The notes beneath the pieces were generated by a model that saw only the letters and a program-made list of their open reading frames with translations, searched no databases and was not told the DNA's origin. Made by a program: the position numbers and the translations under genes. 64,000 bases of DNA from Gonium pectorale (Eukaryota; Chlorophyta; Chlorophyceae; Chlamydomonadales; Volvocaceae): the NCBI GenBank assembly GCA_001584585.1, contig LSYV01000005.1, positions 3,751,000 to 3,814,999 of the forward strand, read 5' to 3'. Within the stretch, counting starts at the first letter, position 1. The number at the start of each line of letters is the position of its first letter. Shown one piece after another: positions 1 through 64,000 of this stretch.

Positions 1-1129
1 CGTGGGAGACGCCACCCTGGCCTGCGGCACCGAGGCTGCCGTCGCGCCGCCCACCGCCCCTCCGCGCTATTGGTTCGAGAGCTTGTCCCTGCTGCTGCAA
101 GGCGCCGGCAGCGGCTACCGCTACCGACTGCTGACGGCGGCCGAGTGCGAGGCGGCGGCGGCGCCGCGCACGCGGCTTGAGCTGCCGCCGCCGCCGCTGG
201 CAGCGGCGGCCTCGACGCTGTCGCCTGTCGGCTCCGCCGCCGGCGCGCTGCTTGCGGTGGGCCGGCCTGGCCTGGGCAGCGTTAGGAGGTCTCTGGGCAG
301 CAGCGGGGGCTCCCTGGCGGCGATGGCCACTGCACCTGGCGGCGGTGTTGCCGGTGGTGCCGGCGGCACTCCCGGCGCCAGCGGCTTCCACTCCGTGTCT
401 CCGAGGGCCGGCATCCGGGGATTCCCGGAGACTCCCTCGCCCATCGGCAGGATCGGCCCGGGCAGCGGCGGAGCCGGCAGCATGGTCGGTGTTGGCGGCG
501 ACGGCGGCGGCGGCGGCGCCCGAGGTTTCCCAGGGCCCACCGGCGGTGTGGGCGGAGGGATGCTGTGGGGCGCGGGCGGCGCAGAGGAGGGTGCCGCGGC
601 GGGCTTCGGTCGCCAGCTGCACTTTGGCGAGCAGCCTTCTTGCCTCAGCGGTGAGCCGTCCGGAGCGGCTGCGGTGCCCCTGTTGCCCGGCCTTGCAGCC
701 GGCACCGGCAGCTTCGGCGGCCCCCAGGGCTCGGCCGCCGGGCCGCTGGCTGCCGCGCCTACTGCGGCGCTTGAGACCCCTACGGGGCCCACCGCCCCGG
801 AGGGTGGCAACGGGAGCCGGAGCGATGCGGGCCCTAGGTACACGGATGAAGACGCCGTGGCAACCCTGGGCTCGTACCTGTCTAGGGAGATGGGGATTGA
901 GGAGCAGCTTGCGGCGCTGCCCGAGTCGCTGGGGATCGGTGACTTGCCCACGCCGACGGCGACGGCGGGCTTCTCCGGAGTGGCCTCCGTGTCTGGGTCT
1001 GGGGAGCGGGGCGCGGGAGCCGGTAGTGCGGAGAGCAGCAGCAGCGCCAGTGGCGGCAGTGGCCGTGAGGGTGGGGTCGGAAGTGGCGGAGGTGCAGCAC
1101 GCGGCGGGCGGAGAGGCGGTAGCCGTTAA
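1..1129 (+). CDS. 3' part of a Gly/Ala/Ser-rich protein gene (partial)
   Basis: The reading frame is open from the window edge to a TAA at 1127-1129 (about 375 residues), so the 5' part lies outside. The first 60 residues look structured (PRYWFESLSLLLQG, then GYRYRLLTAAECEA). Residues of about 65-275 are low-complexity Gly/Ala/Ser/Pro. A short predicted helix near residue 280-315 (DEDAVATLGSYLSREMG) precedes another Gly/Ser tail. Third positions are strongly G/C, as in the other genes. A large minus-strand frame over the same bases is its shadow. I do not recognise the family. A TGTAA signal 490 bases after the stop fits an algal 3' UTR. Confidence 0.55.
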   Translation, partial: VGDATLACGTEAAVAPPTAPPRYWFESLSLLLQGAGSGYRYRLLTAAECEAAAAPRTRLELPPPPLAAAASTLSPVGSAAGALLAVGRPGLGSVRRSLGSSGGSLAAMATAPGGGVAGGAGGTPGASGFHSVSPRAGIRGFPETPSPIGRIGPGSGGAGSMVGVGGDGGGGGARGFPGPTGGVGGGMLWGAGGAEEGAAAGFGRQLHFGEQPSCLSGEPSGAAAVPLLPGLAAGTGSFGGPQGSAAGPLAAAPTAALETPTGPTAPEGGNGSRSDAGPRYTDEDAVATLGSYLSREMGIEEQLAALPESLGIGDLPTPTATAGFSGVASVSGSGERGAGAGSAESSSSASGGSGREGGVGSGGGAARGGRRGGSR

Positions 1130-1617
1130 GGCGGTTTGGGGGTGGGGCGCGTGGCGATGGCACCTTATAGAAAGGTGAGCGTACGTAGCTTCTGCCCATG
1201 CTTTTGCCGGAGGCGTGCTGCAGGGTGATGTGTGTTCCTGTGAGTCGTGGTAGTGTTGGCGTGGCAGGCGTGTTCGTCCATTTGGCAGCAGCGTACATTG
1301 CGCTGTGATGTATGTCGCGAGGGCAGTGCAGCACACGCCGTCGCGTAGGTCTATGCTGACAAAGCGCGTGGGGGTTGGAGACTGTGTGGTTGAGTATTGC
1401 CGTACATTCATTCGGGGTAACAGCATGCCCACGTTGGCTCTTCGTAGGTGCAGTGAGTAATCGCGGGCAACGACTGTTGAACATCCAGGCTCCATTCTTT
1501 GAGGCACGGCACTGTTCCCTATCCCAGGTGGCGTCTATGCATCCTGAGGCCGGCAGTGAATGCCCGGCATGGCATGTGCGAGAACGGAGTTGCTCCGGCG
1601 GAGATGTAGTTGTGTAG

Positions 1618-1622
1618 TGTAA
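1618..1622 (+). terminator. TGTAA polyadenylation signal for the first gene
   Basis: TGTAA is the usual poly(A) signal of chlamydomonadalean algae. This is the first one after the stop at 1129 and implies a 3' UTR of about 500 bases. Confidence 0.45.
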
Positions 1623-1639
1623 AGGTGTATGCACGCAGG

Positions 1640-4440
1640 TGCTGAAGCCCTAGATGACTGTCACGCGGCTCGAATTCAAGGACCGCCATTCGCAGTGCGA
1701 GGGAGTGTGAGTTTGATGGCGTGGCAATCGCTTAGATACGCAACTGCAACTGCGGCTCGGGTAATCTAAAGAGTGCGGCTTGTGCGTGCCGGTGCGTGGA
1801 CTGTGTGCAACGCTGTGTGCTGGCGGGTCTTTCAGTGGCGGGATTCTGTCGGTGCCGAGGCAACGCGTGTGTTGGGTTGCGAGTCGGCTGATGCTTTCTT
1901 TCAGTAGAGGAGTAGAGTAGGCGGTGTTGTGCAGTTGGGGCATGTTGCAGGTGGTCGTGCTGCATGGGAACGCTGTCAGCGCATTCGCTCTCACCAGTTG
2001 CCGCGTGTGGTGTGGTGAACACGCTGCGAACGAGCGGGAGCTTGCAGCCAAGGTGCTTATTGCAGTGGAAGGTAGCTTCTGGCGCTTGCCGACTGGCGAT
2101 TGGTAGCAAATGATGGCACCCGTGTGGGTGCTCTCACCCGGAGCGAATGTGGCGGCTGTGCCTTGCGTTTCCAGTACGGCAGCCGTACGGCATGTGCCCT
2201 CCTCACGTGGTGCTCCCCGTGTATGCGCACGGGCATCCGCACGCAGGGTTGCGGCGGGGAGGGTCATGCGTTCGATGTGAGGACGCCGCATCCTTATCAG
2301 ATGGGCCCTAGCTGCCAGGCTAGCCATCTGACCAGGGCTTCATGCAAGCCAGGCTAACACGTCAAGTCGTCGACGCATGTGGCGGTTCCCTTGAGGGCAA
2401 ACCCTTGTCCGTGAAGCTTTAGCGGCAACACATGTAGGTTACTTTTGTTTCGGTTGATGTGCGGGCGCAGTTTGTGGGGTAGTGCGGTTTGCACGGTGTG
2501 GAAAATGTGAGGTGCGTGTGGTGCGACCCATGGGTCGTTAGTCGATGTGTTTGGGTGGGGTTTTGACCCAACCCAGTGGGGGCTGCGTAGGTGGAGGTGA
2601 GCGACATGGGGCCAAAAGACTTGCCGCAGAAACATATTGGTGTCTGGTCAATGTGTGATAGTCGCCGCCTTTAGCGCATACCGGCTTTTATGCGTTCCCC
2701 CTGCATATGAGCTGTACGATTTGCTCTTTAGTGTATATGATCGTCGTTCTGTTGGTCTCTCCGTGCTGTCTGCATCGGTCGGCAAGGGTACTCCGTACGA
2801 CGAATAACGCCACTTCGTCTTGCGCTCTTGATTGCTCTTGCCCGCATTCTTTTGCAGGGCCTGTTGACGGGCGCCAGGTCGTATATCTTCATAGTCACAA
2901 ATGTAGTCCTGTTGGTTTGTTTGTTGCATCGGCGGCACGCTCTCAGCGATAGCCAGAGCGGCTTCATACGGTTGTTCTCTCTTGTACAAAAAGGTAGTTC
3001 AGCTCCGAGCTGACTCGTTACTCCCTTACCAGGTTTCCAAGAGCCACGCTTGACACGGCATGTTGGCTGCGCATGAGCTGGGCAGACCGCAACGGCGGCA
3101 GCTATTGGTGACACACCGGGAGGGCCCGTCTGCTCGTGTACCTCGCCCGCCATGCTCTACTCGGCGCCCTGCTACACCCTCGGGTGTGTATGTCCGTAGA
3201 GGCTACCTTCCCCGTTTCTGGTTCTCTTTTTTTCACCTCGCCGCACACGACCACGCCGTAACATGCAGCTGCCCCGCAGCTCACGTCCTTCTGGAATCCA
3301 TCCAAGCTGGACATGCGCATTTCATCTTCAGTTTGGTAACAAGACCATTCGCAACACCCTCGCCTGAGTCGGTGTTCTAGGCGCCGAAGGGCCCCTAACC
3401 CGGCCCTCCCAGCCCGTACACCAGTGGATGGCCTCCGTCAGACTTGGGTGGCAGACCCTCGATGACTCAGTTGGCACCTCCTCACGCCCAAAGCACCCAA
3501 CAAAGTAGCGGACCGCACAGACACAGCACCGCCCTCACGGCTACTACCATCGCAAGAGAGCTTGTGCAATACAGTAAAAGCTGCGCCATAGACAGGTCGA
3601 GTGCTCACGAGCCCCTTACATGCGCACGTCGTTGCATTGAAGGCCATACCGCGAACTTCTACCGCAAGCGGCGCCCGAGATCAGCACAAGAGCGGGAAAC
3701 AACAGCACCCACATTGATGACGGCCTTCATGGCTTCATCCGGGGGGGGGAACACGTGCCCCGCAGGGCCTGCAGTCGCATGCCCCCATGAGCGGCCTCAA
3801 TAGCGCGCCGCCTTCCACTTCCCACAGCACACAACGGGGGGTGCAGCCCTGCACTGCGCCCCCACCCCCCTCGGGCGACCTGGGTGCGCTCCCAAATGCC
3901 CAGCCGCCAGAGCCGGCGCACCGAGCGCGCAGTGGCCGTTCCCGCTCCGCTCGCCGCATCCGCCCGCCCGCGCCACCATTCGCCAACACTGTGGCTTTCA
4001 CCGGCCGCACCGTACGGGGCATCATTCCACTAAGCCGGCCCGGCCGACTGTAGCCGCGAGATGGCGTTTACCTTTTCAATAAGTAAAGGCGTACGGTGAA
4101 AGCCGTACAGCACCGCGCCATGCACCGCGCCCCTGAAGTCAGTCTGTCACTCAGGTCCTGATCCCCAAGAGAGCACCGTGCGGCTTGCCGACATCCGCCT
4201 CCGGCCTTCGTAAAGTGCCCGCTGCGGGCGGCGCCTCCTCATGCGCAGAGCGGCTCTCATTTGCCCGTCAGGCAGACCTGCCAGGCGCCCTGGCGGCCAT
4301 GCTAGGCTCACCGCTAACGGCCATGAAAGGAAGTGCACTCGCTGACCCCGGCACCCGGCCACAGCCCTGGCCCTCGCCCTGGATCGGCGAGCCGAAAGGT
4401 GCGGCCCCGACCCCGACCCCGAACCCCAGCCGTGGTTGCC
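1640..4440. other. Intergenic stretch between two converging genes; no gene seen
   Basis: Both neighbours point into this stretch. Open frames exist on both strands but they show mixed third-position bases, few splice-compatible extensions and no domain I recognise. It probably holds the two 3' UTRs and spacer. The first half is noticeably less GC-rich than the flanking exons. Confidence 0.5.
3616..3620 (-). terminator. Possible TGTAA polyadenylation signal for the RidA gene
   Basis: TTACA on the plus strand reads TGTAA on the minus strand, 838 bases past the RidA stop. The distance is long but possible for this group; an alternative signal nearer the stop was not seen. Confidence 0.3.
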
Positions 4441-4457
4441 CCTAACGCCGTGGGCGC

Positions 4458-5241
4458 TCATGGCAGAACGGCCACGCAGTCAATCTCCACGCGGGCGGCC
4501 AGCGGCAGGTCCTTGACGGCAAAGGTGGCACGCGCGGGAGGCTGCTCGGTGAAGTAGGTGGCGTAGATGGCGTTCACCTTGGCAAAGTCGCCAATGTCGG
4601 CCTGGGGTGGAGGGGAGCGAGCAAGGAGGCGGCGCGGCAGGAGGAAGGCGGAAGACGGAACTTGGGGAGGGCGCAGAGCACACCGGGGGTGGCAAGGCGG
4701 CACGCTGATGGCGGCAGCAGTCCGCGGCTCGCGAGCAAAGCTCGGGGGTTGGTAAGGGAGGGGGGCTACGGGTTAGGCTACCTTCATGGCGCGCCCCGCA
4801 TCTGACCCACTGGCGGAGTTCTGGCACGCGAGCAAACCCCACCCCACCCCGCACCACCCCTTGCCACTTGCGCACCAAGAGGATGGTGGTCTTGACCACG
4901 TCCTTGTAGTCGGCGCCAGCGGCCTTCAGGATGGCGCCCATGTTCTTCAGCACCTGGTGCGTCTGGCCCTCCACGTCGGGGGACGCGAAATCCTTGGTGC
5001 CAGGCACAATGCCGATCTGGCCGGACACGTACACGGTGTTCCCGGCCTTGATCGCCTGGGAGTAGGGACCCAGCGCGGCCGGGGCGTGCTCCGTGGAGAT
5101 GACTTGCTTCGCCGACATCGCGCGCACGGCAACGGTGCTGCTTCGGCTGCTGGTGAGTTGCAGGGCCGAGATCGGGCGGGTCGACCGAACGCTTCCGTTG
5201 ACAAGCGCGCAGCACGCAGTGCGGCGGAGCGACAGGGCCAT
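4458..5241 (-). CDS. RIDA: RidA/YjgF/UK114 family reactive imine deaminase, organelle-targeted
   Basis: Two exons, 5241-4876 and 4601-4458, join in phase 0 to give 169 residues. RidA hydrolyses reactive enamine/imine intermediates such as 2-aminoacrylate, made by PLP-dependent enzymes, to 2-oxoacids and ammonia. The core starts near residue 42 ([20 protein letters not shown]) and keeps the family blocks [15 protein letters not shown] and [14 protein letters not shown]. Near the C-terminus, ARVEID carries the arginine known in the family to bind the substrate carboxylate. The 41 residues in front are rich in Arg, Ser and Ala with no acids, as expected for a plastid or mitochondrial presequence. 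The intron has GTGCGC at its donor and CCCCAG at its acceptor. Reading past the donor would destroy the family match. The gene is divergent from the DUF4864-like gene. Confidence 0.93.
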
Positions 5242-5889
5242 ACTGGTACTCTGATACTAAGCAGCCCCCCTCTTGTGTGATACCTTGGAACGACAATTGA
5301 CCGCGCTTGCGGAGCGAGGCCAGCATCGCCCAAGAGGTCTCGGAGCGATGAATGCCCATGCCCAAATCCCCTCGCACAGTGTACACGCAATGCAATAGGT
5401 GAAAATGAAGCAATTGAGAAACTACTCACGTAGTAACACGGTCGTGGCAGGTAGGCGGCCCTCATGCCGAACGCTGCGCATACACGCGCTCCACAAGGCG
5501 CTGCGCCAGGTGCGACTGCGCTCTTGCCCCTCTGAGGAACTGCTTTTGGCCTTGCATCAGCACGTCGACTACACGCACGGGCTTCACGGAAACCGCCAAC
5601 CGGACCACCACACGCTTGCACCCACTTCTGCAGCCCAGCGCCGGGCCTATAACCAACCCTGCGGACGTTGTGTACGAATGTCTCACCCTTTTCCGACGCC
5701 CGGACCTTGAGAGGTGCGCCTGGGCTCGCGGGAAGGGACCCTGGCACAGCGGGCGCCAGTTCCAAAGATCCTTACCGTGCTGGTGCAAACGCCAGGCCCG
5801 TCCTGCCGCCCGCGCTTGTTCGCCATGCTAGCCAGTGTCCTCAGCATCCCTCGATGTGTATACTGAACCGGACCGCCCCCCTACAACAG
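5242..5889. promoter_or_regulatory. Divergent promoter region between RidA and the DUF4864-like gene
   Basis: About 650 bases separate the RidA start codon (minus) from the first coding exon I can support on the plus strand. The region must hold both promoters, the RidA 5' UTR, and probably a missing first exon of the plus-strand gene. No clear TATA box was identified. Confidence 0.4.
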
Positions 5890-8566
5890 CTTGGTGCCGT
5901 ACTTCCCGCCCGGCGCGCTGGACCCCACCGCCCGGCGGGCGCACATCCTCGTGGGCGGCATGGAGGTGGAGGAGGCGGGGCCGCTGGCGTGCTGCCACGG
6001 CCTCTTGGACACAGGTGCCGTACGGTGGCGCCCACACTACTGCTGCAGCCGATTGCTCGAGCCTGTTAGATAGGCGGGAGAGGAGTGCTGATTGCGATGG
6101 GCGCGCGGCTTTTTCATCAATGCTTTCGTGCGGATCTATTCGCGGTGTCGGCGTCGCATTGAGCAGGTGGTGTGCTAGACCCGCCCATATGGCAGGCGGG
6201 CAGCTGATGACGCCGGCAGGCAGCCGATATGGCAGGCCCACGCAATAGCATCGCTGACCGCTGGGCGAAAAAACTCGTCTCCTGTGGACACAAACACACT
6301 CGCCGGACCGGAGGGCGTAAGTGACTGCAGCTCAAGCTGCTCACTGCCTGCTACCTTATCCCCGCCGCCTTCCTTGCATCGGACCTTGTTCACGACTCAT
6401 CAACTCTCGCCCCTCCGCCGCCTGCTCCAGCTTCCCGGCGGGTGCTGCCGGGCCACCTGCTGCGTCGCTGCCGGGTGTTGTCCAGCGTGGTGCTGGGCGA
6501 CCGCTGCCAGCAAAGGGTGGCGCTCACCGGTGGGTGGCGAGTTAGGACGGGGGCGTCGACGGAACAGGGAGGCGCAGAGCCCCCACCTGGCACGTGAGTT
6601 GCGGCGCTGATTTGCAGTCGCGCTTTATCTCACCATCGATTCTTAGGTTGGTGCTGGCATTGCGATGCAGTCAGCCAGCTGACCCGGCAACTGGGGCATG
6701 AGTGGCTCTTGCCGTGCTTATTGTGCTGGGTAGGCGGCGTGAGGGCCCAGAGCGTCTGTTTCCGTCTGCGCCACGTCTGTTCACTGAAAGGCTACAAAGC
6801 TTGCTGCGCAGCGTTCACAACCTCGTTATGTGTCCCCGGCCGCAGCGTGCACGGGCGAGGAGGCCGTCTTCGTGTGGCGCCTGCGTCGAGTGACGCACGG
6901 GTCCGGCGACGCCGCTACCCATCCGCTGGCGGCGCAGCAGCCTGTCGGAATGCCCACGAGCTCGCCGCGTGAGCCCCGACCCCAACAGCCGCAGGCACAG
7001 ACGGACCTGCCTGCGGAGTCGGAGGGGCCCACGAGCAGCGCAGGCCGGGAACGAGGCCCCCTAGATGGAGGGCCGCAACGCATGGCCAGCGACGGCGCAA
7101 CAGCTGCATCGCGACACACGGCCGCAACCAGCGGGTTGGATTCGCCTTCGGACGCAGCGCTCCATGGGCTCCATGGGTTGCGCGTTGGCTCCTCGCTGGC
7201 CCCTGGGACAGCCTCAATTAGCGGCTCCGTTACGGACGCACCATCTTCTACCAGCAAGGGTTCGCGCCAGCGAGGACAAGCCGGGCCCACGCCTCCTCCC
7301 TCGTCTGGGTTAGGCTCATCACCGCAACCTCACCCGCCGTCTTCCTCTCACAAGTCGGCTCCGAGCACGTCACCTGCCGACCTGAATTCCGACGACCCGG
7401 AGCGCGATTCAGCAGACCCAGAGGCTCCGCTAACAGCCTGGATTGTGGAATCCATCTCCCGGGACGACGCGTACGACGAGGACGAGCTGCCGCCGCCCGG
7501 CCCCGCCGGCAGCGGGCCGCACCCGCGCTGCTCCCCCGAGCTTGTGGTGAAGGCCCAGCTGGCGGCTCTGCGACGGGGCGACGTTGTGGGGGCCGCGTCC
7601 TACAACCTGTGGAGCAGGAGCACGTCGGTGAGTTCCCTCGCTCTCATGCCTCTCGGCAGGGGACACGGAGCCGGCTGCGTTGGGGCACATTCGTTGCACT
7701 GGTTGTAATCGCGAACGCGGTGCATGAGCTTCCAGTCTAGAGTCTGCATGACCTGGGGGACCGGGAACGGGGTGCTCGTACACTGTTGCGCCGGCGGGCT
7801 ATACCCGTAAGTGCTCCCGACCGGTGCCGGCGGGCGGCAATGCGCGGCGGAATGCCGCGCCCCGCGGATCCCGCCCCCTTTCGCATGATCTGTGACCTTC
7901 ACCAACAGCTGTATGCATTGGGCACTGCTTCAAGGCCTATGCTCGCCGGCACCTCGCCGGTATCAGCGGGGCTCCGCCCGCCCACACGTGAAAACCTGCA
8001 CTCTCGCGCGTCAGCTCCGTGCCGTGCCGGCCCCACCTGGTCCCGCCTCCCGCCGCGCCCCTACACTCCGCGGCCCCACCCCAGGGCGGCTGGGATCTCC
8101 ACCTGAGCGCCTTCAGGTCGCTGCTGCGCCAGCCCGCTTACGAGCCTCTGACGGCGTCGGAGGGGGCCGTGCTGGGCGCCTCGGCGCTGCCCTCCCCGCG
8201 GCGGATGCTGCAGGAGGTGCACCTCACGGGCGTCGGACGGCGGACCCGTGGGTCGAGCGGCGCCGGCAGCGGGGCGGCTGAAAGGGTAAGTCGTTTGGCA
8301 CCCCAGTTTCGTGTTTTAGGCTTATAGCGTAAGGGCGTGTGGGTTCCTGGCGCCCACGTGGCTTCAGAGAAGAGCGTAACGGTTTGCGCGCCTGCCCAAT
8401 GTCCGCTGTGCAGATGAGCCCGCCCCTCAGTGCCTTCTGTGCCCACGTTACTGACGTTCCTGCCTGCCCGCAGGGATCGCCTGCGGTCCCCTGCGGCACC
8501 TGGGTCTACCAGCTGGGTATGCAGGCAAACGGCTGCTGGGTGGTGGAGGCCATTCGGGCGGCGTGA
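5890..8566 (+). CDS. DUF4864-like protein, possibly with two domain copies; first exon not found
   Basis: Five exons join in phase: 5890-6014, 6431-6529, 6846-7627, 8085-8285 and 8474-8566 (stop TGA). The frame before 5890 is closed by a TGA, and CTACAACAG makes a good acceptor, so at least one upstream exon is missing. The C-terminal part resembles DUF4864, an NTF2-like family of unknown role: SPELVVKAQLAALRRGDVV, then LHLSAFRSLLRQ, LQEVHLTG and a closing GTWVYQLGMQANGCWVVEAI. An earlier segment (GDRCQQRVALTG followed by EEAVFVWRLRRV) looks like the end of a second, upstream copy. A linker of about 180 residues rich in Pro, Ser and Gln separates them. No TGTAA was found close downstream. The family call is from memory of its pattern, not from a search. 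Confidence 0.65.
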
Positions 8567-11500
8567 GGCCCATCGTTCGGCGCGCGTTGCGCATGCTCGA
8601 AGCATTAGTGACTCTCAGAAACGGTCTGGGAGCGGGAAGGTGCAGTGAAGTGAGAGCGAGAGTGTTAAGGGGGAGCCGAGCCTGGGAGGGCCTGAATTGC
8701 GCTCCCTGTGGTGTGTGAAATGCATTGATGACGCCGAACGCCAACCTCCCAGCATTTGGAGCTCCGGCACCGGTGCCCCTTGATGCGTCCATGGGTGCAC
8801 GGGTACCGTACGCATCCGTGCACAGGTCGACGGTCAAGTGGTCATGTCGCACACGCAGCGATGTGTCGGCCAGGGTGCCGAACTGCCCCCGCGGCTTGCC
8901 TCTTATTGCTTTCAAGTCTTTCCGCATACGCTTGCTCGACCTGCACGCTCGTTAGAGCTTAGGGGTGCATGAGATGGTCGAAGGAGGACGGCACATCCCG
9001 TGTGGTAGTGCAATTACTTCCTTGCGCTTTGTGTGCGTTTAAGGACGCGGCGTGGGACAGGGTCCTCCGCCAGCGCGTGCATGCTGGATGGAACGCAGGT
9101 CTTCGTACCGTCCCGTACGTTCGTATGGGCCGTTGCGTGGCGCTGGTAGGTGCCTTACGTAGGACAGCGCCGATGCATCATATATATATCCGGTATCCAG
9201 CAAATGCACTGCTGCTACTGCCGTATCCTACCGTACGTCCTTTTGTACGGGGATTGTGGCACCGGGGCGCGGGCACGCGTCCGATCGCAAGAGGGCAGGT
9301 ACGCATGTGCAGCCGTTCCATAGGTCCTTTGGACATCACAGGGAACGCCGCGGTTGTGACCTTGTAGCCACAGCCCTTATAGCTGGGATGGGAGCGCGGG
9401 CAGTGTTGAGTGAGTTGGCAGAGCCCCTCAGCCGGAATGGGAAAACGTCGACATCTTGCCCCGCTCCTGGACATGCTACCTGACGCGGATGGAGTCGCAT
9501 GGGTGTAGATGGGAATGTATGAGTGTGGACCCGACAGCCAGGAGGACGCTGGTTGCTCCATCCCGTTTGTGTGCCCCGCGTGGAGGACCCCAGTTTGTGC
9601 GCCCAGCGGCGGAGGGCCTCGTTGACAAGCCCCGTATGCGCGGCTGATGGAGCTCACTGCGGCAGCGGCGGCGGGCTTGAGACTGGCCAAGTCCAGTCCG
9701 AGCCGCACCCGGTGCACCCATAGTCATTAAGTGCGCCGGGCCGGTGCCGTACCACGGCAGGACCGACCCACGGGCCGCGTGTGCCGTGCGCGCTTGTAGC
9801 GGCGTCTTAGCCGCTTTACCAATCTGTGGCGGCACTGGCGGCTGCCGCCGCCGCAGCGGCGGCAGTGGCGGCCTGCGGCCCCACCTCCCGATGGAGCTAG
9901 GCTTTGTTACCTTCTTGTGTGCAGCAAGGGCGCGACTCATGTCCTATGCCAGCAAACGCTGGCAGGCCCCGACGCGCGGGAGCGGTGGCAGCTGCTTGCG
10001 CTGCCGGCCGAAGGCTGGGGTTGCTGCTGGGAGTCGGTTCCGGGTACCGATGTAGCAGACTAGCGGTCAGCGTGCCAATGCTGAGCCGCGAGCGTGAGGG
10101 ACCGGCAGCACGGGGCACACACAGTTCCTGTGGAGCGGGCTTTGCCATTGATGCCGCCGCGAGCGGCCCATGCGTGAACTCTACATGTGCCACAGGCGGA
10201 TCGTGCAGGCGCGGCGGGACAAGTCCATCCTCTAGTGCTCAGGTGTGATTTTACCCAACGGGCTGGGCTGCTGCATGGCTCTTAAATCTGAGGCGAAGCG
10301 CCGGCGGCGGCGAAAAAAGCCCCGACCGCTGCGTCTTAAGACAAAGGGCTTGGTACACACACTTGATACACATAGGGGGAGCAAGCCCGCAACAGCAGAC
10401 AGAGGCCTGTGCAACGTGGACAACAACTGAATCGCCGCCACCCTGACACACAACGCTGCCCTTCACTACCGCTGGCTGTCCACAAAGTCGATTGCCTAGA
10501 CCGGCGAACCGTACTGCACCAGCCTCTCCTCAGTCCTTACCATGCCCGGTGACACTCTGCACCGTCCGCACGCCCCGGGCCGCATGCCACCTAACAAATA
10601 AGCAAAAGTAGCTGTTTGTATCAGCCACGTGCGGCTTGCTGCTAACAAGGAAATCATATTGTACAGCGTAGGAGAGTACTGTTGGCGTGCATGAGCTCCA
10701 GCATACAACGTGGTACGACGCCGTACGGCCCGTGCTCGCTGCTATGTTGCACACGACCCACCGCTTTGTGACCCTGTCAACACCGAGCCAACTTCTTGCC
10801 CCTCCTCAATCAAAAGGCCCGAATCTGCAGGGCCAACCCCATCCAGCTGCCAACCGCCTCGGGCCGCTAACTGCAACCGGGGTTCGTGCCTGCAGGTAAG
10901 GCTCTCGCACATGGACGCGTCGAGGCAATGTCGCACGGCGTCTCATGCATGGGCCACTCGCAGTCGCTTGCAAAGTACGAACACCCCGCGGCTTCTGATG
11001 GGCAACTCCACCCGACCACTGCACAAACAAATTTCAACAGCCCAACACCGCACAATCTCAGAATACCTGCATAAGGGCCGTCCCCGCGCACCAGTCGAAC
11101 GCACGTGCATCTCACAACGGCCACTGCTGACGCACGCCCCAGGCCACGTGTCTTCCTAAAAGATCAGCACAATGGCTGGGTGTTGCTACCGGCCACGTGC
11201 CGCATGACGCAGTAATGGTCGATGCCATGCGTTATGACTGTCAGGCGTCCATGCACGCTGCAATTTGCTCTACGCACATGAGACAGACAGGGAGCTATTG
11301 GCCACCGGCGGCAGCTGGCGGCCCGTCAATGCATGCCACGCCCCTGGCCTACAGCAATGAGCCCGAAGCTGCCGGAGCTCCATGAAGCCGCATACTGTTA
11401 GCCAACTGTCCGATGAATCCCTGGCTCGTGCCTGTAGGCGAGACTCTAATGTAACTGTACAACAACGGCGTCATTGACACCGTGCAATGCTTCTATGCAG

Positions 11501-11748
11501 CGCCTTCCCATATGGGCCAAAACACTGGCCGTACACGCGGTCGCCTGCCGCACTCATCCCCCGCACCTTCTAACACCTGGACACTCCACCAACAAGCATG
11601 CACAGCCCAGCGTCTCATAATCTCAAAACTGCTAAAGGGTCGACAACGCACCCGCTTTGAAACGTATGCAAATGCATGACACCCGTACTATCACACACCG
11701 CCCGCTGCTAACGCCGCTCGTGCAACCCCGACCCCCACCCCCCACGCC
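8567..11748. other. Intergenic stretch of about 3.2 kb; no gene supported
   Basis: This begins with the 3' UTR of the plus-strand gene and ends with that of the minus-strand MYND gene. Frames of 60-180 residues exist on both strands but none has coding-like third positions or a recognisable domain. There is a short TATATATAT run near 9180, a GC-rich CGG-repeat patch around 9830-9880, and several palindromic GTAC-core words. Confidence 0.45.
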
Positions 11749-14700
11749 TCACGACCCCCCTGCCTGCTCGCGGCGCCCTGCCGCGCACTCGGCCTTGTGG
11801 CCTGCCCGCCAGTGCGCCACCTGGCAGCCACGCCCGCAGTACCAGGCGCAGCCGCAGCCGCCGCACTTGCTCAGCGCCTCCTCATCCTGCAGCACCGCCT
11901 CGCTGCGGCCCGCCAAGTTGATGCACGCGGGGTGCGAGCAGACCCGCAGCGCGCCGGCCGCCGCCTCGAGGGCTGACGGCGACAGGACCCCAAAGGCGGC
12001 GTGCGTGGCGGCGGTCACGTTGCTCAGGGCGGCGCAGCGAGGGCCGCCGTCTCCCGCCATGGCAGCCGGCTGGAACATGGTTGCCAAGTCAGGTCCATCT
12101 GCAATCTGCAGGCTGGTGGAGAAGCGGAATCCCTCCAGCCCGCTCACCATGGTCGTGAGGTACATGCGCAGCTCAACGTCGGCAAGCGCGCACGGCGACA
12201 TCCGGGCAAACCTGACCAGGGAGGCGGAGCTCCATGGCGAGCTCGCCGGCAGCAGCGCGTCGCTGCTGCTGCTGCCAGCAGCGCCGCCGTCGCCGCCATC
12301 GCGGCGGCGGCTGGGTGGTTTCCTGCCCAAGAGCACGGCGCCCATGGCCGCAGGGAAAGCAAGGGCCGCCGCCCGCAGGCAATCGGCGATCAGCAGCAGC
12401 TCCCGGTGCGTTTGACAGCCGGTCCCGTCGCACGCCCTCGGGTGGTGCAGTGACGTGCTCAGCAGGTTGCCCAGCAGTCCCAACACGTCGACGTCGCACA
12501 GCAGCAGCCGCTGCCAGGCGGCTGCCTCCGCGGCCGTGTCGCTGTGCGGCAGCGTGGGAGCGCGCAGCAATATGAGGAGCCAGTTGAGCATGTCCACACG
12601 GGCCAGGCGGGTAGCGATCTGCGTCACAGGGTCCCAGCGCTGCACGCGCGCGGCCCGGGCCACCGCCGGCAGCCAGCGGTGCAGCGCCAGGGAGGCCTGC
12701 TGCTGCAGCTGCGCGGCCGCCCCGGCCCCCCCGCCCGTCTCGGGCGCGAGCGCCGCGCGCAGGAGGTCGGCGGCACTCGGGAGCGCGTCCATCAGCACAC
12801 CCACGACGCTCCACATGACCGCGTGCTGAGCGCTGCTCGTGCCACCCGCGACGCCCCCACCGCTGCTGGCCGCGGTACCGGCGGCCCCGCATGCGGGCTC
12901 CAGGGCCTCCACCGCATCGACGCAGCGGTGCAGGAGCTTGCCCAGCGTCACCACCAGCGCCGCCACCTGACGCTGCGGGCCAAAGGCCAACAGCTGCTGC
13001 GCGAAGCGCTTGTGGCGAGGGCTCGCGGCTGGGGCCTTTTGTGGCTGGGACCCCGCCACTACCTCGACCTGCAGCAGCCCGTGCAGCAGCCCGAGGCCGG
13101 CGGTCTGCAAATCACCGGCCGCGGCGGTGCGGCGCAGGGTGGCCTCCATGGCGGGCACGAGCCCAGCGGACAGCGCCGTCGCCAGGGCTGCGGATGGCTG
13201 GGGCGGCAGCACATCTGCAAACGGTGTCCGGGCAGGGCAGGAGTAGGGGTCAAGCTCGTGGAGTGTGAAACGCAGGACGGAGCAGCACTGTTGAACTATC
13301 CAGTCAGTGCTCTTTGTCGTGTTCGGTGTTCTTGGTGCTCACACTTCGGGAAGACGTACCATGGGACTTAGCAAGTGGCACGCACTGCCGTACACTACAT
13401 GCCCGGTACAAGCCCACCGTGATCAGATATTGCCCAAGCAAGCCCATTACAGCGAGACGACCGAACTGGGACATCCGACAGTGACTGAAGAGTCGCTATG
13501 CTTGTGATGCTTGAAGCACCCGGCGCTAATCTGGTAACAACGTTGCGCCGTCACACCGTTCCGGTTCATCCCCAGTCCGGGAACAAGGCGCGCACACAGC
13601 CTTACTGCCTCCTGACGGACTGCCCGAACTCCGAAATAAATCCGGTCAACACCCTGCACCCCGGCACTTCCAGACCTACCGGGCCAGGCCTCGGCTGGGA
13701 TGCGCAGCAGCGCCAGGAAGGTGTCCCTGAGCACGTTGATGGGCACAAATCCAGTCGGCACTGGCAGATCCAGCGCCTCGAGCGCAGCGAGCCACCACCG
13801 CAGCCAAGCTGCCTCAGGCGCGACCGCCGCCGGATTGCCTACCGTGCGTTCCTCCAGCAGGCCCCGTGCGGCGTTCAGCGACCTCACAGCGACGTGCCAG
13901 GCAGGTATCGGCCGTAACCGCAGCGAAAGCTGCGGCTGCGGCGCCTTCCGTGGTGGTGCGTCCGCTGCGGCGCTGGCAGCAGCTGCATCGCGACTCGACC
14001 TGACTGCGAAGTCCACGACTTGGAGGCACAGCTGGAAGCTGGCACGCTGCGTCAGTGGTGAGTCGCGCGGCCATTCCAGGGCGACTGCGCCCACCGCGCT
14101 GCTGTCCCCGTTGCCCATAAGGGGGCCCCGCCCCCTCGAGGCCGCCTCCCGCCGCAGCCTACAGTCTTGCATCAGGAGTTCAACCATCTGGTTCAAGTGC
14201 TTGAAGGGCGTCTCGTCCAGCAGCCGCACGAAGCAGCTGCCATTGCCATGGCCTCTATGAAAAACCCGAGCTCCGTCTTCTGGGCATGCCCCTTTTGCTG
14301 CTGCCGGCAGCAAACGGAGGACGACTTGGTTGTCGCCCACACGGTCGTCCCTCCCAATAACCGGCGTCCCAGCGGCCAGCTGTGGTGACAGCCCGTACAA
14401 GCCGATACTGGAGACGCCCACCGTGCTGCTCACGCCTACCCCGGCTGCGTCGCTTGCTGCAGCCGCGGCCGTAACCTCGCCCACGTCCACCCCGCCACCG
14501 GCCGCGGCCAGCGAAGCCACCGCTTGCGTCAGTATCACGTACTGCACGCATGTGCCGAAGGGCGTTCCTGTTGAGGCCTGAGGGCAGAGTGCCGCCGTCC
14601 CAGCAGAGTCGCTGTCAAGGCACGTGGGCCAGTTGTCCATCAGCTCGGACGCCACCTGGACGATTTTGAGGTAGGAGTCCGTGCGTGCGCCGTTGCTGTT

Positions 14701-15663
14701 GGGACCTGTCGGGTCCCTCTCCCGCAGCAGGAGCAGCAGCCGGCAGGCGTGCTCCAACACACCGCTCCCCAACAACGCCTTGCAGAATGCACGAGCAAAT
14801 GAGCCGTATCTGCCGTTGCCGTCGCTGCCACCGCTGTGGCTGCCGCCGTGGGATGCAGGCGAATGCTGACCGCCGGAAGGCATGGAGCCCCTTGCTCCTC
14901 CCCGCTCGTCAGTTTCCTCGGCCCATAGGGCAAGCAAAGCGATGAGGAGGTACCCGGTAAGGCTCAGCAGCTCGTCTGAGTGCGGGGACGGCCCGGCTTC
15001 GGAGCAAGTTGAGCAAGTGCCGCTGCTCGGCCTGATGCCGCCAGCCGGTGCTGTTGGCACCGCAGCACCTGCATGGCCGGAGCCGCTTGGGTCGTCACAG
15101 GCGACAACATCAGCGGAGGCCACACCGCTGAGCGCGGCCATTGGCACGTTCGGGGCTGCAAGCCCCTCGCCTGCTGCCTCGGCCAAGAGCCGGCTGAAGC
15201 AGGAGAGCGTGTCCATGTGGAGGAGGGTGCACCCCATGGAGCGCATGAGCTGCGTGCCGGCCAGCGTCTTGCGGGGATTTGAGATGTGCCACAAGATGAC
15301 AGAGTGTAGGACCAAGACGATGGTGTGCGTGATCTTCAGGTGGCGCTGCCGCACATCGTCGGTCGGCCCCGCGACCTCCTGCAGCCGGATGCTGAACGCC
15401 AGAAGCTGCAACATAGGGCTGAAGAGCTTACTGCCAACGAGCGCGTACGCGGCGCCGGCCGCATGCTGCGGAACAGCGTTGAATTCTTGGAGCCGGGCTG
15501 CAGCCCCGAGCAAATTGTTCACGGCATCAAGAGCTGGGGACTTGCCGGCCCGATAGTCAACGAGCAAGCGTGGCACTGCAGCTGCAAGGGCTGCCAACAC
15601 AGGTTTGAACGTGGACTGCACAACGAGGAGCGCGGCAGTCTCCGCTGGCCCTTGTGGATTCAT
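11749..15663 (-). CDS. Large MYND zinc-finger protein
   Basis: Two exons, 15663-13557 and 13214-11749, join in phase 1 (GTGTGA donor, TTTGCAG acceptor) to give about 1,190 residues. The last 60 residues are a MYND finger: CSHPAC, then CGGCGCAWYCGRGCQ, then HWRAGHKAEC, matching the Cys/His spacing of the family. MYND fingers mediate protein contacts, often in chromatin or signalling proteins. The rest is mostly helical (LLAALAAAVPRLLVDY, ALVGSKLFSPMLQLLAFSIR) broken by Gly/Ser/Ala-rich loops. This layout is typical of the very large MYND family in Chlamydomonas, whose members have no known function. The ATG at 15663 may not be the true start: CAGAGCAG just before it could be an acceptor, and an upstream coding frame exists (next entry). 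Confidence 0.85.
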
Positions 15664-15829
15664 AGCTGCTCTGTGTGCGCAGGTATCTTAAACAAATACA
15701 TGTGTATTAAGCTGCTTTCAAGAGCTGGTCATTGCAAATTCAAACCAAACCTGTCATGAATGTGGGATGATAGAGCGCATTCAGTACATAGGGTTGACCC
15801 GAGCATAAAACATATGTTTGGAGTGAGAC

Positions 15830-16036
15830 TCAATCTCGCAGCCGGGGCCTGGGTCCGTACGGCCATGTACAGCCCAAGCAGACAGCATGCCACCGGGGCC
15901 GGTGTGCCTTCAGCCCCGGCTCGGTGACGTTCCGCGCGAAAGCTACGTCCGCCCTGCCTTCCCCGCTGCTCCTCAACAGCACCAGCGCCACCCAGTCCAG
16001 CTGCCTCGGCGTCGCTGCGCTCTCCTTGGCCACCAT
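15830..16036 (-). CDS. Candidate upstream exon or short ORF before the MYND gene
   Basis: A 68-residue minus-strand frame starts MVAKESAATPRQLDWVALVL and has coding-like G/C third positions in its first 45 codons. It lies 170 bases upstream of the MYND gene start on the same strand. It could be that gene's true first exon, joined through a GTGGCA or GTACGG donor, but I could not find a donor and acceptor pair that keeps frame with confidence. It could instead be an upstream ORF in the 5' UTR. Confidence 0.3.
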   Translation of the reverse strand: MVAKESAATPRQLDWVALVLLRSSGEGRADVAFARNVTEPGLKAHRPRWHAVCLGCTWPYGPRPRLRD

Positions 16037-16363
16037 GTCGCCCGCCCACAGCTGTCACTGCGGTAATCCCGTCCACCGGCGCCCGACCATGTTCTATATT
16101 CTGAAATAAAAAGGTCGTCCGTTACCACACGTCTGAATCAAGGTGACACGACGGTTTCCGCACGTAGCGTAGCGTAGTAGCAGAAACCGAGGTTTCCTGC
16201 GTTCGGCTGGCAAGCGTGTATGCACTTCGGTGCTGTCCGGTAGTACGGCAGTACGAGGCCGGCAGGCCTGGGTCCTTAGGCTGTCCACCGGTCGGTGCTA
16301 GCTAATTCGCAAGTTTCCTTTTGTCAGATCTGACACCGCCGGGCCGGACTGAGCCATACTACG

Positions 16364-16368
16364 TTACA
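16364..16368 (-). terminator. TGTAA polyadenylation signal for the minus-strand frame ending at 16563
   Basis: TGTAA on the minus strand lies 195 bases after the stop at 16563, a normal 3' UTR length. It supports the idea that 16994-16563 is the last exon of a real minus-strand gene. Confidence 0.4.
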
Positions 16369-16562
16369 GTCCCTGGCCAGTCTCGGCTCGGTGGATCAGG
16401 GCTCGCCCCCCCATCCCCCGCAAAAGACTCTCTTTCCTGCTTGCAGGTACCCCTTCTCCGCGGCGGAGCCGCGGCTAAGTGACGCAAGACGCAATGCTGG
16501 AAACCCACGGTTCTCCCAGCCACTCCCAACATCCTCACTTCAAACCGTATTCAAGACTCATC

Positions 16563-16994
16563 TCACTCCAATAGCAGGTCCGCCCACGTCTTGGGCATGT
16601 GCTCCGCGCTCCGCTCACACGGCCGCTCGTGCTCTCCCATGGTCTGCATGCACACGCCGTAAGGGAGATCACCGTTGCCCCAGACACACCACTCGCCCTT
16701 CTTGTGCTCCACCCTGTGCGCGGCAGCGTCTCGCACTGGCCAGTGGCATGTCTGCCACACCTTCACAGTGCCCACGCCCCCTCTTCGCGTGCTCAAGCCC
16801 CTGGCGGGGGCGCTGCCCACGCTGGGGACTGCGCTCGCCGCCACCTGCAGCGCAAGCATGGCGCTCCACGCCATACCTAGCGGGTTCGGTGGCGTGTACC
16901 CTGGGACGACCGCAGCCGCTGCGGGGTTACCGGCCGTTGCGTTCACCCCGCCAGCGGGAACTGCCAGCGCTCGTGGTGGTACGATTATGGGCAC
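16563..16994 (-). CDS. Terminal exon of an unrecognised minus-strand gene (143-residue frame)
   Basis: The frame ends with a TGA at 16563-16565 and has strong G/C third positions. The first half is Ala/Pro/Gly-rich. The second half looks folded, with evenly spaced Cys, His and Trp (KVWQTCHWPV, EWCVWGNGDLPYGVCMQ, then HMPKTWADLLLE at the end). The ATG at 16994 falls inside the 205-bp dispersed repeat, so it is probably not the natural start; the frame may begin at a splice acceptor instead. I do not recognise the family. It could also be coding sequence of a mobile element linked to the repeat. Confidence 0.4.
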   Translation of the reverse strand: MPIIVPPRALAVPAGGVNATAGNPAAAAVVPGYTPPNPLGMAWSAMLALQVAASAVPSVGSAPARGLSTRRGGVGTVKVWQTCHWPVRDAAAHRVEHKKGEWCVWGNGDLPYGVCMQTMGEHERPCERSAEHMPKTWADLLLE

Positions 16995-17184
16995 TTTGGA
17001 TAGTGCGTAGGGTTTCAGCCCTGAGGAGCACTTGTACAGTTGATGCTGTACGGGTGGTTTCTCTCACGACAGTACACACTAAACCCACCAACCACTCAGG
17101 TTCTTTCCTGCAAAGTTGCCAGGTTTGCATACGTGTCCTCACAACGCCAAGTTGGTGTATGTGTCATGTTGCGCTTTTTGTTTG
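16980..17184 (+). repeat. 205-bp dispersed repeat, copy 1
   Basis: This segment matches 21085-21289 over its full 205 bases with only a handful of differences and no indels that I can see. Both copies begin with TACGATT and end in a T-rich run. No terminal inverted repeats or clear target-site duplication were seen. Confidence 0.85.
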
Positions 17185-18165
17185 ATGCATTCGGTTACAC
17201 GTGAAGGACGGGCGATCAAACCCATCACCAGCCGAACATGCTGTACTCCACGCGGCACGTCCGAAGGCGCGCCAACAATTCCGCCAGACCCAAGCCTTCT
17301 AGCCGCCGGGGCCACCTAAATCCGAGCCTGCAGGTTGCCGATGCCGCCTAATCCCATGCCTGCAATTCGCCGGGGCCACCTAAGCCAAGCCTGCAAGCCT
17401 TCAATGTTACCGATGCTCAAGTCTGCACGGGACCGCGGGCGTGCGGCCCAGGTCCGCAGGGAGTGCAATTCACTCCTTTGTTAGATGCATTCGGTTACAC
17501 GGAAAGGACGGGCGGTCAAACCCATCACCAGCCGTACATGCTGTACCTCACGCGGCACCGGGTCCACTAAAGCCATGCCTGCAAGTCGTTGAGGCCATCA
17601 AAGCCAAGCCTGCAAATCAGCGCGCGTGGTCTAGCCAGGGTGGTAAAGCGCTAAGGAAAACCAAGCCGTGGAGGCGCCGGGACCACCTAGGATGCAATCG
17701 GTACAAGCAGGACAGGCGTTCAAACCCATCACGAGCCGAACCCAGGCTCTACCGCAGGGCGAGCCCCGCAGAGCGGGGACACGCTAACCAAAGCCACCTG
17801 TGCCGAGCCTTCTGTTCGCCGAGACCACCTGCTCCACGCCTTCTGTTCGCCAAGACCACCAGCGCCAAGCCTTCGCCCAAACCCAAACCCCTCCCAACCC
17901 ACCCCCCAAACAGCCGTCACCCCACCACACACCGCCTGGAGGCGATCCACCCCACCCAAACCCACCGGCCCGCGACCGCACGAGCCAGGCAGCAAGCACC
18001 GCTAGACCCGGCCAGCCCACAGCGCTCGCCCGGCGCACCGCGTCCTAAGCCCCAGCTGCCCTCACCACCACACGAGCAATCGCCAACAAGCAATCACCCG
18101 CTCGACGAGCCGGCCCTATTCGCCGACGAAGCAGAAGCTCCGCCGTTGGGACGGTTGCGAGAGGA
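17182..18165. repeat. Satellite-like region with short degenerate repeats
   Basis: A block starting GATGCATTCGGTTACACG at about 17185 recurs near 17484 with few changes, and a truncated relative (GTTCAAACCCATCACGAGCC) lies near 17728. Between them, a unit of roughly 45 bases containing GCCGGGGCCACCTAA and AAGCCTGCAA recurs several times in degenerate form. The last part is a C/A-rich tract of CAAACCC and CCACCC words. A long plus-strand frame crosses the region and the gap, but it is Pro/Arg/Lys low-complexity and I do not believe it codes. Confidence 0.6.
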
Positions 18166-18185
18166 NNNNNNNNNNNNNNNNNNNN
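18166..18185. other. Assembly gap of 20 Ns
   Basis: Twenty unresolved bases sit in repetitive sequence. A length of exactly 20 suggests a placeholder rather than a measured size. Confidence 0.98.
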
Positions 18186-18281
18186 GACCGAAAGGCCCTA
18201 CCTTGTATAACCGCCAGCGCCAAGCCCACGCCGGGAAGCCCCGCAAGGGGACAGCTCGAACACGAAAAGCAAGAGGTCCAC

Positions 18282-18641
18282 CTAAAGCCCACCTGCGGTT
18301 ATGACCTGGAGCCTATGCACGTACACCTGGATGCTGCTGGACGTGATCTGCATCTGATCAGCGATGTGGTTGTGCAACAGGTCTGTGTTGCAAGCGATTG
18401 CTGGTGCACCGCCTCCCGCCGGTCGCAGGAACTCCAGCTGTTCCGCCTCCTGCGCGCGTGCTGCCTCCATGAGCCCGCTGTTGGCCTTAACCAGCTGCCG
18501 CCGCACTTTTGCGATTGTCTGGGCGCTGTTATGCCCCAGTTTGAAGTCCTCTGTTCCACCTACCTGCATTTCCTTCGTGAACGCCGCGTGCTGACGTCGC
18601 CTACTGCCTGGTGTTCTGCGCTGGCCGCCGACCCGGACCAC
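18282..18641 (-). CDS. Probable coding exon of unknown gene, minus strand
   Basis: A 119-residue frame on the minus strand has G/C-rich third positions and a helical stretch with no Pro (TIAKVRRQLVKANSGLMEAA, then EAEQLEFLRPAGGG). The plus-strand frame over it has poor codon use and looks like the shadow. The region on its 3' side is the satellite and gap, so splicing could not be followed. It may belong to the same gene as the frame ending at 16563, or to a mobile element. Confidence 0.35.
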   Translation of the reverse strand: MVRVGGQRRTPGSRRRQHAAFTKEMQVGGTEDFKLGHNSAQTIAKVRRQLVKANSGLMEAARAQEAEQLEFLRPAGGGAPAIACNTDLLHNHIADQMQITSSSIQVYVHRLQVITAGGL

Positions 18642-19192
18642 CAGGAGTGCGGGGCCTCGTACCTGCTAGTGCCGGGCGGGCGATGAGGTTAGGAAATGGA
18701 GAACTGAAGGCTTTAGTTGGGCATACACGTCAGCGTGTTTTGGATTGCTAAGGAATGGGTTGCGCAGGGCTGCGAGCACGGCATATACCACATAGGGCTT
18801 ACCGCACGGCCCACCCCAAACCTTCGGGCCCAAGATACGGAGGTTGACCATCCGCACTCGCATGCAACACTACACACCTTCACCACCTCCAGTGCTGCCT
18901 GCTGCTTGCCTTCCCCGCCCAGTGGCATTCCTCTTCCCTGTCCTCCGGGAATCGGGACCTGCGCCGCAGGGTCGGGGTGGAGGGGCTTCTCAGGCCAGTC
19001 CCTCCACGTTCCCTTCTTCCCTACCCATGCCATCGTCCTTGTCCTCATCGTCATCCTCGTCGTCATCTGCAGAGCTTTCCTTTCAGTGCAGAGCTGGTTG
19101 GGAGCTGGGAGCTGGCGGGGAGCTGGGGGAAGAGCTCCCGTACGGGCTCAGGGATGAAGGGGGTCGACTTGACGTCCGGACCAGCTCGCGGC

Positions 19193-19462
19193 TTAAAGTT
19201 TTATAGCGCGAATCTCCTTTATATTCAGGGTCAATGTAGGCCCCCGAAGCGAAACGCGGTGGTCAGCCCCAACTGGGCTTCGCGTCAGGGGCTTGCCATG
19301 AAAAAAGGTCCATACACCCACACGCTGGCCGTATGCGCTGGGACGGAATGTCTTACGTCGGTCGTCAAGCCGGTTGCGCCACTGCGGATTCGTCAGCCCG
19401 TTGTAGTGAAGGCCGCTGCTGATGACGCGGCCAAGGAGCTTGATCCCCTTGAGACGTGAACC
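19193..19462 (-). CDS. Possible coding fragment, minus strand, unrecognised
   Basis: The minus strand reads IKLLGRVISSGLHYNGLTNP followed by WRNRLDDRRKTFRP and GQRVGVWTFFHGK, with better G/C third-position bias than the competing plus-strand frame. The frame ends with TAA at 19193-19195. It abuts the 44-bp palindrome. It could be an eroded transposase or integrase piece, or an exon of the unidentified minus-strand gene. I cannot name a family. Confidence 0.25.
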   Translation of the reverse strand, partial: GSRLKGIKLLGRVISSGLHYNGLTNPQWRNRLDDRRKTFRPSAYGQRVGVWTFFHGKPLTRSPVGADHRVSLRGPTLTLNIKEIRAIKL

Positions 19463-19479
19463 AGCGAGTGACCCTGCTT

Positions 19480-19523
19480 GAGGGTACAGCCAAACCAACC
19501 GCGGTTGGTTTGGCTGTACCCTC
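19480..19523. repeat. 44-bp perfect palindrome
   Basis: Each 22-base arm begins GAGGGTACAGCC and the centre is CCGCGG; the two arms are exact reverse complements with no spacer. A further CGAGT/ACTCG pair lies outside, offset by about ten unpaired bases on the left. It ends 81 bases before the start codon at 19605. As RNA it would form a very stable hairpin. Confidence 0.95.
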
Positions 19524-19604
19524 ACTCGTGACCCTGACCCGCCGAGGGTACTGTACACTGACGCCTGACAAACTACAATTACAGAGCACTATCAAGTACG
19601 CACG

Positions 19605-20932
19605 ATGATGAGACTCGCTTCCCAGTCGCGCCCTTGCTGCTTTCTGTCTCCGCGCGGGGCCGCTGTGCCGGCAGGCCGGCACGCTTCTTGCCACTCTCTC
19701 TTCCGCAACGCCAGCAGCAACCAAAGCCCAGTCACGGTCAGGTTTAAGACTGGCGATGAGGAGGCTAGCGAGCAACTCGAGTTCCAAGAACGGCTCAAAC
19801 GGATGAAGAACTACGGTGTTCGCATGAAAGAGATGCTGGCCAAGAGCAGGGCCCTGTCCGACAAGTGGGCTGCCTTCCATGGACATAAAAGGGTGCTCAG
19901 CACTGCTGAGCAGGTGACACGGGTTGCTCTGCGTGTGCGTGCGGGGCGGGATGCAGGCATTGGGAATGCTGTGCTGTTCGCTGCTTACTACTTGCCTCAA
20001 TCCTTGAACTCACACACAGACTACTGATTGGAATGAGCCCATCCCCCTTTAGGTGAGTGCAGCCCTGCTCTACGCGGCCAACGCCACCAGCGTGGGGGCC
20101 AAACCCGCCGACACGGAGCCGGTATGTGGACTGTTTTAGTGAAAGCGTTACCATGGCAGCCCAATCCATATCATCGCCCCTCAGTACAACTCCTCTGTCC
20201 CGACCAACGTTTTCTCGAACTGCCGTCAGACTTAAGGCTGCGGGTCCCATCCTCCAGTAGTCTACAGTACTAAACCTTGCACGGTCCTTTCGGCCCTTGC
20301 CATTTCTGCGGAGTCAAGCCATTTCAAGAAGTTATCCCGTACGCGTTTCGCAAGCTGTACGAGCGGCTGAAGGAGGCAGGGATGGAGCACACCCTGCAGG
20401 ATCTGGCTGGCGACGACACGGTGGATGTATTCTGCACCAAGACTGACGACCTATTTAAGGACAAGTGGGCTATGTGAGTGGGCGGTGCATGATTCAGTTG
20501 TTTGCCGTACGTGTTGTGCGTTGGATTTACACTCAGGGCATGCTTGATGTACGTGGTGGCGCATCGAACAAGGAGCAAGGCCACGAAAAGACGTTTTGTG
20601 CTAAGGGCCATCGTCAAGGGAGGCTGAGGCTTAGGTCTGGTTCTGTCTTGGGCCCCGTGCACAGCCTCAGGGACGCGATCGGCGACCTGCCCAGTCTGGA
20701 GGAGCTGGACAGTTTGGTGGAGAAAGCGCTGGTGCTCACGTCGCCTACAATGGCAGCAATGGGGCCCTCGACGGCGCATGCCTGCCACCTGCTGGAGAAC
20801 TACGAGGCAAAGATCAGGCCCCGGTTTGCGGCTGCCCTTGAGAAGAAAGAGGAGGTGAAGCAGATGTGGGATGAGTTCGAGAGGCAGGCGAGCTGCCTGG
20901 TCAAGCAGTCAAGCAGCGTGCATGTGCAGTAG
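19605..20932 (+). CDS. Small protein of unknown function with an organelle presequence
   Basis: Four exons, 19605-19913, 20053-20121, 20319-20473 and 20665-20932, join in phases 0, 0 and 2 to give 266 residues ending at TAG. The first 45 residues are rich in Arg, Ser and Ala (MMRLASQSRPCCFLSPRG), a likely mitochondrial or plastid presequence. The rest is charged and mostly helical: QERLKRMKNYGVRMKEMLAK, then FRKLYERLKEAGMEHTLQDL, then AALEKKEEVKQMWDEFERQ near the end. No transmembrane segment or catalytic motif is visible and I do not recognise the family. The third acceptor (GTCAAG) is weaker than the others, so that junction could shift by a few codons. Confidence 0.75.
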
Positions 20933-21084
20933 GGGTGGGGAAGGGCCTGGCTAGTTTGGCCGCCCTGACTAGGGGCTTCGACTTGCAGACGCACAGACAA
21001 AGCAGGCCCACCCGGCGTGCAGCTCACGGACATCGGGGCCAAACTGCAGTATTCATGTGTTTCGGGGTCTTCCAGCGAGCTGTG

Positions 21085-21289
21085 TACGATTTTGGGCACT
21101 CTGGATAGTGCGTAGGGTTTCAGCCCTGAGGAGCACTTGTACAGTTGCTGCTGTACGGGTGGTTTCTCTCACGACAGTACACGCTAAACCCACGAACCAC
21201 TCAGGTTCTTTCCTGCAAAGTTGCCAAGTTTGCATACGTGTCCTCACAACGCCAAGTTGGTGTATATGTCATGTTGCGCTTTTTGTTTT
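21085..21289 (+). repeat. 205-bp dispersed repeat, copy 2
   Basis: Full-length, same-orientation copy of 16980-17184. It lies in the 3' UTR of the gene that stops at 20932 and would be transcribed with it. Confidence 0.85.
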
Positions 21290-21394
21290 TCATGTTCTGG
21301 GCCTCACGGCTAAGACGACGGGCTTGTCACCTACTCTGCTATGGCGGGTCGGCAACCAACCGGCTCGTGTGGCCTGCAGCCCCTCTGGGGAACC

Positions 21395-21399
21395 TGTAA
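21395..21399 (+). terminator. TGTAA polyadenylation signal for the gene ending at 20932
   Basis: First TGTAA after the stop, 463 bases downstream and just beyond the inserted repeat copy. Confidence 0.4.
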
Positions 21400-22644
21400 T
21401 CTGTATCTGTCAGGTGGGCCGGGCTCGGGCGGTCGGACGGATGGGCTGGGATGCCGCGAGGTGGGGCGGGCGTATCCATGCCGCCGGCAGAAACGTTAAC
21501 GCAGCGCTCCTATGCGGCGCCCCCTCAATTCGGCCGGGCCCCTCTTGAGCACACAGGATATGTATGGGCATGGTCCCTGTGGGGTGGGATGGGCCCAGGC
21601 TGGCTATCTTCAACGTTATTCGAAAAACACCCTTCTGGGGCGGTCCCATATGAAAAATGGGGACCGGAAGACGGTGTCAGGCCTGTTTACCGTCACACGG
21701 ACCCAAGACGTGCCTACCCGTGACTTGCTGGCTGGCGCCCTGCGCTATCGGGCGGCTAAGATCTAGCCTGCGGCGCTATGGATGGAAGTCGTGGAGTTTG
21801 GTGTGCGTGTTCGGTCGCGGCGAGAGAGAATCCGGAAATGAAAGCGGTAACGACCTTACATACTCTACCGCCAGTCGGCCTAGGCTAACGATGGGGGTCT
21901 ACGCATTGCTCATGGGCTACTGCCCAAGAGCAAGATGAGACAGCGCAAACATACGCTGGCTCAGCCTAAGTAGCCACAAGCGTACGACAATCTACAACCA
22001 CAAACGGTGATCAGCCAACAAGCACATACACACACGTACAAACCACACCTCATGGCATGCAAATGATGGATGACCGTAAAATGGACATGTGCACCAATCG
22101 GGTACGACAACGGGGTGCTCTAACGAAAAACCCAGCCCCTGAAACGGGCTCCGTCTATGGACCGGACGATAAATGCCCCCCCGGAGGGCGTCCCCGGACG
22201 AAAAATCTCGTCGTGTTTCAAGCTTTTCGAATGAATCGCCCGGATGGAAGATAGCCAGGCTGGATGGGCCGCAGCCGCTCGGGCGGTTGGACGGATGGGC
22301 TGGGATGCCGCGGAGCGGAGGGGTGCACAGGATTAGGATTGGTTTTGGGGCCGGTCAGGGTTTATCCTGGGGATTGGGGGACAGGGGCATATTTCTATCC
22401 TGGGATTGAGGGATTGGAGGATTGACGGATTGGACGGGGGCCGAACAGGATTGGAGATTGGGGTTCAGGTGGCGGCGTAGGATTGAGGATTGAGGATTGG
22501 GCCTACTTCTGGATTGTCCACTTTGGTCGGGATTGCCGGGGGGGATTACAGGTCACCACCGCCGGAGGGTGACAGATCCGCGGTAGGGGTCCGAGGCTAC
22601 CGGGCTGGAGATCTGTGGCTTACGTATCTTGGATGTGCGGATGG

Positions 22645-22910
22645 GGGTGGGCGGCGGTATCTCAGATGCGGGGCAGGGGGTGGACGGCGGTATCCCAGAT
22701 GCGGGGCAGGGGGTGGACGGCGGTATCCCAGATGCGGGGCAGAGGGTGGACGGCGGTATCCCAGATGCGGGACCGAGGGTGGACGGCGGTATCCCAGATG
22801 CGGGGCAGAGGGTGGGCGGCGGTATCCCAGATGCGGGGCAGAGGGTGGACGGCGGTATCCCAGATGCGGGGCAGAGGGTGGACGGCGGTATCCCAGATGC
22901 GGGGCAGAGG
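22645..22910 (+). repeat. 33-bp minisatellite, about eight copies
   Basis: The unit contains GGTGGACGGCGGTATCCCAG then ATGCGGGGCAGAG. Copies differ at one to three positions (for example CAGGG for CAGAG, GACCGAG in one copy, GGGCGG for GGACGG). Since 33 is a multiple of 3 and the unit has no stop in any plus-strand frame, all three frames stay open through the array. That explains the overlapping repetitive ORFs here without any need for a gene. Confidence 0.93.
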
Positions 22911-23449
22911 TGGTTACGACGTTACTGAGTATAGACTGTTAGCTTGGGTCGTACTAGTCGCCCAAGGGTGCTTCTAGACTCATAGGCTTCTGCTTCGTTC
23001 CCAAATGTAGTCAGGGTTGCTTGTGGTATATAGCTTACTCTGGTTCTGGCTATCAGTAACATGCGGCCCTTCGTCTCTCGTTGTTGGCTTTTCGCAAATA
23101 CAAAGCCTATTTGACCGTGTATCAAGCTGCAGCAGGCAGCAGGCATACTCCTCCGATTTAGGTCTGACCGGAGGGGTGCACCGCCGGGCCATGCATCGTC
23201 TGTAATGCGTTGCACTGCATTCAAGACTTTGACTGCCGTCAAGCCGCGGAGCTTATAAGATACACAACGGCCCTTGCAACGCGAGAGGCAACCTGCAGAG
23301 ACACGGATACTGGATGTCTTGTTTACTACAACGGAAAAAGACTTAACATGCCGAGCCTCTCACGCGAAAGTCGCCCCCCCCCCGACCGTACCCGCTCCGG
23401 CATACCACGGCATACCTAAGATGTCACGCGCGTACCTAGAGCTCGATTA

Positions 23450-23620
23450 CAGATACGATGTACGAGCCGGTTCACGTATCTGAGATATGCCGCGCCGGCG
23501 GCTGCACGTATCGTCACGTATCTTAGATGTGCCGGGCGGACGGCTTTGGGTATCTCAGATGCGCCGGGCGGACGGCCCCAGGTACCTCAGATGCGCCGGC
23601 GGGGACCCAGCCCGAGAGCT
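23450..23620 (+). repeat. Diverged relatives of the 33-bp minisatellite unit
   Basis: Several segments share GTATCTCAGATGCGCCGGGC followed by GGACGG with the minisatellite unit, in the same orientation, with spacings of about 20-50 bases. One more relative (ACGTATCTTGGATGTGCGG) precedes the array near 22623. Confidence 0.6.
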
Positions 23621-24602
23621 CGGATGCGTCGCCGAGCCCCCAGCAGAGACCAGAGATCTCTAAAAACCAGATGTCCAGCCCGGTAGCCTTTCCAGATCCG
23701 CTGTCCCAGACCCGTCCGTCATACCCTCCTGCCATATCCTGGGGCATCTGGGGCATCTGCTGCGGCAGGTTGCCTTGGCCTCTACCTGTATTACGATATT
23801 ACCGCAGATTCTGCATGCCCCCGCGGACCGGGACTTCTGCGGTGTGGCCGCCAGTCCAGCTATCCGCCATAATCGGCAGCGGCTGTCGGCCCAAATTTCA
23901 GCTTCGGCCCCGGTGCCTGGCAGGTAGGACATCTGGTCCGTACTGATGTGAACGCCCGGCATAGTAGTAGGGTTACGGGTTGGTCAAGGCAGCCGGTGTG
24001 AGCGTCAGCGCTGGGACCGCTCCGTACGCTCCGAACTAACGAGGATGGACATTGTAAGATTTTCATCCTTGTGCAGTGTCGCACCGCCGGTCTCCTTGCG
24101 CCCATCGTATCTGTCCGCTGTGACTACAGGTCACACATTCGTTAGAGCCAGGTGGGGGGGGGGCTTGCCGCCATGCGCATGGCCATGCGCATGTCCGCAG
24201 TGGCAGAGTGCTAGGTCAGGAGAGCGCCGTGCCGTCCCTGCCTTTGCCCAGAAGTTCAACATGCCTTTGACACAAACGAGGAGGGCGAAGGGGGCCACGG
24301 CGGCTCTTATGCCCCATGACGTTCAACATTACGGTCGAGACCGTGCGGCGCCACGCATCCGCCTTAGGCCGCGTACTGCGACCAGCTGCAAAGTGAACTG
24401 TGTGGTCTTGACTAAAGATCCTCCGGCCCCCTTGCCGGGGAGTGGACAGTGGAGTGGCTGGCTTCAGGGCCGTACGTGCACTGTACGGCAGTGTGCAATT
24501 GCAATGTGTCCATTATGGTAGCCGTTCACATTCTTTCCGCGCTTCCTCCCTTCGCTCACGGTGCACCTCCTGACAAGCACCTCCTCGTTGACTTGTTGAC
24601 CG

Positions 24603-27600
24603 ATGTCGTCGCTTGCCATACATGGGCACCCTATCGTTGGAGGCTTGACCTCAACTTCTGGTACGCGGCCTGTTGTTCCTCGCGCCGCACCAGCGCGTGT
24701 TGCGGCCGCGAGGCCACTGGACGCGCTGCGCACTCCTTCTGGCTCGCCCAATAAGCAACAGCAGCGGGCCTCATCGCTTGTAACTATGGCGACGGCGGGG
24801 CCCAGCAGTGAAAAGCAGACAGTGGAAGTTGGCATCGCGGAGTTGCGGACTCTGTGCACCAAAGCACTGAAGACGCTTGGGTACAAGCAGGAAGAAATCG
24901 ACATCCTCAACGACGTGAGTCGCAGTGCCAATTGGGCCGGGGCCGAGGTCGAGCACGGGAGCAGCGCCGGCACGAGAGCCCTCGTTGCCCCCCACGTTCG
25001 CAGGTCCTGTTCTACGCCCAGTTGCGCGATAACAACCAGGGTATCATCAAAATCACGTCTGGTGGCCTCAACAAATCCCCGTCGGCCCGCCCGCCCGTCA
25101 TTGAGAAGGAGACCCGCCTGTCGGCACTCATCAATGGCAACAACAGCGCCGGCATGCTGGTCCTCCACAAGGCCACCCAGATGGCCATAGAACGTGCCAA
25201 GTCCCAGGGATTTGGTATCGTGGGCACCAACCACACGCCCAGCAGCACGGGTGCCCTAGGGTAAGTGGCAGTTGATGCCCAGGGGAAACTCCATGCCAAC
25301 CACCCAGCCAGTCCACTAGCCGGCCCAGGTAACGGGTTTGCCGTCTGCAGCCCTCTGCACGCCCTTTGGGTAATCATGCCCGCAGTTGAGTGGCCATCAC
25401 GCCTGCCACTTGCAGCGTTGCGCAACCTTCTTCAGGTGCCGCAAACCAACTCCTATGACCCATTTCCTAAACATCCCGCACTCATTCTCCGTTGATCTCC
25501 AACGTACAATTTTCCAGCTACTACGTGGACCTGATCTCTCGCGAGGGCCTCATCGGCATCGTGCTGGCGCAGTCGCCCGAATTTGTGGCGCCCCACGGGG
25601 CCAAGCAGCCCATCTTCGGGACCAACCCCATCGGGATCTCCATCCCCGCCCAGGTGCGCAGCTGAAGTCACTGTCCGCAACATGTCGAGAGTGGTTCATG
25701 CCACCGATGCGCGTGGTGTGCCTGAGGGACTGCCCTTGCCCGCCCCATCGGCTCGCCTTTCGCGTGGGTATCGAGTACCACGCAAAGCCCCCGGGCCTGG
25801 GTCCCGGTGACAACGTCTTCCGCAGGAGGGTGCCGTGACCATGGACATGGCCACCTCTGCGTACGCGTGGTTCGGCCTGCTGGAGGCCAAGGCGGCCGGG
25901 CGGCCCATCCCGGGCGACGTGGCCATGAACGCGGCGGGGCAGGCCACCACCGACCCCAACGAGGTGCTCCAAGGAGGGGCCATCCGCGTCTTCGACCGCT
26001 CCTACAAGGTGCGGAGTGGGCCGTGGCCTGGGGACCCGCCCTGATTGAGCTGCTTCATGGGGGAAGGGCGCATCGTTAAGAAACGCGCGTCCTCTCAAGC
26101 CCAGTATGGCATATGTTAACCGCCTTGGATGCGCTATCCCAGGATAGGGGACGCCATTGCACAGAACCGCCACAACCGCTATTCCCTTGGATTCTTCACG
26201 GGGCAGGGACGCGCGGGACGAGTCGTGTGAGGGTCCGCCCGCCAGTGTAGCTCACTCTGGGTGGGGAACGGAAGAAAGGTGGAGCATCATGTATAGCACG
26301 CAACCTGATGACACCACGTAATGGAACCGCTTCCCCCACTACCTTCTGCTACTCGGTCCCCGGGTCCCTAGGGCAGCAACCTGGCGCTGATGGTTGAGCT
26401 GCTGGCCGGTCCCCTGGTGGGCGCCGCGGTCGCCGACAAGCTGGCGGAGCGCAATTGGGGCAACCTGGTACTGGCGCTGGACCCGGGGCTGCTGGGCGAG
26501 CCGGAGGCGCTCAAGCAGCGGGTGCAGGTGGGGGCCGCTCTGGAGGAGATAGGGGGTTCAAGGGGTGAAAGACGCATATTTCTTGAGGAGCCGCCGGAGA
26601 ATTTTCCCGTGAGGGCAGAATCTGGAAAACAGGAGATGGATGGTGTCAAGCTACGAGGGGGGGGGGCGATGGGGGCGCGACCGGACGCCACATGCGGGTC
26701 TTGGTAGGCGGTGGCGCACAGGCCGGGGGCTGCGGGCGAGGGGCACAGGACACCCGGTCCTCGCGGCTGAGTGAGGGCAGAGTGGGGTGGGCCAAGTATG
26801 AGGGGGGCGTTGTGAGGGTGACGGAGTGCTTCCGTGTGCGTGGAACCTGGGCGAGGCAAACTGGCCGTCGCCACAGCGCCTTCGGCTAGCCTGGGAGGCT
26901 GGACAAGGCCAAAAGCGACCACCGTTGTCCCCGAAACGGGTTGGTTGCATTTGCGTTGCGCCGACCCGCTTATTATGTCTCTTGCCTGCCTGCCTCGGCC
27001 CATCCCAGGTGGTTTTGGACCGTGTCCGCGGCGCTGAGCGGCTGCCCGGGGTTGAGGAGATCCTGCTGCCCGGGGAGCGGGGCAACCGGAAAGCCAACTC
27101 ACGCCTGGCCGCAGGTGGGTCGCTGGGTCAGCTTGGGGCTTGGCGTGCGCTACAACGTTAACTTGGGTTGACGACAGAGCCGCCAGGTTGCAGAGGTGGG
27201 AGTCAAGGATGGTATTGCTGCGGAGCGGCTGCCAGGCTGCTGATTGCGCGGGTGGCTTGGGAACCGGCGAGCCCAGCGTCCCGCTCATGCTGTACCGCGG
27301 CAACTTCGTCTATGGGTGGCGTCCCGAGTCCAAAACGGGGCCTACACCTCGTCATACGGTGCTGTCGCACCCAGGGAGCGCAGTCTCTCCATGGCCGTAG
27401 TAAAGAGGCGCGGACCATGAACCACTGCGTTCGTGTGCAGGTGTGATGCCGCTGGAGGTGAACCTGCTCACGCAGCTGCGCGCCATGGCGGCGCAGTACG
27501 ACGCGGCCGGTTCGCCGCCCGCCTCGCCCGCCAAGCTCGCAGTGGCCACGCGGCTGGTGCACCCCAAGACCAAGGTACGCCTGGAATCCGGGACGGATCG

Positions 27601-30554
27601 GACTGAGCCGGCGCCGGGGCCGGCAGCTTCAGGCTTAGTCCAGCAGTCTGTGGCTCGTCGTTATAGGGCGTTCTGCCGCTATTGATGAAGCGGGCCTGCA
27701 GCGCGTGGCCGCGACTGGGGCAGCCCTGTATTGTGTCCCACCCGCCCGCGGCCCGATTCTAGCCCAGCTTGGGCCCAACAAGCTATGGCCCATGGCGCCA
27801 TGGGCTGTACCGGTAATGGTGACGCTGACGCAGCTCCCGCTCGTAACGCCCGCTGGGCCCCTGCCTTGCGCTCTCGCGGCGCCGCCCCCAGGTGGTGGAC
27901 CCCTACGGCGGCTCCATGCCGCCGCTGTGGCAGACCGCCACCTTCGCGCAGCCCAGCGCGACCACCTTCGGCGAGTACGACTACACGCGCAGGTGCGGCC
28001 TCGCACGCGGCGGCGCACGTTCGCGGCACACCTTCGACCTGCTGTGTGGGCGTGCACACCGTTTGTTGCAGACCTGCAAGCAGAACGTCACTCGGGGCTG
28101 GTGCTCGCCGTATGCTTACTGTGTGTCCTTATTGAACATGCCGCAGCGGCAACCCCACGCGCACAATGCTGGAGGAGCAGTTTGCGGCACTGGAGGGCGG
28201 CGATCGCGCCTTCGCCTTTACCAGTGGTATGGCGGCGCTGGCGGCGGTGGCTAAGCTGGTGGCCACGGGCGAGCACATTGTGGCGGGAGAGGACATCTAC
28301 GGGGGGACCAGCAGGCTGCTGTCGCAGGTAGTGCCGTCGGCAGGCGTCAGCGTCACCAACGTCGACATGACGAACTTGGAGTGAGTGCGGCTGGGGCAAG
28401 TGGGAAGAATGGGGTGGGGGTTCGGCAGCTCCGGCGGCTGTTTCCTGGGCGCCTGGCATGAGGGTGAGCTTTCAGTCCAGTCCAGGCAAGCCATCAATGC
28501 AGGAAAGCTAGGATGGGTACTTCCCAGTGGTACGCGAGAAGGAAATAGACGACCCGTGGACCTTAGGTGAATGTGCCGTAGATGCAATGCCGCAACTGCC
28601 CGTAACTTGAAGCTTCATCCCCACGCGCTCACGTCCCTCACTGTGGCCCCTCTTTGACTTGATTCATGCTCCAGGGCCGTCCGCGCCGCCATCCAGCCGG
28701 GCCGCACCAAGCTGGTGATTGTCGAGTCGCCCACCAACCCGCGCATGCAGGTGAGGGTGGGAGTGTCGCCGCTTAGTTACTTGGGCAAGGAGATTACCAC
28801 GGAAGGGCTGTGGGGGGGCCCAGGCGGTTACAGGGCGCAAGCGCCCGGGCCGTCGTCCGTGCTTCGGTTGCATACTGCTCCACTCCATACTGCCGATGTC
28901 GGTGGAAGTGGCCAAAATCGGGCGTGTAGCATCGAATGGCCGCCGCGCCCCACGCCCTGCTTCGTTGTGGCCGCCTGTCTTGCATGGAACTTCCTCGTGC
29001 ACTCTATGGCTGAGCCTTGTCCTCCTGCGTCCCCTCCCCTCCTCAACCACGCCGCTGGCACTCAGCTCGTGCTTTCTTCATTCCCTTCCCCTGCAACTAC
29101 CCCCCGCACCCGCCCCCCCCCCTAACCAGGTGTGCGACATTGCGGCCATCGCCTCCATGGCCCGTGCCGCGGGCGCCATCACGTGCGTGGACAACTCAAT
29201 CATGGCGCCCGTCTTCCAGCGCCCGCTGGACCTGGGGGCCGACATCTGCATGACGTCCGGCACTAAGTTCGTGGGTGGCCACGGTGACGTGACGCTGGGG
29301 CTGCTGACGGTCAAGGGCGAGGAGCTGGCCAAGCGGGTCTACTTCCTGCAGGTCTGGGGACTGCGGGTTTGTGGGGGCGGGGATTGGAAGGGATTGAGCG
29401 CGGGGGAGAGAAGCGACGAAGGAGGCGGGATAACCGCTGAAGAGATTTCCCGTCTCCTGTGGGTCTGGTGCTGCGGCAAGGTGGTTCGTGGCCCCTTCTG
29501 ATCTCCGCCCTTTCCCTCCCGTGCCACGGCCCCGGTCCCCCAGAATGCCGAGGGCGCCGGCCTGGCCCCCTTCGACTGCTGGCTGGCGCTGCGCGGCCTC
29601 AAGACCATGGCCCTGCGCATGGAGCGCTCGGCGGAGAATGCTGCCAAGCTGGCGACCTTCCTGTCGGGCCACCCCCTGGTGAAGAAGGTTAACTACCCAG
29701 GCCTGCCCAGCGACCCCGGTTACGCGCTGCACCGGCGCCAGGCCACCAGCGGCGGCTCGCTGCTCAGCTTCGAGACGGGCAGTGTGGAAGCCAGCAAGGT
29801 CAGCAGCGGGGGCGCGGATGTTGCGCAGAAAGCGTAACAGTGGCGCGGGAAAGGGGCGTGGGCGGCGCGGAGGGATGACGCGTGACCTGCGCGCGACCAC
29901 GTACCCCGCCCTTCGCGTATCTTGCCATCGCGCAGGGGCCCAAACTTTCTTGAAGGCACCATTGCCATTGCGGCCGCTACTTTGCACCCGCCCGGCCTTT
30001 GTGACAACGCCTTCCAACCCAATGATCCCCCACCCACTACCCACCCGCGCCGATAGATTATCGTCGAGGCCACCCAGCTGTACAAGGTGACCGTCTCGTT
30101 CGGCAACGTCAACTCGCTCATCAGCCTGCCCTGCTACATGAGCCATGCCTCCATCCCCGCCGACGTGCGCGCCGCGCGGGGCCTGCCCGACGACCTGGTG
30201 CGCATCTCCACCGGCATCGAGGACGCGAACGACCTCATCGCCGACCTGGGCCAGGCCCTGTCGCTCGCCATGGAGAAGACTGGTTTCAACAAGGCTCAGC
30301 AGCAGCCCGCCTCCTCGCACGCCGGCAACGGGAGCGGCGCGGGCGGCAGCACAACGTACAGCTTCGGAACGGGGAGCAACGGCAACGGTAACGGTCACGC
30401 GTCGACCGCGAAAGCGAACGGGAGCGGGGTGGGGCCCGGTTCGGCAAGTGAGCGGGAGCTGCAGCTTCTGGAGCGGATCCGCAGTCTGGAGAAGCAGCTG
30501 CAGGGGAGAGGGCAGGAACAAGGCGTGCAGGCGGGCCACGCGCACAGCCTCTGA
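24603..30554 (+). CDS. Ldh_2-family dehydrogenase fused to cystathionine beta-lyase, plastid-type
   Basis: Thirteen exons join in frame to 889 residues: 24603-24914, 25004-25260, 25518-25653, 25826-26008, 26372-26527, 27009-27114, 27441-27574, 27892-27992, 28147-28380, 28675-28750, 29130-29351, 29544-29798, 30057-30554. Residues 1-60 look like a transit peptide. About 75-400 form a malate/L-lactate dehydrogenase (Ldh_2) domain: LINGNNSAGMLVL, GIVGTNH, FGTNPIGISIP, DMATSAYAWFG, SNLALMVELLAG. Exon 7 completes it (GVMPLEVNLLTQLRAMA) and continues without a stop into LVHPKTK and the lyase domain (about 425-800): DPYGGSMPPLWQTATF, YDYTRSGNPTR, VDNSIMAP, SGTKFVGGHGDV with the PLP lysine near residue 611, and LPCYMSHASIPA, VRISTGIEDANDLI. 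Cystathionine beta-lyase cleaves cystathionine to homocysteine, pyruvate and ammonia in methionine synthesis. A Gly/Asn/Ser tail ends in a short coiled coil. Two separate genes remain possible. Confidence 0.85.
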
Positions 30555-31083
30555 TTAAGGGTATAGCGGCGCGTGGCCGCAACCGTGGACAGCTGCCGCA
30601 GGAATATCGCAGTGTAGGGTAGTCAGGACTGTCACGGGCGACCCTCGGAGAGAGGGAGTTTTGGTGAGTCGAGGACCGGGTGGCGAGGCTAAAAGTCTGA
30701 GGGCGCGTGAGCATACTGCAGCAGCTGGCATGCAGCGTTGCCAGAGTCATCTGGTGGTTTTGTTGCCGTTTCCGGACCGTTGAACACCCATCCCATGCGA
30801 GCGCGGCATCTAGATATGCGCTGGATGATGACAGGACGCATTTACATACAGGAGTTTGTAGGACTACAAGGTAGCCGACAGGGTGGATGACTCTACAAGT
30901 ATAATAGGCAAGGGCTTACGGCGGGCAGGAGGCCACCAATGTCACAATTTCTGGCGGTGTGGTCTGCATGCTCGTCTCTTGCGCACTGGACATGGGCGAT
31001 GGGACCCTACTTGCCATAGCGTGCGCGGGGGGCGTCTTGCTGATGCTGGGTGCGTATGTGTGGATTGTGAGGTCAAGAGGTCA

Positions 31084-31088
31084 TGTAA
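31084..31088 (+). terminator. TGTAA polyadenylation signal for the fusion gene
   Basis: TGTAA 530 bases after the TGA at 30552-30554. No TGTAA serving an upstream dehydrogenase-only transcript was seen between 27243 and 27441. Confidence 0.55.
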
Positions 31089-32066
31089 TTTGGCGGGCCG
31101 AATGTGGGTGACTATGCGCCGCCATGGCGCCGCACTCAACAGCACGATGCCCACCAGGCCGCGGGGAGGCGCAAGCCGTGCATGGTTGCCTGTTTGTGGG
31201 GCGAGCGATATGGGCAGTTGGCGGCATTTGGACGGCTTGTTGGTAAACTCACACTCCCTCTTAATCACGAAAACACAGCTGAGCCTGCGGTGTCTCAACC
31301 ATGCAAGAATGTGCGATATCTCAGAACACGCGTAAATGGTGCACAGGAGTGTAGCTTGGAAATGGTGCTTTTGTGTGAGGCCCTATGCTCGCATCCACAA
31401 GCGCAAGCGTGAATAAGCCTAGAGACCTCGAGCCTACCCTACGGGCTTGGCAGGTACAACCCTATGCAAACCCTAGGAAACGGAAACAAACGCGCTCATC
31501 AGGGAGGGAGGGGAAACCCGCGAGTAGTAACGTGCGCCTTTGGCACGCCTGCTCTGTCAGCTCTGTTCTGTCGGGCCGGCCTACAGTCAGCACTGCAAAA
31601 CTCATAGCCGACGGATTACCAGGGCCGGCTCCTCAATTGCAACCGGTCCAGGCACTGGACATGGTGATTGCACTCGAGTCGGAGGCGCGGCAATGCACGG
31701 CCAGTTACTTCCCACGCACACCAGCTGGAGGGGCCTGAGGAGCCAACCCTAAGCGCTTTGACCGTACGCTTTGCAGTGTGGTGGAGGCAGACCCAACCCG
31801 CCTCGCAGCTCGTCCCGGAAGACGGCGTGCATGGATCCTGTGATATCATACGACGCGGAGCAGGGTGACTAGGTAGGGCACATACCACCTTCAGGCGCCA
31901 TGACTAATGCAGCCCGCAGTACTGTACGGTTCGCACAGCCAAGTAACAGCAGTATGATGAGTGCGTCTTCGAACTGCAAATAATTACCTCAGAAGCCAGT
32001 CTGCTTCTACATCATAAGGACTGAAGGCTCGACGCCTTCTTGTGTGTGGCGGTTACTACTTGTGAC
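31089..32066. promoter_or_regulatory. Intergenic region and promoter of the F-box/LRR-like gene
   Basis: About 980 bases with no supported gene. It lies between the poly(A) site of the fusion gene and the next start codon. The last 150 bases are relatively A/T-rich (AATAATTACC near 31979), as expected around a transcription start. Confidence 0.4.
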
Positions 32067-34330
32067 ATGGCTTTTTTGGCATTGCGCCCCAATCCAAAAC
32101 GTACCACCGAATTATGTGATGTGCTGTGTCACGTTGGTTTGAATGTTCTCGACTCTCTCGTCGACAACCTGGATGCGACATCCCTCGCTGCGGCTCGGCT
32201 GACCTGCCAGGAGCTCCGCAGTGCAATCGACGGCAGTGTTAGAAAGCTACATCTTAAGCTCGGGACGCTGCAGCAACAGCAGGGCCATGGTCCGCCCTCG
32301 CCGCTGTGGCCCCGCTGCGAGGTCGTCACTGTTACCGTTCCGGACAAAGTAGCACCCGACATGGGGCCTAAGGGCTTCATCAATTACCTTGCCACCGGCA
32401 CCAGCTCGCCGGTGCGGTGCCTGTCTTTTCTCAGCTTCAACACGCAGGCCCTCGACGCCTCGGTCGTGACGAAAGCGGTCACGGAGCTTCCGGGCCTTCG
32501 GGAGCTGCACATTCCCTACTCAAAGCTCAGCGAAGGGCCAGAACTGCGGGGCATGTTCGCCACCCTGGCGCGCCTGCGCTCACTGGTAAAGCTCACGCTG
32601 TGCAACGACGCGAACCTAACCGGCATTGACGCCATGGACGCCAGCACCAGCTTGCGGCACCTGCATATCAAGGACCCGGCGGGCCTCGGCGACCAGTTCC
32701 TTCGTCAGAACATGCTAAAGGAGCTGCAGCGCCTCAAGAGCCTGCGGACCCTGGAGCTCGAGCAATGCTGCATTGACAACGGCGCTTGCAGCGGCCGCAG
32801 CCAGGGCCCGGCCAGCAGCAGCGGCCTTGGCGGCGACGGCGGCGGCAGCCCGCTGCAGCAGCTGATACAGAGCGCACGCGAGAGCTCTCTGCAGCGGCTG
32901 CTGATCAATGAGTGTCTTAGCAGCTCCACCCCGCATGTGTTCAGTGCCACGTTCGCCTTCGACAAGGGTAGACTGGCGTCAGTGACAACCTGCACCGGGC
33001 GCAACGCCCCGAGTATCCATCTCTCGGGCCTCAACCGCATGGCCGAGATCGTGCTTAGCGGCCTGGCTCCCGAGGACATGTTCGAGAGCCTTTCTGTGCC
33101 TTCGCTTGTGATTGACGACGGCAGCATTGCCAGCGCGCCGGGGGGGCTGCGGCACCTCTGGTCGCTGCGGAAGCACGCCCGGGGCGCAGAGCTTGGCTCT
33201 CTGCTATTCGATGAAGCAGCCAGCGGCGGCGGCGGCGATGTTGGCGCGGGTCGCTCGTTCGAGGCCGCGCTAGAGACCGCGAATGGGGTGATTGGCGTCC
33301 TGGGACAGCCCCGAAGCTTTGGGTTCCTCACATCCGCTAGGGCGGTATGCAGCGAAGATAGGGACTCGAGCGGCGTGCTCCTGGAGATCAACGCCCGGCA
33401 GCTCAGCCCCGCTAAGAGCAGCGCCAACGCCGGGGCAGCATGGCCCGCGACGCCATCGCCCAGGCGCCCCCCACCCTCCCACCATTCCTCAAACCGCAGC
33501 GGCATCGCAGCGGATGCGGCGGGCCCGGTGGCGGATACCCCCGCTGCTGTGCAGCCGAGACCCGCGCGGTCAATCTTCTCCAGCGGCCTGCCGCGGCCCC
33601 GCCTTAGTGCCGCCGAGGCCCTGGAGCTGGTGCTAGAAGGTTCCGTGACGCACGGGCTCGACCTCGGTGGCGCCATGTATGGCAACATCCAGCTGACACT
33701 TCTGTTACAGCAGGACGCGTCGGCAGATGTGCAGATCAGCGGGCTGCGCGTGAGTCAGCTGCTGCCATCTGCCACGGCGAAACTGGTGGCCTTCGACCCC
33801 ACGTCCAAGCAGGGCACGGAGGTGCTGGTCGGCAGCACCGCCGCCGACCCGCCGCCCTGTACTACGGCGCAGAATGCCGGCGGGGACAACTGGTCTCTGG
33901 GACTCGAGATCCAGAAGAGTTTCCTCACCGGGGTCACGGAGGTACGCGCCGCGTGCAGATGGCACACGCGGGCAGTTGCGTTTGCCACTGGCATTGCAAT
34001 TGCCCGTTTGCACCGCTCTTGGCTCCATCCTCGCCTTGCACCGCTCTTGGCTCTATCCTCGCCTCGCAAATTTGCTCACCGCGGCTGGTGACCTGGACCT
34101 CTGATGCCCGCGCTCTCCTGCACGTGATCATTTGCCGGCTTCCGCAGGTGCTTCAAAGGGACTGGGACGAGCAGGCCGGTGCGCAAGGAGGCGAGAGGCG
34201 CAGTGCCGTCACAAAGGAGGCTCTGCGCTGGGTGCTGGCAGTACGTGATGACCTAGTGCACCTGCTGCCGCCAGCGATCGTGGCGAGCCGCCCCGAGAGC
34301 GCACCGGGCACGCGCCAAGTCGACGAGTGA
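32067..34330 (+). CDS. F-box-like / leucine-rich-repeat protein
   Basis: Two exons, 32067-33941 and 34148-34330, join in phase 0 to give 685 residues. Residues of about 20-60 resemble an F-box (LVDNLDATSLAAARLTCQEL then IDGSVRKLHLKL), the domain that ties substrate receptors to SCF ubiquitin ligases. Residues of about 100-330 hold irregular leucine-rich repeats (LPGLRELHIPYSKLS, LRSLVKLTLCNDANLTG, LKSLRTLELEQCCID). The middle is Gly/Ser/Pro-rich. A later stretch alternates like beta strands (ADVQISGLRVSQLLP), and the end is helical (VLQRDWDEQAG, RWVLAVRDDLVHLLPP). I chose the ATG at 32067 because upstream in-frame codons only reach a TTG. A role in protein turnover is inference from the domain layout. 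Confidence 0.75.
34008..34063 (+). repeat. 28-bp tandem duplication inside an intron
   Basis: Two adjacent 28-base units (TTGCACCGCTCTTGGCTC...) differ at one position. They lie in the single intron of the F-box/LRR-like gene. Confidence 0.9.
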
Positions 34331-34438
34331 CTCTATGCCGCCTCAGGGGAAGATCCATCCATGACATCATTTGGGTAGTCCCCTGCGTGAGTATTCCTGA
34401 AGAGGAGCCCTGATGGAGAGGAGCGAGAACAGCACTTT

Positions 34439-34443
34439 GTAAA
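34439..34443 (+). terminator. TGTAA polyadenylation signal for the F-box/LRR-like gene
   Basis: TGTAA 109 bases after the TGA at 34328-34330, a short 3' UTR. Confidence 0.6.
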
Positions 34444-34459
34444 TGTGCTACTGATACCG

Positions 34460-35540
34460 TGAAATCCTGAGGTATGTCGGAGCCTCGTAGGGTTTCAGAT
34501 TCGGGCTTTCCGTCAATCTTGGCTCGTCATGGACTCAAGATTTCCCCAATGCAAGCTCAGCTGGCTGTCGGCGTTGCAAGGGGTTGTTTTCTCCACGGTC
34601 AGGGCTGACGGTTTATGCAGCTGCCTGGTGGAGAGTCGTGGGTGCTCATGCCACCCGTCCATGATTGCGGGCTGCTACATGGTGTCCGAAGGCGGTAATC
34701 TGGTATAAGGAATTGGGCGCTGAGGTTGTACCGGTGGTTGCGTGTGTAAGGCTGCCTCGATAGGAGCCGCAGGAGTGGCGCGCGAACAAACGGTGACACT
34801 AATGACAGTCAAGCCATACCTCCTTGCCGCAGCAAAGTATTCACTGTGCGTGCGCTCTGATGCATTATTTCGGACATACATGTGTTCCTGTACGTACCTT
34901 CGTGATCCTGTTGTGGTGTTGTGGCTCAGGATCTGCCATTTGAGACGTTGGCGGACATTGCTAGTTGGCAAAACGATTGGCTGGCCCGTGGTTCAGGCCG
35001 CTGCGGTACCGTGTTGGCATGGCGGGTAGTTTCGGCGGGTAGTTTCGGCGGTAAGTTGCGGCAGACACGGGTGTCGCGGAAGTCTTCCCAGACTGCAAAG
35101 TGGTCGAGGGGTCCGGGTATCCCAGGCCCGTACCCGAGGCCCAATACATTGGGTGGGCTCGGTAGTTCGCCGTTGGTGTAGCGCTCCTGGTCCTCATCCC
35201 CAACTCCCTGCCGAGCTGATTGTTCACCGCCCTGCTACTGGCGCTGCGGCCCAACAGCAGGAGGCTGCCTTGTACTGCCATCGTGGTACCCCGAGAAGTA
35301 CTGAACAGCCCTTCAAATGCATTGTCGGATCCGTCGGATCTGAGGCCGAAATAATCCTGAATGTCGTGCAATTGGAAGCGTAGTGAACGAGCACTGCCCA
35401 GTCTGCTGTATGGGTTGAATGGGCTGGTGGCTAGGGAATTGTGGAGGGGTGGAAGTAGGAACGGCAAATTGGCACAGGCGAAAGAACCTGTACATCACGC
35501 TGAGTACGAAACATGGAAGCTGGAGTGTCCATAAGTGACA
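34460..35540. other. Spacer between two convergent genes; no gene seen
   Basis: Poly(A) signals of the two flanking genes bracket this stretch, so no transcript needs to cross it. It contains a small direct repeat of GGCGGGTAGTTTC near 35023-35047 and scattered short frames without coding character. Confidence 0.5.
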
Positions 35541-35542
35541 GG

Positions 35543-35547
35543 TTACA
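35543..35547 (-). terminator. TGTAA polyadenylation signal for the EGF-like membrane protein gene
   Basis: TTACA on the plus strand reads TGTAA on the minus strand, about 530 bases past the stop at 36076. Confidence 0.55.
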
Positions 35548-36075
35548 GACGCCCGTCAAAGCCTGTGCCGCCATGGGTAGATTATATCCCCCGGTCTACA
35601 AGGCGACACCTCCTGCATAGTGTCTCCATCATGACAGCAACAGTACATCGGCAAAGACAAAGCCCTAAAGTCCAGCTGCGTAGTCCCAAACGGACAGGTC
35701 CCTGCATCGTCAACACCCTGCGACCAAACCACCGAATCCCCTAACGCCAACCTGCAAACACTTATGTACATCATTGTGACCTGGCATAAGCAGCACCGCC
35801 TCGGCGGATCTATAAAACAAGGGGACAGCTAATGCGTGCTACGAGACGTCACGGGGGAAGGGGAAGCTGGGATTCCAGCCCCACCGCCACACTAGGCAAT
35901 CTCCAGTAAACTCCAAGAAACATCAGACTCGAGCATCCCGCCATAGGACAGCAGACCATAAACATCCAAAGAAGAGCAGACCGTTCGGGCCGTCCAAGCG
36001 CCATGAAGCATCCGTTGCGCATGTCGGCATGTGCATACCTTTCCATAAGTTGGACTCGCAATCCTACTGGCAGTT

Positions 36076-39000
36076 CTACCAGTCGTCCACACCGCCGCCC
36101 ACGTTGCCCCGATTGCCGAGCAGCGGCCAAGACACCTGACTGAAAGCGGCTCCGTACTTGTACTGCTCGTACCAGAGCATGCCGTACTTGCTGCCCACCA
36201 CCAGGCCTGCCGCTAGGGCGATGCTCAGCAGGCAATAGAAGAAGACCATCCCGCCCGACACGCCGTGTCGCCGGCCGCCGTGCTGCGCTGGCGCGCAGGC
36301 ACCGCCGGTGGTGATCTCGCTTCCGTCGGACAGGCGTGTTGCCGCGGTGGCTCCCTAAAAAAGTAAGGCACGTCACCGGGCAGCTTGGAGTCAAAAGCCG
36401 CCGCGGCCTCGTACCCAACCATTGTTGCGACGTCTGGAGAGCGACCCAGGATAATTCAGGATGAGCAACTAACGGCAAAAGAGCGTGGAGGGCATTCCAG
36501 AGTGTCGGCACGTTCGTTCCTCGCCACGGACGACGCACCTGTCGCTCGTAGCCAGCCTGGCACGCCACCACGCAACCCGCGTTGCTGCCCGCCTGGGTGG
36601 GCGCCGAAAAGGCGCAGGAGGTGGGGTCGCCCGCTGCGGCACAGACACACACCGCGAAGGCGGCACCGCCGTCCAAGTCGTAGGCTCGTCGGAGGCTGCC
36701 CTCGGCGCAGGGCGGCTCCACGCAGCTGCAAGGGCCACGCAGCACAGGGTTTGTCTATTCCCCCAGTCTGTTTCTCTGAGGCGACCCCTGTGACTACTCC
36801 GCATCCAGGACGCATGTTCAACCAGCTTGGGCGCCGAGCTTAAGCAAGACACAGCAAGGGGTGCTTGTCTCCGGTAAGCACCGCACGCACCCAACGGAAG
36901 GACAGATCGCACCGGCCAACATGATTGTACCCCGCAAAGGAGACGCCCACCTGCCGGTGGCAGCCGACAGGACCAGGCCGCGCAGGCACTGAACCGTGCC
37001 CGGGAGGCACTCCGGCTCGACGCCGCAGGCGCTGCCGTCCTCGGGGCAGCTGCAGCGCCGCGTGCACGCGAAGTTGCCTGCGTTGCGGGGGTCCAGATGG
37101 GAGTGATCAAATCACGGCCTGGAGCTTGCGAGGGCTCAATCCGGTCAGCTTCAGGAGCCCGCAAGCCGCACCCAGCGTGAGGCTTACTCCAGCGCCGTTC
37201 CACCGGGACCGCTCCATGGGCATGGTGTGAGGACCCTCTCGCAAACATGTCCGCCATGCACCCAAGCGCCCACCGAGGCCCTGGTCCTCCCGCCGGTGCC
37301 CCCATCCAAAAATCTACATGATGTATACTAAAGCGAGCACGTACCAGACGGGTCGACTACCGTGTAGTTCCCCGCGGTGCACGCATCCTCCACGCATGCC
37401 AGATCGCTGCCCTTGCGCCGCAGCTGGCCGTGCCCCTCGCCAGGCCCGTCGCACGTGAACTGCTCGCAGGCGGCCTCGTCGTAGCCGCTGCCGTCGGGCT
37501 TGCAGGGCTGCCAGCAGGTCGCGTGCGCGTCGTCGCGGCGCATGGGCCGCAGCGAGCCGGCCGCGCAGGCGGCGCCGGTGGTGTTGTACTGGGAGAGGTC
37601 CACCGAGCAGTCGCCGCCAGCAAAGGGCAACTGGCGAGCGGGACGGGAGAGCGAGGCGGGCGCGGTGAGGGCCGCTTCGTTGGCAGCCGTGCTGCGGGGC
37701 GGCGCTTCCAGGAAGGAGCAAACATCCGCAGTGCGTGCGGCGGGCTGGCGGGCGGCGGCGGGCGCTACTTGACCCGCGCGGCCCAGCTAATTCTAGGTGC
37801 CGTCGACCAGGCGTCGAAGGCCCAGCGTCGATGACTGGTAGAGGGTCGGCACAACGCCGCACCAAGGGCGCACAAAGCGTCTGCATGTATGCACGCCGGG
37901 AGCCCCAATCCACACTGTCTGCCGCATTCTTTTGGACGTTCATGCCGCATGCCTGGCAGCAACTGTTGGATTCGGATCCCCGGCCCTACCTGGCAGGTGC
38001 ACAGCCCCGTGCCCGTGTCGCAGGTGCCGTGTCCGGAGCAGTCCGCCAGGCAGGACCCCACTACCGCCACCGCCAGCGTATAGCCCACCAGGCGCGGCGG
38101 GCCGGACAGCGGGTTCCACAGCACCACGTGCAGAGCGCCATCGGACGCAACCTGCGTGGTCGGGGCCGGGACCGGGTAACAGGGACTCCGGCACACAAAC
38201 GCCATGCCGGGGAGGTCTGGGGCGGCGGGGCAGCAAACGATGCACAGTCTCGGCTTGAGCCGCTGATGGCGCGGGCAGGAAAACAAGGCAATGTGCGGCG
38301 TTGCCGTGCTCGGTTTGCTACGAGGCGAGGGGAGGGACCTGAACGGCACGCACCATCCAGGGCCCCACGTCGAGGGTGAACTGTGCACCGCGCGCAGGCA
38401 GCGCCATCCGCGCCACCGCGCCTTCAGGCCACAGCGGGCTGCCACCGCCCGAGGAGGCGTTTGCGGCCGCCTCCGCCGACGATGCCACCAGCACCACCGG
38501 CCTGGAGAGGAGGTGAGCATGATGATCAAAGGCCAGAGCCGTAACCTCACGAGATGTACCCTGCACCTCGACAAGGAGCGCAATGCCACGCCAAGCAATA
38601 CACCCGACGCGGATCTTTGCACGGGCTTCTCGCATCTCTTGTGACGGCGTATGCCAAATGCACAGCGCCCCGCCGCCAAGCGCTGCCGACCAGGGGCTCC
38701 TTGGCCAACAGCAACGATCGCCGAACTGCGCCATCGCTTTTCAGTCCTACTCATCGCGAACAAGGGCCGCCCCCCATCCCGCACCTGCCGGTCACCCAGT
38801 CAGGCAGCCCAGGTGAGTCCGGCTCCGAGGTGCTGAAGGAGGCAGTCAGCGCCAGGCGGGTGGTGGCGGTGCTGCCCATCTGCTGCCGTACATCACGCAG
38901 CACGAGCCTGTCGTACGAGAAGGCCCGCGGCTCGGCGGTGAAGGGCTTCCCTAGGGTCAGGCTGTAGGAGGAGACGGAGCAGTCGGGCGCCAGCATGCTG

Positions 39001-42000
39001 TCCTGCACCGCCATGACGCGGGAGAAAAAGAAACAGGAATGCAAGCGCATTGAGTAGTTTTAAGGTCACTTGGATGACGTTGCAAGGGTACTAGGAGTAC
39101 ACATTGAGGTGTCGGGACAATGCGACGCCGAGCACCAAGCATATTACCCATGCGATAAAAGCATGTTGTCCGGCGAAACCGCACCCCCAAAAAAACGGAC
39201 CGGCTCGTGTTGAACACACAACATCGAACCCTGCGTGCGCGTGTGTTGCCCCACCTGCTGGCTGCACGTGCAGGTCGCTGTGCCCGCGTCGCAGGTCCCG
39301 CGCCCGCTGCAGTTGTTGGGGCAGCCGTTGAGCGCCGCCGTGATGCTGTACGCCACAGGGCCGGAGCCCTTGTTGTACACGCCAATGTACCACGTCCCTG
39401 CAGCCAGGCAGCACTGCTGTAATCAGCACCCAAACGCCGAACGCGCGCGGTCGCGACCTTGCAACCACCCGAGCAGGAGAAACCCACACACTTCTTGGAT
39501 GGGCCCGCCTCCAAACCGCTACTGCATGCCGACACGTTAAACCCACTGTGCTCACCGGCGCGGAAGGCCGCATCCGTGCGGCGCAGCGTCGCGTGAACCG
39601 AAAGGTCGCGCAGCCAGGACGAGGAGCTGCTCGACGAGGCACCGGGCGCCGGCGAGGCGTCGCTGGCCAGGTCATGCTGGGCCTCGGCCTCCCCCGGCAG
39701 CTGCTGGTGCCTTAAAAAGATCCCCAGGACACCTACACATGGATACCGACCAAGGGCACGCCCAAGCTCCGTCACCATCAATCCCGCACACCGCCGGCCC
39801 ACGGGCATGTCAGGTGAGTCCGTCGGAGAGCAAGCACGCACAGCCCTTGTATGTGTATGCAGTGAATGCAATCAAAAAAACGGCGGGGGGTCAGAGGAAT
39901 AAAAAGCGTTCTCACAAGAGAGGCCCGGAGCGAATGCCATCCTGACTTCCTGAGTCGTCCCGAGTCGTTGAAGGCCGATGTTCCCAGCGAAACTTGCGCC
40001 GGGGGGGGGGGCTGGGATGCGCACGATACATCAGGGTACCGTAGCTGCGAGCTCCGCGCCAAGGCTTAGCGCTCACCCTTCGTGGCCTCCGTCGCGGCGG
40101 CCGCCACCTGCAGCTCATAGATGTCCACAGCGGGGACCTCCACGCTGAAGAAAGACCAGGCGCCTGGCTGGAGGCCCGACACGGCGAGTGACGCCGGCGC
40201 GGGCGGCGAGCCTGCCGGCTGCAGCTGCTGCAGCGTCGCGCTGCAGTCCTCGAACCCCAGGCCTGGGACAGCAGGAGCGCAACGCACAAGCGGGGGACAT
40301 AGCTTGCCGTCTGGTGTTCGGTCGCATTCTTGGTACACCAGACAATGAAGTGTGCACGCTCTTGACAAAGATTACCGGATTGACAATCAAGGACGCAACA
40401 TCCACACGCAAGATGTGCGTGGCGCGACACGCCACATCCAGTGCGTGGGACGTCACACCCCCACACTTCAACGGGGGCCAACTGGCGTGCATAGCATGCA
40501 GACAGCAACTCGTTATGGAGCTCCCCTTACAGCCAGCCGGAATCCGCGCTCACCTGGTGTCATCACCCAGTTGGGAGGTGGCACGTACGGCGCTGGGCAG
40601 GTGCAAGTGCCGTGCGGGCACGTGTCGGTCGTGCCGCGGCCAGAGCAAAGCTGCAGCTTGCCATCCTGCTGTAGCGTAAATGGGCACGTGCTTGTGGCAC
40701 CCCTACAGGCAGCACACACACCAGCAGGAAGTGCCGCAATTCACGCTTCTGCCAGAAAGCACAGGGGACGAGTTTGCTGTTCAGCAAGTCGAACACCAAA
40801 TGAAGACCGGTGAACATGGAGCACAGAGCAGTACAAGAGCTCAAGAAAGGGCAATCGAGGCCCGAAGATGTGTGAAAGGGGGAATACAAGCCGATCTCGC
40901 CAGGCAGCGGCCGAACCCCATGCCTGCACACTTTCCGACATGTCCGCTTGCCTGAGCACGATGGTAGTGCTTGCGGTGCTCTCCGCGCACAGGTAGACTC
41001 CTGCAAGAGACATGACGCGCCCGCACATCATCGCTCCTAGTTCATGTGCCCAATTATAGATGCGTACGAATAAAGCACATGTCACGCGATCCACGGGTAA
41101 CGGTCACGGGAAATGGAAACAAGGGCGCTGGGTATGCCCGCCCCGTCCCGTTCAGCCCCAGGCGGCTCGGCGTGGCAGGTAAACCTAGTTCTCGGGATCC
41201 GTGGTCCACCGCGCGCACCTGTGTACGCCCCGTAACCCAGCTGCCGCCGGGACAGCTGCAGGCTCGCCAACAGCAGATCGCGCGACGTGTGCATTGAAAA
41301 GCTGAACGCCGCCGCTGTCGTGGGGTAGGCCTGCGGCGGCACACGGAAGGCGGGCAGCGTTTTGCCCAGCGGGGTGGCCCCAATGGCCCATAACCGGATG
41401 GACAGCTGCGGGCGCACACAACCAGGACCTTCCAGGTTTCTCACGCGTCGTGTTGCCTGTGCCTATAGGACGGCCCTGAAGGAAAGATTGATCATGAACC
41501 CGGACCACTGCTGCCTCTTCGTCACAACGAGACGGCCCTCGGCCTGCTCACGTCCGGCACGAGCTTCGTCGCGTTCGTTGCCGGGTCCACAACCGCCGTT
41601 GTGAAGTTGGTCAGCAGTCCGCGCAGCGTGACGGCCGCGTCCACGCTGTTGCTCGCAAGCAGCAGGCTCAGGTGGTACGCTGCGTCCGCCATCCTGCGCG
41701 CGACCAACGCCAGGTGGCTCTGATACTGGAGTTTGCAAAGTGTCCGGGTACCGGCAGCCCAGTATGCCACAAAACCGTAACGCATACCTTGAGCACCTGT
41801 TTGCGGGCTGCTGCCTGCCTTTCATCCGTGCAGATCAGGTTTTTTGCCCAACATGCGCAATCTGCAACCCGCAGCCCGGTTCCAGGCGCTCGGAAGACCG
41901 CCTCCCCACATTCCTACAACCCCACCACAGCCAGGGACCTGCATACCACCTTGCAAGTCCGGTACCCCGAATAACGATTCCATTCCCTGAATCGCACCCT

Positions 42001-42474
42001 GCGTGAATACCAGGCTTGCACCCTGCAGTGCCCGCGCTGAAAGCACTCACTCAGCAATAGATGTGGAGAAGCATACTGGCTCGTTTGGCGCCACCACGTT
42101 GCAAACACGACCTTCGCCACAGGTCTCCTGGACATCCTGAGCGTTAAGGAACAGCCGATGCACCGGCACGCTGCACGTGTCGCCAACCCAGCCCGGCTCC
42201 GCGTCAACGGGCAGCGGCGCGTCACAGGCGCACTTGCCGTCCACCAGCTTGCCATGACTCGAGCACTCTGCACGGTGCGACGGGGTGCCGTAGGGGTGCA
42301 CGGGGATGCAGGAAGCCAGCAGCGGAGAGGTGGAGACACGAGGCTGAGCACCACGAGTTGCATGCACCCGTTGCTTCCTGCCATTATCTCCATAAACTTA
42401 CGGTCTTGCGAGCGAACCGTGAGCGCAAGGCTTACGAGAACTAGGCCTGCAAGCCCTACTCGGCCCATCCTCAT
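36076..42474 (-). CDS. Type I membrane protein with EGF-like and beta-sandwich modules
   Basis: About 18 exons. Supported ones: 42474-42402, 42267-42051, 41725-41552, 41405-41219, 41000-40888, 40668-40554, 40262-40077, 39397-39255, 39002-38785, 38501-38339, 38151-37990, 37630-37345, 37077-36951, 36725-36539 and 36354-36076; all share phase with their neighbours where tested. A tiny exon ending at 41788, one near 39710-39555 and perhaps one near 40000-39917 are less certain. Exon 1 encodes a signal peptide (MRMGRVGLAGLVLVSLALTV). Four or more Cys-rich EGF-like units follow (CSSHGKLVDGKCACD, CSGRGTTDTCPHGTCTC, CSGRGTCDAGTATCTC, CSGHGTCDTGTGLCTC), some preceded by strands ending in WYIGVYNKGSGPVAYSI, like pre-peptidase C-terminal domains. 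The last exon has one transmembrane helix (MVFFYCLLSIALAAGLVVGS) and a 35-residue cytosolic tail ending DDW. About 950 residues. Likely a surface or secretory-pathway receptor or adhesion protein; ligand unknown. Confidence 0.8.
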
Positions 42475-42840
42475 GACGTATGCCGCTTATCGCTTAAGAG
42501 TTCAAGAATAACAAGCATCAAGCATCGACAATGTCTGTTGGGATTCGCAGGTCGCACAGTGGATGCTAGGCTCCGCGGCTCAAGCCCTACATCAATTCAC
42601 TGATGACACAGCATTGGGGTGGCGATTCGACCTAACGAAAGGTTCCAGGTTCCAGTCGCAACCTGCCGACAGCCTGAGGGAGCATACATCGTGGCTAATA
42701 CGCGCAGCTTGCTGGAATATATCAATTTCATATCACACCTTTTGTGGTAGATTGATAGACTGGCGGTCAACTGGCCCTTGCACAACAGACGCGCGGCTTA
42801 TCGCTTGCCTTACACACGATGGACTAAGCGAACAATTTAG
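42475..42840. promoter_or_regulatory. 366-base bidirectional promoter region
   Basis: The membrane-protein gene starts at 42474 on the minus strand and the giant basal-body-type gene starts at 42841 on the plus strand. Both promoters and both 5' UTRs must fit here. The stretch is less GC-rich than the coding flanks, with AT-rich patches near 42715-42755. Confidence 0.55.
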
Positions 42841-45800
42841 ATGAGCTCCTATTCGGAGCTCCACCTGGTTCAGGGGCAGCCGGGTCTGCTGGCAGCGGAT
42901 GTCCGCCATGGGTACGCAGACCTGTATTTGCAGCAGCAGGCCGAGTTTGCCTCAAGGCGCTCAGGTTCTGTGGAGAGGCGTCGCGAGGCCCTTGCCTCTC
43001 CGCCCGGCGGCTCCTCCGGGCCTGCGTCTCTGGCGGACCCGAACCCGCTGGGCGGCTTGGCTGCCAGAGCAGCCGAGACTTCCCGGCAGGAGCCAGCGGC
43101 CGTGGACGCATCAGAGACGCGTGCATCTCCCACGAGGCATACTGCGGGAGGCCAGAGCTTTGGGCGCAGCGCCTCACCAACACCCTCGCCACCTCGGCAG
43201 CGAGTGGACCCCAGCATATCCAGGTCTGTTAGCGCATGTAACGAAAAGAACTTGTCCCCAGATCAAATGCATAGGGTCCGTTGGTTGGCGCGACTGTCCG
43301 TTCCCTGTTCATTCGTAGCGTTGCAGACGCGATTAAGGCATGCCTTGTGACAATGTCTTGCGGGTGAGGCAACGTTGTACTGGCCCTTAGTGTTCTTAAC
43401 GCTTTCGCACACCCGCAGGCCTGCCACAACAGCACTCGCGCAGGCTACCGCCATGCGTACTGCCAGGCTGAAGCGGCTTGCGCAGCGCCAGCAGCAACTC
43501 CAGCAGCCACCCACACTGCAGCCACGTGGCGCCGGGTTGCGTGGAGGTAGAGGGCCCGTGTTGCTATCGGCTGTACTGCAGCAAGCGCCACACCTGTACG
43601 ATCGGCAGCGGTTGTCAGCTGTGGAGCGCTTTGTGGACACCATTGATGCGTTACCGGCTCGGTACACCGAGGCACAGGTCGGTTGAGCTTCTGTTCACGG
43701 GCCGGGATGGACGCCACGACGCCGAACTAGGTGTAGCGTCGGTCAGGCAGCCGTTCGGACAGCTCATAATAAAACTATGCAATCTGTTGCCATCCGTCAT
43801 GTAACAGTTGGGAAAGGACGCGTGTTATTCATTCACCCTGCAGGTAGTGTTCCTCAGCAAGAACTCCTTGTCAAGCATCGCTGGCATTGAACAGTTCCGG
43901 CAGCTGAGAGTCCTCAGCTTGGCGGACAACCTGCTCGCGGATCTCCATGTCCTGGACACCTTGGCAGCTGCTTGCCCCGGGCTTGAGGCGCTGTCCTTGG
44001 AGGGAAACCCGTTATCCTTTGTGCCGCACTACAGGTGTGTACCTGGGTGCTCATGCCATTTGTATCGGTAAACAGCATGCGTCTTGCGGCCCGCATTCCG
44101 TGGTGTCTGCGCATGGGTGTGGGGGCAGAAGTCTACTGGTGGCTTGCCTCACAGGTCCCGAGTACTGCTGTCGCTGCCGGGACTGAAGTCGCTCGATGGG
44201 CGGCCGGTGACGGATGAGGAGCGTGCGACCGTGCCGGCGGCTTTGGCGACGGAGGAGGCGATTATGGCGGTGCTGCTCCGTAACGCGTGTGAGGTGCACA
44301 AGATGGTGCGTTTCACATTGTTGCATGTGACCATCTCCTGGTCCAGACACTTTAAGGTGCTTATCACCCTGCAGGCGAGCGTGGTCCAGCGGGCCCAGGT
44401 GCACATGGAGCTGCTGCACACAGTTCACAGCAAGGGTGCTGTGCTCAGCCGCATGGATACGCTAGAGCTGGCAGCTGCGACGCCGGGCGGCCGGAGGCTA
44501 GCTCGACTTGTAGAGATGTGGGACTATGAGGGCAGCCTTGGACTCGAGGTAAGTGATGAAAGCACGCAGCGGCGGCTCATGGCCCGGACGTTTTCCTGGA
44601 TGACTATGCATCCGAGCTCTTAATTGGCATGTTTGCTATAGCATCAAACAGTTTCCTGGCATGTTTGCTATAACTTCAAACAGTTTCCTGGCTGCATCGT
44701 TGTACTACTCCCGTTTTCGACAGGAGCGCCGCAAGATTCAGGGTGCTCTGCTCCGGGAGGTCGGCCGCATGTACCGGCAAAATAAAGCGCAGCAGCCGTC
44801 GGAGTCGGCGGGCGCCCGGGGGAAGCCCGGCTGGGAGGAGGCCTTCGCGCAGGTAGGCAGACTGGCCAGACTCCGAGCAGAGAGGGGACACAGTGCGCAC
44901 GGCTATTCCAGTCAGCGCCACAGACTCAAAACTCATTCGGCATCGGCTACTTCACTGGCTTGGTGCATGCAAGATTCCATCACCTTCATTTGTTCGCATC
45001 CAGGTCATGACGGCTCAGCAGCAGACCACTGCAGCTCTACTTGACCTCTTGTCTCAGTGTCAGACCGCCATTGACGAGCTGCTGATGGGCATGGCGGTCG
45101 CGCACGGCGCAGCGGACGGCATGAACAGAGCGGAGGCCAGCCAGTTAAGCAGCAGCGGGGCTGCTGGTAGCGGCGCCTCAGAGAGCCGCGTTGCCAGGGA
45201 ACGGCTCCTGCGAGACGCTCAGGCGGACACGGAGCGCAATCGGCAGATGCGCCAAGAGCGCGAGAATGTCCTGGTTGAGTTCAGGTGCGCGGTCCGCCCT
45301 GCTTGTTGGCCGAGCTAATCGATCTTGGCAGCTTGTTTGCCTTCCTGAAAACGGAATGATCTACTGCATATCCAGCATATGGCAAACGTGAGGGACGTTT
45401 CCAAGCCCATTGCAGGGACGCGGCGTTGAAGCAGGCACGGAGCAGCCCCAGCGGCGGGCCTGGGCAGCGGCCTGCACTGAAGTCGGTCCTCAAGAAGTCC
45501 TCCCAGCCTCGGACAAGCGCGGACGCTGGAGCAGTGGAGAACGAGGCGCTCGACGTTCAGAGTGGCCCGACTGCATGGTCGCCGTCACCGCCCCGGTGGC
45601 AGTCTGCGCGCTCGTCGCCACCGTCGCGGGAGACCGTAGAGAGGCTCATGCGTGCGAGACGCGGTGTCATTCCGGCTGGCGTTAGCACTCCTGCAACGGA
45701 CGCCGACCCGCAGCGGGTCCGGCCCAGTTCTGCCCCGCCGACGCGACGGGTGCAGGAGTCCCGGACAGCTGACGCAGGGTCCGTCAGTGGCGGTGGACGC

Positions 45801-48800
45801 TCTAGCAGTGCTCGGAGTCAGTCGGCCGAGCGCCTCCGGTCCTCACGGGGAAGGAATACTGCCAAGTCGGCTGGGCAGATCAGGCTGGGCGCTGAAAGCA
45901 GCCTTCTGGCGGCAGTCCGGCCTGGCTCGTCGGAGAAAGGCCGCATTCTCCGCCGTGGAGGTTCCACGGGGCCAGGAACGAGGCGGTCGGCATCCACCTC
46001 GCCAGATAGGGTAAGAAGCATCGCAGGCAGCATCTGCAAGAGTGCATGTAGATAGTCACCGATGCGTGCCATGTACAATTGGTTTACATGCTGCTACTGC
46101 CCTACTTCGCTTACATACTGCTGTCGCCCCTCCTGGCTCCTCTAGGACGCTGCGTCACCATCACGCCTGCAACCAGTGTGGCGACCGGCGGGCCCAGCAG
46201 GTGGGAGATGGGTTGCGATTTGCGGGCAGGGGAGCTTGGATCGTGAACCTATGGTCTGCCGAACCACTAATACTACAAGCCGCTGACGGCTTTTTGCCCA
46301 TACTGCGCCGCAGGACGATGTGGTGGTCGGTCTGCTCCTTCGTCTCCCGCGAACTATAAGGACGCGGCTCGCGTAGTCGCCCTGAACGCACGCAGCCAGC
46401 TTGCCCGGACTCAGGCTGACGCTGGCACCAGTCCGACCCATTCGACCACCACCCTCGGCGCAGCAGGAACCGCGGCACGGGCCGGAGCTGGGTTCGCCTC
46501 ACCAACCCTCAGCCCCCGACAGCCTTCGACCTCGACAACAGCACTGCCAGGCACCATACTCGCGTCATCACCAACGGCAGCCAACCGAAGTTACGCTACT
46601 GACTTTCCGCGCCAAGCAATGCGGACGTCATGGGCACCAGGTCCAGCAACTTCAGGACTGCTACCGGGTGTCGGCTCTCACGTCAGGCGGTCGCTCCAGG
46701 ATGTCCAGACGCCGCAGTCGGGCGGCCAGCTTGGGCAAGGCTTGCGGGCCTCGTCGCCTTCTTCGCACTGGGGCTCCCGTGCGCTCAGCGCCGGAGGCCG
46801 CCTGGGAGGTCCCGGCACTGGCAACGACGCAAGGATCGCAGTTGCAAGGATTGATGACCTCAAGCGGGAAGTAGAGGCGTCGGCACGCGAAACAGCTCGT
46901 CTCCGGCGGGTTGCAGAGATGGCATCTCTACCGCTGCCAAACCGTGGCCAACCAGGAGTTGCTTCGCCTTCGCTGTCGCCCCGAGTGCTGCCGGGAGACG
47001 CGCCATCCGTGCTTATGTCCCCGCCGCCCGTGCCGCAGCATTGGTCAGCAACGCTGGCAGCGCACAGCGCTTACAACATCGGCGGCGCTTCGTTAGCATT
47101 CCAGACCGGGCCGCTTCACACGTCTGCCGCGCAGCAGGCGTGGCAGGTACAGGCGACAGATCTCCTCGCACCACCTCTTCAGGTGCGGCCCCAGGAAGCA
47201 TCGATGATGGCTTCATCGTCACCCCAGATCCCAACCGCCCAGGGCTTACAAACGAGCCTCACGTTCCGACAGTCGCCATGGGAGCCGCCCGGTGGGATAA
47301 CTGCCAGCCCGCAGCCCCAGCCCCATCCTTGGCCGGCGTCGCTTCAGCCGCACCGGAGCTTTTCCGCCGGTTCAAGAGGCCCTGCACATGCCCCCTACGA
47401 TGCTGGCGAGCAGCCGCGGCCGAGGGATGTGCTCAGCGGCGAAGGGCTGACTGAGACCATCACTGAAACAGGCAACGCCTTCACCCACGCCAACTTTCCA
47501 AGCCCAGGATCGATGCGCGGTACCGAGCCGCACCATTATCCACGCTCGCCAACAGGCGATGGTGGCGGTAGTGAATACTCGTTGGGCGTCACCGTGACGT
47601 CCTCGGGCCCAACTGACGGCCAAGCAGCGAGCGGCCTTTATCCGCAACCGGGTCAGGAACCGCACGCTGCAGGTGGATGGCAGGGTGACGGCACGCATCC
47701 CGCATTCATGCCGTTCTCACAAGCTCAGAATGCGACGAGCCTCACCGGCCTGCGTTTACAGCAGCCCTCTGAAGCAGCTATTCGTTCTGCTCAGCAATCC
47801 ATCGAGGGAGCACAGAGCCCGCACCCATTTACCCATGCCACGCCTCAGCAGATGCCAGAGCAGGAGCATTGGCCACAGCCGGGGTCAGCCACGGCCGCGC
47901 AGGCCTTCCCCTTACACAGCGTCAACACCATGATGCAGACTCCGCTGCCGCAGCCTTCGCAACCGGACCAGGTCACGCTTGGTGACTTCAGCGTCATGCG
48001 CGCAAGCATGGACGTGGCTCCTGGTAGCGAGCTCCCTTCTGTCACTGGCACACCCAGCCGCCGCACCTCGGCCTCGACCGCTGTGGGGCTTTTCCGGGAA
48101 GGAGCACATGACAACTTCACCCACCATGGACGCCAGGGGCCTGGAGGTACGCGGGAGGGATTCAGGCAGGGAGACCTTTCCTGGCATGACAGTATGCCCG
48201 GCAGCTTGTGGCGTCGCGGATGACGTTGACTGCATAAGCCTTCCCCTCTGTGTTTTAAGTTACTTTCCCCGTTGCCTTGCCCCAATGCGCAGGCACTAGG
48301 TACACGGATGAGAGGCTCCGCCCCCTGATGGCGACGGCCATGCCCACTCCGGCCTTCGCATTGCATGCACAGCCCGTGACAGGCGCCAGTCCCATGCCCG
48401 CGCCGTCCAGCCCTGGCGGCGCGACCGTGGTTAGCCTAGTGGGCGACGCCGGCGGCACCAGTGCGCGTGTGGAGGTGGCAGAGCTGCTGGACGAAGACAG
48501 CTCCGGATACAAGGATCAGCACATCCATGTGCACATCCACCCAAGCCCGTCGTTGCAGGTAAGCCATACGGGTCGCTATGAGCCTTGCGAAAGAGGACAG
48601 GTTGCTGCTGTTATGGCGCTGAAATCCCTGGCATTAGTGGGCGCCGCACTTGGCCAACACCTGATACTAAAGCCCCCCTCTGGTCAAAATGCCTCTTCTT
48701 GCTTCAACTGATGTGTCGGACCCCGCAGGCGCCCGCCGACAGCGCTACAACCGCGTCAACACCTCAGCTGTTCCTGCAAGCGGCATCTGATCGGCAGCGG

Positions 48801-51800
48801 CAGCCCGCAGCTGGGACCACACCTACCCCGACCTCGCTTGGCGGGGCTGCGCCCGCCGAAGGCACAGCCAGCGCCCTTAGCATGCTAGTACAGCCGGGCT
48901 CTCCGTTGCACGAGGGGCTGGCGTCGGGCAGGCTGGTATACGAGAAGATTGAGCGGATCAAACCTGCTGACCGTGAGCCATCACCGGATGGCATCAGACC
49001 TGCTAGGGGTGACCAGCAAGTCCGGTCAACGCGGCGCACCAGCCGGCGGACAGGTGGTACGCCCAGGCGGCCTACCGATGAGGGCGGAGCTGAAGGTGGC
49101 AGCAGGCCAAGGCGCGACGAGCAGCCCGGGTTTGGCTACGACCGCCATGCCCACGACGGGAGACACGATGACGACGCGGCATCCGGCGCCTTCATCGGCG
49201 CCGAGGGCAGGGAGCTTGAGAGGGGAGACGAGGAGGGGCAGGGCTCCTGGCGGGCCGAGAGTAGCTCCAGTGAGCGGAAGCCGCGCGGAGGATACCGCGG
49301 CGTTGGCAGGGGCACCGCCGGTGCAGCGTCAGGAGCAGCAGACAGCAGCTCAGGTAGCCGTAAGCGAGGAGGCTACGATGATGACGTTTGCTTGGGCAGC
49401 GGCGATGCGTCTGGCGAGCAGCACGCCAGCGAACGCGGCGCCGGAATGCGGCTCCATGGGCGTGAGAGACCTGGCTGGAGGCGGGGCAGCCGCTCGGCTC
49501 AGGCCAGCCCACTTCCGAGCAGCAGGCCGCCACGAGCTGATAGCAACTCGCAAGATGAGGTGCGGGTTTAGCGTGTGACAATGTTGGCATGCTCCGGACA
49601 TATACTTAGGCAACGCCCTGCGGCGTGGCAACCCATGTGTGTCTGCGCAAGTCAGCACCTCCTGGGCTTCCATCTTACATTCCATGCTCTGCCTCATGCA
49701 GCATGCCGCCCTGCACCGAGATCTTGCGGAGCAGAAGCTCCTCACGGCCCAGCTGGCCGCGCAGCTGCGGGAGCTGGAGGACCGGATGCAGGCTGATCGT
49801 GAGTCACAGGCCAGCCGCAGTGGAGGGTCTCTGCCCCGCAGCAAGGGGTCGCCACCTCGCCATTCTGCCATCCACATTGCCCCATCCCGCCACCAGTCAG
49901 CCGTCGACAGCCCTCAAGGCGTACCCCTGGGACATGCCTCCGGGACTGTGGCTCTACAGGCGCCATCACAGCTTCAGGGCCTGGCGGGCCAGCTCGAGGA
50001 GCAGGCGCGCGGCAGTCAAGCCCTCCAGGAGGGCATTGCTAGGCTGGAGGCAAGGCTTGAGAGCGGCGGTTGGCATTTGCCTCAGGGGCTAAAGCCGGAA
50101 CAGCTGCCAGAGGAAGTGGCGGCGGCGTTGGCTGGCCTCGCTGCTACGGTAAGATTTTGAGTATTCAACGTGCGGTGACGGCGCTTAGAGTGGTCTCTGC
50201 ACTCACACAGGCTCGAACAATCTGAAAGGTCCCAGATGTATCCACATCTGAGCGACAACCGGCAGCAATGACACCACCTCGGCCCCGTTCCCTTCCCAGA
50301 GCTCGCCCCTGCCCACTGGATCGTTGCGGGCCTTGGAGCAGCATTTGGTCTCACTAACGCTTGAGCGGGAGGCGGTGGAGCGGGCATTGATAGCAGAGCA
50401 GGCCGAGGTCCGGCTGCTGCAGCAGGAGCTGGGCGTCATGGGGCACGTGGCGGAAGCGCTTCAAGAGACACAAGCCCAACTGCAGGTAACAGCAAGGGCG
50501 CGCCGCACAGCAACTTACCCGTGCACTTACCACTTTCCATGTATACGGCTGGCGGCAAGTGGACCTTTTCCTGAGAACTGGCTTAGCATTCTGGAAGCCC
50601 ATGCTCGACCGTGCCCTCGCTGCAGGAGACACGCATGGCAGTGGCTCACCAGCAACAGGAGCTGCAGGAGAAGGATCAGGAGCTCCAGCGAAAGGATCAG
50701 GAGCTTCGGCGCAAGGAACACGAGCTCACGGCGGCCGCGGAACGTTTGACACAGCTGGAGGCACAGCTTGCTGCCGACAAGGACCAGGTAGGAAAGAGGG
50801 ACGGCGTATGCCGCGAATGCAAGGCAGGCTGCATTTACGCACTCCACCGCAATGACCTCTGTGTACCAAACAGTGCGGGTGAAGTGACCCGAGCACCCTC
50901 ATTCCTTCCTGCAAACAGGCCTCTGCGCTACTAGCAGCGGCTGTCACGCGCTACGAAAAGGAGCTGGCGGACGAAAGAGCAGCCGCAGCAGCCGAGCTCC
51001 GCGAGCAGGCCCAGATTGCAGCGACAGCTGCAGCTCAGGCGGCCCGTGCTGCCGCTGACTCTGCGTTGCGCGCGGTCCATGCCTCACAGCTAGAGAGGCT
51101 CCGGGCAGAGCACGTTCATGAACTGGAGGCGATGCTGGTCGAACGCATGGAGAAGGAGCGGCAGACTCCTCACACAACGGAGCATGGTGCGCAGGCCGAG
51201 GCGCCACACGTCGACCACTCTACGCAGATGGACGCGCGACCACCACCCCTTACCACCGACCGCGCGGCGCAGGTGGCGGCTATGCTGGTTGAGCATGCGA
51301 CGCAGCTGAGCCCTCGGGGCGTCGTTGACCGGGGATCGCAGGCCGTGACCGTGAGCACGGAGCATGGCACGCAGCTCGGGCTGCAGGCCAGGCCCCAGGC
51401 CGTCAGCCGGGCTGCACAAGTCGCTGCGCTCCGCGCGGAACAGGCGGTCCAGCTGGAGGCTCTGCGCGCTGCACACAACGAGCAGGTCCGCAAACTCCTC
51501 AGCGCGGGTACGGACACCGTTGACCCGAGCTCAGTCAGCAGCGGGGCGCAGACCTCCACTCAGCGGATGGAGCAGTCGACGCAGTCCTCTCCGCTCCCAC
51601 TCAATCGGCCTGTAGACCACGGGATGCAGATGGACACCCTTTTCACTCAACGTGGGACGCAGTCCTTACCGCTACCAGTTAATCGACCCGTCGACCACGG
51701 GACCCAGATTGATACGCTGTTCACGCAGCAGGGGACGCAGGTCGAGCCGACGTATGTCAGCCGTGGCGACCAATCAAGCCCGCTACTGCGCAGTACCCTC

Positions 51801-54800
51801 ACGGGTGATCCGAGTGTCAGCAGCCATGCTGGCGAAGCCACCCAGACGGAAGCAGCCCAGGCCAGCTTCGCAGCTCAGCTGGACGCCTTACGGGCCGTGA
51901 ATGCCGCACAGCTGTCCGGCCTCCGCAGCGAGCATGCCGCACAGCTGCAGACTATCGTTGCGGACCATGCAGCGCACGTGGACTCGTTACAGGCACAGCA
52001 CCTAAAGCAGCTGGACTCCATTCGCACCAAACACGCGGCGGAGCTTGACTCAGTCCGCACGAAGCACATCGCAGACCTGGCAACGCAGCGCGCCAAGCAC
52101 CAGGCTGAGTTGGAGGCCCAGCGCGCAGAGCTGGCGGCGGCACGGACCGAACTGGAGGGTATACGCGAAAGCGCAAACACATCTTCTTCTGGTCTGGAGC
52201 AGCAGCTTGCTCACCTCAAGGCGGAACACGAGCGGCAGGTGCAGGAGCTCAACGCGCAGCACGAAGCCGCCCTCCGTGGCCAGGAGGAGGAGCACTCAGC
52301 CAAGATAAGCACGCTGGTGGAGGAGCAGAAGTCGCAGCTGGACGCGTATATGAAGCGACTTGAGGGCGTCATGGCGGAGCAACGGCGGCAGCTGGAGGAG
52401 CTGGCGGATCGGGACAGGATGGAGCTGAACGCGTCGGTGCGGCAGGGGCAGGAAGAACTTATGGAGGCTATGGCCGCAGCTGAGGCGGCGGCACAAGATG
52501 CATCCAAGGTGCACGCCGAGGAGGTGGCGGCGCTGAGGGAGCGGCTCCATGTCGCAGAGCAAGCGGCGGAAGCAGCGGCGGAGACAGCGGAGACCGCAGC
52601 AGAGGCGGCAGAGCTGGAGCGGCATGAGAGTGAGGCGCTGCGGGCGGCGCTGGAATCTCAGCTGGCGGAGGCGCGGGAGCTGCTGGGCAGCGAGCGCGTG
52701 ACCGCTCAGAGCCTGAGGGAGATGGTCCATAACCTGGAGGCTGCAGTGGCGGAGGCGCGGGCACACCATGAAACCTACACGGCTCGACTGGAGGCTGAGC
52801 AGAAGCGCGCGGTCACTGCGTAAGCACTTTTTTCGCCTGGACAGCCTCGTGATAGGGGCAATGCTGGGTTGCGCAGAACTCAACCAGTACCATTTCTGCT
52901 TGGTTGCCGCCAGGAGCGCTCATATCTGTCAATACCCATCCAAGTCCCATCCCTTCCGCCGTTCCTTCCGCTGGACCCTTTTCCCTCCAGTGAGCGACGG
53001 TCCAGTCGGTTCTTGATGCGCCGTGTGCTGCGGCACTGGGCTGAGAACGCACGCAACACCCGGGTCCAGCGGTTACAGATGACGTCGGCGACGGAGCTCT
53101 ACAACTGGCGGCTCTGTCGCGTCGCCCTTCGCCACTGGCGGCTGACCGTGCTGCGCACGCGCGTGCTGCACAGCATGCTTCACTCTCACAACCAGCGTGT
53201 CAAGCGTCGAGTTGTGGCTACACTCAGGGCCCACGTGTTACTGGAGAGGTAGGCAGCTATGGCATTTGCGGCACGTCGTACCGTGCAGCAAGTCCGCACA
53301 GGGGAGGCTCAAATACTGACAATGTGTATGCGGCAAAACTCCATTCCATTCGTTCGACGCCTCTTGAACAGAAATTCCCTTCCCCTTCACCGTGTAGGCG
53401 AAAGGAGCGTGCACTCGCTGTTGCCTCGGCGCATCACGCGTGGCGCCTGCTGGCCCGGTGCTTAGCCAGCTGGCGGCAGCTCCACCGCGCACACGACAGA
53501 GCTGCTGTGCATACCGATCCCGAAGCTCAGCGCAAGGCACTGGCGCACCACGCCCGCACCTCCATAGCTGCTGCATTCGGGTCCTGGCATCACTACGTGC
53601 ATGAGTACAAAATGCCAAAGGTATGCGCTTCCTTGGAATGCGAGAGCCGAAACCTGGTAGTACGCTCGGCGGCTGTGCCGGAACGGCTCTGGACCCTCCC
53701 TCGTGTACTTGCGTTCTGAAGGGAACGGCTGACCGCCTGCAGATCCAGCGCTGGCGCCGCGCGATGCGCGCCCATCGCCGGCTACTACAGCGACGGACTC
53801 TGGCTGCATTCTCGCAGCAGGTTGGCCGGCGGCGCTTCAAGCGCAGCAAGGTGACCCGCAGCGACCGCAGGTGCGGTATCCATCCAGCCTGCATGCTCGT
53901 GCTTGGGAAGGAGGCAGGACTCGCATACTCCCCAAACTACTAACCTTCTGTGGGTGGTATCGCAATGCGCGGACAATATGCATGCTTATGCCACTGTGGG
54001 CCTCCATGTGTCTGCCCGGTCATGCAGGTACTGCTTCTCACTACTCAACCGCGCTCTGTCCCGCTGGCTGGCCTTTGTGGAGGCTCGCCAGCGCCAGCTG
54101 TCCATGCTCAAAGCAGCGGAGCTGCTGTACGGCCACAACGTGCTGCAGCGCTGGCACCGGGCCGCAGCCAGGAGCAGGGAGCTCAAACGGGGCGTGGCGG
54201 CCTTGCAAGTCGGGTAGGCAAACCGCATTCAATGAAGGTGCTTCGACAATTGGCCTTCTACGCTCGTGCCTTACGGTAACAGGCCATGCCCCCGTTCTCC
54301 AAATGAAGGTCAAGCACCCGCCGGCTGAGCGCTTCCTTCGCACGCTGGCGCGCCTTCCTACTGCACCGCCGCCAGTCCGTGCTCGCTGAGCGCCTGGCTT
54401 CGGAGCACCACCGCGGTGCGCTGCTCTGGCGCTGCCTCTGCGCCTGGCTGCGGCTTGCGCAGGCCTCGGCGGCTCGGCAGCTGCACATCAAGGGCATGCG
54501 GGAGTACCAGCGCATGATGCAGGTGAGCGCTTGGGCTTTTCATTCTCCTGCGGAGTCTGTATTAGCCAGGCGACATACATGGGACGGTAGCTACCAGGGC
54601 TATTGTCGGCCCCTGCCACATGCCTGTTTGCTCGCGCTGCCGCTTGGCCACCCAGGCTGCGTTACGATGGCAGAGGTTCGTGGAGCTGAGCCAGCGGCAG
54701 CAAGCGGTGGTCGACCGGGCGGTGCGGCTGTACCGCCACCGCGTGCTGGCGGGGACGCAGCGGGCGGTGCTGCGCCACTGGCGGGAACTGGTGGAAGCCC

Positions 54801-57800
54801 GGAGAGAGCGCATGCGCTCCGCGGCAGTGGGCTTCGTTCACGCATTCCTGACATTCCGGCAGCGGAGGATCTTGGCCGCCTGGAACGGGTAAGAAGAGAC
54901 ATGGCGAAAGCAGCCAGGAGCCAGGGCTGCCAACTATGCCGCCGAATCACATGCTCAGCTAACCCCAATGCCTTGTAAGCAATTTAGGTCCCTGCACGGA
55001 TACCCCGTGTGCATAAGCATGTCGTATGGTACTTGCAGGCTGGCCCAAAGCTCTTTGGCATTGCGCCGGCGGCTCGATGCTGCTGAGCTGCGGTCAAAGT
55101 TGGAGGGAAGCGAGAATGCGCTGCGCCAGGCCTGCAACCGTCTGGAGGCTGTGGCCTTGGAGAACGTCTCCCTTGGCGAGCAGTTGGAACAGGTGTGCTG
55201 ATGTTGGCGCTCACAGCTACATGTGTATACGGGACTTGATGATCAGTAACTTGAATGACACCGGTTACCGTATCTTCAATCCTGTTGCTGGTTCCCCTTG
55301 CGATTCAGGCTCGGGCAGACCTGCAGATGCTGCGACAGCAGCTGGAGGGCGCAGAGCAGCGGCTGGCAGAGACGTCAGACAAGCTAGCAGATGCGCAACA
55401 GAGGATGGAGGTGAGGCGCAGAGTCGTTACACATTTTCCGTATGGGTTACTGGGAGGCCAGCTGGTCAGGCGCACTGAGCAGCACCCGAAACCCCGCCCA
55501 CCGTTGTTTGTAGGCCTCGATCCTGAGTTCTGCCCTGATTTCCGTCTTGTTGCGCACAGACTCGCGGGGAGGCTCTAGCGTCATGCCTGGCCGAAGTCGA
55601 AACCATGACGGCCGAAAGGGACATGCTGCAGGAGCGCGTTGACGCTTTACGCCACCAGGTGGGTGCAAGTCAGGTTGTCCGCCCGGTCAAGCTGACACAA
55701 TTGCATCGGGTGCAACTCCGCCGTTGCAGCATGGTTATGCTCCAGCACGGTTCGGTCTCCGTGGCCGTTGGCTGCTTATGCTGTTATGCGCTTCTCTCAT
55801 GGCGCGCAAGACTTGAAGAAACGCATATTTCTCGCTGTGTGCGCGGCATTCAGGTGCAAGCTGGAGAGGTGTCCTTGTCGTCCCTGGAGAAGCAGGCCGC
55901 CGCGCTGCAGCAGTCGGTCCTTGCAGCCCAGGACTGCAACCGCGAGCTCGGCCTTAAGCTGCAGCAGCAGGTGCGCTCAGAGCGCAACCGCCTCCATTTC
56001 ATAAACGAAAGCGAGGCTACTTTTATCGGGTTTAGCAGGGGTGTATGTCTACTTGTGGCGCAGACATGTACCGGAGGGAGCGCGCGAATCAGCCCCAACA
56101 CAATACTGTGACTGCCATTGTAACATCCCTGCAGGCCGCCGGCTATGAGGAGCAGCTGCTTGCAGCTCGAGATGAAGCGGCCTTGGCGCGGCGAGAGGCC
56201 AGCAGCCTGGCGGCCGCGGCTGCACGCTTTGAACAGCAGGCCACCGACGTGGAGGCACAGCTGCAAGTAGTCCGCGCAGCCAACGAGTCACTTGTGACCA
56301 CCCTACGCCAGGTGGGCGCCAAGCTGTGTGTTGTGCAGGAGAGCCCAAGGCAGTACAGGGCACAACCAGTACAATACAAAAACACGGTACTCCAATACCT
56401 TGCGAGCATAAGGCGTTTGACTACTATCTCTTTGCATGCGTCGCTCGTTCACAAGTGCCCATGCCGCTACTGCCCAGGAACTGCGAGCTCGTGACGCCCA
56501 CATTGCGGCGCTAAGTCAGCAGGAGGTGGCCAGGTCCGAGGCCCTTCGAGAAACAGGCGCCGGCAGGCCCTCCGTTCCGCCGCGGCCGCCATCGCCGTCC
56601 TGGGGTGTGCAACGGCCCCAATCAAAGGCCGTGGGCTGGCGCGACCATGATCAGTCCACGTCCGCTGCTGGGGGACGTGAGGAGCGGCTGTTTGAGGCGG
56701 AACACGCGGCCGCCGTGGCAGCTATGCTCAGTGCAGAGCCCTCGGGGAGGACGGTCGGGTCTCAGCGGGACAGCCCTCGCCCCTGGTCCGCGGGCTTCCA
56801 GCCAGGTGAGCAGCGAGACTGCAATTGGTCCAGGACGCGCGAAACTCCCTTTGACGATTGGCACTGCGTGCAGCCTGCCGGAAGTTTCCTGGCTGCTTTT
56901 ATGCATGGGTACGGCAGCTCACTCCTGCTGTCTTGGGAGTGCTGTTTTCCGGACCTAGACAATGGACGCCGTGCCGTGCATTGCTGGTTGCAGATGCCGC
57001 CGCCTCTGCGTCGACCTCCCTGAGAACTTCGTTTCGCGGCCAGTCGCTTCTCGGCGCACGGCCGGCTCGTCCCTCAGTCACCGTCGCCCTGCCAACGCCG
57101 CTTGCTAACAACAGCGACATAGACGCCGACGTCTGGGCGCGCAGCCCTGCAGCCGGGTGCACCCCAAGGGTGGAGCCGTGGCCGCCGGTGACATCATTGC
57201 GGCCCAGCGGGTCGTCATTGCTGCTCTCCGGCCAGCCATCCTCTGAGTTTGTGGTCTCGGTGCCAGTTAAACCGGCGCAAGTGGTGCTTGCAGCGCAGGC
57301 AGCCGAGGAGGTCCGGCGGCTACAGGATGCCATCGCCACCGCCGCGGAGGCGGCGGCTGCGGAGGCGGCTGCAGCGGAGGCCGAGGCGACATCCTGCATG
57401 CTGCAGGCGGCGGTTGAGGCCGAGCGGCTCGCCAGCGAGGATGAGTTCCAGCGCCGCCGCGCGCAGATCCTCGGAGTGCCGGCAGAAAACTTAACTACCG
57501 GTAGTGGCCCTCAGCAGTATCCCCTTCCGGAACAGCAACGACCCAGCTCGGCAGCTACGGAGCGTCCGGCCCGAGCAGCGACGGCCACACCCCGGGAAGG
57601 CGAGCAGCAGGCTGCGGGCCAAGGCCTTGCCGAGGAGCGCAGCCGGAACGCCCCCCGCGGCGGCAGTGATCCAGGCGCATCGCCACAGCGTGTTGCGTCT
57701 GTGGCGCCGGTTGACAGTGGAGCAGCGTATGGCATGCATCCGGAGCAGGCCAACGTCAAACCATTCCGGAGATCCTCGGTGGATGCACGCATGACCGACA

Positions 57801-58354
57801 CTATGCACGAGGCCAACGAGGTGCTTTCCCGGCCAAGCATACTGCCATGGCAAAGCCCTGCATCTGCGACCGGGACAGGGCTCGGGGCGTCGACAACTGG
57901 CTCCCCGGCCCACACCACCGCCACATCGAGCCCCGGCCGCAGCGGTGTAGAAGCCAGCTCCGAGGTGCAGCTGCCCGAGCTGGCGGCCGGCATTGCCGAC
58001 ACGCTGGCCAACCTGCGGGAGGCTATCCGGAGGCAGCAGCCGCTGCACCAGTCATCCTTTTGGAGCTTGGCGCCTCAGGCGTCTTTGCTGAGTGCCCACA
58101 GTGTCGGCGAGTTTGGCAACAGCGTCCGCAGCAGCCGGGCTGGGGGCGCGCCCGTCCACCATGCGCAAACCCTCCAGCCCAGCGCAGACTACTCCCTAGC
58201 TTCGGTGGCAACGGAACGCTCCTTGGAGTCGGCCGCGGGGACGAATGGGACCAATGAAATGACATTGCGTGACATGCTGCAGGGTGGGCCGTCATCGGCG
58301 GTGCACAGACGGGGTTCCGTGCGGCCCAGAAACTTCGGCGGCGGCGCAGTTTGA
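42841..58354 (+). CDS. Giant LRR / coiled-coil / Sfi1-repeat protein, probable basal-body or centriole scaffold
   Basis: Twenty-nine exons join in frame to about 3,807 residues; all 28 junctions have GT donors, AG acceptors and matching phase. Exons start at 42841, 43419, 43844, 44155, 44375, 44724, 45004, 45416, 46146, 46314, 48293, 48729, 49702, 50300, 50626, 50919, 52991, 53398, 53743, 54028, 54309, 54656, 55039, 55309, 55560, 55854, 56135, 56478 and 56994. Residues of about 215-300 are SDS22-type leucine-rich repeats (LRVLSLADNLLADL, LEALSLEGNPLS, LPGLKSLDGRPVT). About 525-1715 is Pro/Ser/Gly-rich and disordered. Coiled coils cover about 1720-2610, interrupted by a TQ-motif array (2069-2296). 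About 2615-3030 holds a dozen Sfi1-type repeats with paired Trp (VLRHWAENARN, FARWRAFLLHR, LQRWHRAAARS). More coiled coil and a disordered tail follow. Sfi1 repeats bind centrin. Centriolar LRR-coiled-coil proteins include VFL1/LRRCC1 and centriolin. Two adjacent genes cannot be excluded. Confidence 0.85.
51180..51860 (+). other. Array of putative LC8 (dynein light chain) binding motifs in the giant protein
   Basis: Within exon 16, short Thr-Gln motifs recur every 10-30 residues: DHSTQMDA, EHATQLS, EHGTQLG, DHGMQMD, RGTQSL, DHGTQIDT, QGTQVEP and EATQTEA. LC8/DYNLL binds extended peptides centred on TQ with a hydrophobic or Thr residue and often an acid after it. Four of these fit that pattern closely (STQMD, GTQID, GTQVE, ATQTE). 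A 25-26 residue block with NRPVDHG and DTLFTQ is itself duplicated in tandem. Tandem LC8 sites usually zip two chains into a dimer. Confidence 0.6.
52991..54888 (+). other. Sfi1-type centrin-binding repeat region (six exons)
   Basis: Exons 17-22 encode about 415 residues of basic helix in which Trp recurs in the setting hydrophobic-x-x-W, as in Sfi1 (ALRHWRLTVLRTRV, AAFGSWHHYVHEY, ALSRWLAFVEARQ, AVLRHWRELVEARR, ILAAWNG). Sfi1 repeats form a long helix that recruits one centrin per repeat at spindle poles and basal bodies. Exon boundaries fall between repeats, consistent with growth by exon duplication. Confidence 0.75.
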
Positions 58355-59292
58355 TAGGGATTAACCGTCACGTTGGGAGCTCTTCCGCTCTCAACCCTCG
58401 CATTGGTAGGCGGTCAGAATTGGCCATATGAATCATAGGCTTTACGGTCGACATGGCAGTACGGTACCTTTGTGCTACTTGACATGACTCATGGCCCTGT
58501 TGCATGATGGGACTTCCTTGCACTTTCTTGCACTTGCGTTGGGTGGTACCGTACACTGTGCACTTGATACTGAAGCGCCGACGGGAGCGGCAAACTCGGC
58601 AATGAATGGTCCGGTCCTCTGGGTAGTCGTGATGTCTGCGGTGCGCGCGTGCTGTCCTCACCAATCAGGCACCAATGCATCAGGGCGCCGCGTACAAGTC
58701 ACAGTTGCCTGGATATCGTTGCCAGGCCTAAGGTTTACGCCTAGGGCCAACTGGTCAATGCATTCTTGACCTGCCAGGTGACACAACGCCAGGATGGCCT
58801 CCGGTTGGGTATCTGGACCAGCGGGCCGGTTGGACGCCCCTCGGCCTGTAGTGCGTGGAAGCAGATTGCTATGGGACCGCGGTGTATCGATAGAAATGCG
58901 GAGTTGAGGACCCTCCTAGCTGTTGTTGTTTGTTTTCGTTTCCATCTGGCGGAACTAGCCAACTGCCGAAGTTCCAACGATCGCTCGACAATTGCGCAGC
59001 GATGGCAACATGCCACAAAGCCGCAGTCATGGTCCCAGAGGTTGCAAGCAGGGCCACCCGAGCGTTCGCTACCCGACTTACATCGCGTCTCATATCGGCA
59101 CTAATCAAGCTACGCCGTCAGGTGTGAAGCCCCCATGCTGTTGCTTGTTGTCTTCCGCGTATACGAGGCCCGTGTTGCGGACTCCTCAGAGCAGCGGCAA
59201 GCAGGCGTGCCAGGCTTCGCCCCTCGCAGTCGGTACGTTGTGTTTCCCTGCTCGTGGCTGGGGGCATGAACCTGTGCGGGGCATGACTATAG
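58355..59292. other. Intergenic region; 3' UTR then promoter of the next gene
   Basis: No supported gene and no TGTAA on the plus strand, so the giant gene may use a variant poly(A) signal. An in-frame TAG immediately before the next ATG supports the start at 59293. Confidence 0.45.
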
Positions 59293-62200
59293 ATGTCGCA
59301 CGCAGGTCCCGGGCTACTGACTACCGGTACCGAACCCCACATAGCGTCACAGTGCCAGTCCCTCAGCGAAGTGCTCGATGAGCTGCTGCGGCTGGACGAT
59401 GACAGTGAGGCCCCCGGACAGCAGGACTGCAGCGCCGGCGGTGTCGAGCTGTTTACAGGTGAAGCGGAGCGGCAGCAGCTGACGCCACATGCGCAGGAGC
59501 CGCTCGCGTCAGCCGCTCCTGCCTCCCTTGAGCACTCGCGCGATGCGACACCGTCGTCTCAGAGCCGACAGGGCGCTTGCAATACCTTGGATCACTCACT
59601 GACTAGTGCTGCGACCGACTGGTCGTGGTGGTGGGAGCAAGCATCGACAACGCTGGCTGGGGCCGGCTCTGCAGGCGAGGCACAGACGCTTGGAGTTGAC
59701 AGCACCTCCACCGCCGGCGGCGCCACCATCCACGCCCATGCACTGAGGTCCGATAACGGCGCAGGCGGCCCTAGCGATGGTGCACCTACGGTTGGCTGCG
59801 GCTTCGACACGGTGCACGCTGCTCAGCTCCGTGCAGGCAGCAGTACACTACAAGACCAGGTGGACAGCAACATCGCCGCACCGCCGACAGCGAAGCAAGT
59901 GGCGCCTCCAGTCCCACCCAGCCAAGTCCCACCCAGCCACCCCATGGCGGGGGCGCCCTGCGGCCTGACGCACCCGGGGTACGCCCAGGGCGGCTACCTG
60001 CGCCGCCCGTATGCGCTGCAGCTGGCGTGGGCAGCCGCCGTGTGGCGCCTCAGCGGGGAGTTCCCCTACCCAGCCGTGCTGCAGCAGCGCCCGCCACTGC
60101 TGCAGGAGGGCGAGATCTTCTGGACGGCCAAGGCGGAGGCGGAGGCGCTGCTCCCACTGATGCTGCCAGATGCATGGCTAGCGGAGCTGGGCAGCGGCGA
60201 GGGCGAGCTGGCCTGCGAGCAGGGTAGGCGGGCTGGTGTGGAGGGGCAGGGCGAGGTAGGGCATCCGAGGCGGGGCACCACGGCGTGTGGAAGGCGTTCT
60301 GGCGGCACGCGGCCTGGCGAGGAGTGGAGCAGAGGCTGGGCCTGGGGGCGACGCACCTCGGGGGGCGGGGAGCATGTTCCCGGCGGTAGTCACGATGCCA
60401 GCGCCCGTCGATTGCCTGCTGCCACCCAAGTGCCCCGATGGCGTCGCCGCAACAGTAGCAGTAGCCATTCACCCTCTGCACCAAGCCGCCGGCACTGCCT
60501 CCTATTATGCGGCTATCCCCTGACTCAGCGCTCCCCGCAACTGGACCTGGTTCGGATGCCATTCTCGATCCGTCCAACTGAACAGGCGCAGGACTTGAGC
60601 AGACTGAGCCCCTCATGCAGCTGCTCGGCAGGCCCCGCTGCATGTACCTCCTGCTGGGGTTCCGTATAACGGCTGGGAGCGCCGAACGGCTGGTTGCGCT
60701 GCCGTCTCTCAGAGAGTGCACTTCGGCCTTCGAGAGGCGGCACGCGCCCGCGACTGCCAGCGTGCTCACCGTCGGTGGGTGGAGGGGCCGCGCGGAGGTT
60801 GGTCGGCAACGGTACAGGCTCCAGAGAGGGGCATGACATGGCATTCTGCTCACTCTGCTCGCAATGTCTATACACGTGCAGCTCCGTTTCGATGCCTCCC
60901 TGTCAATCGGCTGGACGCGCACTTGCGCTCTGAGTGTGCCGCCTCAAGAGCGCCCTTTCCCCGGGGTCCACCATGGTCATTCTTCCTCTCGGCCTCCTTC
61001 CATGCGTGAGCCAGCGCACTCGCCCCCCCTCCCCCTCCTCCCGGCACATACACATGCACCCACGCACCCATGCGCCATGCACCCTGCCACGCTTCCTTGC
61101 CTTGCTCGCTCGCCGGCCCTGCGTTGCACCCCGGTGACCCCTTGTGTGTGGGGCGCTCCGGCACGGCCGTGTTGTGGGGAACCGCTAGTCGGTCCGCACA
61201 CGGCCTGCGCCCCCCTGCCCCCTGTCTGCCCGTACCCGTCGTACCGCCTGCCCGCATGTTCTCCGTCCCGCCCCGTTCTTTCGCCCTTCTCCCGCTAGCT
61301 AGGAACGGGCTCAGTGTGGTGCGCCCTGCTCTGTGCTGCTTTGCCTGCCTCGCTCCACATGCTTCACCGCCATCGTCACTAACTCCCTCTTTCCGCCGCC
61401 GTCGCCGCCCTGCCACCCGCCCCCGTAGGTCAGTACGCAACGGTGTCTGGGCTAGTGTTGTTTGGAACGTCCGTCTGGGCAGACTCGCGCTCGCGAGTCC
61501 GTGCTGTGCCAGTCTGTTCGCGTGTTGGTTCGGGCGGGCGGGCCGGGATTCCAGCTCCTCTCGCCTCTGTCTCCACACATTCACTCGGGACAGGTACGCT
61601 GCCGCGACGTTCGGTTGTTGCTGACGATACGGTTTCACAGGCTGACAACCACTACACCAAGACCGCCACTAAGACAGTCGTCTGCAACTCGGTGTCAGCA
61701 ACGCGAACCGTTTCCCTTCTTTTCCGCCCCTCCACCACAGGCGCCAGGGCGCTCACCAAGCACACGCACCGCGACCTGCGTGGCGAGTGGTGGCCTCGCA
61801 TGAGCGGCAGCGAGGCGGCCAAGAACGCGCTGGCCCGCGGGTCGCTGAGCCGGCTGCTGGGCGAGGCGCTGTGGCTCAACGTCCACCAGCTGCCACCCTT
61901 CAGCGCACCCAAGTACGTGCTGGAGGTGCGCAACCCGCAGGTGAGCCTGGCCCGTCGGCGGGGACTGGGTTGCGTCCGTGTGAGGGCCTCCGGCGNNNNN
62001 NNNNNNNNNNNNNNNGGCCGAGTGGCCGAGTCGAGGGTGAACCCCCGCCGCTCCGCCCGCACACCGATACCCGCACCCTGCCTACAGCGCCACCCTTCCC
62101 GCCCCCCCGTGTTGGTTCGGGCGGGCGGGCCGGGAGTTCCAGCTCCTCTCGCCTCTGTCTCCACACATTCACTCAGGACAGGTACGCTGCCGCGACGTTC

Positions 62201-63648
62201 GGTTGTTGCTGACGATACGGTTTCACAGGCTGACAACCACTACACCAAGACCGCCACTAAGACAGTCGTCTGCAACTCGGTGTCAGCAACGCGAACCGTT
62301 TCCCTTCTTTTCCGCCCCTCCACCACAGGCGCCAGGGCGCTCACCAAGCACACGCACCGCGACCTGCGTGGCGAGTGGTGGCCTCGCATGAGCGGCAGCG
62401 AGGCGGCCAAGAACGCGCTGGCCCGCGGGTCGCTGAGCCGGCTGCTGGGCGAGGCGCTGTGGCTCAACGTCCACCAGCTGCCACCCTTCAGCGCACCCAA
62501 GTACGTGCTGGAGGTGCGCAACCCGCAGGTGAGCCTGGCCCGTCGGCGGGGACTGGGTTGCGTCCGTGTGAGGGCCTCCGGCGATGGATGGGTTGAGCGC
62601 ACCCGGTACGGGCTGGTTGAGGACCAATGGGTGTTGGCATGGCGGCTTCTTGGGGGCCTCGGTGAGGGCTGGTAGGGGCCAGGTGCGCAGCGCGCAGCTG
62701 GTTGGGGACCGACAAGGGCCTTGGTGTAGTGGTTTGCATCACGCGTTGGGATCGCCTGGCCCTGCAAGGAGCCTGCGCGCGAGGATGTGCACCAGCGCGA
62801 GTGCCCGATAGGAAGCTTCCGCAGGTTCAGGCTTGTGGCGAAGGCCGGGTGAGGGCTTACTGCATGAGGGCTCGGGGCTGGACGATAGGCGACGGGGGCG
62901 GTACCGTCGCTGCATATGACATGCCCAGCGATGTACGGTAGTATGGAAGATATGTGCCAAGCATTGAGGACTGCATGATGACATTGATGAGCATGTGACG
63001 ACCTTGAGGGCTTGGGGAGCGCTAACCGCGGCATAATCAGCCGGGCGTTGCGTGAGTGGGAGCAACACTGGCCTTGCTGCTACAATCTGCTGAAGTGCAT
63101 CCCACAAAGTTCAGAGAAGTTCAGCTCGCGCCGGGCCTTAACGCACAATACACCCTACTGTAATAGGAGCCCTACATTTGGGGGGAGTTTATGCCCCGGA
63201 TATGAAGCTCGTCAAGGTTCGCGGTGATAACAGAAGGGATGAGTTGCTCAAGGTTCGTAGCCGCCGTTCAAGGCAACCCATCTCCCTTCTTTGACGCATC
63301 AATCCGAAGCGCCGTGCCTTCTTTGCGAACCCACCACCAATGATGATCCCTCCCGTGTCTGGGCAGGGGTATGGGGCGCGCTGGGCAATCGAGGAGCCTG
63401 CATTGTCCGCTGGGCCGGCTACCAGCGGCCTCGGCGCCGCGGTCATTCTCCCCTGCGACGCAAACGATGGCACAGACCCGAGCGGAACGCTGGGCCCACT
63501 TGGATCTACAGATGAGCAACAGGGGTGTGGGTCAACAAGAACGGAGACTTTGGTGCCAGCATGTCCTCATCCCCGTGCGTCCATCCTCTTCCGGGGCTTC
63601 CTGGAGCCCCAGATGGAGGGCGGGCACGAGGCGGGGTGGCGTCACTAG
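59293..63648 (+). CDS. Conserved protein of unknown function with a GYGARW...FRGFLEPQ...WRH ending
   Basis: Best model: exons 59293-60223, 61741-61940 (or its copy at 62329-62528) and 63367-63648, in phases 1 and 0, giving 470 residues. The first 210 residues are Ser/Ala/Thr-rich and probably disordered. A helical domain follows (LRRPYALQLAWAAAVWRLSG, EIFWTAKAEAEALLPLMLPD), then the middle exon (RDLRGEWWPRMSGSEAAKNA, SRLLGEALWLNVHQLPPF, YVLEVRNPQ) and a last exon starting GYGARWAIEEPA and ending FRGFLEPQMEGGHEAGWRH. That ending resembles an uncharacterised eukaryotic family I cannot name with certainty. The middle exon lies next to an assembly gap and is duplicated. Including both copies would break the frame, because the exon enters in phase 1 and leaves in phase 0. 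The 1.5-kb first intron is unusually long for this window and could hide another exon. Confidence 0.7.
61522..61995 (+). repeat. Duplicated segment, copy 1 (abuts the gap)
   Basis: Almost identical to 62109-62583, including intron sequence. The differences I see are one inserted G and one A/G change near the left end. The match stops exactly at the gap. Confidence 0.93.
61996..62015. other. Assembly gap of 20 Ns
   Basis: Second placeholder-sized gap, lying between the two copies of the duplicated segment. Confidence 0.98.
62109..62583 (+). repeat. Duplicated segment, copy 2
   Basis: Same as 61522-61995, shifted by 587-588 bases. It contains a full second copy of the 200-base middle exon (62329-62528) with its acceptor and donor. 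Confidence 0.93.
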
Positions 63649-63963
63649 GCGGTGGCGGCGTCCAGTTGTGGACTGTTGTGAGTCGCTGCCCTTATGATTG
63701 CTGCATGTGCTGTCTGGTATGTGAGGCAGCGTCGCGGCGTTTGGGAGAACGAAGTTAGTGTTGGGTGTGAGCGTGCCCGGGCGTGCTCTGTCCAATAAAA
63801 GCCGTTCGGTTTGTGGCTATGGTACCTTCAATCGAAAAGAATAGGACACGATGTGCGCGCCGTTGCAAGTGCACATTGATCCGACCTCTGGGTCGCTGAC
63901 GAAACAAGGTTTTTGCTCTTAACCATTTGATTCAAAATATAATAAGCCATTTATATCATTCTA

Positions 63964-63968
63964 TGTAA
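63964..63968 (+). terminator. TGTAA polyadenylation signal for the last gene
   Basis: TGTAA 316 bases after the TAG at 63646-63648, in AT-rich sequence at the end of the window. Confidence 0.6.
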
Positions 63969-64000
63969 ACATGTATTTTTGGTCAAATATCCGTTGCGCT

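Follow-up and report, generated by a model that had tools for sequence, protein, structure and literature searches.

A Probable Fusion of Plant-Type Cystathionine β-Lyase with an Ldh_2-Derived Domain Lacking Both Catalytic Histidines in Gonium pectorale

Gene Structure

The window, that is, the whole 64,000-nucleotide stretch of Gonium pectorale DNA analyzed here, has a GC fraction of 0.631 and belongs to an assembly of 128.9 Mb in 352 contigs. On its plus strand lies a predicted gene (Table 1) that combines (i) a transit-peptide-like N-terminus, (ii) an Ldh_2 domain, (iii) a cystathionine β-lyase (CBL) domain, and (iv) a low-complexity tail. The 13 exons that were located and joined amount to 2670 nt and to an open frame of 889 codons, read from ATG to TGA without an internal stop, which bears out a sequence-only reading that had them sum to a whole number of codons. 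All 12 introns of the fused gene start with GT and end with AG, and the 326 bases of intron 6 are ordinary within this gene, where introns range from 89 to 481 bases.

The first 65 residues include a single acidic one, carry a net charge of +6, and are 66% A, R, S, T, P, or V, a composition that resembles a transit peptide. The C-terminal tail is enriched in Gly, Ser, Asn, and Ala and includes, close to its end, a short stretch that is charged and helix-like. TGTAA serves as a polyadenylation signal in such algae; the copy found 3′ of the stop codon is a weak signal because about 0.27 per 1000 bases are expected at the window rate (17 in 64,000).

Table 1. Features of the predicted fusion gene, in window coordinates
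Feature	Position	Strand	Basis
Fused gene, entire coding span, 13 exons, 889 aa	24603..30554	+	joined exons, ATG to TGA
Exon 1	24603..24914	+	
Transit-peptide-like N-terminus, aa 1-65	24603..24797	+	composition alone
Ldh_2 domain, aa 78-396, exons 1-7	24834..27478	+	PF02615, 260.1 bits
Exon 2, carries both lost catalytic positions	25004..25260	+	alignment with homologues
Gln116 codon, place of AllD His44	25037..25039	+	alignments
Ser185 codon, place of AllD His116	25244..25246	+	alignments
Exon 3	25518..25653	+	
Exon 4	25826..26008	+	
Exon 5	26372..26527	+	
Exon 6, phase 1 end, near Ldh_2 C-terminal end	27009..27114	+	
Intron 6, between the halves, 326 bases; retention gives an in-frame stop; lacks TGTAA	27115..27440	+	
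Exon 7, aa 384-428: Ldh_2 end, linker, and CBL start	27441..27574	+	
CBL domain, aa 416-792, exons 7-13	27536..30260	+	TIGR01329, 513.3 bits; 1ibj alignment
Exon 8	27892..27992	+	
Exon 9	28147..28380	+	
Exon 10	28675..28750	+	
Exon 11	29130..29351	+	
Lys611 codon, aligned with Lys278 of Arabidopsis CBL	29265..29267	+	1ibj alignment
Exon 12	29544..29798	+	
Exon 13, including stop codon	30057..30554	+	
Low-complexity C-terminal tail, 97 aa, aa 793-889	30261..30551	+	
TGTAA, possible polyadenylation signal, 530 bases 3′ of stop	31084..31088	+	weak

Cystathionine β-Lyase Half

The lyase half matches PF01053 over aa 420-792 (456.2 bits, Pfam) and scores above the cut-off of 487.5 bits of the NCBIfam cystathionine beta-lyase model TIGR01329. 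It resembles Arabidopsis CBL (1ibj), with 236 of 374 aligned residues identical (63%, alignment from aa 416). All 10 active-site or nearby positions checked are also identical, including the counterpart of Lys278, which we take to be the PLP lysine. The algal half thus reads as a complete CBL of plant type whose checked catalytic residues are intact. The two proteins differ in that the algal lyase is preceded by an Ldh_2 domain and followed by the 97-residue tail, whereas the aligned part of the 464-residue 1ibj chain (85-458) leaves no room for an Ldh_2-like domain. Arabidopsis CBL is a homotetramer, and CGS and CBL of plants are reported in chloroplasts only, in the available text of PMC9426629.

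Searches of the assembly found no second CBL and no second Ldh_2 among the best candidates scored, a set that a very divergent copy could escape. PF01053 matches two other places, an intronless gene on C93 and an intron-containing gene on C2. The best NCBIfam match of the C93 gene (L012 3348-4937) is a cystathionine gamma-synthase family model, below its cut-off, and its TIGR01329 score is 290.8 bits versus the cut-off of 487.5. This cystathionine gamma-synthase-like gene has no introns versus the 12 of the lyase gene; the third PF01053 gene, the one on C2, is broken by introns and lies at L013 2639-5700. The viral contigs searched hold no relative of either half, and the genome-contig search returned one weak relative, an Opitutia MAG (27%).

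Ldh_2 Half: Residues Lost and Kept

The Ldh_2 half covers positions 3-332 of the 333-position PF02615 profile, with a score far above the Pfam gathering score of 38.8. It falls short of the cut-offs for L-sulfolactate dehydrogenase (NF040650, 199.1 versus 500 bits) and ureidoglycolate dehydrogenase (TIGR03175, 152.9 versus 496.2 bits). Membership in the L-sulfolactate dehydrogenase-like family of ComC (2x06), AllD (4h8a), DpkA (1wtj), and YiaK (1s20) is evident from the near-full profile match and the non-histidine cofactor residues, but the algal domain lacks both invariant histidines, has a changed substrate pocket, and is fused to a lyase.

At two alignment columns, the alga has Gln116 and Ser185, and 31 of 31 homologues have His. 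These homologues all come from one bacterial phylum and comprise 30 loci plus L014, with L011 excluded as a duplicate of the L014 gene. Both histidines are also present in 2x06, 1v9n, and 4h8a, the three alignments shown of 13 matched sequences. Gln116 takes the place of AllD His44 and Ser185 that of AllD His116, with the same outcome in three alignment modes. A nearby histidine, His181, lies 4 residues from Ser185 and aligns with a different column, in which 7 of 39 homologues have His.

The available text of PMC3527362 describes His44 and His116 as invariant across the family, suggests that His116 acts as the general base, and reports that the AllD variants H116A and R48A are inactive and that H44A retains ∼3% of the wild-type kcat, with no significant change in Km for NAD+ among the mutants. 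Seven of the nine residues mutated in that work differ or are deleted in the alga by the 4h8a alignment: Ser43 is replaced with Asn, His44 with Gln, Arg48 with Lys, His116 with Ser, Asp141 with Pro, and Met251 with Val, and Tyr52 is deleted. Ser140 and Arg259 are unchanged. Conservation of Arg48, Ser140, and Asp141 does not extend to the wider family (PMC3527362, available text), and the Arg48 position is Lys in 6 of the 43 homologues that keep both histidines. The same source names seven conserved cofactor residues in AllD, two of them the histidines; the other five (Thr156, Pro158, Asp174, Lys224, and Gly306) are all kept in the alga. Relative to its homologues, the algal Ldh_2 half also lacks 8-17 residues at two places.

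Given that neither active-site histidine remains and that much of the substrate pocket is lost, the Ldh_2 half most likely does not function as a 2-oxoacid reductase. The proposal of the sequence-only reading that this half reduces or channels the lyase by-product is not supported by these residues. On the other side, AllD H44A has residual kcat, and a divergent enzyme could use other residues. A literature search for Ldh_2 enzymes without the catalytic histidine turned up only another family.

Bacterial Relatives without the Histidines

When plasmid records were searched with the algal domain, the best match was a Paracoccus pantotrophus protein (31.6%) that is also without both histidines. 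The loss as an event confined to the alga was rejected as a settled view, given that close plasmid-borne relatives lack both residues too. Among 52 homologues in total, 43 keep both histidines, 8 lack both, and 1 lacks one, in a sample biased toward a single phylum (31 rows) and toward hand-chosen plasmid-record matches (21 rows). An Ldh family protein of Phaeobacter inhibens (L064) keeps the first histidine and has Asn at the second.

The eight rows without histidines form one clade (100/99) of Alpha- and Betaproteobacteria and one actinomycete, with the genera Paracoccus, Cupriavidus, Paraburkholderia, Polymorphobacter, and Pseudonocardia (loci L059/L067, L068, L070 with two genes, L076, L077, L078, and L079). 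This clade is a branch of bacterial Ldh_2 proteins without either catalytic histidine, called Ldh family oxidoreductases where annotated. Annotated neighbors include AMP-binding proteins, thiolase, LLM flavin oxidoreductases, and acyl-CoA dehydrogenase in some loci; other loci have transporter, lyase, or amidohydrolase genes, and the Paracoccus record is unannotated in this region. Like the algal domain, to which they are 26-33% identical, the clade members have neither histidine; unlike it, they are stand-alone proteins with different residues at the histidine places. Six of the eight have Phe for Gly306 and two of the eight have Arg for Lys224, whereas the alga keeps both. Because such stand-alone proteins exist, the Ldh_2 fold may have a catalytic use without the histidines.

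Support for an origin shared by the alga and this clade depends on sampling. The alga groups with it in trees that include one clade row (97/93) or four (92/88), both with flagged long branches. In a fuller tree with all eight rows, from which 12 of 53 rows were omitted as long branches (five) or near-copies (seven), the best free topology places the alga outside the clade, and the forced grouping is not rejected (p-AU 0.544). Diagnostic columns common to the alga number 14 of 61 for the histidine-less clade, 29 of 139 for a haloarchaeal pair, 13 of 64 for an AllD-like pair, and 10 of 96, 13 of 92, 11 of 100, and 14 of 98 for four other groups; these counts do not decide common origin with the clade. 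Common origin is thus favored under sparse sampling and not under fuller sampling.

No CBL-like gene lies beside bacterial Ldh_2 genes, as judged from ORFs of at least 250 aa in L011 and L014-L044, loci that mostly span 2.6-4 kb. Two haloarchaeal Ldh genes (L073 and L075) are located directly 3′ of UxaA-family hydrolase genes and near sulfate/sulfite exporter genes, a neighborhood that fits sulfolactate breakdown. In L075, a transhydrogenase beta gene lies ∼2.3 kb from the Ldh gene, and in Rhizobium sp. Pop5 (L069 4455-6984), NAD(P) transhydrogenase subunit genes adjoin the Ldh gene.

Exon 7 and the Case for One Protein

Exon 7 is the segment in which the two halves meet. Exon 6 ends and exon 7 begins in phase 1, as had been read from the DNA, with codon 384 made up of one base from the former and two from the latter. 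Also confirmed is that exon 7 ends Ldh_2 and opens CBL: the last Ldh_2 and the first CBL profile positions both fall within aa 384-428, with no stop between them.

The contribution of exon 7 to the Ldh_2 fold was scored with an HMM built from the 27 of 31 bacterial homologues that have the C-terminus. Cut at exon 6, the Ldh_2 half scores 182.8 bits, which rises to 193.7 bits with the start of exon 7, a gain of 10.9 bits. The alternative exon at 27194-27243 gains 2.2 bits (185.0 in all) and retention of intron 6, which introduces an in-frame stop, gains 2.6 (185.4 in all). None of 1000 shuffles (best 192.5) and none of 146 other stretches of the fusion reach 193.7 bits, although the best of the latter, at 193.4, is only slightly lower. 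By this narrow margin, the gain is unlikely to be due to chance. A separate scoring of constructs gave 263.8 bits with exon 7 versus 256.5 for the truncated half, and 256.3-256.6 bits with three other tails, one of which approximates the alternative exon inexactly.

Further reasons favor the fusion. A lyase translated alone from its first in-frame ATG, at 27446, would by composition have no transit-like start, although reports place plant CBL exclusively in chloroplasts. The assembly searches found no other CBL and no other Ldh_2. Since exon 7 carries both the Ldh_2 end and the CBL start, the in-frame fusion proposed in the sequence-only reading is probably real, as the open frame, the two profile matches, and the HMM gain together suggest; the splice from 27114 to 27441 is predicted.

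Proposed Role and Alternatives

We infer that one nuclear gene is expressed as a single plastid-directed protein consisting of a transit peptide, an Ldh_2-derived domain, a short linker, a complete plant-type CBL, and a low-complexity tail. The lyase half is predicted to catalyze the second step of methionine synthesis, in which cystathionine is converted to homocysteine, pyruvate, and ammonia. For the Ldh_2 half, we propose a role in regulating or assembling the lyase, possibly in response to NAD(P)(H). Because Ldh_2 enzymes are oligomers and Arabidopsis CBL forms homotetramers, each half could influence how the other assembles. Taken as a whole, this reading of a plastid CBL with a non-catalytic Ldh_2-derived domain that regulates or scaffolds the lyase is, in our estimate, evenly poised between right and wrong. 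Binding of NAD(P)(H) by the Ldh_2 half is possible on the basis of the kept residues, which may also have been retained for folding only. The more specific idea, in which a non-catalytic, NAD(P)(H)-binding domain in the only CBL found lets the redox state of the chloroplast nucleotide pool gate methionine synthesis, is doubtful.

The halves may instead belong to two genes or to alternative transcripts, such that the Ldh_2-like product ends after exon 6 and a separate lyase starts near exon 7. The exon 6-exon 7 joining is a prediction from sequence, and start codons are available in the form of in-frame ATGs at 27446 and 27485 and of ATGs at 27209 and 27287, which share the lyase frame and run into a stop before exon 7 unless spliced. 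However, the dual content of exon 7, the poorer Ldh_2 end that the alternative exon provides, and the lack of a transit-like start on a separate lyase make this arrangement highly improbable. The absence of TGTAA from intron 6 was dropped as support for the fusion and is given little weight here, as ∼0.1 copies are expected by chance in 326 bases.

Within a single chain, the Ldh_2 half could make the protein bifunctional by reducing the pyruvate or an imine freed by the lyase. The Ldh_2 fold is whole, with its non-histidine cofactor residues kept; moreover, some Ldh_2 enzymes reduce imines, and a protonated imine might need less acid catalysis. Against such an activity stand the loss of both invariant histidines, the deletion of Tyr52, the alterations at Ser43, Arg48, Asp141, and Met251, and the inactivity of AllD H116A and R48A (PMC3527362, available text), and we consider it distinctly unlikely. 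Alternatively, the domain could be a remnant that does no more than carry the transit peptide and connect it with the lyase, with no ligand or regulatory effect. The lost catalytic residues and the 8-17 residues missing at two places agree with such a passive passenger. Nevertheless, the domain retains a 260-bit match to nearly the entire Pfam profile, and its cofactor residues are kept while its substrate residues are mostly altered, a contrast that a passenger need not show; we rate this explanation as rather unlikely. The same combination, a changed catalytic and substrate site next to kept cofactor residues, is what favors the non-catalytic role proposed above over product reduction.

Precedent and Significance

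The nearest precedent is, by analogy, fungal ATP sulfurylase, in which the fused C-terminal APS-kinase domain is regulatory rather than catalytic (PMC2275785, available text). Like the proposed algal protein, it is a sulfur-pathway enzyme with an enzyme-derived regulatory domain; unlike it, it involves other enzymes and the opposite protein end. No homology is claimed, and regulation in the alga is a proposal. The same paper surveys eukaryotic sulfate-assimilation fusions, and its main text contains neither “cystathionine” nor “dehydrogenase”. A literature search on the Ldh_2-CBL pairing or on algal CBL, covering titles and the starts of abstracts with few subscription journals represented, returned none that suggests the pairing. 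Both domains may already appear, uncommented, in the public gene model of a related alga.

If the gene yields one protein, this genome encodes a core methionine-synthesis enzyme solely in the form of a two-domain fusion, and the label “working dehydrogenase” for its N-terminal half would be wrong. The proposed role, if true, would be a further instance of sulfur metabolism recruiting an enzyme fold as a non-catalytic partner and would raise the testable question of whether plastid methionine synthesis responds to NAD(P)H.

Other Features of the Window

A 452-aa open frame lies antisense to exons 11-13 (29199-30554, minus strand) and is probably a by-product of GC-rich coding DNA. Elsewhere in the window, a 529-aa open frame on the minus strand (11752-13338) ends in a MYND zinc finger (35.7 bits), and a 430-aa open frame on the plus strand (61383-62672) gives a weak match to a heavy-metal-associated domain, with a score of 22.9 bits that is below the cut-off of 24.5.
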